A stretch of 33,858 bases of DNA from a candidate division Zixibacteria bacterium SM23_73_3. GTDB taxonomy: Bacteria > Zixibacteria > MSB-5A5 > SM1-73. The stretch covers positions 1 through 33,858 of the forward strand of contig LJUX01000009.1 of assembly GCA_001304155.1 (NCBI GenBank), read 5' to 3'. Position numbers and translations under genes: made by a program. The notes beneath the pieces were generated by a model. That model had not been told where the DNA came from. It ran no database searches and was given only the letters and a program-made list of their open reading frames with translations. This document shows positions 1 to 33,858 of this stretch, one piece after another; the first letter of the stretch is position 1, and each line of letters begins with the position of its first letter.

Positions 1-30
1 GCGGACAAAAGGTAATTGAGCTAAAAGCAG

Positions 31-933
31 ATGAACAAGCAATATTTCATTGGAGTTGATTTAGGGGGGACTAATATCAAATTTGGCATAGTCTCCGAGA
101 ATGGCAGAGTTTTGCACAAAGGGATGATCTCTGCCCAGGCGAATCTGGGAAGGGAGGCAATTCTTGACAACATAAATCGAGCTGTCGAAAGATCATTAGC
201 CTTCGCCAGAAAAAAAAGAATCAAAATAAAAGGGATTGGGGTTGGTTCGCCAGGAACGGTGAATTTAAAAACCGGCAAAATTGAAGGCTCCTGCCCCAAT
301 ATCCCTCAGATGGTGAATGTGAATCTAAAGAGATGGCTTTCTAAACACTTTGAATTCCCCATTTATGTGGACAACGATGCCAATTTGATGGCAATCGGGG
401 GCGGAATAATCTTAGATGGAAAGCTTTTTCATGGCTCGAACTTTGCCGGGGCTGAATTCGGTCACATGACTATCATTTACAACGGAAGAAAATGTAATTG
501 TGGTGGCACTGGCTGTCTGGAAATGTATGCCTCCGCGCCCGCCATAGTGAAAGACACGAAGAGACTTCTGGGTAAGGATAGAAAATCCATCATTCACAAA
601 TTAACCAAAGGAGATTTGGATAGACTCACTACTAAAGTCATATTTCAAGCAGAAAGAAAAGGGGATATTTTAGCTTCGTATGTGATAAATCAAGCCTGTG
701 CATATTTAGGAGCAGGCATTGCCAGCGCAGTTAATCTTTTGAATCCGCAGGTGGTAGTGATTGGGGGCGGGGTATCAAAAGGCTGTCAAAGTTTCATCCG
801 CAGAATTGAAGAAGAGGTCAAAAAAAGAGCTTTTCCCTCTGCCACAAAAAATTTGAAAGTGGTCAAAGCCAAATTGGGCAACGACGCGGGATTTATCGGC
901 GCGGCGATTTTGTGCACAGAGGCAAATCGGTGA
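31..933 (+). CDS. ROK family sugar kinase (glucokinase-like)
   Basis: A complete 300-residue protein of normal length for the ROK (repressor, ORF, kinase) family. These cytoplasmic enzymes usually phosphorylate glucose, N-acetyl sugars or related hexoses with ATP. The N-terminal phosphate-binding motif DLGGTNIKFG starts at residue 10. The catalytic-loop motif DNDAN is at 114-118. A His at 145 and the zinc-binding cysteines 155, 157 and 162 (CNCGGTGC) form the ROK signature. A glycine-rich C-terminal segment (VVVIGGGVS) completes the ATPase fold. There is no N-terminal helix-turn-helix, so this is a kinase and not a ROK repressor. The ATG at 31 is preceded by an AGG-containing stretch about 15 bases upstream. 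The sugar specificity cannot be read from the sequence, and no sugar-pathway gene lies next to it in the window. Confidence 0.93.
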   Translation: MNKQYFIGVDLGGTNIKFGIVSENGRVLHKGMISAQANLGREAILDNINRAVERSLAFARKKRIKIKGIGVGSPGTVNLKTGKIEGSCPNIPQMVNVNLKRWLSKHFEFPIYVDNDANLMAIGGGIILDGKLFHGSNFAGAEFGHMTIIYNGRKCNCGGTGCLEMYASAPAIVKDTKRLLGKDRKSIIHKLTKGDLDRLTTKVIFQAERKGDILASYVINQACAYLGAGIASAVNLLNPQVVVIGGGVSKGCQSFIRRIEEEVKKRAFPSATKNLKVVKAKLGNDAGFIGAAILCTEANR

Positions 934-955
934 CGGGGCAAACAAGACAAGCGAT

Positions 956-987
956 CAACGGATTGAACGGATTAGACGGATCGACGG
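956..987. repeat. Degenerate ACGGATT decamer tandem repeat
   Basis: About three copies of a roughly 10-base unit related to aacggattga lie in the gap between the ROK kinase and the converging PD-(D/E)XK-like gene. A second copy of the same repeat type lies at 15059-15096, where it is read as the end of a coding region. I see no promoter or terminator in this gap. Confidence 0.6.
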
Positions 988-1033
988 TCAAATATCCCAC
1001 AGCAAGCTGTTGGTCACCCGTCCAATGGTGGTC

Positions 1034-1945
1034 TTAGGAAAGGGCGCCGACTGACATGGCTTGATCGAGACCATCGGCCATCCTGTGAAGAAGGTGAGAG
1101 TCGGAACTGCCTTGTAAGCAGGTTTGCTTGACCCTGATTTCATGCACGTGAGTGAGCAGCTGGCTATCCTCTAGTACAGCCGGTGTGCTTAACACGAGGA
1201 ACACTCCGATTACTCTGGTATCCACGATCGTCCTTTCAAGTGATTCGAAGGGCTTCCAAGCCTCGAGAATTATCCTGTCTAATCTTGCGTTCATATCAGA
1301 TTTGTTTTTCCCAACGATAAACATGTGACCTTTATGTAGCATCTTTCCAATCGACAGCGCTATTATGCCGCGGGAATTTGTCCTATTCAAGCGATTAAGG
1401 GACTTCGTAGTCTGGTCTATCGCCTTTAGGAAGTTTCTTCTCACAGAGTTCCTGGTTTGCGGTCTTTTGCACTCGAGCAGGAAATGCTTGGACTCGAATA
1501 CACAATGCACGTCTGAGTGAGAGTCAAACACAACCTCAAGACCTGAACCCTTCAATATGGCGATCATACTCAACTCAAACAGGAAATCTCTCGGTGAACT
1601 AGTAGCTCTCGTCGGGTCCTCTTCATCAACCATAGCGGGACCTTTCGCTACAAACCGAAGTCTCTCTCTCAAACACTGTGGATCCACATCTTTCAACTGG
1701 CCATAAATGGTCACGAACTCGCTGCTCTCGTAGAGGGAGAAGACGATCTCCTTGAAATCCGTCGATCGGACGAACTCCTCAATACGGCCTTCCACACGAT
1801 ATTGGTTCAACCTTCGGATATTCTTCCTATACGTGTCGAATCTCGACGAGGCGAACTTAATTCCAATTGTCCGAAACCATGCTTCAACGTCATTCAGTCG
1901 CTGTAATATGTCTTGGTATGAGTGCTTTCCTACAACACGCCCCAT
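1034..1945 (-). CDS. Orphan protein with a PD-(D/E)XK nuclease-like core
   Basis: A 303-residue protein that I do not recognise as a named family. Residues 115-170 contain the spaced acidic pattern of a PD-(D/E)XK nuclease core. E124 lies in a helix (FLFELS), D145 follows in a predicted strand (HSDVHCVFES), and E158-C-K160 (LLECKRP) forms the E-x-K half-motif. The N-terminal 100 residues are charged and helical, with no known domain visible. No methyltransferase, specificity subunit or toxin-immunity partner lies beside it. The ATG at 1945 has a good AGAGGAAG ribosome-binding site. It lies 92 bases downstream of the MetE-like gene on the same strand and could be co-transcribed, or it could be a mobile insertion at the end of that operon. 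It may act on nucleic acid; an inactive relative is also possible. Confidence 0.62.
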   Translation of the reverse strand: MGRVVGKHSYQDILQRLNDVEAWFRTIGIKFASSRFDTYRKNIRRLNQYRVEGRIEEFVRSTDFKEIVFSLYESSEFVTIYGQLKDVDPQCLRERLRFVAKGPAMVDEEDPTRATSSPRDFLFELSMIAILKGSGLEVVFDSHSDVHCVFESKHFLLECKRPQTRNSVRRNFLKAIDQTTKSLNRLNRTNSRGIIALSIGKMLHKGHMFIVGKNKSDMNARLDRIILEAWKPFESLERTIVDTRVIGVFLVLSTPAVLEDSQLLTHVHEIRVKQTCLQGSSDSHLLHRMADGLDQAMSVGALS

Positions 1946-2037
1946 GGTCTTCCTCTGCTCGTTTTCTCGTTCTGGCGGGTCCTGTCCACCTTTGGTGGGC
2001 TCAGTGCAGGCAAGCCCTGTACCTGAGCCAAGCCAGG

Positions 2038-3006
2038 CTATCCGTTAAAGCTGTGAACCACTTCCACCATGTTCTTCAGCTTCTTTTGAGCTTCGGCGTG
2101 AGGCAGGAATTCCAGTCCGCAGGATGGATTGACCCAGATTTTGTCGGCAGGAATTCTCTTGGCGGTTTTTTTGAATAGAGCAATGAGGTCAGACTGCTTT
2201 TCCATCATGGTGTTTCGCGCGTCCACACACCCCAGCCCGATTTCTTTTTTCCCATCATATTCTAAAAGTAAATCCAGATTTTCTTTTTTGCTAACCACAT
2301 CCACGCCAATTATGTCAATTGGGAGATCAAAGAGGTAGGGAACTAATTTCTTAATGGAGCCGAAATAAAGATACAGAGCAAACTTGGCATTTATCCCTTG
2401 GGTGATTATGTTTAAAGATTCCTTCGCCAATTTTAGTTTTTCCGGATAAAAACATAAGGAGGGTTCGTCAATCTGTATTATCTTCGCCCCTTCCTGACTC
2501 AGTTTCTCTGCTTCCTTATGCAAAATCTCCGCCAAATCCAAAGTTAGCTTCTCCTCATCCTGATAGAACTCATCTAAAGACAGGCAAGCAAAGGTGAAGG
2601 CTCCCACCATGACCGGTTTGATCTCTTTTTTGGAATTTGCTTGGGCGAACTTAAATTCCTCTACCACCGAATAATTTCTAAATGAAAGTTTTGACTTGAT
2701 GATGGGTCGGCGATAGTAAACGTTGTTGTCGAAAAACCTCAAAAGTCCGCCTATCTCCATTCCCTGGATATTTCTGGCAAAAGGGGTGACCAGATCATCC
2801 CAGCGAATCTGCCCATCCGTGATCAGATCCACTCCCGCTTCCTCCTGCTCTTTTATCACCCTTTTTATGGTCTCCTGATAAGCCTGCTCCAGCTTTTCTG
2901 CGGAGATCTTCTTTTGATCAAATCTGTTCCGTGCCCGCCGAAGATTTACCGCAGTTTTGTCTTCGGTTATTTTTGGATAATTTCCCACTACCGTGGTTTT
3001 AAACAT
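2038..3006 (-). CDS. MetE-like protein, N-domain type, lacking most zinc ligands
   Basis: A 322-residue single-domain member of the cobalamin-independent methionine synthase (MetE/COG0620) fold. The start TTVVGNYPK (4-12) and the IDEPSL motif (179-184) are typical of the family. Where catalytic MetE domains carry H-x-C zinc ligands, this protein reads LYLYFGS (211-217), which resembles the N-terminal, non-catalytic MetE domain. The DARNTMMEK stretch (262-270) also matches that domain better. One cysteine (C296, in NPSCGL) remains at the position of the last ligand. It may be a stand-alone methyl-transfer partner, an alternative folate-independent methionine synthase, or a non-catalytic relative. 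It lies 73 bases downstream of the GAF-receiver gene. The ATG at 3006 follows a GGGGGGATAG ribosome-binding site. The fold call is firm; the reaction is open. Confidence 0.78.
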   Translation of the reverse strand: MFKTTVVGNYPKITEDKTAVNLRRARNRFDQKKISAEKLEQAYQETIKRVIKEQEEAGVDLITDGQIRWDDLVTPFARNIQGMEIGGLLRFFDNNVYYRRPIIKSKLSFRNYSVVEEFKFAQANSKKEIKPVMVGAFTFACLSLDEFYQDEEKLTLDLAEILHKEAEKLSQEGAKIIQIDEPSLCFYPEKLKLAKESLNIITQGINAKFALYLYFGSIKKLVPYLFDLPIDIIGVDVVSKKENLDLLLEYDGKKEIGLGCVDARNTMMEKQSDLIALFKKTAKRIPADKIWVNPSCGLEFLPHAEAQKKLKNMVEVVHSFNG

Positions 3007-3079
3007 GATTCTATCCCCCCCGCTGAGTTTCCACCTCTTGACCCTTGACCCTGGTGTAAGGGGAGTAAGGAAGTGTCTT

Positions 3080-4159
3080 TTACTTTTCCAGCAGGTCTTT
3101 GATGGTCTTCTCCAATTGATCGATCTGGAAGGGCTTATTTATTACCAAGTCAACCTTCGATTCTTTCATCTTATCCGGATCAGGATCTATTCCCCAACCG
3201 GTGATGAGTATTACCGGAACGTGCGGATTTTTTTGCTTTATGGTTTTGGAGACTTCCCAACCGGATATATCCGGCATACCCAGATCTGTAATCACCAGAT
3301 CGAACCTCTCCTTTTCAAACATCTCCACTCCCTCTCTTCCGCGGGAAGCCACCTTTGATCTATAACTCATCCTCTCCAGCACGTTGACCAAAAGATCGGT
3401 TACGATGGGTTGGTCATCAATAACTAAAACCTTTTTTTCTTCTGGCGGGCTATCTTTTTCTCCCTGAATGGTGATCACCTCTTCTATGTTCAATTCATCT
3501 CCGGATGGGAGTTTTATCTCTTCATTTTTTGTCTTCCCTACGTTGATCGTCTGTTCTAAGGATCCTTGCTCCAGCTCAGCTATGTATGAGAGAACCCTCT
3601 TTTTGAAACGATTTTGTGCATCTAAAATCTCTTGAACCGGAATGGCGTCCCTGTCTCTGTATCTGAAATTCATAAGTTCGATACTCCCCAGAATCGGCAC
3701 CAGGATTTCATCCAAGCTATCCCTGATATACTGGGAGAAGTGCTCCAAAAGCTGTCCCATCTGTCCCCCAAAAAGGGTTATGATTTCCCCATCCTCTTCT
3801 TTGAATCTATATTTCTCCTGGCTGAATGCGGTCAAGATACCCCACAACTTTTCTTTAGAAAAGACCGGAACGGCGATCATAGAATTTAACCCTTCATCTT
3901 TTGCTAAAAAAGACAAACTTGCCTCCGTTTCCGGGATGTCATTTACAATTTGAGGAATTTGGCTATCAACAACGCGCTTGAAAACCCCTTGCTCCACCTT
4001 CCAGTTTTTTAAGCTTTGAATCGATTCCTTACGAAAATCTGAGGAATATGCCAGGATTAACTCACCTCCTGAGGAGCCAAACTGAAAGAGGGCAACCTGC
4101 TTTGTTTTTAAAAACTTGGTTAACTGTTTAACTGTAATTTCAAATATCTTCTGCATCAT
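3080..4159 (-). CDS. GAF domain plus C-terminal response-regulator receiver
   Basis: A 359-residue cytoplasmic signalling protein. Residues 1-135 look like a GAF sensor domain (IAVPVFSKEKLWGILTAF near 95-112). Residues 136-240 are a helical, charged linker that resembles a remnant dimerisation region without a recognisable kinase H-box or ATPase. Residues 242-359 form a complete receiver domain: acidic pair D248/D249, phospho-acceptor D292 in TDLGMPD, T320 in LITGW and K342 in NKPF. No DNA-binding, cyclase or phosphatase output domain follows, so the signal probably passes to a partner by protein contact. The gene starts 18 bases after the miaB stop with an AAAAGGGAAGG ribosome-binding site, which suggests translation from the miaB transcript. 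The cognate kinase is not in the window. Confidence 0.88.
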   Translation of the reverse strand: MMQKIFEITVKQLTKFLKTKQVALFQFGSSGGELILAYSSDFRKESIQSLKNWKVEQGVFKRVVDSQIPQIVNDIPETEASLSFLAKDEGLNSMIAVPVFSKEKLWGILTAFSQEKYRFKEEDGEIITLFGGQMGQLLEHFSQYIRDSLDEILVPILGSIELMNFRYRDRDAIPVQEILDAQNRFKKRVLSYIAELEQGSLEQTINVGKTKNEEIKLPSGDELNIEEVITIQGEKDSPPEEKKVLVIDDQPIVTDLLVNVLERMSYRSKVASRGREGVEMFEKERFDLVITDLGMPDISGWEVSKTIKQKNPHVPVILITGWGIDPDPDKMKESKVDLVINKPFQIDQLEKTIKDLLEK

Positions 4160-4177
4160 ACCTTCCCTTTTTAGAAA

Positions 4178-5533
4178 TCACAATTGCAATCTACAAATCT
4201 TTTCATCAAAATTCACTCCTCCCAGGTTACCAAAGAGGGTGAAGCTATCAGCTCCATTTATCTTCACTGAAACAATCTTTCCCAGAAGATTCCTATCCCC
4301 TTCAATGATCACGGTCTTGTTGGTTTTAGTCTTTCCTTTCCATCTATTTTTGTCTCTTTTACTTTTATCGTCCACCAGCACTTGAAAAGTTTTGCCCAAA
4401 AGCTTTTGATTTTTCTTTTTGGAGATTTCCTTTTGAAGTTTTATCAAAACGTGCAATCGCTCAAGCTTTTCCTCTTCTGGCACGTCGTCGATCAGTGAGG
4501 CAGCTTTGGTTCCCACTCTTATTGAGTAGCGAAACATGAAAGCGGAATCAAACTTCACTTTTTTCATTATATCCAGGGTCTTTTTAAAATCCTCTTTGGT
4601 TTCGGTGGGAAAGCCAGCGATTACGTCTGTAGAGAGAGATACATCTCCTATCCTCTCTTTCATCCGCTCTACTAACTTCAAGTAATCGCCTGCTGTGTAG
4701 TTGCGATTCATCTTTTCCAAAATCTTATCAGACCCTGCCTGCAAAGGAAGATGAATGTGTTTACAAATCTTAGGAAGCGTGGCGATCTTGTCAATCAATT
4801 TCCCGGGCAAATCCTTTGGATGAGAGGTCATAAAGCGAATCCAATCAATCGTGGTCTGGTCATTTGCCATCTCAAGCAGATCGGCGAAATCTTTGCCCTT
4901 AAATTTGTAGGAGTTGACGTTCTGCCCGATCAAGGTCACCTCTTTGCAGCCGGACTCAGTTAAAAACTGGATTTCCCTTATTATCTGATCTGTGGGCCGG
5001 TGTCTTTCCGGTCCTCTGACATAAGGAACCACACAATAGGAACAGAAATTATCACATCCGCGAGAGATGGCAATGAATGAAGTATAAGGAGTCTTGCGTT
5101 CGGGGAGTATCTCCTGTTCCCATATCTTATGAGAATCAAAATCCTCACGGGAAGGACAGACAGCAACTTGGGAATAGCCTTTGTTATTCTCCAAATAGAT
5201 AGGAAGCTGGAAAATTTGATCCGGTCCCAGTACCAAATTCAGGTAAGGCATCTGCTTAACCAACTCCTCTCCCATTCTCTGAGCCATACAGCCAATCACC
5301 ACCAGCATCACCTGCGGATTCTTCTGCTTGTATCTATAAAACTCAGAAAGCCTTCCCAGAGCTCGCTTTTCCGCCTTCTCCCTTACCGAACAGGTGTTCA
5401 GCACGATAACATCAGCGTCCTTTGGATTATTGGTGATCTTATGACCTTCCAAAAGAAGTAGACTGGTGAGTCTTTCCGAGTCATAAACATTCATCTGACA
5501 TCCAAATGTCTGCAGGTATACCTTTTTACTCAT
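4178..5533 (-). CDS. miaB: MiaB tRNA methylthiotransferase
   Basis: tRNA-2-methylthio-N6-dimethylallyladenosine synthase. It adds the methylthio group to i6A37 of tRNAs reading UNN codons, using two [4Fe-4S] clusters and S-adenosylmethionine. Numbered from the chosen start, the N-terminal domain has C12 (TFGCQMN), C47 (LNTCSVRE) and C82 (VIGCMAQR). The radical-SAM triad C160, C164 and C167 sits in SRGCDNFCSYC, and a TRAM RNA-binding domain ends the 451-residue protein. The frame stays open to a possible start at 5611, but that start would lie inside the -35 box of a good promoter (5584-5611). The ATG at 5533 (MSKKVYLQTFG) matches the normal MiaB N-terminus and is preferred. It is the first gene of a run with the GAF-receiver and MetE-like genes. 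Confidence 0.96.
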   Translation of the reverse strand: MSKKVYLQTFGCQMNVYDSERLTSLLLLEGHKITNNPKDADVIVLNTCSVREKAEKRALGRLSEFYRYKQKNPQVMLVVIGCMAQRMGEELVKQMPYLNLVLGPDQIFQLPIYLENNKGYSQVAVCPSREDFDSHKIWEQEILPERKTPYTSFIAISRGCDNFCSYCVVPYVRGPERHRPTDQIIREIQFLTESGCKEVTLIGQNVNSYKFKGKDFADLLEMANDQTTIDWIRFMTSHPKDLPGKLIDKIATLPKICKHIHLPLQAGSDKILEKMNRNYTAGDYLKLVERMKERIGDVSLSTDVIAGFPTETKEDFKKTLDIMKKVKFDSAFMFRYSIRVGTKAASLIDDVPEEEKLERLHVLIKLQKEISKKKNQKLLGKTFQVLVDDKSKRDKNRWKGKTKTNKTVIIEGDRNLLGKIVSVKINGADSFTLFGNLGGVNFDEKICRLQL

Positions 5534-5583
5534 AGGAATCTCTTGGTATGGATCAGCTTGCCCAATCAATCCTTCTCCATAGA

Positions 5584-5611
5584 ATAATAACTTACCACCC
5601 CAATTTGTCAA
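5584..5611 (-). promoter_or_regulatory. Sigma70-type promoter for the miaB run
   Basis: On the minus strand TTGACA (5611-5606) is followed after 16 bases by TATTAT (5589-5584). Transcription would begin near 5577, about 44 bases before the miaB ATG at 5533. This placement rules against the longer miaB reading frame that starts at 5611. Confidence 0.65.
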
Positions 5612-5649
5612 GCCTTAAAAGGGCGGCTTTTGAATGTTGGAGGAATTCC

Positions 5650-5668
5650 GGCGGGCAGGACGCCCGCC
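5650..5668. repeat. GC-rich intergenic hairpin
   Basis: A perfect 7-bp inverted repeat (ggcgggc / gcccgcc) with a 5-base loop lies between miaB and the DUF5916 gene. It is not followed by a T-run on either strand, so it is more likely a palindromic repeat element or processing site than an intrinsic terminator. Confidence 0.5.
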
Positions 5669-5739
5669 TTACGGGGTCTTCTTTAGGAGGTGAGCAAAGA
5701 AAAAAGAGGAAAGAACTTCGGTGGAACTTAACAAGATGT

Positions 5740-8175
5740 TTATAAGCTCCACCAGTAATTTATTTTGACCAAAAAAGTATTGCCCGGAACGGTATCGAAA
5801 AGATTATCCCAGTCGCGCCTGAATCTGAAATCACCCATTCCTTCTTCCCAGGTATCCCGGTTCTGAGTCCAGACCAAGAAAAGGGTGCTGCCAGGACGAT
5901 ACTCCCAGCGCAAGACCACGTTGGAGTTGAAAGACCTCCACTTGAAGTCTGGCTCCTCTTCCGCTTCGTTGTAGACTGTCTCGTCGACGTACTCGAAATC
6001 ATCTGGTGGTATCAGCTTTTTGAAATTCTTGTAATCCACAGCCGCCATGAAAGGCTGGGCATAGACTTGCAGAGTCAGATTCTTGGTGAAGGTGTAAGTT
6101 GCTCTGATGGTCATGTCGAAACGTTCCATCTCCTGCTCGCCGAAAATATCATCGGTTCTGTTGCCATCCTCATCCTCCAGGTTGGTCAGCCATCGGGAAA
6201 CGCCCTCGCTTCTGCGGTAGCCGGGACCTCCGCTTATCTCTATATTCGACCTGGGATGTAGATTGAGCCACAGTCTATATTCGACGAAACGCCCGTCCCA
6301 GGTGTCTCCAGTCTCGAAGAAAGGATTGATCTGCCACCATCTCCGGGCATCCGTCTCCAACCAAATCCACCAGTTCTGTCCAATGGGGATCGGTGCCGGC
6401 GGTCCACCTCGCGTCTCCCGATCAGAATACATGTTGTCGTAATCCGCCCAGATGCCTCCACCCACAGTCCAGAAATTTACAAGCTCAATGGAGTTATTGA
6501 AGTTCCCTCCCCGGGTCAGTTTCACCCCGGAAAGGTTTTCGGCCCAGCCGACGTTAAGATTGTTCCAGGTTTTTCTGATGATCCACCAGGGCTTTGTGGT
6601 TCTGTACTGCACCCATGCCCAGGCTTCCTTATAGTCGTTACGTGATAAGAAGCCCATGTGGTTCAAATCTATTCCTCTGTCCAGGTATTCCGCGCTGATC
6701 GATCCACGGATATGCTCTCCTCCCTGTTTTTCAAAGCCCATCGCTCCACCCCAGCCATCTTGATCCGGCCCCGTTTTGGAGCCCATTACCTGTCCCGCCC
6801 ATTCATAATCTCCGTTGTGAAAGCGCAGAGTCCAGTCTACGTCCCCGGCATAAGCAGGGTAGGAGTTCTTCTGGTTAACGGCAGTTGCCATGACTCCCAC
6901 GGTTGAGTTTTTCAAAACATCTTGCATTACCCGGGCTGCGAAATAATTAGCTTCAGGCTCTATCACCTCCTTTTTGCGATACCCATCTTCGTGCATGAAC
7001 TCTGCCTCTTCCCGCTGGGTTACCGCCTCCATAATTCCGATGGAGGTGCCGCCTGCTGTTTTTCCGCTTACCTTGCTAGCAAACAGGATGGTGGTGGCCG
7101 TTGGTCTGTCGATGTAGTAATCTACACCGTCAGGCCACAGAGAAGGACTTTTTCCAATCCTGCGGGAATAGAAAAGATCAAATGGGGTCTCGAAGATCTT
7201 GAATCCTTCCAGGAAAAACGGACGCTTCTCCGGATACCAGGTCTCGAAGGTGGACAGATTTAGTATGGTCTCATCCTGCTCCACCTGTCCGAAATCGGGA
7301 TTGATGGCGGCATCCAGAGTAATGTTGGAGGTGATGCCGTATTTGAGGTCAAAGCCGAAATTCCCAAAGAAATCCCTGCCATCTGGGTTGCCCGGACTCT
7401 TCGCTTCCGTCTCCTCATAAGAGACCACGTAAGGTAGAATCTCAAGTCTCTTGGGAGGAACGAGATTCTTCAAACCTTTCAGGTGACCGAAATGAGAGAC
7501 AAAGCCACTGGCCTCCTCCGGAATGTATATCCACCGATCCAACTCGTTCTTGCGGGCAATGCGGCGGCTGCAGTAGAATCCCCAGACCGGATTCTCCTCA
7601 CAGGCGAAACGAAGGCAGTGAAAAGGTATCTTGAACTCTGCTATCCAACCCCAGGGAGTTATCCTGGCAGCTGATTCCCACACGGCATCCCAGCTATCAT
7701 CACTCCAGTTGTCGTTGTAGTAGTAGCAGTCTCGCTGGGTTCCCGATACAGAGACCACAAAAGCATACGCTGTCTGATGGTCATGATAGCTGTCGATGAT
7801 TAAGTTAACCAGGTCGTTCTCCACATATCTGTCTCTGCGCGTCAGGCGGCTGATGATCCCTTCCGGCTCTGAATCGTACATCTCCATGCCTACATACAGG
7901 GCCTCATCGTCATAGCCCACCCTGACGAACGTGGTCTCCGAGGCCGGCTGACCCTCGTCCGGTTGATACTGGGTGAAATTACCGGATCTCTCAGCCTGCT
8001 GCCAGAAGGCCTCATCCAATATTCCGTCTATTTTCGCACCCGGATTTGCTCTGACGGCAGTGATGCTTTTTACCGTATCCCCCTCAGATTCTTCAGCCAA
8101 TGCGTTAAGATAATCTAGAAGGAGAAAAAGGAAAAAAATTAAAATTAAGATCAAGATCCATTTCCAACTTGGCAT
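5740..8175 (-). CDS. DUF5916 outer-membrane protein with CBM9-like N-domain
   Basis: An 811-residue exported protein. A hydrophobic signal segment spans roughly residues 5-27. Residues 38-235 match the carbohydrate-binding family 9-like fold that heads this family (KIDGILDEAFWQQA, then VRVGYDDEALYVGMEMYDSE). The rest, from about 245, matches DUF5916, which is predicted to form an outer-membrane beta-barrel. The motif NPDFGQVEQDE and the stretch WYPEKRPFFLEG are characteristic. The C-terminal half is rich in aromatic, alternating strands and ends in KINYWWSL, a plausible barrel terminus. Function in this family is unproven; binding or uptake of a polymer at the cell surface is a fair guess. 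A 5'-leader inverted repeat (8193-8259) lies just upstream. The gene is 207 bases upstream of miaB, with miaB's own promoter between them. Confidence 0.88.
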   Translation of the reverse strand: MPSWKWILILILIFFLFLLLDYLNALAEESEGDTVKSITAVRANPGAKIDGILDEAFWQQAERSGNFTQYQPDEGQPASETTFVRVGYDDEALYVGMEMYDSEPEGIISRLTRRDRYVENDLVNLIIDSYHDHQTAYAFVVSVSGTQRDCYYYNDNWSDDSWDAVWESAARITPWGWIAEFKIPFHCLRFACEENPVWGFYCSRRIARKNELDRWIYIPEEASGFVSHFGHLKGLKNLVPPKRLEILPYVVSYEETEAKSPGNPDGRDFFGNFGFDLKYGITSNITLDAAINPDFGQVEQDETILNLSTFETWYPEKRPFFLEGFKIFETPFDLFYSRRIGKSPSLWPDGVDYYIDRPTATTILFASKVSGKTAGGTSIGIMEAVTQREEAEFMHEDGYRKKEVIEPEANYFAARVMQDVLKNSTVGVMATAVNQKNSYPAYAGDVDWTLRFHNGDYEWAGQVMGSKTGPDQDGWGGAMGFEKQGGEHIRGSISAEYLDRGIDLNHMGFLSRNDYKEAWAWVQYRTTKPWWIIRKTWNNLNVGWAENLSGVKLTRGGNFNNSIELVNFWTVGGGIWADYDNMYSDRETRGGPPAPIPIGQNWWIWLETDARRWWQINPFFETGDTWDGRFVEYRLWLNLHPRSNIEISGGPGYRRSEGVSRWLTNLEDEDGNRTDDIFGEQEMERFDMTIRATYTFTKNLTLQVYAQPFMAAVDYKNFKKLIPPDDFEYVDETVYNEAEEEPDFKWRSFNSNVVLRWEYRPGSTLFLVWTQNRDTWEEGMGDFRFRRDWDNLFDTVPGNTFLVKINYWWSL

Positions 8176-8192
8176 TTTTCGGTTCCCTCAAT

Positions 8193-8259
8193 TTAGAGGT
8201 GATTAGTTCAGTTGTTTCCCTTTCTAAGGATAAGCAATCGCAAATCCTTTCACCTCTAA
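8193..8259 (-). promoter_or_regulatory. Leader inverted repeat upstream of the DUF5916 gene
   Basis: A perfect 10-bp inverted repeat (ttagaggtga at 8193-8202, tcacctctaa at 8250-8259) encloses a second pair (aaggat / atcctt). It lies 18-84 bases before the DUF5916 start codon, within the likely 5' leader. It could be an mRNA structure or a repressor-binding region. It matches no riboswitch class that I recognise. Confidence 0.4.
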
Positions 8260-8363
8260 CATCACTCTTTTATACACTTTTATTGGATGACCAGTTTCAT
8301 TTTTTTGTTGGAATTACAGCTTTTTTGCCACGGACTTGGTCACACAAAGTTGGCTTGGCTCTT

Positions 8364-8525
8364 ATGTAATTGTTCGATTTATGGTTCGACAAGCTCACCA
8401 TCCTGCCTCGCACTGAGTGCGCTTCCTTCCACACCCTGCCTCTGGCGGGGGACGAAGTGCGGCACGAAGTGATCAAATCGAAGGATCGAGCGATTGTGAG
8501 GGACAATGAATTGGACAACTACAAT
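8364..8525. repeat. Degenerate inverted-repeat element, family A
   Basis: The left end reads atgtaattgttcgattta, and the right end in reverse complement reads ttgtagttgtccaattc. The two ends match at about 13 of 18 positions. The same end sequences recur at 31002-31079, and the left end recurs at 19442-19463. At 162 bases this is the longest and most decayed copy. It has the form of a small non-autonomous (MITE-like or REP-like) element. Confidence 0.5.
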
Positions 8526-8616
8526 AAAAATCTTTCCAATTTTGAGGTCACCGATATCTTATATAGAAGGTTATCCGGAATTCAATCCCGGACGCCTCCA
8601 CCGGCATAAATTAGTC

Positions 8617-8647
8617 AAAAAAAAGCTCCGCCAGTGGCGGGGCTTTT
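8617..8647 (-). terminator. Intrinsic terminator of the C25 peptidase gene
   Basis: On the minus strand an 8-bp GC-rich stem (gccccgcc / ggcggagc, one mismatch) with loop ACT is followed by eight T residues. It sits 28 bases after the C25 peptidase stop. On the plus strand the same hairpin is followed by TTTT and could also act in that direction. Confidence 0.8.
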
Positions 8648-8674
8648 AAGAAAACATCTATTCAATTCCACTTC

Positions 8675-10906
8675 TCAGGAACAAGGTGAGGCACCACCTT
8701 TGTACAGATAATTGATGAGAAAAAGCACATCCCCAGCATCTATCAATTCGTCGCAGTTGACGTCTCCCATCTCCAAAGGATCGGGAGCAGGACCGCCCTT
8801 ATACAGATAGTTCACCAAAAAGAGTACATCGGTAATGTCGATCTGACCATCATTGGTCACATCTCCGATCTTGGACCCAACCTCCATCAAGCCCACAAAA
8901 GGCAAAAAATTGTAGGCAGTAACGGTGACATCGATATAACCCAGGCTGGTGGGAGAAGGATATAAGGTAACCTGTCCCATCAAATCGGCATAGCCGGTTT
9001 CAAAAACCTCTCCACCTTTATACAAACATACCAGGGCTCCATATACTGGTGCGCCGCCGGCTTTTTGCACAGTGACAGTTACCGTATTTGTTCCGGTGTT
9101 GACGGGTGAAGGAAAGTCCACATATAAAGATTCGGCCGCGGTAGTCCACAAATCGATTGATGGATCGCCCATGATGTTATAGCAGTCCAGGTAGTACCTG
9201 GCGTATCCTCCACCACCGTAGTACTGATAAACATAATACAAGGCTCTATCGGTCATGTCTCCGATAGCGTAGCAGGTCTCCACAAATGCCGCCTGAAACA
9301 TGCGCTTCTCCAGGATATCATCCTCGTCCCACATGGTGTTGGCTGAAGATCCCCAGAAGGCTATGGCTGCCTTGTTAATCTGTTTTGCCCAGGTTTCTCC
9401 AAAGCACTCGGAGAGATTGAACGTACCGGTCACGCATGCGTGGGAGAGAACGAAAGGATACTGGTCCGGGTTATTCAAACTCCGAACGTCGTTCTGATTG
9501 AAGGGCACGCATGCCCAACCATAGTTATATCCGTGCCCGGAATAACATACCATGCTCTTGCCGGCTTCCACACAATTGGTGATGTCGTATGTGTAACCCC
9601 CCGTCCTATCCCAGATGGTGTCGGCCTCCATCCCGGCGGGTGCGAGATAGTTCTGTATCACGTATCGGTGGGTACGCTCCGCCATCAGACCGGCGTCATC
9701 GGAGGCTATGAAACATGCATTTCCCATCCAGTCAAGATCGGTAGAGGTAGGACTTTCATAATACAATATCTTATTCACCATGGCATCTGCTTCGGACTGA
9801 TTTCTTGCCGGCAATCTTCCTCGGAATATGTCTGCAAAATAATCCGGATCCATTTTGGCATAATAAAGATCTGTGGCGGTCGAACTGTATGAGCCGATCC
9901 AGGTGGGGATAGAGTCTGTATCCCCCACAAACAGAACGTAAGTGGGAGGGATATTCCAGTTATCGTAAGCGTCTTCGATGTAACCTTTGATCGCCTCCTT
10001 GGTTGAACCGATACCCGGAACCTGCGCCACAGTCACATGGAAACCTTTTTGGGTTTTCCAATCCACCAGATCTGCCAGGCTGGAATATAAGCTCTGGTGG
10101 GTGATGATCAGATACCCGATGGGCAACTGTGGAGCATCTTTAACTATGGGCGCATAAGTTTCATAGTTTATAAACAAGTCCTGGCACAGTTCTTCGAACG
10201 GAGGAGAGGCATATCGATAAAGCTGGTTTTGTGTGGTGGTCATATCTGACCCGGAGAGTGTTACTTTTATCTTTATATCTGAATAGATTCTCACCCTCCC
10301 GGCTTGCGGATTATAGCTAACCGGATAAATTGACACATTTACAAAACGATGACCCCGGATTATTCCGATCTCTCCCAGCTTGATCCGCTCCACAGGCAAA
10401 AATGCATTTTGTTGATAATAATCCTCATGGATCACAAACTCCGCCTGCTCCCAAGCACCTTCTATCTTGGGAACAGAAGGCTGAACTGGCGCTATCCTTT
10501 GGTCGATCCCCCATTCTTCCAAGCTTTTCTCAACGACCTGGAAGCTTTCTAAGCTTAAGTCCACCTTTGCCCCAAAAGGAATTTGCACCATCTTGGTTAT
10601 CACCGGCAGATTGGGCTCGCCGATCACACTGCTTGCTCCGCCCTGAGAAATGGAAAGCAAGGTGAAATTTCCACCTTTGGTGGCAATCTCCTCAGACCAT
10701 ATCCCCGGAATCAGAATCTCGAATACGACCTGATCAAAATCCGATTGCAAAAGATTCACCCCAAGAGTTTTCTCCATCCCTGGGGTCAGCGAAATCCAGG
10801 TCGGATCTGCCTCTGCCCGTGCCAGAGGTGAAAAGGCAAAAAACAGAACACCTATCAGAAGCGCGAAAATAAGCCCTTTGGTCCTATTTGAAACCTTAAC
10901 CGTCAT
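8675..10906 (-). CDS. Secreted gingipain-type C25 peptidase with C-terminal dockerin
   Basis: Numbered from the GTG at 10909, this is a 744-residue secreted cysteine protease. A signal peptide covers residues 10-32 and ends near ARAEA. Residues 35-260 look like the gingipain propeptide domain. The peptidase C25 domain starts near 263 (PIGYLIITHQSL). Its catalytic pair is H459 in YSGHG and C492 in SHACVTG, both intact. An Ig-like region (about 594-678) follows. The last 63 residues form a type I dockerin with two calcium loops, GDVTNDGQIDITD and GDVNCDELIDAGD, each followed by an NYLYKGG helix. A dockerin implies docking to a cohesin or a surface scaffold; no cohesin is visible here. ATG at 10906 is preferred because AAGGAGG lies 9 bases upstream. 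The GTG at 10909 is a close alternative. A strong terminator follows at 8617-8647. Confidence 0.93.
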   Translation of the reverse strand: MTVKVSNRTKGLIFALLIGVLFFAFSPLARAEADPTWISLTPGMEKTLGVNLLQSDFDQVVFEILIPGIWSEEIATKGGNFTLLSISQGGASSVIGEPNLPVITKMVQIPFGAKVDLSLESFQVVEKSLEEWGIDQRIAPVQPSVPKIEGAWEQAEFVIHEDYYQQNAFLPVERIKLGEIGIIRGHRFVNVSIYPVSYNPQAGRVRIYSDIKIKVTLSGSDMTTTQNQLYRYASPPFEELCQDLFINYETYAPIVKDAPQLPIGYLIITHQSLYSSLADLVDWKTQKGFHVTVAQVPGIGSTKEAIKGYIEDAYDNWNIPPTYVLFVGDTDSIPTWIGSYSSTATDLYYAKMDPDYFADIFRGRLPARNQSEADAMVNKILYYESPTSTDLDWMGNACFIASDDAGLMAERTHRYVIQNYLAPAGMEADTIWDRTGGYTYDITNCVEAGKSMVCYSGHGYNYGWACVPFNQNDVRSLNNPDQYPFVLSHACVTGTFNLSECFGETWAKQINKAAIAFWGSSANTMWDEDDILEKRMFQAAFVETCYAIGDMTDRALYYVYQYYGGGGYARYYLDCYNIMGDPSIDLWTTAAESLYVDFPSPVNTGTNTVTVTVQKAGGAPVYGALVCLYKGGEVFETGYADLMGQVTLYPSPTSLGYIDVTVTAYNFLPFVGLMEVGSKIGDVTNDGQIDITDVLFLVNYLYKGGPAPDPLEMGDVNCDELIDAGDVLFLINYLYKGGASPCS

Positions 10907-10927
10907 CACACTGAACCTCCTTGAACT

Positions 10928-11029
10928 TTAATCGGTTAAAATATGGATTTCTTTGCCTTCTAAATCAAGACAAATAATGTCACCATTTATACGAGGAATT
11001 TCAAGAATGTAACGGACTTTGATTGCCAT
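10928..11029 (-). CDS. Possible very small ORF upstream of the C25 peptidase
   Basis: A 33-codon frame starts with ATG at 11029 and ends with TAA at 10928-10930. It lies 22 bases before the C25 start, on the same strand. Its translation contains PRINGDIICLDLEGKEIH, which looks protein-like and recalls a single WD40/PD40 propeller blade. There is no good ribosome-binding site (only TAGAGC upstream). It may be a remnant of a lost gene, a leader peptide or chance. This is a tentative call. Confidence 0.2.
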   Translation of the reverse strand: MAIKVRYILEIPRINGDIICLDLEGKEIHILTD

Positions 11030-11516
11030 GCTCTATGTGTGTTTTTTTAATCTATATTCAAGAAAAAACAGCTTTTCTAACCCTTCTGGTTGCAGTCAAT
11101 AGCAGGCACAGGTTGTTTCAATTCATCCTATAGATATAATAATACATCTCTTTATATTGTCAATCCTTTTTTGAGAGCTCTGGGAAAGCGACTATATGAA
11201 AGCCTGTGTTTGGAAAAGGCTTTGTGGTTTGGCTCCGCTCTTCGGTCTGCCTTCGACTCTGGGTCGCTCAAACTCGAGGGGCTGGAGTGTCCAGTCCTTT
11301 GGCAGAACCTGAAATTTTTTGTCCCCGGTATCCCGCCTTGCGGAAGAGACAAAAAGCTTTGACATCATTCATATAAAGGTAAACACTCCAACCTGTCCCT
11401 TTAAACTTGTTCATCAGAAACCTATGTATAATTTTTTTGAGCTTTTGGCGTGTCTGGTCCTGACTCCTTTAACTTAAAGATTTCGGCAACAGCCCTTTAT
11501 CATCTTTAAAAACCTA

Positions 11517-11544
11517 TTGACATTTAGCATCACTGGGATATTTT
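11517..11544 (+). promoter_or_regulatory. Sigma70-type promoter for the 11592 lipoprotein gene
   Basis: TTGACA at 11517-11522 and TATTTT at 11539-11544 are separated by 16 bases. The start of transcription would lie near 11551, about 40 bases before the ATG at 11592. An AAAGGA ribosome-binding site precedes that ATG. Confidence 0.5.
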
Positions 11545-11591
11545 TCTTTTGTGACAACTAAAGGCTTAAATCTTTTTGAAAAGGAAGCAAA

Positions 11592-12026
11592 ATGCTAAAA
11601 AGAATCTTTCTTTTTTCTCTTATTCCTCTTCTCTTCTTTGCCTATCACTGTAGCAAGACTCCCAGCCCTAGAGTGGTGGTTATGGATTTTATCGAGGCAG
11701 TAAACAAGGCTGATACTGCCTCCATCGAGAAATACCTGGATCTGGGCAGATTCACTCAAGAGAAGCTAAAGGAACTCCCTGATACACAGAGAGTGAAGGT
11801 ATTTGCCGGAGTCAAAGAACAGCTCTGGAACAATTTTTTGGGAAGCGGAGGCACTCGCCTGAAGTGGCAGAACAAGATGATCGTGGTGAACAAAGAGGAG
11901 ATTAAAGGGGACCAGGCTCTGGTGGAGGTAACCTTTGTGGATCAGAAGACCGGGATAACAGAGTATACCAAGGCAAGACTCTACAAAGAGAACAATAGAT
12001 GGTGGATATACTATATCAGGGATTGA
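11592..12026 (+). CDS. Small lipoprotein, DUF4878-like
   Basis: A 144-residue predicted lipoprotein. The hydrophobic signal (residues 4-19) leads to a lipobox ending FAYHC, with C20 as the lipidated residue. The mature part starts with VVVMDFIEAVNKADTASIEKYL. This is followed by alternating strands that end in KENNRWWIYYIRD, the layout of small NTF2/SnoaL-like lipoproteins such as DUF4878. These proteins are anchored to the membrane, and their role is unknown. The start codon follows an AAAGGAAG ribosome-binding site. A short hairpin (12023-12040) overlaps the stop codon, without a T-run. The next gene on the same strand starts 115 bases later. Confidence 0.72.
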   Translation: MLKRIFLFSLIPLLFFAYHCSKTPSPRVVVMDFIEAVNKADTASIEKYLDLGRFTQEKLKELPDTQRVKVFAGVKEQLWNNFLGSGGTRLKWQNKMIVVNKEEIKGDQALVEVTFVDQKTGITEYTKARLYKENNRWWIYYIRD

Positions 12027-12141
12027 AGAAAAGTCTTCAACCTCAGCCCCTATGCCTATGTATGTCCGATCCTTCAGCTCTCCAAAGAGTGCGGAGTGGA
12101 GATAAGTTTTAAGAATATGGGACAATTAAGGTTGATGTAAA

Positions 12142-12534
12142 ATGTGGATTTCAGTTTATCGTAAGCTTTCCCCGTATCTTTTGGCAGTGTGGTTAGCTCT
12201 ACTTGTTTGGGGATGCATCTACTTAGAAGACAAACATGTGGACATTGACTATTATGTGGTGAACACTCGTCCCGATGAGATTCTGATAAAAAACAGAGAT
12301 GCTGCTTCTGGTATAGTAGGATTTTTCTTAGGCTCTGGAGAGATTTATCACTTTGCTTACCACGGAAACAAGTCTTTCGATGTTATGGACGATGATCCGC
12401 ATGGCATTCACATAATCTTCGATTTCTATGCATCCGGCGATGATGCAAGTTTTACTGAATATGTTGGCTATTGTGAATTTTTCCCAGAACTTGATGAAAA
12501 CTACGCCTGCGTGGAGACCTGTTTTGTTCGCTAA
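12142..12534 (+). CDS. Hypothetical lipoprotein
   Basis: A 130-residue protein that I do not recognise. The N-terminus has a basic-hydrophobic signal segment ending in LVWGC, so C25 is a likely lipidation site. The mature part has a conserved-looking mixture of strands with a glycine-rich turn (GIVGFFLGSGE) and an acidic stretch (DVMDDDPHG). Three further cysteines occur near the C-terminus. A GGTTGATG stretch upstream of the ATG could serve as a weak ribosome-binding site. It lies between two other exported proteins on the same strand, which supports an envelope location. Confidence 0.6.
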   Translation: MWISVYRKLSPYLLAVWLALLVWGCIYLEDKHVDIDYYVVNTRPDEILIKNRDAASGIVGFFLGSGEIYHFAYHGNKSFDVMDDDPHGIHIIFDFYASGDDASFTEYVGYCEFFPELDENYACVETCFVR

Positions 12535-12594
12535 GTGGAACTATATCTTAACGCCGAGCGCGAATTTTACTCGAATTCATAATTGAAGTTGATC

Positions 12595-13362
12595 ATGAGA
12601 AAACTCTTCTTTCTGCTCATTATTAGCGTCCTGATATGTCTGGTGAGCCTCTCAAGTGTCCGTGCGGAGAAGAAGGCTGACTCAAGTTACGTCGGTTGGG
12701 GACTTGCCTTAGGAACCCTATTTTTCACTCATCCAGAGTTCAAATATGAATCCACCTCAATCGGGGACATCGAGTTCTTGTGTCATAGTTATGGAACTAC
12801 ACTGTCGTTTTTCCTACTGCGGAGAGATACCTTTATTAGATGGAGACCGTTATTTCAGGGAGAATTTGGTGTGTGTTGGGTGCATGAAAACGGGCACAAG
12901 AACATGAGATTACAAGGATATCCGGCAACTGCTGAAAGCAATTTGCAAGAAATTGGCGCCAGGTTTGGTTTAATACTCAATTATCTAAAAATATGGAAAA
13001 TTTGGCTGGGTTCTGGTTTTGAGGTGTATGGTGGATGGATTCGCGAACGTTTTAACATATATTTACATAGAGATGCCCGGAAGATCGGCGTTTTCAACCC
13101 GGGGGCCAAAACAAGATCAGGCGGGAGTGTAGGCTTTATCCTGCTCAGCGCAAAGATTTTTGACAACTTCTGGAACTCGTGGGAGTTGCAGTTTGGGTAC
13201 GGGGGAACAGACGTTAGCAGGGATAACATTTATGGAAAGTATGGTCTTGGAGATCGCTCTGCTTATACTAACGTAGATGGCTGGTATTTTCAAATAAGAA
13301 AGCTGTTCATATTTGACCTTCACAAACGGCGGTTGGTCGAAAGTAAACCAGAAAGAGAATAA
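12595..13362 (+). CDS. Hypothetical exported protein, probably a beta-barrel
   Basis: A 255-residue protein of unknown family. A clear signal peptide begins MRKLFFLLIISVLIC and ends near SVRAEKK. The mature part is rich in aromatic and glycine residues in alternating strands (GWGLALGTLFF, WLGSGFEVYGGW, ELQFGYGGTD), as in small outer-membrane barrels. The frame could begin at a TTG at 12583, but the ATG at 12595 puts the basic residues and hydrophobic core in the normal signal-peptide position. It follows the lipoprotein gene by 60 bases and precedes the transglutaminase gene by 78. A hairpin (13373-13398) lies in that second gap. Confidence 0.62.
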   Translation: MRKLFFLLIISVLICLVSLSSVRAEKKADSSYVGWGLALGTLFFTHPEFKYESTSIGDIEFLCHSYGTTLSFFLLRRDTFIRWRPLFQGEFGVCWVHENGHKNMRLQGYPATAESNLQEIGARFGLILNYLKIWKIWLGSGFEVYGGWIRERFNIYLHRDARKIGVFNPGAKTRSGGSVGFILLSAKIFDNFWNSWELQFGYGGTDVSRDNIYGKYGLGDRSAYTNVDGWYFQIRKLFIFDLHKRRLVESKPERE

Positions 13363-13372
13363 CAGAAAAGAG

Positions 13373-13398
13373 GTGGGGGTATGGTCGTGCCCCCCCAC
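13373..13398. repeat. Intergenic hairpin before the transglutaminase gene
   Basis: A perfect 7-bp inverted repeat (gtggggg / cccccac) with a 12-base loop lies between two plus-strand genes. No T-run follows, so it may be a transcript-processing or stability element rather than a terminator. Confidence 0.4.
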
Positions 13399-13440
13399 AG
13401 AGGAAGAGTCATTTAAATCCATTAGAGGAAGGAGTCATCC

Positions 13441-15096
13441 ATGAAGAAATCACAATATCTCATTTTCGCTCTCTTTGTGTTAGGATGGGTTGTCCTGAGT
13501 TTGGCATTACCCGTTTTTGCTGTAACCGGTGACGTGGAAAAATCGTTTCCCTCACCCGGTTCTTGTCCGACTGGTTTGACATTCGACGGTAAGTATCTCT
13601 GGAACTGTGATCGCAAAACGGACATGATCTACAAGATCGATCCAGAAGACGGCAAGGTGGTGGACTCGCTTCCGACACCGGGATACCGGCCGTTGGGTTT
13701 GACCTGGGATGGGAAATACCTGTGGAATCTGGATGCTTCGGAAGAGGAGTATTTCATCTATCAGATCGATCCGAAGACTGGTCTCGTGGTTAAGACGCTT
13801 TGGGCGCCTTGCAATAGGCCCGAGGGATTGGCCTGGGATGGGGAATTCCTGTGGATCGTCGACGATGGGGAGAACAAAATCCACCAGATAAGCACCGAGG
13901 ACGGAACCACAATCAACACCATCCCTTCGCCATCTCGCTATCCTTGTGGTTTAGCTTATGATGGGAAGTACTTATGGGTCACGGATCGAATAGCGGATAT
14001 GATTTATATGATTACACCGGATCGGGGCGATGTGATTTTGTTCTTTGATGCGCCAGGAAAATATGCCAGAGGTCTCGCCTGGGACGGAAAGAACCTGTGG
14101 AATGTGGATTATCAGACGGACGATATCTACAAGATAAAGATACACGATAAGGAAACCTTTTCCCGCACCGAGGAGAAGGAGGAGGTTTTGGAATATACCA
14201 ACCAGGTCAGAAACTATGGTCCAGGGGTGGTAAAGGATTTAGACATCTATTTAGCCCTGCCACAGGATCTTCCCAATCAAGAGCTGACTGCAGAAATTGA
14301 GTACTTCCCTCAGCCCGCTGATTTCCTGACTGACAAGTGGGGACAGAAGGTGGCGCACTATAAATTCGAGGATCTGGAAGCCACCAGGTTCGTCTCGGTG
14401 GGCATGAAAGCTAAAATGAAGCTTTACAACGTCAGATATTTCATCTTTCCGGAGAAGGTTGGCGAACTGAAGGAAATTATGGAAGAAATAAAAAGGAAGT
14501 TTCTGGCGGATGATACCAAGTATTCGGTAAACAACCCTTTTATTCAGCAGAGCACCAAACAGGCTATAGGAAGCGAAACCAATCCTTACTGGATTGCCAG
14601 GAAGATTTTCAATTACATCATCGATCGAATGGAATATGAGCGGGTGGGTGGATGGAACGTTGCGCCCACTGTGCTGAAGCGGGGTACCGGCTCGTGTTCT
14701 GAGTACACATTCGTCTACATTGCCATGTGCCGGGCAGCGGGGTTGCCTGCCAGATACGTGGGTTCTGTGGTAATACGGGGCGACGACGCTTCCGCAGATG
14801 AGGTGTTCCATCGCTGGGTTGAGGTTTATCTTCCCAACTACGGATGGATACCGGTCGATCCTTCGGGAGGAGACTCCGCCTTGCCAGCGGATCAGGCGAG
14901 CGCGATTGGCAATTTGCGGAATCGCTATCTGATCACCACCACCGGCGGGGGAGGTTCAGAATACCTGGAATGGGGATACAATTCCAATGAGAAATGGACC
15001 TCCCTGGGCAAGTGCAAGGTTTACTCGGAGCATATCGGGGAATGGTCGCCATTGAAGTCAACGGATGGAACGGATTCAGCGGATGAAACGGATTGA
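13441..15096 (+). CDS. Exported beta-propeller/transglutaminase-like fusion protein
   Basis: A 551-residue secreted protein. A signal peptide (about 1-27) ends near PVFA. Residues 36-232 contain five repeats of about 43 residues with the pattern P-x-GL-x(2)-DGKYLWN-x-D followed by IYKIDP, which is a beta-propeller like NHL or YncE proteins. A strand-rich linker follows (240-380). The transglutaminase-like domain (about 385-500) has an intact catalytic triad: C419 (GTGSCSEY), H457 (FHRWVEV) and D473 (PVDPS). Such domains act as peptidases or cross-linkers. The join with a propeller suggests a substrate-recognition module. The last dozen residues (TDGTDSADETD) are encoded by a degenerate decamer repeat (15059-15096) and probably do not belong to the ancestral protein. 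The ATG at 13441 has an AGGAAGGAG ribosome-binding site. Confidence 0.85.
   Translation: MKKSQYLIFALFVLGWVVLSLALPVFAVTGDVEKSFPSPGSCPTGLTFDGKYLWNCDRKTDMIYKIDPEDGKVVDSLPTPGYRPLGLTWDGKYLWNLDASEEEYFIYQIDPKTGLVVKTLWAPCNRPEGLAWDGEFLWIVDDGENKIHQISTEDGTTINTIPSPSRYPCGLAYDGKYLWVTDRIADMIYMITPDRGDVILFFDAPGKYARGLAWDGKNLWNVDYQTDDIYKIKIHDKETFSRTEEKEEVLEYTNQVRNYGPGVVKDLDIYLALPQDLPNQELTAEIEYFPQPADFLTDKWGQKVAHYKFEDLEATRFVSVGMKAKMKLYNVRYFIFPEKVGELKEIMEEIKRKFLADDTKYSVNNPFIQQSTKQAIGSETNPYWIARKIFNYIIDRMEYERVGGWNVAPTVLKRGTGSCSEYTFVYIAMCRAAGLPARYVGSVVIRGDDASADEVFHRWVEVYLPNYGWIPVDPSGGDSALPADQASAIGNLRNRYLITTTGGGGSEYLEWGYNSNEKWTSLGKCKVYSEHIGEWSPLKSTDGTDSADETD
15059..15096 (+). repeat. Decamer repeat forming the 3' end of the transglutaminase gene
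   Basis: About four units of a degenerate 10-base repeat (for example aacggattca and aacggattga) run up to the stop codon. The same repeat type occurs without coding function at 956-987. It supplies the acidic tail of the upstream protein. Confidence 0.6.
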
Positions 15097-15172
15097 TGTA
15101 GCGGAAGGCTTTAGCCTTCCACTGGGGTTTGTTTGACTAAGATGCTTGGAAATCTAAAGGTTTCCGCTACAT
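15096..15172. repeat. Inverted-repeat element, family B
   Basis: A 77-base element with perfect terminal inverted repeats (atgtagcggaa and ttccgctacat). It contains two internal hairpins, ggaaggc / gccttcc and ggaaa / tttcc. It begins at the last base of the transglutaminase stop codon and lies just upstream of the ssrA promoter. The element at 19442-19526 has a related layout, ending in ctacat next to a gtggaac / gttccac hairpin. Confidence 0.6.
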
Positions 15173-15187
15173 TACCTACATTTTTTG

Positions 15188-15216
15188 TTGATTTCTTTAT
15201 TCTGCTGCCGTATTAT
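15188..15216 (+). promoter_or_regulatory. Promoter of ssrA
   Basis: TTGATT at 15188-15193 and TATTAT at 15211-15216 are separated by an ideal 17 bases. Transcription would start near 15223, leaving a 5' leader of about 48 bases that RNase P would remove. The leader contains an inverted repeat, ggttcac / gtgaacc. Confidence 0.6.
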
Positions 15217-15270
15217 TTTGTGTGGGTTCACTATGAACTGTGAACCATGAACTGTCAACCGAATTTCCCT

Positions 15271-15628
15271 GGGGGCGACCTGGTTTCGACGGAGGTAGTG
15301 GGAAAAGATAAGCGTGCCGAGGTACCCAGTTTCCTCGTTAATCCAATTGGGATACAAATTTAAGTGCAGACTATTCATATGCACTGGCTGCCTAATTAAA
15401 GGCGGCTCGTCTGTTCCGGGCTTGCTTGTTGGCTTGGAAACAGGCGTCGACTCAAACAAGCTGGTCTGATCTTTTGCTCAGGGAGATCAGGCGAGATTTC
15501 ACTGAGATAGCGGAGGGAAAAACCTGCTGACTGGTGTTTTCCTCTGCGAAGTAAGAATAAATCAGCTACGCACGTAGAAAGTCTTTATCTTTTGCCTTCG
15601 GACGGGGGTTCGATTCCCCCCGCCTCCA
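15271..15628 (+). ncRNA. ssrA: tmRNA (transfer-messenger RNA)
   Basis: A one-piece tmRNA of 358 bases that rescues stalled ribosomes by trans-translation. The 5' end GGGGGCG pairs with CGCCTCC at 15621-15627 to form the acceptor stem, with one G-U pair. The D-loop-like segment contains the conserved TGGTTTCGACGG. The T arm is GGGGG-TTCGATT-CCCCC, and the discriminator base is A15628. The terminal CCA is not encoded (ATT follows), so it must be added by nucleotidyltransferase. The tag frame starts at GCA 15366 and ends with TAA at 15393-15395. It encodes ADYSYALAA, a nine-residue degradation tag with the usual ALAA ending. A sigma70-type promoter lies at 15188-15216. Confidence 0.96.
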
Positions 15629-15632
15629 TTAG

Positions 15633-15665
15633 AAATTCTTACGAGCGCAGCGAGTTAGAATTTTT
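15633..15665 (+). terminator. Possible terminator of ssrA
   Basis: A 7-bp stem (aaattct at 15633-15639, agaattt at 15657-15663) begins 5 bases after the tmRNA end, and the descending arm runs into five T residues. The stem is AT-rich and the loop is long (17 bases), so this is only a fair candidate. Confidence 0.35.
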
Positions 15666-15666
15666 C

Positions 15667-15768
15667 ATCCTGAGGAGCAAAGCGACGAAGGATTAGTTCA
15701 TTTAGCTAGGTAGCGGCTTGAAGGGACGAATGAGGCCATCGGACAAATCCTTCACAGGCGCTCAGGAT
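15667..15768. repeat. Nested inverted-repeat element downstream of ssrA
   Basis: The outer arms atcctgag / ctcaggat (15667-15674, 15761-15768) enclose the inner arms gaaggatt / aatccttc (15687-15694, 15746-15753). The wording is of a type often seen as dispersed palindromic repeats in bacterial intergenic DNA. No coding region overlaps it. Confidence 0.5.
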
Positions 15769-15815
15769 AAACTTTTCCCCAGTCAAAGCTGGAAGTCATT
15801 ATTGTTTCCCAAGAA

Positions 15816-16079
15816 ATGAGCTGGTATTTCTATATTCTAAGATGTGCTGACAATTCCTTCTATTGCGGAATCACGAACAATCTGAAAGAGAGATTGGACG
15901 AGCATAATAACGGAAAAGGAGCGAAGTACACGAAGACAAGATTACCAGTGAAGTTGATTTATTTTGAGGAATTTCCTGACAAGTCCTCCGCCTGCAAGCG
16001 GGAAATAGAAGTGAAAGGCTGGAGGAGAGGGAAAAAAGATAAACTTGTTGATCGTTTTACTCGCGTTGGTTCCGAATAG
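15816..16079 (+). CDS. GIY-YIG nuclease-domain protein (UPF0213 type)
   Basis: An 87-residue protein consisting of a single GIY-YIG domain, the usual length of the UPF0213/YhbQ group. The paired strands WYFYILRCADNSFYCGIT (3-20) carry the GIY...YIG equivalents. R26 in NNLKERLDEH and E63 or E65 in KREIEVKGW are the expected catalytic positions. Proteins of this group are small putative DNA endonucleases of uncertain role, possibly in repair. The ribosome-binding site is weak (AAGAA just before the ATG). The gene stands alone downstream of ssrA and a palindromic repeat. Confidence 0.9.
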   Translation: MSWYFYILRCADNSFYCGITNNLKERLDEHNNGKGAKYTKTRLPVKLIYFEEFPDKSSACKREIEVKGWRRGKKDKLVDRFTRVGSE

Positions 16080-16414
16080 GTTTTTCTGCCTCAAGTTAGT
16101 TTTGTTTCCTATTTGAACACATCAGTTTCCCTCTCTGCTTAATGTTCCATCCGATTGAGAATAATCTTCTATTGGCCGCTTGATCCCATCAATCCAATAA
16201 GTATTTCCCCAACAGATACACCTTTCCCCTCGTTTTCTTTTCGGATTTGGCAAAAAGTCAGAGGCCGGACGGGGTTTAGCAATTTGCAGCTTTGCCGATA
16301 TAAAAAATGTAACTTTTTTGAACAGACGTAGCTTTCGACTCGATGGGAATATGAAGAATGTATAGTGGGAACCATTCGGTTTGCTCTCAGGATAGAGAGT
16401 GGTGGTACGCTAAG
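16080..16414. other. Gene-free interval upstream of the EIIA gene
   Basis: No convincing coding region is present. A segment at 16245-16300 has a ggcaaa / tttgcc inverted pair around a GC-rich stretch (aggccggacggggttta) and could form an RNA structure on either strand. I could not match it to a known riboswitch. A clear promoter for the EIIA gene is not visible. Confidence 0.5.
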
Positions 16415-16918
16415 ATGGATATTTCTCGATATTTAAAGCCAGAGTTGATTAAATTGGAGATGGAGACCGAGATTGAGTGTGATCCCGACTGCCAGCTTCA
16501 TCCGGAGAAATTGCTCTGGATGAGAAAGGAGGCGATTCTTTCAGAGCTGGTTGATCTTCTGGAAAGGTCTGAAAAGGTGGGCAATAAAAGAAAGTTTTTG
16601 ATTGATTTTTTAAATCGGGAGAAAAAGGCTAGCACTGGAATCGGGCACGGTATAGCGGTGCCTCACATAAGATCTATGCAAGCCAAGCAGTTCGTCCTGG
16701 GCTTTGCCCGATCCAGAGAAGGATATGATTTCGATTCTATGGATAACGGGCTGGTCCATCTCTTCTTCGTTATGGCGGCTCCACCCTATGATGATACTTT
16801 GTATCTTAAAGTCTTCAAAGCTTTAGCCGAAATCCTCCGTTTTGATTATTTTCGAGAAGAGCTCCTGAATGCCTCCTCTGAATATGAGATAATCCGCGCA
16901 ATCAAGAGAATGGAATGA
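16415..16918 (+). CDS. PtsN-like PTS EIIA domain protein
   Basis: A 167-residue single-domain protein of the fructose/nitrogen-type EIIA family (PTS_EIIA type 2). It carries TGIGHGIAVPHIR, with the phosphorylatable histidine at residue 84 and H78 earlier in the motif. There is no transporter or EIIB partner nearby, so a regulatory role like PtsN (EIIA-Ntr) is more likely than sugar uptake. The N-terminal MDISRYLKPELI matches the usual PtsN opening. An acidic, cysteine-containing insertion (about residues 19-31, ECDPDCQLHPEK) separates it from the main fold. The frame extends to an ATG at 16358, but the start at 16415 gives the family N-terminus and is preferred. The gene converges on the rubredoxin gene. 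Confidence 0.85.
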   Translation: MDISRYLKPELIKLEMETEIECDPDCQLHPEKLLWMRKEAILSELVDLLERSEKVGNKRKFLIDFLNREKKASTGIGHGIAVPHIRSMQAKQFVLGFARSREGYDFDSMDNGLVHLFFVMAAPPYDDTLYLKVFKALAEILRFDYFREELLNASSEYEIIRAIKRME

Positions 16919-17043
16919 ATTCGGCTTATGTATTTCTTATTATCCAGGCTTTAATTTCCTCCATTAAGAAAAAAGCGGGGCATTTATTTGTCAGGCCATC
17001 GGTTTATCAGTGATTTGAGCCTTCATGACCTGCTTAACGAACT

Positions 17044-17208
17044 TTACTCTTCTACTCTTTCGAACTCTTCTTGATCCGCCCCACACTCAGGACAGGTCCA
17101 ATCGTCAGGAAGCTCTTCGAATGGGGTATCCGGTTCAACATCATTATCTGGATCCCCCAGCTCGGGATCGTAAATGTAACCACAGACCAAACATTCCCAT
17201 TTGTCCAT
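17044..17208 (-). CDS. Rubredoxin
   Basis: A complete 54-residue rubredoxin, a small cytoplasmic one-iron electron carrier. Both iron-binding pairs are intact: C6-x2-C9 in [12 protein letters not shown] and C39-x2-C42 in WTCPECGA. Aromatic residues W4, Y11, Y13 and W38 and an acidic surface match the family. The ATG at 17208 has a near-perfect AGGAGG ribosome-binding site 6 bases upstream (17214-17219). The gene begins 59 bases after the stop of the ferritin-like/PP2C phosphatase on the same strand, with no terminator between them. They are therefore probably co-transcribed. In anaerobes rubredoxin commonly reduces rubrerythrins and related di-iron proteins, which makes the neighbour's ferritin-like domain a likely partner. 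That partnership is inference. Confidence 0.96.
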
Positions 17209-17267
17209 CCATTACCTCCTTTTGGTAGATCCATATGTCTGTATCACAAAGTAAAATCAGCTTACCC

Positions 17268-18239
17268 TCAACTCAATTTCGCTACGGCTAACGTGAATTC
17301 ATCGGTTAAAGGCGCTCCTCCCATGAAATCTTTTAAGGCAATCAAAATCTGTCGGACAATTTGAGAGGCGGTCATCTTTTTGTTCTCCTCCACCACCCGG
17401 CTCAGATTCCTTACGCTGAATTCTTCATCTTTTGGATTCAGGGTCTCCACTACGCCATCGGTAAACATCACCAGAACATCTCTTGGATAGATTTCTACGT
17501 TGGTTTCCCCATATGTCTTGCTCTTGTCGATGCCCATAAGCAGATCACCCTCAATCAAATGACGATATCCTTCTTTCTGAAAGACCATGGGTGGTTCATG
17601 TCCGGCAGACGCATAAACAAGTCTGTTTTTGGACAGATCCAAAACAGCATAGAACATGGTGACAAAAGACGCTAGCCTCTGGCATTCATCCCACAGTTGG
17701 TGGTTTAACTGGGTGATTACCGACGATGGGGTGAGCAACAGAGAGTGAGCTTCTTTCTCCAGATAAAGCTCTTTTAATTTGCCCCACTCCATCCTTGTCT
17801 TTGCTTTCAATTCCGTTGCCTCCAACCCATGTCCCATAATATCGAAGATCAAAAACCCCATTCTCTTTTCATCTTTTATAACAAATGTATCAAAAAAATC
17901 TCCACCCACCAGCTCAGTGGGCAAAGAGACGACTGTTAGATCCACCGGTTTTAATGATTGAACCCGCTTAAAGTTTGGCTCTCCAGGAAGATGAAAGCTG
18001 ACCTTCTCCTTTTCAAGGAAGACCTCTTTGTTCTCACCGGAGAGTAATCTTCTCAAATTTCGATATTCTTGCAGCAGGATTGTGCGGTGCCTTCTCTCTT
18101 CTTCTGCTAACTGGAGCAACAGAGACTTGGTCTCGCCGGATGGAGACTTTTCGCTGGCGTTGTAATAGTAATTAAACGCCTCCGTTTCTCTTCTTATGGC
18201 CCCCATCAGGATATCAAAAAATTCAGTGCTTTCTCTCAT
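17268..18239 (-). CDS. SpoIIE-type Ser/Thr phosphatase with ferritin-like N-domain
   Basis: A 323-residue cytoplasmic fusion. Residues 1-68 form two predicted helices with rubrerythrin-like di-iron residues. These are E18 or E20 in the first helix and E48-x-x-H51 (LAEEERRHR) in the second, spaced much as in rubrerythrin. This is half of a ferritin fold, so a dimer would be needed for a full di-iron site. Residues 95-323 form a PP2C/RsbU-SpoIIE phosphatase with metal ligands D114 and D117 (GGDFFD), D133 (FDIMGHG), D261 (FTDG) and D313 (TDEF), plus SAGHEP at 211-216. Such phosphatases usually dephosphorylate STAS anti-anti-sigma factors. None is in the window. Rubredoxin follows 59 bases later. 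The ribosome-binding site is weak. A promoter (18356-18384) and a short leader ORF (18272-18325) precede it. Confidence 0.86.
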   Translation of the reverse strand: MRESTEFFDILMGAIRRETEAFNYYYNASEKSPSGETKSLLLQLAEEERRHRTILLQEYRNLRRLLSGENKEVFLEKEKVSFHLPGEPNFKRVQSLKPVDLTVVSLPTELVGGDFFDTFVIKDEKRMGFLIFDIMGHGLEATELKAKTRMEWGKLKELYLEKEAHSLLLTPSSVITQLNHQLWDECQRLASFVTMFYAVLDLSKNRLVYASAGHEPPMVFQKEGYRHLIEGDLLMGIDKSKTYGETNVEIYPRDVLVMFTDGVVETLNPKDEEFSVRNLSRVVEENKKMTASQIVRQILIALKDFMGGAPLTDEFTLAVAKLS

Positions 18240-18271
18240 GGGTTACGTTCAAATCGTTCTTTTTCTATTCC

Positions 18272-18325
18272 TCAGGACACCTGAGAGCCATTATCCAAAT
18301 CAGAAATACACACCTGTTTCTTCAT
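18272..18325 (-). CDS. Possible 17-codon leader ORF before the phosphatase
   Basis: ATG at 18325 and TGA at 18272-18274 enclose 17 codons (MKKQVCISDLDNGSQVS). It has a better ribosome-binding site (AGGAAG, 5 bases upstream) than the phosphatase gene itself. A perfect 6-bp hairpin (ctcagg / cctgag, 18271-18285) overlaps its end. It lies between the promoter at 18356-18384 and the phosphatase start at 18239. It may couple or control translation, or be chance. Confidence 0.3.
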   Translation of the reverse strand: MKKQVCISDLDNGSQVS

Positions 18326-18355
18326 ATGCTTCCTGCCTGAAGTTAAGTCGCCATA

Positions 18356-18384
18356 ATTTTAATCCTCTCCTTAAATTTTGTCAA
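18356..18384 (-). promoter_or_regulatory. Promoter of the phosphatase-rubredoxin pair
   Basis: On the minus strand TTGACA (18384-18379) and TAAAAT (18361-18356) are separated by 17 bases. Transcription would start near 18349, leaving a leader of about 110 bases before the phosphatase ATG. The -35 box is perfect and the -10 box matches five of six positions. Confidence 0.75.
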
Positions 18385-18450
18385 GACATATTTCCGCAAT
18401 CTAAATAGATGATGTGCGGTTGTCGTTTTCATCATTCGTCGAAAAAGTTT

Positions 18451-18479
18451 TTGACATCTTCTTTTGAGGAGAATATATT
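18451..18479 (+). promoter_or_regulatory. Promoter of pyrF
   Basis: TTGACA at 18451-18456 and TATATT at 18474-18479 are separated by 17 bases, a near-consensus sigma70 promoter. Transcription would begin near 18486, about 48 bases before the pyrF ATG. Its -35 box lies 66 bases from that of the divergent phosphatase promoter. Confidence 0.78.
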
Positions 18480-18533
18480 GGGACATGGATGAATCGCCAG
18501 TGGATATACATTGCTTGAAAAACGGAGTGGAAT

Positions 18534-19346
18534 ATGACATTCGTAGAAAAACTTCTAAATGTCTCTCGAAAGAATAACTCTTTGGTCTGCGTGGGCCTGG
18601 ATACAGACTTAGGAAAAATACCTGAATATCTTCTTAAGGAAAAGGATCCGATATCTGCTTTCAACCAGAAGATCATTGAGTTCACCTCAGATCTGGTCTG
18701 CGCCTACAAACCCAATATGGCTTTTTATGAAGTATTTGGCTCCAAGGGCTGGGATGCCTTGAAAAAGACCTGTGAATATATCCCCCAGGATATACCCATA
18801 ATCATAGATGCCAAAAGAGGAGATATCGGTAATACGGCAAGGATGTATGCCAAAGCATTTTTTGAAGAGTTAAGAGGGGATGCGGTGACAGTCAATCCCT
18901 ACATGGGAAGGGATGCTATTCTGCCGTTTTTGAAATATGAAGAAAAGTGTGCCTTTGTGCTCTGCCTAACCTCCAATGAGGGCGCTAAGGATTTTCAGCT
19001 CTCCAAAGTAGATGGAAAGCCATTGTATGAAATTGTGGCTGAGAAAGTCTTGAACTGGAATGCAAAAAATAACTGTGGTCTGGTGGTGGGAGCAACCTAT
19101 CCAGAGCAGTTGAAAAGAATCAGAGAGATTGTTCCATCATTGCCGATTCTGATTCCTGGGGTTGGAGCGCAGGCAGGGGATATAGAGTCGACTATAAGAT
19201 TCGGCACTGATGCAAATGGGGAGCTGGCTATAATAAATTCCTCTCGTGCTATTCTCTATGCTTCCCGAAAAGAAGACTTTGCCCAGGCGGCAGGGAATGA
19301 AGCCCTGCGATTGAGAGATTTGATTAATCTCTATCGTAAGAAGTGA
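18534..19346 (+). CDS. pyrF: Orotidine 5'-phosphate decarboxylase, type 2
   Basis: Catalyses the last step of UMP synthesis, decarboxylating orotidine monophosphate. The 270-residue length and the sequence fit the type 2 (mycobacterial/archaeal-like bacterial) PyrF group. The active-site motif IIDAKRGDIGNTA is at 89-101, holding the catalytic Asp-Lys-x-x-Asp pattern. The substrate-phosphate loop GVGAQAGD appears near 214-221, and NSSRAILYAS lies near the C-terminus. CVGLDTD at 19-25 and YKPNMAFYE at 58-66 are also typical. A GGAG ribosome-binding site precedes the ATG. The gene has its own strong promoter, and no other pyrimidine gene is nearby. A long perfect palindrome follows 27 bases after the stop. 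Confidence 0.96.
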   Translation: MTFVEKLLNVSRKNNSLVCVGLDTDLGKIPEYLLKEKDPISAFNQKIIEFTSDLVCAYKPNMAFYEVFGSKGWDALKKTCEYIPQDIPIIIDAKRGDIGNTARMYAKAFFEELRGDAVTVNPYMGRDAILPFLKYEEKCAFVLCLTSNEGAKDFQLSKVDGKPLYEIVAEKVLNWNAKNNCGLVVGATYPEQLKRIREIVPSLPILIPGVGAQAGDIESTIRFGTDANGELAIINSSRAILYASRKEDFAQAAGNEALRLRDLINLYRKK

Positions 19347-19372
19347 GAATGGTTCCCTGTAGTTGTTTTCTA

Positions 19373-19403
19373 GTTCGGGCAGGGGTTCAACCCCTGCCCG
19401 AAC
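19373..19403. repeat. Long perfect palindrome downstream of pyrF
   Basis: A 31-base palindrome with two 15-bp arms (gttcgggcaggggtt and its complement) around one central base. It would form a very stable hairpin at the end of the pyrF transcript. No T-run follows on the plus strand, so it is more likely a palindromic repeat or 3'-end stabiliser than a classical terminator. Confidence 0.7.
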
Positions 19404-19441
19404 AGATTAATCTATGACCCAAAAAGAGCTAATAATTCCCC

Positions 19442-19526
19442 GTAATTGCTCGATTCATCGAGCATGTAGGGACGAACCTACAGGTTTGCCCGCTTAAATG
19501 GTGGAACTAAAGTTCCACTCCTACAT
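19442..19526. repeat. Inverted-repeat element carrying family A and B features
   Basis: It opens with gtaattgctcgattcatcgagc, whose core gctcgat / atcgagc is a perfect hairpin shared with the element at 31002. It closes with a gtggaac / gttccac hairpin followed by ctcctacat. A catgtagg stretch in the middle is complementary to that end. The segment probably combines two adjacent small elements in the gap between pyrF and the DUF4340 gene. Confidence 0.5.
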
Positions 19527-19640
19527 TTTTATTTTGATTTTTTGTAGACCTACATTTTCTGTCCGAAAAGGAAACAGGTTAAAGAAAGGTAATAATTCAA
19601 AAGATCTTTGAGGCAAGTTTGATAGAACAGGAAGAAACTC

Positions 19641-20582
19641 TTAGGTTTCTTCTTTGGGCAGGAAATCCTTAAACTTTTTTGCCAATCTCTTGAAGTTGTG
19701 TTCAAATAGGATAAAGACACTTTTGTCCTGATCAGTTTTCACTAAATAGCGATTGTCCTCCTCATCCCTGCGAGTGGCAAAAAGTCTCTCCTGGTGACCA
19801 TCCAGAAAGGTGAATTTGAGCAATAAATCAAACTTTTGGAAGTCTACATCTTCGATTTCTGGTGTTCTGGCAAAGTTGTCAGCTCTCATCTCTTTTAGTG
19901 TTTTTACATAATCCTCCACCGCCTCACCATCTGCCACAGAGCTTTCCCGGTATGGATACTGACTCAACTGCCACAGAGTATCCTGTCTGGTCAATTTGAA
20001 TTTGTCTTTTCCCTGGTTTAATTCGATCTCATTAACCTGCGCAGGATCGAAGATGAAAATGGCTCGATTCCTCCATTGGGTTATTTTGCGGTTGGCTATG
20101 CGGTTAAGGATTTCTGGTGCCAGATACACATCATCTGAGTCTGTCTTCCGCAGATATACGTGCAGGTAATCATCAGAGAGCTTTCCGATCACCAGCGATG
20201 CCAGTAGTTTCTCTCCAGCAACGAAGTTGATCCCGGTGCCCATCAAAGTATCCACCTGAAAAAGAAATTGCTTTTCCTGGTTGGAGGAGATCAACTCCCC
20301 TACCTCCAGACGGCTGGTCATGCTTAACAATTGACCCAACGCACCCTTATCCGCTCTGTATGAATCAGGTTCGATCATGTGCCATTGCTGGTTGATTTTT
20401 TGAAAAACCAGCCGGGTGTCGTATTTTTTGAACTCGATTCTATTCACCGAAGCACTGTCCAGCTGAAGGAAATTTTCCACCTTTCCAGGAGAAAAGGTTT
20501 TCTTCTCCTTCTGGACTAAAATAAAATAGATAATCACAAAAAGCAGAAGGCTTCCTAAAAGAACATAGGTTGGTTTTTTCAT
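19641..20582 (-). CDS. DUF4340 domain protein of the Gld-like ABC cluster
   Basis: A 313-residue protein with one N-terminal membrane helix (about residues 5-24, YVLLGSLLLFVIIYFILV) and a large extracytoplasmic part. The repeated strand pattern, with phrases such as INQQWHMIEP and LTRQDTLWQLSQ, is that of DUF4340. This domain is commonly encoded right after GldG-like proteins. The gene follows the GldG-like gene by 21 bases on the same strand and is the last of the cluster. Its role is unknown. Given its place, it probably works with the ABC complex in the envelope. I see no strong ribosome-binding site, so translational coupling to gldG is likely. Confidence 0.85.
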   Translation of the reverse strand: MKKPTYVLLGSLLLFVIIYFILVQKEKKTFSPGKVENFLQLDSASVNRIEFKKYDTRLVFQKINQQWHMIEPDSYRADKGALGQLLSMTSRLEVGELISSNQEKQFLFQVDTLMGTGINFVAGEKLLASLVIGKLSDDYLHVYLRKTDSDDVYLAPEILNRIANRKITQWRNRAIFIFDPAQVNEIELNQGKDKFKLTRQDTLWQLSQYPYRESSVADGEAVEDYVKTLKEMRADNFARTPEIEDVDFQKFDLLLKFTFLDGHQERLFATRRDEEDNRYLVKTDQDKSVFILFEHNFKRLAKKFKDFLPKEET

Positions 20583-20603
20583 ATGCAGAAAGGATTATAA
20601 AAC

Positions 20604-22178
20604 TTAACTTTTTCTTTTAGCCCGTCTTCTTATCTGCCACCTGAGCACGCCAAATACGATGACCAAAAAAGGTAGGCCGAATGTGTTTCCATGTTTGATA
20701 AGTTTTTTTGTTCCGGCTGAGATCTCCTTAAGGGGGCGGGCGGTTACCTGCTTTGAGCGGATACTTATCAAAGCCTCATCCTGTGAAAGCCAGTCTACCA
20801 TATTCAAAAAGAATGCCAAATTGTCTGTTCCTCTTATGTTTCGATCAGTGGCAAAGTCGGCGTCTGGTACCACCACCAATCGGGTCTCCGGGCTCTGTGT
20901 CAGGGTGGAGTCAACAAAACCGATCTCCGCTTCAAGTTCGGATCTATCTTTGTCTGAGAAATAACTTTTGAAACTTCCCTGAACCGTTGCTGCCAAAATT
21001 AGTCCACTCATAGTAAAGTCTTCTGGGGTGAATTCTCTATACGGATTTATGTCAAAGGGTGCAACCTGGGCTCCGCTGCGTTTTGAGGATCGAACCAAAG
21101 GATCGAATCGAAGACCTTTGGCTGAAGCCAAGCTTAAGTCCAGCGAGCTGACGAAATTGAAGCCCACCGTCCCCAGGTCCTTGACCATCAAGCTATTTTT
21201 GCTAAAATCCGTGGCCAGAGGAAAGAAGGGATAATTTATTATGTTTTGAACCGTAAAAGATCCACGCTGTTGGGTGACCCCAATTCGGTTAGACTGCACA
21301 TCTATCACCAGATCATCGTTGATCTTTATTCCATAGTTGCTCAAAAATTCCTCCAGCCCCAGATCTTGTCTTTGGGCCAATGCCTGCTGGATATCCACGT
21401 CTATATGGTTTAGCAGAAATGCCAGCTTGCCACCCCGCATAAGGAACTGATCGATGCCAAATTTCTCCCAATTGGAGAATTTCTTCTTAGGTCCCAGGAT
21501 GATTAACACTCTGAGGTCCCGGGGGATAGGATCTCCTTCATCCAGATTTATCCTTCTAATCCGATAGTGACGGCTGAGTGTCTGGTTCAGGTAGGTAAGT
21601 TCGGTATCCAGATCAGGACCATTCTTGCCAATCAAAAATCCAATGGAGGGGAGAATTTTGGAGGAAAGCCTCTTTATGGTGCTGGTGAGCTCATATTCCA
21701 GCCCGGAGATGTTTTGTAATACCGGGATTATCTCTTTTCTGTCCTCAAACAGAAGCACCAGTCCCATGTAAACTTTCTTTATCTCAATCTTGTCATTCTC
21801 CATGGCGTTTACCTGCAAGGGAGGAATGCCGTATCTTTGTGCCTCCAACTCTTCCTTTTCCTCGGCGGGATCAATCATCTCCAGCTTCAGCTTTCCACCA
21901 GCATAAGCCTGATATTCCTCTAATTGATCTTTCAGATATCGGGCATAACTGTTGTAAGGGGGAGGAAGATCCCTGGTGAAATACAGCTTACCTATGAGTC
22001 GATCATTCAAATTTCGCATCAGCTCCTTACTGGATTCAGAGAGACTAAAGACCTTTCCTTCAGTAAGGTCCAGACGGGCAAAAAGATTAACCGAGATCAG
22101 ATTTAATACCAAGAGTATGGCTGCGATCAAAACGATGGTAAGGGCAGATCCAGTACCATATCTGAATTTTGCCTTCAT
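20604..22178 (-). CDS. gldG: GldG-like ABC-associated membrane protein
   Basis: A 524-residue protein with an N-terminal membrane helix (about residues 9-31) followed by the signature LDLTEGKVFSLSESSKELM. A large extracytoplasmic ABC_transp_aux/GldG region comes next, and the protein ends in a C-terminal helix (LPFLVIVFGVLRW) with a basic tail. In Bacteroidetes GldA, GldF and GldG were linked to gliding motility. Homologous clusters occur widely in non-gliding bacteria, so the actual substrate here is unknown. The frame extends to a GTG at 22196, but that GTG lies inside the GGAGGT ribosome-binding site of the ATG at 22178. The ATG is therefore the better start. It begins 8 bases after the gldF stop, consistent with tight co-transcription. 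Confidence 0.88.
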   Translation of the reverse strand: MKAKFRYGTGSALTIVLIAAILLVLNLISVNLFARLDLTEGKVFSLSESSKELMRNLNDRLIGKLYFTRDLPPPYNSYARYLKDQLEEYQAYAGGKLKLEMIDPAEEKEELEAQRYGIPPLQVNAMENDKIEIKKVYMGLVLLFEDRKEIIPVLQNISGLEYELTSTIKRLSSKILPSIGFLIGKNGPDLDTELTYLNQTLSRHYRIRRINLDEGDPIPRDLRVLIILGPKKKFSNWEKFGIDQFLMRGGKLAFLLNHIDVDIQQALAQRQDLGLEEFLSNYGIKINDDLVIDVQSNRIGVTQQRGSFTVQNIINYPFFPLATDFSKNSLMVKDLGTVGFNFVSSLDLSLASAKGLRFDPLVRSSKRSGAQVAPFDINPYREFTPEDFTMSGLILAATVQGSFKSYFSDKDRSELEAEIGFVDSTLTQSPETRLVVVPDADFATDRNIRGTDNLAFFLNMVDWLSQDEALISIRSKQVTARPLKEISAGTKKLIKHGNTFGLPFLVIVFGVLRWQIRRRAKRKS

Positions 22179-22186
22179 GAAAGAGA

Positions 22187-22900
22187 CTACCTCCACTTTC
22201 TGCTTTCCAAAGCCCTCACTGCAAGAAACAGAAAGAAAAAGACAAGCGATAGATAATAAATCACATCCCGTGAATCTATTACTCCCCGGGATATGTTAGA
22301 AAAGTGATAATCAACGCTCAGATACTCAAAAAAGGATGCCAAAAAGTTAGGCACAAACATCAGAACTTTGTTCAGCATATACAGGGCGAAGATGATGGCA
22401 AAGCTGGTGATAAATGCCACAATCTGATTCTGGGTAAAGCTGGAGGTGAATACCCCCACAGAGAGATATGTGGCTCCCAAAAAGATCAAGCCGATATATC
22501 CTGCCACCACCGATCCAAAATCGAGGTCACCCAATCCAGAGAGGGTGAAGGTGTAAACCAAAGTCAAAAGCACCGCCACAACGATCAGGATCAAACCAGC
22601 CAAAAACTTGCCTAGGATGATCTCATAATCTTTTACCGGCAGGGTAAGAAGAATCTCGATGGTGCCGCTTCTTTTTTCCTCAGAGATCAAACGCATGGTC
22701 ACGGCCGGCACGAAGAACATGAAGATGAAGGGGATGATGTCAAACAGATTTCGTAGCGAAGCCTGGTTAACTAAGAATAGATCGCTGAAGAAAAACCAGC
22801 CAGAGATTAGAAGAAAGGTGGTGATTACGATATAGGCAATGGGGGAATCAAAAAAGCTTCTAAGTTCTTTTTTGCAGAAAACGACTACATGACTTGACAT
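22187..22900 (-). CDS. gldF: GldF-like ABC-2 permease
   Basis: A 237-residue integral membrane protein with about six hydrophobic segments, of the ABC-2 permease type. The opening KELRSFFDSPIAYIVI and the stretch MRLISEEKRSGTIEILLTLPVKDYEIILGKF are hallmarks of this family. It would form the membrane channel driven by the ATPase encoded 10 bases upstream. It shares the transcript with gldA, gldG and the DUF4340 gene. A GAGG ribosome-binding site overlaps the gldA stop region. The substrate is unknown. Confidence 0.9.
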   Translation of the reverse strand: MSSHVVVFCKKELRSFFDSPIAYIVITTFLLISGWFFFSDLFLVNQASLRNLFDIIPFIFMFFVPAVTMRLISEEKRSGTIEILLTLPVKDYEIILGKFLAGLILIVVAVLLTLVYTFTLSGLGDLDFGSVVAGYIGLIFLGATYLSVGVFTSSFTQNQIVAFITSFAIIFALYMLNKVLMFVPNFLASFFEYLSVDYHFSNISRGVIDSRDVIYYLSLVFFFLFLAVRALESRKWR

Positions 22901-22910
22901 CTTGCCAACC

Positions 22911-23843
22911 TCAAGAAGTGGTTAACTGTCGGAAAACATCCTCTAAGCTTGCCTGTTCCTTTCTCATCTCCAGAAGGACCCAATTGTTGTCCACGGCCAA
23001 ACGAAAAAGCCCTTCCCGCAAATCCACTCCCCTGGCACACTCGATGGTAAACTTCTTCAGGTCATCTCCGTTTGTTAGGATCTCTTTCACTTTTTCCACA
23101 TTTTCTAAATTTGCCAATTTGGATTCCACATCCGTAAAAGGCGTCTTCAGTTCAATATATATCTGCTCTTTTCCTTGAAAGCTGGCCTGCAGTTCCGCCG
23201 GGGAACCATCTGCCACGATCTTACCCTCATTTATGATCAGCACTCTTTTGCAGGTGGCTTCAACTTCCGGGAGGATGTGGGTGCACAGAATCACCGTCTT
23301 CTCCTTTCCCAGCTCTTTGATCAAACTTCTGATCTCGGCTATTTGATTGGGATCCAGTCCGCTGGTGGGCTCGTCTAAGATGAGAACTTCAGGATCATGC
23401 ACCATAGCCTGTGCCAGACCCACCCTCTGCCTGAATCCTTTGGAAAGCTCACCGATGTTTCTATTTACCACTGGCCCCAGACCGCAGATGTTTATCATTT
23501 CTTTGGTTCTCTGGCTCCAGCGGTCTTTGAGTATTCCTCTGACACCCATTATAAAATGCAGATAATCTAAAACATTCATCTCCGAATAAAGGGGGGCATT
23601 TTCGGGAAGGTATCCGATCTTTTTCCTCACTTCCAGGGAGTGCTCGAAAACATTCAACCCATCTACCTCCACCCATCCTGCAGTGGGAAGCAGAAAGCAG
23701 GTGATGATTCTGACCGTGGTGGTTTTTCCTGCGCCATTAGGTCCCAGAAAACCCAGGATATCCCCAGTGTGAACGTCAAAGGTGACGTCATCCACCGCCT
23801 TCAATTCACCATATTTTTTGGTTAAGTTTTTTACTCTAATCAT
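22911..23843 (-). CDS. gldA: GldA-like ABC transporter ATPase
   Basis: A 310-residue cytoplasmic ATP-binding subunit. The Walker A motif GPNGAGKTT is near residues 34-42. The ABC signature is LSKGFRQRVGLAQ, and Walker B is VLILDEPTSGLD, followed by the switch histidine in CTHILPEVE. A C-terminal extension of about 80 residues after the nucleotide-binding core is typical of ABC-2 export ATPases. It is the first gene of the four-gene minus-strand cluster. The 276-base gap upstream shows only a weak promoter-like sequence. Confidence 0.92.
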   Translation of the reverse strand: MIRVKNLTKKYGELKAVDDVTFDVHTGDILGFLGPNGAGKTTTVRIITCFLLPTAGWVEVDGLNVFEHSLEVRKKIGYLPENAPLYSEMNVLDYLHFIMGVRGILKDRWSQRTKEMINICGLGPVVNRNIGELSKGFRQRVGLAQAMVHDPEVLILDEPTSGLDPNQIAEIRSLIKELGKEKTVILCTHILPEVEATCKRVLIINEGKIVADGSPAELQASFQGKEQIYIELKTPFTDVESKLANLENVEKVKEILTNGDDLKKFTIECARGVDLREGLFRLAVDNNWVLLEMRKEQASLEDVFRQLTTS

Positions 23844-23885
23844 CTCAGCACCAAAAGAGCATTGATATAAAATACGATATTCCCC

Positions 23886-24107
23886 TCAATATGGTGAATG
23901 TTCATGTAAAAAAAATTTCTCAGAGGTCGACCCATAAATTTGAAGACTGCACTCAATCTGTTGGTTGTCAGTCTTTTTGACCAGCTGTCTGATGATTTGC
24001 CAAACCTCTCTGTCGGTGAAAAACTCCCACAGAAAGCAAGAATTACAAAAAAACAAGGGATTTTCGTTCTTTAACGATTCAGATTCTTGTGGTCTAAACT
24101 TTCCTGT
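23886..24107 (-). CDS. Possible small ORF without a clear start
   Basis: A 73-codon open frame lies between the symporter gene and gldA on their strand. Its translation includes FFTDREVWQIIRQLVKKTD and then NQQIECSLQIYGS, which looks protein-like. There is no ATG; the only plausible start is a TTG about 18 codons in. It may be a gene remnant, or a small gene with an unusual start. I do not recognise it. Confidence 0.2.
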   Translation of the reverse strand, partial: TGKFRPQESESLKNENPLFFCNSCFLWEFFTDREVWQIIRQLVKKTDNQQIECSLQIYGSTSEKFFLHEHSPY

Positions 24108-24119
24108 TTATCTGGTTTC

Positions 24120-25508
24120 TCACTGCTTATATGGAGAGGAGGAACGGAAGGATATCCTTGATCTTAAAGGTTCTTGGGGGCGTGAGAAATAATCGTTGAT
24201 CATCTTGACCGCTAGTCCGCTCAAGCCCAGGATGCCCACCAGGTTGGGGAAAGCCATAAAGCCGTTCATTATGTCCGTGAGAAGCCAGACCAAGTCGATT
24301 TTCACCATTGCCCCGACTGGAATCAGCAAACAGAAGACCCATCTGTAGGGCATCACCGCTTTGCGTCCCAGAATATACTCCGTACATCTGTCCCCATAGT
24401 AGGACCATGTGATCATGGTGGAGAAGGCAAAGAAGACCAGTCCGAAGGTGACGACCCATTTTCCAAAATAGGGAAGTCCCAGCTCAAAGGCGAGGGCGCT
24501 GAGCGGGGAGGAGGTCAGACCGCTTGTCCAGGCCCCGGTAGTTACGATCACTAAAGCGGTCATGGTACATATGACGATGGTGTCGACGAAAGGACCTACC
24601 ATGGCTACCAGTCCTTCCCGCACCGGTTCCTTGGTCTTGGCCGCGGAGTGGGCGATCGAAGCAGATCCCAGACCTGCCTCGTTTGAAAACAGACCGCGGG
24701 CGACGCCAAATCTTATGGTTTGAGCTACCGTGGCTCCCAGGAAACCTCCTGCGGCGGAGGTGGGACTGAAGGCGTGCTTGAAGATCAAGGCAAGAGCTTG
24801 GGGAATATCATATAGGTTGAGAAACAGGATGATCAGGCAGGATCCCACGTAGACTATGCACATGAAAGGAACAATTCGGGAAGCGACTCTTCCGATCCGT
24901 TTTATGCCTCCGATGATCACCATTCCTACCAGAATTGCCACTACCAATCCAGTTGCTAAGGATGGAATTCCCAGATGCTCCTCCAAAGGTTTGGCTACTG
25001 AATTTGACTGAACCATGTCTCCGATTCCGAAGGAGGCTATGGCAGCAAAGAAGGCAAAAAGCCACCCTAAGAATCTCAGCTTTATTCCCCTCTTTAGATA
25101 ATACATGGGTCCGCCTGAGGCGGTGCCATCTGGATGGATCACTCGAAAGTGCAGGCCTAACGAAGCGGAGGCAAATTTGTTAACCATTCCCAAAGCGCCG
25201 GTGATCCACATCCAGAATACCGCACCCGGCCCCCCGGTGGCGATGGCGGTAGCAACGCCTGCGATATTTCCAGTGCCGATGGTGGCGGAAAGTGCAGCGG
25301 ATAGCGCCTGAAAGTGGGTGATCTCACCTTCGTCCTTGGGATCTTCATATCTTCCACTGATCAGATCCAGGGCATGTTTGAATTTTCTTACCTGCAGGAA
25401 TCTATATCTTACGGTAAGAAATATACCCACGAACAGAAGAAAAATGATCAGGGGAGGACCCCAAACGTAGCCATCAACTTTATCCAGAAAGGCGATTAGC
25501 TCATCCAT
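24120..25508 (-). CDS. Alanine/glycine:cation symporter (AGCS family)
   Basis: A 462-residue polytopic inner-membrane transporter that imports alanine or glycine with Na+ or H+. It carries the AGCS signature region GTGNIAGVATAIATGGPGAV followed by FWMWITGALG (near residues 77-106), as well as GGPMYYL and RGLFSNEAGLGSA. About ten to eleven hydrophobic segments span the protein, and the length is normal. The C-terminal tail is short and basic. The ATG at 25508 lies just after a weak promoter-like pair (TTGACA at 25549-25544 and TAACTC at 25526-25521), which would leave almost no leader. No amino-acid metabolism gene accompanies it. Confidence 0.94.
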   Translation of the reverse strand: MDELIAFLDKVDGYVWGPPLIIFLLFVGIFLTVRYRFLQVRKFKHALDLISGRYEDPKDEGEITHFQALSAALSATIGTGNIAGVATAIATGGPGAVFWMWITGALGMVNKFASASLGLHFRVIHPDGTASGGPMYYLKRGIKLRFLGWLFAFFAAIASFGIGDMVQSNSVAKPLEEHLGIPSLATGLVVAILVGMVIIGGIKRIGRVASRIVPFMCIVYVGSCLIILFLNLYDIPQALALIFKHAFSPTSAAGGFLGATVAQTIRFGVARGLFSNEAGLGSASIAHSAAKTKEPVREGLVAMVGPFVDTIVICTMTALVIVTTGAWTSGLTSSPLSALAFELGLPYFGKWVVTFGLVFFAFSTMITWSYYGDRCTEYILGRKAVMPYRWVFCLLIPVGAMVKIDLVWLLTDIMNGFMAFPNLVGILGLSGLAVKMINDYFSRPQEPLRSRISFRSSSPYKQ

Positions 25509-25589
25509 AGCACTTGGGGAGAGTTAAACAAAAACGCAGGAATTGTCAAGGAGAAAAAAGGGGGTCTCTTTGGTTTTGGGTTAGGAGTA

Positions 25590-25630
25590 AATAAAACGTC
25601 CCGGGAGGATAACCATAACCCCTCGGGACG
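25590..25630 (-). terminator. Intrinsic terminator of the WxxGHW lipoprotein gene
   Basis: On the minus strand cgtcccgagg pairs with cctcccgggacg (one bulge) and is followed by TTTTATTT. It begins 31 bases after the lipoprotein stop codon. It also separates this gene from the symporter downstream. Confidence 0.75.
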
Positions 25631-25661
25631 CAAAGACCGTTATGATTTTCTTCAATCACAA

Positions 25662-25955
25662 CTACGGGCGCCAGTGTCCTTTTTTCCACACCCAGCCGCG
25701 CGGTGTTTTCTTCCAGTGTCCGGGAACCCAGTTGCCTTTATGCTTCTTTTCCCAATGACCGGGAATCCATACGTATTGTCCATGCGACCATTTCCAGTGC
25801 CCTCCCACCCAAACTGCTTTTGAACCCGGATGAGGAGGTTTGATCTCCTCTTTAAGCGGTGGCGGTGGCTTGGGAACATACACGGTGGCGGCGCAACTGA
25901 ATAGGAAGGCTACTAAAATAGTGATAATCAAAAGCGCCAAAAGGAATTTTTTCAC
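25662..25955 (-). CDS. Small lipoprotein with WxxGHW repeats (YXWGXW family)
   Basis: A 97-residue predicted lipoprotein. The signal segment (4-20) ends in the lipobox LFSC, with C21 lipidated. A proline-rich linker (VPKPPPPLKEEIKPPHPG) follows. The mature domain has four W-x-x-G-H-W repeats: WVGGHW, WIPGHW, WVPGHW and WKKGHW. Each repeat spans about 13 residues. This matches the YXWGXW/BcpO-related repeat family of small envelope lipoproteins, whose role is unknown. The gene stands alone with its own terminator. Confidence 0.88.
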   Translation of the reverse strand: MKKFLLALLIITILVAFLFSCAATVYVPKPPPPLKEEIKPPHPGSKAVWVGGHWKWSHGQYVWIPGHWEKKHKGNWVPGHWKKTPRGWVWKKGHWRP

Positions 25956-26037
25956 GTCCCCCTCCCTTTTTGTTTTGAGCCTTAGGTATGACCTTTTTGC
26001 TTATTTTCGACTACAAAACATCCTTACTTTAGGCTAC

Positions 26038-26145
26038 TAATACAAACGCACTAATTCCTTTTACTTTGTCATCGCGAGGAGTCCCGCAAGGTGCGGGACT
26101 TTGGCTTCGCCTCGCAATGATATTCCAATTATTACGTTTGTATTA
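26038..26145. repeat. Inverted-repeat element, family C
   Basis: A 108-base element with perfect 11-bp terminal inverted repeats (taatacaaacg at 26038-26048 and cgtttgtatta at 26135-26145). Inside lie a second pair (gcgagg / cctcgc) and a GC-rich hairpin (agtcccgca / tgcgggact). It lies between the WxxGHW lipoprotein and the M3 peptidase gene and has the structure of a small non-autonomous mobile element. Confidence 0.7.
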
Positions 26146-26186
26146 AGTAATCCTTTTTTTATGTCCAGAAAAGAAGTTGAGATGAA

Positions 26187-28067
26187 TCACTCCAGTAAGA
26201 GCTTCTCGAACTGTTCGACCAAATCTGCAAAAAGCTCGACAGTTGCATTCACCGGCTCAGGGTAAGTCATATCTACGCCAGCCTTCTTCAAAAGCTCGAT
26301 GGGATAGTCAGAATCACCGGCCTGCAACATCTCATTGTATCGAGTCAAGGCTTCCTTGTCCCCGGCCAAAATCTTCTGCGAAAAGGCGGATGCGGCAGCA
26401 AGGCTGGTGGCATATTGATACACATAGAAATTTCTATAAAAATGTGAAATTCTCAGGCAGGAGAGATCATCCAGCGAATCGACCACCAGATCAGGGCCGT
26501 TATATTTCTGGTATATGTTTCGATATATCTGTCTCAAGGATGAGGCAGAAAGGGCTTCGCCAGCTTCTGCTCTGGCATGCGCGTCCCGTTCAAACTCAGA
26601 GAACATCACCTGGGTATAGAACGTGCCCTGTATCATCTCTATATAGTAGTTGAGCAGATAGAGCTTCTCAGCCTTGTTCTTGGCGTGCTTGAGCAAATAA
26701 TCCATAAGAAGCATCTCATTGGTTACCGAGGCTACCTCAGCCACGAATATGGAGGCGCCGGAATAGACATAAGGTTGTACCCCATGACGCATGAACCTGT
26801 GCATGTTGTGTCCCATCTCATGCGCCACGGTAAAGATGTTGTCGAGCATGTTATTGTAATTTAAGAGCATGTATGGATGAGTGCCATAGGCTCCCCACGA
26901 ATAAGCGCCACTGCCTTTGCCTTCGGTTTCGTACACATCCACCCAGCCGGAATTAAAGCCAGCCTGCATGTCTCTCACATACTGCTTACCCAACGGCTTG
27001 GTCGCCTTCAGGATAATGGCCACAGCCGAGTCGTAAGGGATTTCCATCCGTGCTTCCGGTACAAGAGGGACCCAGAGATCGTACTTGTGCAGCTCATCCA
27101 AGTCCAGGTACTTTTTCCTCAGGCTGTTATATCGATGTATTGGCTCCAGGTTGTTACTCACGGTCTCGATCAAGTTATTGAAAACTTCCTGTGGGATGTT
27201 GTTCGCATGAAGTGCTTGCTCCAGAGTAGAGTTATATTTTCTGGCCCTGGCGTAGAACATGTCTTTCTTTATGCTCCCGGCAAGGGTGGATCCCAGAGTG
27301 TTTATGTAACCCAGCCAAGCCTGGTTGTAAGTATCCATGGCATCCTTTCTCACCCTGCGATCGCTCGATTCTAAGAACCGCGAATATCGTTGCTTAGTTA
27401 GCTGTACTTCGTCTCCCCTCTCGTCTCTGATGGAGCCAAACTTGACGTCAGCATCGTCAATCATGGTGAATACAGTCCGGGGAACACGAGCGATGGTTCC
27501 TGCCTGCGCCAGCAGTTCCTCCTCCTCGACCGAAAGTGTATGCTCCCTGTTCCGCAGGATGTTGTCTATGTAGTGTCTGTATAGCCCAAGCCCTTTTTCC
27601 CCCTTCACAAGCTCATCCAGCTTTTCCTGCCGAATGCCCAGGATCTCGGGGTCGATAAAGGAAAAGGCTGCTCGGACTTCGGACAACATGGACCCCGACC
27701 GGTCGGACATCTCCTGGTACTTGGAAACGCGGGTATCTTCATCCAGCTTCATGTAGGCGTAGACATACATGGGGTCGAAGATCATCCATATGCTGTCCTG
27801 CATAACCAGGCAATCCAGAATCACCTTTCCGGACTCAACCAAGTGTCCCTTGAACTTATCCATCTCAGGCAGAAGAGCTTTGACTCTCGCGAAGTCCTCT
27901 TCCCACAATTCATCTGTTGGATAGATGTCCTCCAGCCTCCACTTGTATTTATCAGGTATCTCCGAACGTTGAGGGATTTTTTTGACCTGTGATTGACCAG
28001 ATGCAGAGCCAAAGACAAAAATAACCAAGACCGATGCCCACAAGAGAGCCTTACATGCCTTGTTCAT
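26187..28067 (-). CDS. pepF: Exported oligoendopeptidase F (M3 metallopeptidase)
   Basis: A 626-residue zinc peptidase of the M3B/oligoendopeptidase F family, which cleaves short peptides. The zinc-binding motif is HEMGH with H416, E417 and H420; the third ligand is E444 in FVAEVASVTNE. The family domains (N-terminal helical part near 60-180 and catalytic part from about 220) are full length. Unlike most PepF proteins, this one starts with a clear signal peptide (MNKACKALLWASVLVIFVFG, cleavage near ASG), so it probably acts in the periplasm or outside the cell. The ATG follows a strong AAGGAGGAAA ribosome-binding site. A promoter lies at 28113-28141. Confidence 0.92.
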   Translation of the reverse strand: MNKACKALLWASVLVIFVFGSASGQSQVKKIPQRSEIPDKYKWRLEDIYPTDELWEEDFARVKALLPEMDKFKGHLVESGKVILDCLVMQDSIWMIFDPMYVYAYMKLDEDTRVSKYQEMSDRSGSMLSEVRAAFSFIDPEILGIRQEKLDELVKGEKGLGLYRHYIDNILRNREHTLSVEEEELLAQAGTIARVPRTVFTMIDDADVKFGSIRDERGDEVQLTKQRYSRFLESSDRRVRKDAMDTYNQAWLGYINTLGSTLAGSIKKDMFYARARKYNSTLEQALHANNIPQEVFNNLIETVSNNLEPIHRYNSLRKKYLDLDELHKYDLWVPLVPEARMEIPYDSAVAIILKATKPLGKQYVRDMQAGFNSGWVDVYETEGKGSGAYSWGAYGTHPYMLLNYNNMLDNIFTVAHEMGHNMHRFMRHGVQPYVYSGASIFVAEVASVTNEMLLMDYLLKHAKNKAEKLYLLNYYIEMIQGTFYTQVMFSEFERDAHARAEAGEALSASSLRQIYRNIYQKYNGPDLVVDSLDDLSCLRISHFYRNFYVYQYATSLAAASAFSQKILAGDKEALTRYNEMLQAGDSDYPIELLKKAGVDMTYPEPVNATVELFADLVEQFEKLLLE

Positions 28068-28112
28068 ACTTTCCTCCTTGAGTTAAGGTGACAGTTCAAA
28101 ACCAAGAGTTCT

Positions 28113-28141
28113 ATTATATACACATTCGACCCGCAGAGCAA
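28113..28141 (-). promoter_or_regulatory. Promoter of the M3 peptidase gene
   Basis: On the minus strand a perfect TATAAT (28118-28113) lies 17 bases from a weak -35 box, TTGCTC (28141-28136). Transcription would start near 28106, about 40 bases before the ATG at 28067. Confidence 0.6.
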
Positions 28142-28208
28142 GGGAAATCTGCGATGCTTGTAGACAATACGAGCGCTCGACGGCCAAAGTTCCAAGACCT
28201 GACTTCTC

Positions 28209-28232
28209 AGAACCTAACCTAAGTTAGGTTCT
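28209..28232. repeat. Perfect 10-bp hairpin repeat
   Basis: agaacctaac and gttaggttct flank the 4-base loop ctaa. No T-run follows. It lies next to a longer inverted-repeat segment and is probably part of the same dispersed-repeat block. Confidence 0.5.
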
Positions 28233-28239
28233 AGACTAT

Positions 28240-28314
28240 GACCTCTCCCCCTATCCTCCTCTCCATGAAATGGAGAGGGGTTCACCCTGAAGGGGAACTG
28301 AAGGGGTTGAGGTC
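28240..28314. repeat. Inverted-repeat segment with gacctc ends
   Basis: The outer ends gacctctcccc and ggggttgaggtc are imperfect inverted repeats. A perfect inner hairpin, cctctcca / tggagagg, lies within. The wording is typical of dispersed palindromic elements in intergenic DNA. Confidence 0.5.
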
Positions 28315-28331
28315 TTGCTTAAACTTTATAC

Positions 28332-28360
28332 TTGCCAGGACTGTCGACAGCTCATAAATT
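28332..28360 (+). promoter_or_regulatory. Promoter of the alcohol dehydrogenase gene with palindromic spacer
   Basis: TTGCCA at 28332-28337 and TAAATT at 28355-28360 are separated by 17 bases. The spacer contains a perfect palindrome, ctgtcgacag (28341-28350), placed where a repressor would block RNA polymerase. The transcript would begin about 50 bases before the ATG at 28417. Confidence 0.5.
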
Positions 28361-28416
28361 GTCAAGCAAGAGTGAAATCACAGAACAGATGGACCAAAAG
28401 AAGATGAGGGTAGAAA

Positions 28417-29427
28417 ATGTTAGCCATGATCTTAAAAGAACCGGAGGTGATTGAGAAAAATCCTCTTCAAATAGTGGAGTTGGATAAACCAAAGTTCAAG
28501 CCTGATGAGATATTAGTTAAAATTAAAGTATGTGGAATATGCCATACTGACCTGCATACGGTGGAAGGGGAGCTTGAGCTTCCCAAAAAACCTTTGGTGC
28601 CCGGACATCAGGTGGTGGGGGTGGTAGAAGAAACAGGTGACAAAGTTACCCGTTTCAACAAAGGCGATCGTGTGGGGATGGCTTGGCTTTACTCCACCTG
28701 CGGAAAATGCAAGTACTGTCTGGAGAGAAAAGAGAATCTATGTGAAAATGTAAAGTTCACCGGCTATCACGTAGATGGAGGATATGCTCAATATACAGTA
28801 GTATCTCAGGATTTTGCCTATCCCATTCCGGAGGGATTTTCTGATCAACAGGCAGCACCCTTGCTCTGTGCAGGCATCATCGGCTATCGGGCTTTGAGAC
28901 TGAGCGAAATAAAACCAAAAGGAAGATTAGGGTTATATGGATTTGGCGCCTCCGCTCATGTAGCCATTCAGGTGGCGATCCATTGGGGATGCGAGGTGTT
29001 TGTCTTCACCCGAAGCAAAGAACACCGGAAGCTTGCAGAAAAGTTAGGGGCAGTCTGGACCGGACAGGCAAAAGATAAAGCACCCAAAAAATTAGATTCT
29101 GCCATAATCTTTGCACCGGCAGGAGAGTTAGTGCTGGATGCCTTAAACGCTCTGGACAAGGGAGGAACCCTGGCTTTAGCAGGAATCTACATGACCCCGA
29201 TTCCCCAGATGGACTATGTGAAGTATCTTTACTATGAGAGAACAACTCGAAGCGTAGCTAATAGCACCAGAAAAGATGGAAAGGAGCTTCTGGAGCTTGC
29301 TGCCGAAATTCCAATACGCACGAAGACTACCAGCTTTCCGCTGAAAGATGCAAACAAAGCTCTTCTGTTGCTCAAACAGAGTAAAATAGATGGTGCCGGA
29401 GTTCTGGAAATTCCGGAAAAGAGCTAA
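28417..29427 (+). CDS. Zinc-dependent alcohol dehydrogenase
   Basis: A 336-residue medium-chain dehydrogenase that would oxidise alcohols or reduce aldehydes with NAD(P). Catalytic zinc ligands are C42 (GICHTDLH), H64 (VPGHQVVG) and C151 (LLCAGIIGY). The structural zinc is held by C95, C98, C101 and C109. The dinucleotide-binding motif is GLYGFGASAHVAIQ (172-185), slightly altered from GxGxxG. The stretch LSEIKPKGRLGLYGFGASAH is characteristic of the AdhP-like 'zinc-binding alcohol dehydrogenase' group. The ATG at 28417 follows GAGGG. The pentapeptide-repeat gene starts 35 bases after the stop and may be co-transcribed. The substrate is not evident. Confidence 0.92.
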   Translation: MLAMILKEPEVIEKNPLQIVELDKPKFKPDEILVKIKVCGICHTDLHTVEGELELPKKPLVPGHQVVGVVEETGDKVTRFNKGDRVGMAWLYSTCGKCKYCLERKENLCENVKFTGYHVDGGYAQYTVVSQDFAYPIPEGFSDQQAAPLLCAGIIGYRALRLSEIKPKGRLGLYGFGASAHVAIQVAIHWGCEVFVFTRSKEHRKLAEKLGAVWTGQAKDKAPKKLDSAIIFAPAGELVLDALNALDKGGTLALAGIYMTPIPQMDYVKYLYYERTTRSVANSTRKDGKELLELAAEIPIRTKTTSFPLKDANKALLLLKQSKIDGAGVLEIPEKS

Positions 29428-29462
29428 CTTCCTAAGAGAAAGATATAAATGAGGGAAAGCAT

Positions 29463-30962
29463 ATGGTTACACCAGAAAAGACTTGTCAAGTGCCAATGCG
29501 TGCTAACAAAGGATGTGGACGGCAACTTCATGACGGCAGGCATTGCATCTTTCACTCCGAACGGGCGGATAAAGACAAGATTCTCTTTCAGCAAGAATTA
29601 AATAAGCTGGCTGGACAATGCAGAGGCCATCTTTTGGATTTAAATGGATTTATCTTCCCGGATGGAGTTACCATTGACGCTATCGGGCCAGCAAAGATTC
29701 ATTTCTACAACTCGATTTTCCAAGGCAAGTTCGTGTTTACCCATCCGAAGATTGATTCAGATCTGATTTTCGGAAACGCGGTCTTCAAGCAAGGCGCAGA
29801 ATTCGAACACCGTATCTTCAAACACTATATCTTCGGTGGTAAGGTCCATTTCGCTGGCGCCGAATTCTTGGGCGAAGCTTGGTTCAGAGGAGCTGTCTTC
29901 AAAGCAGATACATTTCTTAATGCTAAGTTCAAAAAGCAAGCTGTTTTTAGCGCCGCTACATTTGAAAAAGAAGTGAACTTTAGCGAGGCTAAGTTCGAAA
30001 AGCCAGCTGGCTTTTTCGAAGTCAAGTTCACGTCCGAATCCAGATGTAGGTTCGAACGAACAACATTCGGAGCCTCGGCCGATTTCCGGTCTTGCCGCTT
30101 TGAAGGCGAGACCTTTTTTTGCGATTCTTTTTCTCAAGGCAAAACAAATGAAAAGATAGATTTATCAGGCTCACAGATTAGCGGCTCGTTCAAGATAAGC
30201 GAAGAAAAGAACCCTAAAACGATCATTAGGAGAGAAATAGATTTCAGAAACGTCAAATTCCTTGACCCGCGGACAGTAAAATTTGAGAAAATTAACTTAG
30301 GCAAGTTTCGGTTTTCAGGCACCGATGTGCGACTGATTGAATTTGTTGATGTGGAATGGGATCGTAAGAAAAGAAGAAACAGAATTCGCGACGAAGTGGC
30401 CCCTGATCCGTTAACCCAAAAGTTTGAATATGACTTGATCGCTCAAGTATACAGAAGATTGAGAGCAAATTATGAGGAAAGTCGCAATTATCCTGAGGCC
30501 GGCGATTTCTATATTGGCGAAATGGAGATGAGGAGAAGAATCGAAAAATCATTTTTTAATAAAAAAGCGTTGACTCTATACAGATGGCTGAGCAATTACG
30601 GTGAAAGTTGGATTTGTCCAATAGTTTGGTCTATTGTCACTATCTTCGCTTTTACATTTGGATACCTTTTTGCCGGATTATCTCCCATAACTTTGAATCT
30701 TGATGAATCCCCTAGAAATTTCATCCGTTATGCACCAGATTTAAGTTCGTGGGAGAGTCTCATCTCAACGGCGCCAAAAATCAGTGACTTAGGAAGGTCT
30801 TTCCTTCACTCGTGCTCAGTGTTCCTACGTTTTGCCATCCGAACGCCGAGATACGTTGTTGTTAATGAGGGAGGATATATATTGAGTGTTATTGAATCCG
30901 TTCTTGGCCCCGTTTTGATTGCTTTATTGTTTCTTGCTCTGCGAAGGAGGTTTAAGCGTTGA
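29463..30962 (+). CDS. Pentapeptide-repeat membrane protein with channel-like C-terminus
   Basis: A 499-residue protein. The N-terminus has C8, C18, C28 and H31 (HCIFHSE), a probable small zinc-binding motif often found at the head of such proteins. Residues 60-290 are pentapeptide-like repeats with Phe every fifth residue (for example GAEFLGEAWFRGAVF), expected to form a right-handed beta-helix. Residues 322-360 carry the conserved linker YEESRNYPEAGDFYIGEMEM. Two membrane helices follow (about 383-405 and 473-492), and the protein ends in a basic tail. The final helix (VIESVLGPVLIALLFLALRRRF) resembles the second helix of ion-channel-2 domains that occur in related proteins. However, no TxGYG-type selectivity filter lies between the helices. 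The function is unknown. Confidence 0.78.
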   Translation: MVTPEKTCQVPMRANKGCGRQLHDGRHCIFHSERADKDKILFQQELNKLAGQCRGHLLDLNGFIFPDGVTIDAIGPAKIHFYNSIFQGKFVFTHPKIDSDLIFGNAVFKQGAEFEHRIFKHYIFGGKVHFAGAEFLGEAWFRGAVFKADTFLNAKFKKQAVFSAATFEKEVNFSEAKFEKPAGFFEVKFTSESRCRFERTTFGASADFRSCRFEGETFFCDSFSQGKTNEKIDLSGSQISGSFKISEEKNPKTIIRREIDFRNVKFLDPRTVKFEKINLGKFRFSGTDVRLIEFVDVEWDRKKRRNRIRDEVAPDPLTQKFEYDLIAQVYRRLRANYEESRNYPEAGDFYIGEMEMRRRIEKSFFNKKALTLYRWLSNYGESWICPIVWSIVTIFAFTFGYLFAGLSPITLNLDESPRNFIRYAPDLSSWESLISTAPKISDLGRSFLHSCSVFLRFAIRTPRYVVVNEGGYILSVIESVLGPVLIALLFLALRRRFKR

Positions 30963-31001
30963 TGTGTTTGCTAGGCAAAGTTGAGAAGATAGTTATCTAA
31001 A

Positions 31002-31079
31002 CATGTAGTTGCTCGATTTATCGAGCCAATAGATGAACATTTACAAATCTCTGTGCCCAAAGAATTGGACAACTACATG
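31002..31079. repeat. Inverted-repeat element, family A (best copy)
   Basis: A 78-base element with perfect 10-bp terminal inverted repeats (catgtagttg and caactacatg). The similarity extends to about 14 of 19 bases. The left end includes the hairpin gctcgat / atcgagc. It is the clearest of three related copies in the window (also 8364-8525 and 19442-19463), each in an intergenic gap. Confidence 0.65.
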
Positions 31080-31130
31080 CGCAATAGGTCTATGGGGCGA
31101 GGCAAAAACTCCAAATGAAAAAGGCATATC

Positions 31131-33020
31131 TCACTTCAGTAGAACCATTCTTATGATCTCACACCCCTGGTTGGCTTGGAGTTTACAAAAATAGATTCCG
31201 CTGGAGACTTTTTTTCCCTGCGAGTTTTTTCCATCCCAGATTACCTTTCTCCATCCTCTGGTTTGAAAACCGTGGGTAAGCTCTTTTACTTTCTCTCCTT
31301 TCAGATTGTAAATGATGAGTTTAATCTCTGCATCCGCAGGTAAGAAGTAGGTGATATTGGTCACAGGATTGAACGGGTTGGGGTAGTTGGGGAAAAGTCT
31401 GAAATGTTGAGGAATATTTTGCTCGGAGAACTCATCCACGTGGGTGAATCCGACAAAATTTATCTCAAAGGTATCCGAGTCCAGAGGGGAAAAGCAATAT
31501 TGAAATGTGGCTGGATCTCGAAACACACAATAGTTTCCCAAAGGTAAACCAACAAATGCATAATTGCCGGATGAATCGGTAAAGGTGCTGTCCTCTTTAT
31601 CGCCCGAAAGATAAACCACAGCATTTTCTAAAGGAGTGGTCTGGTCGGTCACTTTTCCTCTGATGCTGTTTAGGGTGAGGTTCTTATAATAGTGGAGTCC
31701 TCCTTTGGACTCTCCCACAAACAGATCCAAATCATTATCTAAGTCAAAGTCACAAAGAACAGGGGAGCTTCGCTTTCCCACATCAATGGAATCGAAAGAG
31801 TCGGTGTTGAAGAGAAAGGAGAAAGCCTGAGCAGTGCCTTCATTTTGATAAAAACTAATTCTTCCTTCTTCATTTCCCACCAACAGATCATAGTCACCAT
31901 CTGAATCCATATCACCAAAGGTGGGAACACTATACCAGCCCACGTCAATCGACTCGAAATTATCCGAAACTAAGGGCCAGGAGGGAAGTTGGTAAGTGCC
32001 ATCATTTCGATAAAAATAGATCTTTCCATAAATCTGTCCTACAAACATATCCAAGTCGAAATCTCCATCGATGTCTACAAAAGTGGGGGAAACGTATGTT
32101 CCCACATCCAGGAAGTCGTATTCCCCGGGGATCAAATTCCAGAAGGCAGATTCGGCAGTTCCAATGTTTTCATAGAAATCAATTGTCCCATCCTTTCTTC
32201 CTATAAATAAATCCGGATCACCGTCACCATCGATGTCGGCAAATGTGGGAGCGGAATAATTGTCCGCATGGATGGCAAAATAATTCTCAGTGATCATGCT
32301 CCAGGAGGGGATCGGAACAGTTGCCTGGTTCTGATAGAAGCCGATGTTTCCATCATACTCTCCCACAAAAAGATCGGCATCGTCGTCGGAATCTATGTCC
32401 ACCAGAGCCGGACGGGAGTAGGATCCCAGATCAACGAAAAGATAGCTTTCGTTGAGTAACCTCCAGTCTGGAAGATAAATAGTGCCGTCATTTTTATAGA
32501 AGAATACTTGCCCTTCATCCTGCCCGATGAAAAGATCGAAATCGGAATCGTCATCGATATCCGCAAAGACAGGAGAGCTGCGTCTTCCTACATCTATGGA
32601 GTTGTAGTAAGCGGTGATCGGATCCCACTGGGGAAGAGTGTCGTTTCCAGTGTTTCTGTAGAAGTTGACGTTACCGTATTCCTCTCCCAAAAACAGATCA
32701 AAGTCTCCATCCGCATCTATATCCACGAAAGTGGGGATGCTTTTTGCTCCCACATCAATGGAGTCGTAGTTTTCAGAGACGAGATACCATGAAGGCGTTT
32801 CCTTGGTTCCATCGTTGCGATAGAAGCTGAGTGTACCATCCTCTTTCCCCACGAATAGATCTAAGTCTGAGTCAGCGTCGATGTCTGCAAAGACTGGAGC
32901 GCTTTCCAAGCCCACATCAATGGAATTATAGAAATCGGTAATCTGAACCCAGATGGGAGAATTTATGTCACCCTCGTTTCTGAAAAAGCTCACTTTTCCG
33001 TCTTTATTACCCACAAACAA
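31131..33020 (-). pseudogene. FG-GAP/VCBS repeat surface protein, 5'-truncated, with sorting domain
   Basis: A 629-residue frame made of eight full repeats of about 47 residues with the calcium-loop pattern F-x-DIDxDxDxDLFVG, each followed by FYRNDGT. After these come a carboxypeptidase-regulatory-like domain (about 460-520) and a C-terminal sorting/FlgD-like domain (NYPNPFNPVTNITYFLP, then WDGKNSQGKKVSSGIYF). Such proteins are exported, probably by a type IX-like route. The 5' end is broken. The first residues read LFVGNKDGK, the second half of a repeat, and similarity stops at once upstream. An in-frame TAA lies eight codons before. There is no signal peptide, and the only start is TTG at 33020. 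The recombinase gene begins 34 bases further on. The C-terminal domain is intact, so a signal peptide and at least half a repeat are missing. Confidence 0.82.
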
Positions 33021-33054
33021 TCCGATGGGGATTCTTGCCTTGTCTTACAAGAAG
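33021..33054. other. Recombination junction between recombinase and truncated FG-GAP gene
   Basis: This 34-base gap separates the stop of the tyrosine recombinase from the first recognisable codon of the FG-GAP gene. It contains a short inverted repeat (cttgt / acaag, 3-base loop, in cttgtcttacaag). Coding similarity of the FG-GAP gene breaks off at its lower edge. It may include an attachment-site remnant, but no second copy is visible in the window. Confidence 0.45.
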
Positions 33055-33858
33055 TTAGGCGGGAGGATTGACTTTTGTTTCAATTTTGTTTCCAAATCGC
33101 AGGACTTGGACGGCTTTTGTCCTATGATCTGGAGACAGGTGGGAGTAACGTTCGGTCACCGTTATTGTCGAGTGACCCATCAGTTCTTGGACCGTTCTGA
33201 GATCGACTCCTGACATCACCAAGTAGCTGGCAAACGTGTGCCTGAGGGTATGCAAACAGGCGTTCTTTACGCCCGCTTTCTTCAGTATCGTTCTAAATCT
33301 ACTCCACAAGCATTTCTCTGAGTGAAACGGCTGATCGTGTCCGTTGTCGAAGACATACTTGCCTCTTTGGGGCAGGTCCATTAGAGTCTTCTCTACCTCT
33401 GCATTCATGGGGATTGATCGTGCCTTATAGCTCTTGGGATGAAACCCGGTCTCAGGCTTCGACTGAACTTTGATCAGCTTGTTCTGGAAATCAATGTCTT
33501 CCCATTCGAGGTAAGCCAACTCCGCTCTTCTCAGGCCAGTGTTGAGCAGAACCGTGATAACCTTCTGCATCAGGGGATCAGCGATGGTCAGAACCTTCTC
33601 GATCTCTTCGACCGTAAGGTATCTTAGCTCTCGGACATTGCTGTTCTTAAGCTTCTTGAAATCTTTGAGTGGGTTTTCTCTCAAACTTCTCCATTCGACC
33701 GCCTTGTTCAGCATGGCCTTGATGAGCATAAGATCATTATTGAAATTAGCTGCACTGGAAGCCTGTAAAATCCTGCCCTTGTATTCCTCTACCAACCCAG
33801 GAGTAATCCCCCTGAGCCTTGTGACTCCTTTCTGCTCCAAAAAACGTGAGAACTTCTT
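33055..33858 (-). CDS. Tyrosine recombinase (integrase), 5' end beyond the window
   Basis: A phage-integrase-family site-specific recombinase that cuts and rejoins DNA through a tyrosine. Visible catalytic residues are R in NTGLRRAEL, K in the beta-hairpin region, H-x-x-R in LHTLRHTFAS, H in LMGHSTI and the nucleophile Y in TERYSHL. The N-terminal core-binding (SAM-like) domain is only partly present. The frame is open through the window edge, so the first visible TTG at 33840 is probably not the real start. It ends in NKIETKVNPPA just before the truncated FG-GAP gene. Whether it belongs to an integron, an integrated element or a housekeeping Xer pair cannot be told here. The lineage-specific context favours a mobile element. 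Confidence 0.93.
   Translation of the reverse strand, partial: KKFSRFLEQKGVTRLRGITPGLVEEYKGRILQASSAANFNNDLMLIKAMLNKAVEWRSLRENPLKDFKKLKNSNVRELRYLTVEEIEKVLTIADPLMQKVITVLLNTGLRRAELAYLEWEDIDFQNKLIKVQSKPETGFHPKSYKARSIPMNAEVEKTLMDLPQRGKYVFDNGHDQPFHSEKCLWSRFRTILKKAGVKNACLHTLRHTFASYLVMSGVDLRTVQELMGHSTITVTERYSHLSPDHRTKAVQVLRFGNKIETKVNPPA

Follow-up and report, generated by a model that had tools for sequence, protein, structure and literature searches.

A gene for an FG-GAP repeat protein begins abruptly inside a repeat, directly beside a tyrosine recombinase gene, which raises the question of whether the locus is a simple insertion scar or a switch through which a recombinase exchanges the 5' ends of a surface protein. 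The window, a stretch of 33,858 nucleotides, is the complete contig C16 of the draft genome of candidate division Zixibacteria bacterium SM23_73_3 (G000), and one contig end falls inside the recombinase gene. The draft is fragmented (1.88 Mb, 90 contigs, about 82% complete), and the recombinase lacks its N-terminus because the locus lies at the end of C16, that is, through an assembly cut and not a biological one. Relatives used for comparison were G005 of the same family, G007 and G008 of the same genus, and, at the level of the order, ten relatives. It is very probable that an element carrying a phage/genomic-island-type integrase inserted into an intact gene for a secreted FG-GAP protein, splitting it in two.

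The split FG-GAP gene

The two parts of the gene and the adjoining recombinase gene are as follows.

31131 to 33020, minus strand: 3' part of the split FG-GAP repeat gene, 629 codons, supported by Pfam matches and orthologue tiling
33055 to 33858, minus strand: tyrosine recombinase (phage/genomic-island integrase), truncated by the end of the contig, which removes ~85 aa from the N-terminus
C4, 1492 to 1954, minus strand: 5' half of the FG-GAP gene, 154 codons, with the signal peptide and the first FG-GAP units

According to Pfam, the product of the 3' part contains FG-GAP_3 and CarboxypepD_reg domains and a FlgD_ig/Por_Secre_tail sorting tail. An earlier reading of the window, made from the sequence alone, described an open reading frame without a signal peptide that starts half-way through a 47-residue repeat, 34 bases (33021-33054) downstream of the stop codon of a recombinase on the same strand. 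The distance, the strand and the missing signal peptide were confirmed, and the frame does begin inside a repeat, but the spacing of motifs gives a unit of 54 residues. The same reading took the codon at the junction as the start of the gene; this TTG is merely the first start codon of a frame that remains open into the element.

When the FG-GAP protein was compared with the rest of its own genome, one further place with such repeats emerged, on the minus strand of C4 (1487-1702). The open reading frame at this place (C4:1427-1954, minus) encodes a signal-peptide-like N-terminus and the first FG-GAP units up to ...DGDWDLFVGN, followed by unrelated sequence. The window piece starts at LFVGN and the C4 piece breaks at the same codon; on the intact orthologue from G005 (787 aa) they tile residues 148-787 and 4-151, respectively, which shows the split of the G000 gene directly. 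A search for the missing 5' part, which had been proposed as a check, thus recovered it from the same genome at a complementary junction. On this sequence evidence the true N-terminus of the FG-GAP protein is encoded on C4, together with its signal peptide. The presence of the front half on another contig of the same genome points to an ordinary insertion scar, whose ends are unusually clear, rather than to a recombinase-driven gene switch.

The 5' and 3' parts of the orthologue in G008 (72% identity) are contiguous on one contig, with no recombinase or element between them; this copy contains TTTGTGGG once and carries a frameshift. In G007 the gene is reduced to a 3' remnant. The possibility that the same junction is fixed in all relatives is contradicted by relatives with a contiguous gene and no recombinase.

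Two further features occur next to the FG-GAP gene. Just downstream of it, at 31000-31035, lies a partly palindromic repeat of 24-30 bp with the core GTTGCTCGATTTATCGAGCCAATA, which recurs on at least seven other contigs (C62, C30, C52, C4, C29, C36 and C26). A gene for a pentapeptide-repeat membrane protein (29463-30962) is located between the alcohol dehydrogenase and FG-GAP genes; since the latter two are about 245 bp apart in G006 (contig C180), it represents either a local gain here or a loss in G006.

Junctions and element ends

The following features were recognised at the junctions.

33007 to 33020, minus strand: 14-bp string TTGTTTGTGGGTAA, the longest string common to both junctions
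33008 to 33016: 9-bp host unit TTGTGGGTA, within the 14-bp string
33009 to 33015: putative 7-bp crossover TGTGGGT, position presumed
33017 to 33033, plus strand: right terminal (core-type) repeat ACAATCCGATGGGGATT, located by a whole-genome pattern scan
C4, 1475 to 1491: inverted partner of the core-type repeat, at the left end
C47, 6178 to 6194: the same end repeat at a second integrase
33076 to 33094, minus strand: putative arm-type site, a paired direct repeat (TGGAAACAAAATTGAAACA) that overlaps with the integrase gene at its 3' end

Both junctions, the end repeats and the duplicated string can be read directly from the contigs. The C4 junction consists of GATTTGTTTGTGGGTA followed across the break by ACAATTCGGTGGGGATT, and the C16 junction, in the direction of the gene, of AATCCCCATCGGATTGT followed by TTGTGGGTAATAAAG. 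The second copy of TTGTTTGTGGGTAA, on C4, lies just outside the left element end and overlaps it. Removing one copy of the duplicated string, with the 9-bp TTGTGGGTA kept once, restores the frame exactly and yields the in-frame empty site SFPAFADMDDDGDWDLFVGNKDGKVSFF. A 17-bp sequence, ACAAT[T/C]CG[G/A]TGGGGATT, is present in inverted orientation at the two broken ends, with two differences between the C4 and C16 copies, so that core-type sites face each other around a short identical crossover, the exact position of which (TGTGGGT) is presumed.

When the genome was scanned for the end repeat with up to three mismatches, exactly three copies had no mismatch, namely those on C4, C16 and C47. 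The 29 matches in total exceeded the 14 obtained with a reversed control pattern. The remaining 26, with two or three mismatches, were considered as further element ends and rejected, as they have no flanking sequence in common with the perfect copies and look like chance matches. The proposed search for inverted or direct copies of the junction sequence has accordingly returned an inverted copy on C4, the same end on C47 and no further perfect copy in the genome. An Rfam search at the junction gave no match.

The two element ends lie on separate contigs and the interior is unassembled: C4 covers 1.47 kb of the left side, and C16 ends within the integrase. A cytochrome peroxidase was considered as cargo on C4 and discarded, being just a 77-aa fragment at the contig end, unconfirmed by the family search.

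The integrase and its putative arm-type sites

The window recombinase matches the profiles PF00589 Phage_integrase (E=9.9e-32) and phrog_1 (E=4.8e-56), and its catalytic R-K-HxxR-H-Y residues, invariant in the alignment, are intact where visible. Domain and residues (R, K, HxxR, H, Y) place it in the tyrosine recombinase/phage integrase family. In HMM searches it groups with phage-type integrases, well below the integron and XerC/D cut-offs; the integron integrase profile TIGR02249 gave 76-82 bits against a cut-off of 265. Among viral contigs, phages and plasmids only distant relatives were found (at most 32% identity), and a genome_contigs search produced one match (27%). C57 (L036) and C77 (L037) carry short integrase remnants of a similar type, one of them interrupted by a stop codon.

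Putative arm-type sites, recognised as TTGRMACA pairs, are present at the end with the integrase and inside the left end on C4, where the same pair is accompanied by an (AACCCA)-rich stretch. An equivalent pair is found at or near the integrase gene on C47 and C68, on C271 of G003, on C40 and C217 of G008, and elsewhere. A dispersed repeat of ~60 bp inside the C4 end, of which single contigs of G003 and G009 contain several copies, first resembled an attC array. This integron reading was rejected, the repeat fitting the arm-type site of island ends and the integrase scoring below the integron cut-off. The left-end arm is repeated across the order, and its assignment as an arm-type site rather than attC agrees with the tRNA 3'-end-like sequence outside several copies and the intact tRNA-Met outside the copy on C8.

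A second copy at the 3' end of KBL

Contig C47 encodes a complete integrase of 351 aa, 81% identical to that of the window. It ends in the same end repeat, which is followed directly by ...HMDKAIQAFTKIGKKYKGI and a stop, the C-terminus of KBL (glycine C-acetyltransferase). KBL scores above the family cut-off in all ten relatives in the order, and in G007 an intact KBL precedes the peptidase gene that is also found on C47 (73% identity). No full KBL copy was found in the G000 assembly, a draft about 82% complete; the insertion into the 3' end of KBL (C47, L009, 6150-6260) is known from one side, and the 5' half of the gene was not recovered from the assembly. The presumed crossover strings of the two related copies differ, TGTGGGT in the window and CCATATG on C47, which suggests, from these two cases, relaxed targeting by the integrase pair.

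Upstream of the C47 integrase there are a 135-bp direct repeat (87%; 1478-1612 and 4823-4957) and a tRNA-Glu-like 3' fragment, which are perhaps remnants of earlier insertions.

The integrase family and tRNA genes

Of 32 loci from the order and phylum, 22 have the integrase gene close to a tRNA gene or an evident remnant of one, a few hundred bases away at most (our own count), and many of the 32 show paired repeats of the TTGGCACA/TTGAAACA type beside the integrase gene. Members of the family in the same phylum adjoin tRNA-Met, -Ser, -Glu, -Leu, -Gln, -Arg and -SeC. Most relatives are thus associated with tRNA genes; the two copies described here lie elsewhere, that of the window in the FG-GAP gene and that of C47 at the 3' terminus of KBL.

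The conserved arm-type repeat is distributed across nearly the whole order (L111-L123, e.g. L123 3532-3602 and L114 6704-6765). In some genomes a single contig contains several copies, and there is usually no integrase close by. Related genes are located on its inner side in L114, L120 and L123, with a fragment in L119; that in L123 encodes a Ser/Thr-kinase/TPR protein. These repeats may represent islands that are non-autonomous and mobilised in trans, or they may be remnants.

The probable insertion and its alternatives

In the most probable scenario, an element with its own tyrosine integrase, from a family that normally targets tRNA genes, would have integrated into the FG-GAP gene and split it at the DLFVGN motif. 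The integrase would lie at the right end, beside the 3' half of the gene (the window junction), and the other end, with the 5' half, on C4. The att site would comprise a short crossover flanked by an inverted repeat of 17-18 bp, and the target in the FG-GAP gene would match it imperfectly; two copies, those of the window and C47, would have entered protein genes. The window integrase itself presumably made the insertion, which may have deprived the host gene of its function; the size and cargo of the element are likewise presumptive. The sequence-only reading had offered a simple insertion scar as one of its two explanations, and this one is borne out by the 5' half on C4 with its inverted element end, the 14-bp string at both junctions and the contiguous gene of relatives.

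Since no contig spans the whole element, C4 and C16 could instead flank a larger rearrangement between two att sites. A small gene inside the C4 side has chromosomal orthologues in G007 and G003, without nearby arm sites, which also speaks against a compact element. An integrase-mediated chromosomal rearrangement, in which an att site elsewhere recombined with the FG-GAP gene, is unlikely but the strongest of the alternatives. The orthologue of the C4-side gene in G007 lies about 2.5 kb from msrB, and the msrB orthologue of G000 is on C47, the contig of the second integrase. These are two short matches in orientations that are not simply joined, and a simple insertion would account no less well for the string that the two junctions have in common.

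Judging from the reconstructed empty site, precise excision of the element could restore the FG-GAP gene. A reversible, active-lysogeny-like integration that acts as a regulated on/off switch for the secreted protein would agree with the direct repeat flanking the insertion, the full frame of the empty site and the integrase residues, intact where visible, and such switches are known (PMC6597384, PMC5296598). It is nevertheless quite improbable: an excisionase was not identified in the part-assembled element, the gene has decayed in close relatives (the frameshift in G008 and the 3' remnant in G007), and the second element sits in a metabolic gene, which implies loose targeting rather than a kept switch. 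We accordingly give little credence to the idea that an integrase lineage, having departed from tRNA genes, now serves as a surface-gene switch, with regulated excision restoring the repeat protein in part of the population.

The other explanation of the sequence-only reading, a cassette or phase switch in which one repeat-plus-sorting 3' end would receive different 5' ends in repeated recombinase reactions, varying a surface protein, is highly improbable. The recombinase does adjoin a surface-type repeat gene, and the junction is frame-neutral, so that exchange of 5' ends would be productive. The genome search, however, found no alternative 5' end, the sole other FG-GAP piece being the gene's own 5' half; of the three end-repeat copies in the genome, one is in an unrelated gene. 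An invertase-type switch would be expected to have multiple alternative segments, or inverted copies, at a single locus, and none were found in the genome; the gene is contiguous and without a recombinase in relatives, and the nearest integrases are of the tRNA-linked genomic-island kind and do not belong to an invertase system. An assembly artefact or chimeric contig end, which the sequence-only reading had also raised and which a contig ending inside the integrase in a draft of 90 contigs (82% complete) might suggest, is just as hard to credit, because two independent contigs (C4 and C16) give complementary, base-exact junctions that restore the frame and carry matching ends, and a related integrase has the same end at its junction on C47.

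Comparison with known systems

The integrated element most resembles those of tRNA-targeting genomic-island and prophage integrases (lambda-type sites, phrog_1), with which it shares the integrase domain, the integrase gene at the element end, the paired arm-like sites inside the ends and the core-type inverted sites; it differs in that the window and C47 copies lie in protein genes and have a long 17-bp end repeat in common. The layout of the ends, with core-type inverted repeats and arm-type sites inside them, is that of lambda-type prophages, integrative and conjugative elements (ICEs) and strand-biased integrative elements. Among the last, the circularizing SE-6945 and SE-6283 have 19-bp imperfect inverted repeats with a 6-bp spacer, carry intA, CDS2, intB and CDS4, and integrate into several loci (PMC9345347). 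The end repeats here are likewise imperfect, inverted, of similar length and arranged around a short crossover, and several loci are used, but one integrase is seen, the interior being unassembled, and the presumed spacer is 7 bp. Tn916-type conjugative transposons also have loose target choice and a short crossover between element ends, and in Tn916 a coupling sequence of 6 bp comes along from the donor (PMC12084037); here, in contrast, both junctions bear the same host-like string, and no conjugation genes are seen, with the element interior missing. The element in mutS (PMC5296598) and the hlb-converting prophage (PMC6597384) show that mobile elements interrupt genes and that excision can restore them. 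The FG-GAP gene is a similar case of a coding gene interrupted and in principle restorable, as predicted from its sequence.

Significance

The insertion explains both the truncated FG-GAP gene and the end of the contig, and supplies the missing half of the gene; with it, the two ends of an integrase element are delimited in a draft genome. That two such closely related integrases lie in different protein genes, when their family is otherwise found mostly beside tRNA genes, is a modest example from nature of target choice that has changed or relaxed.
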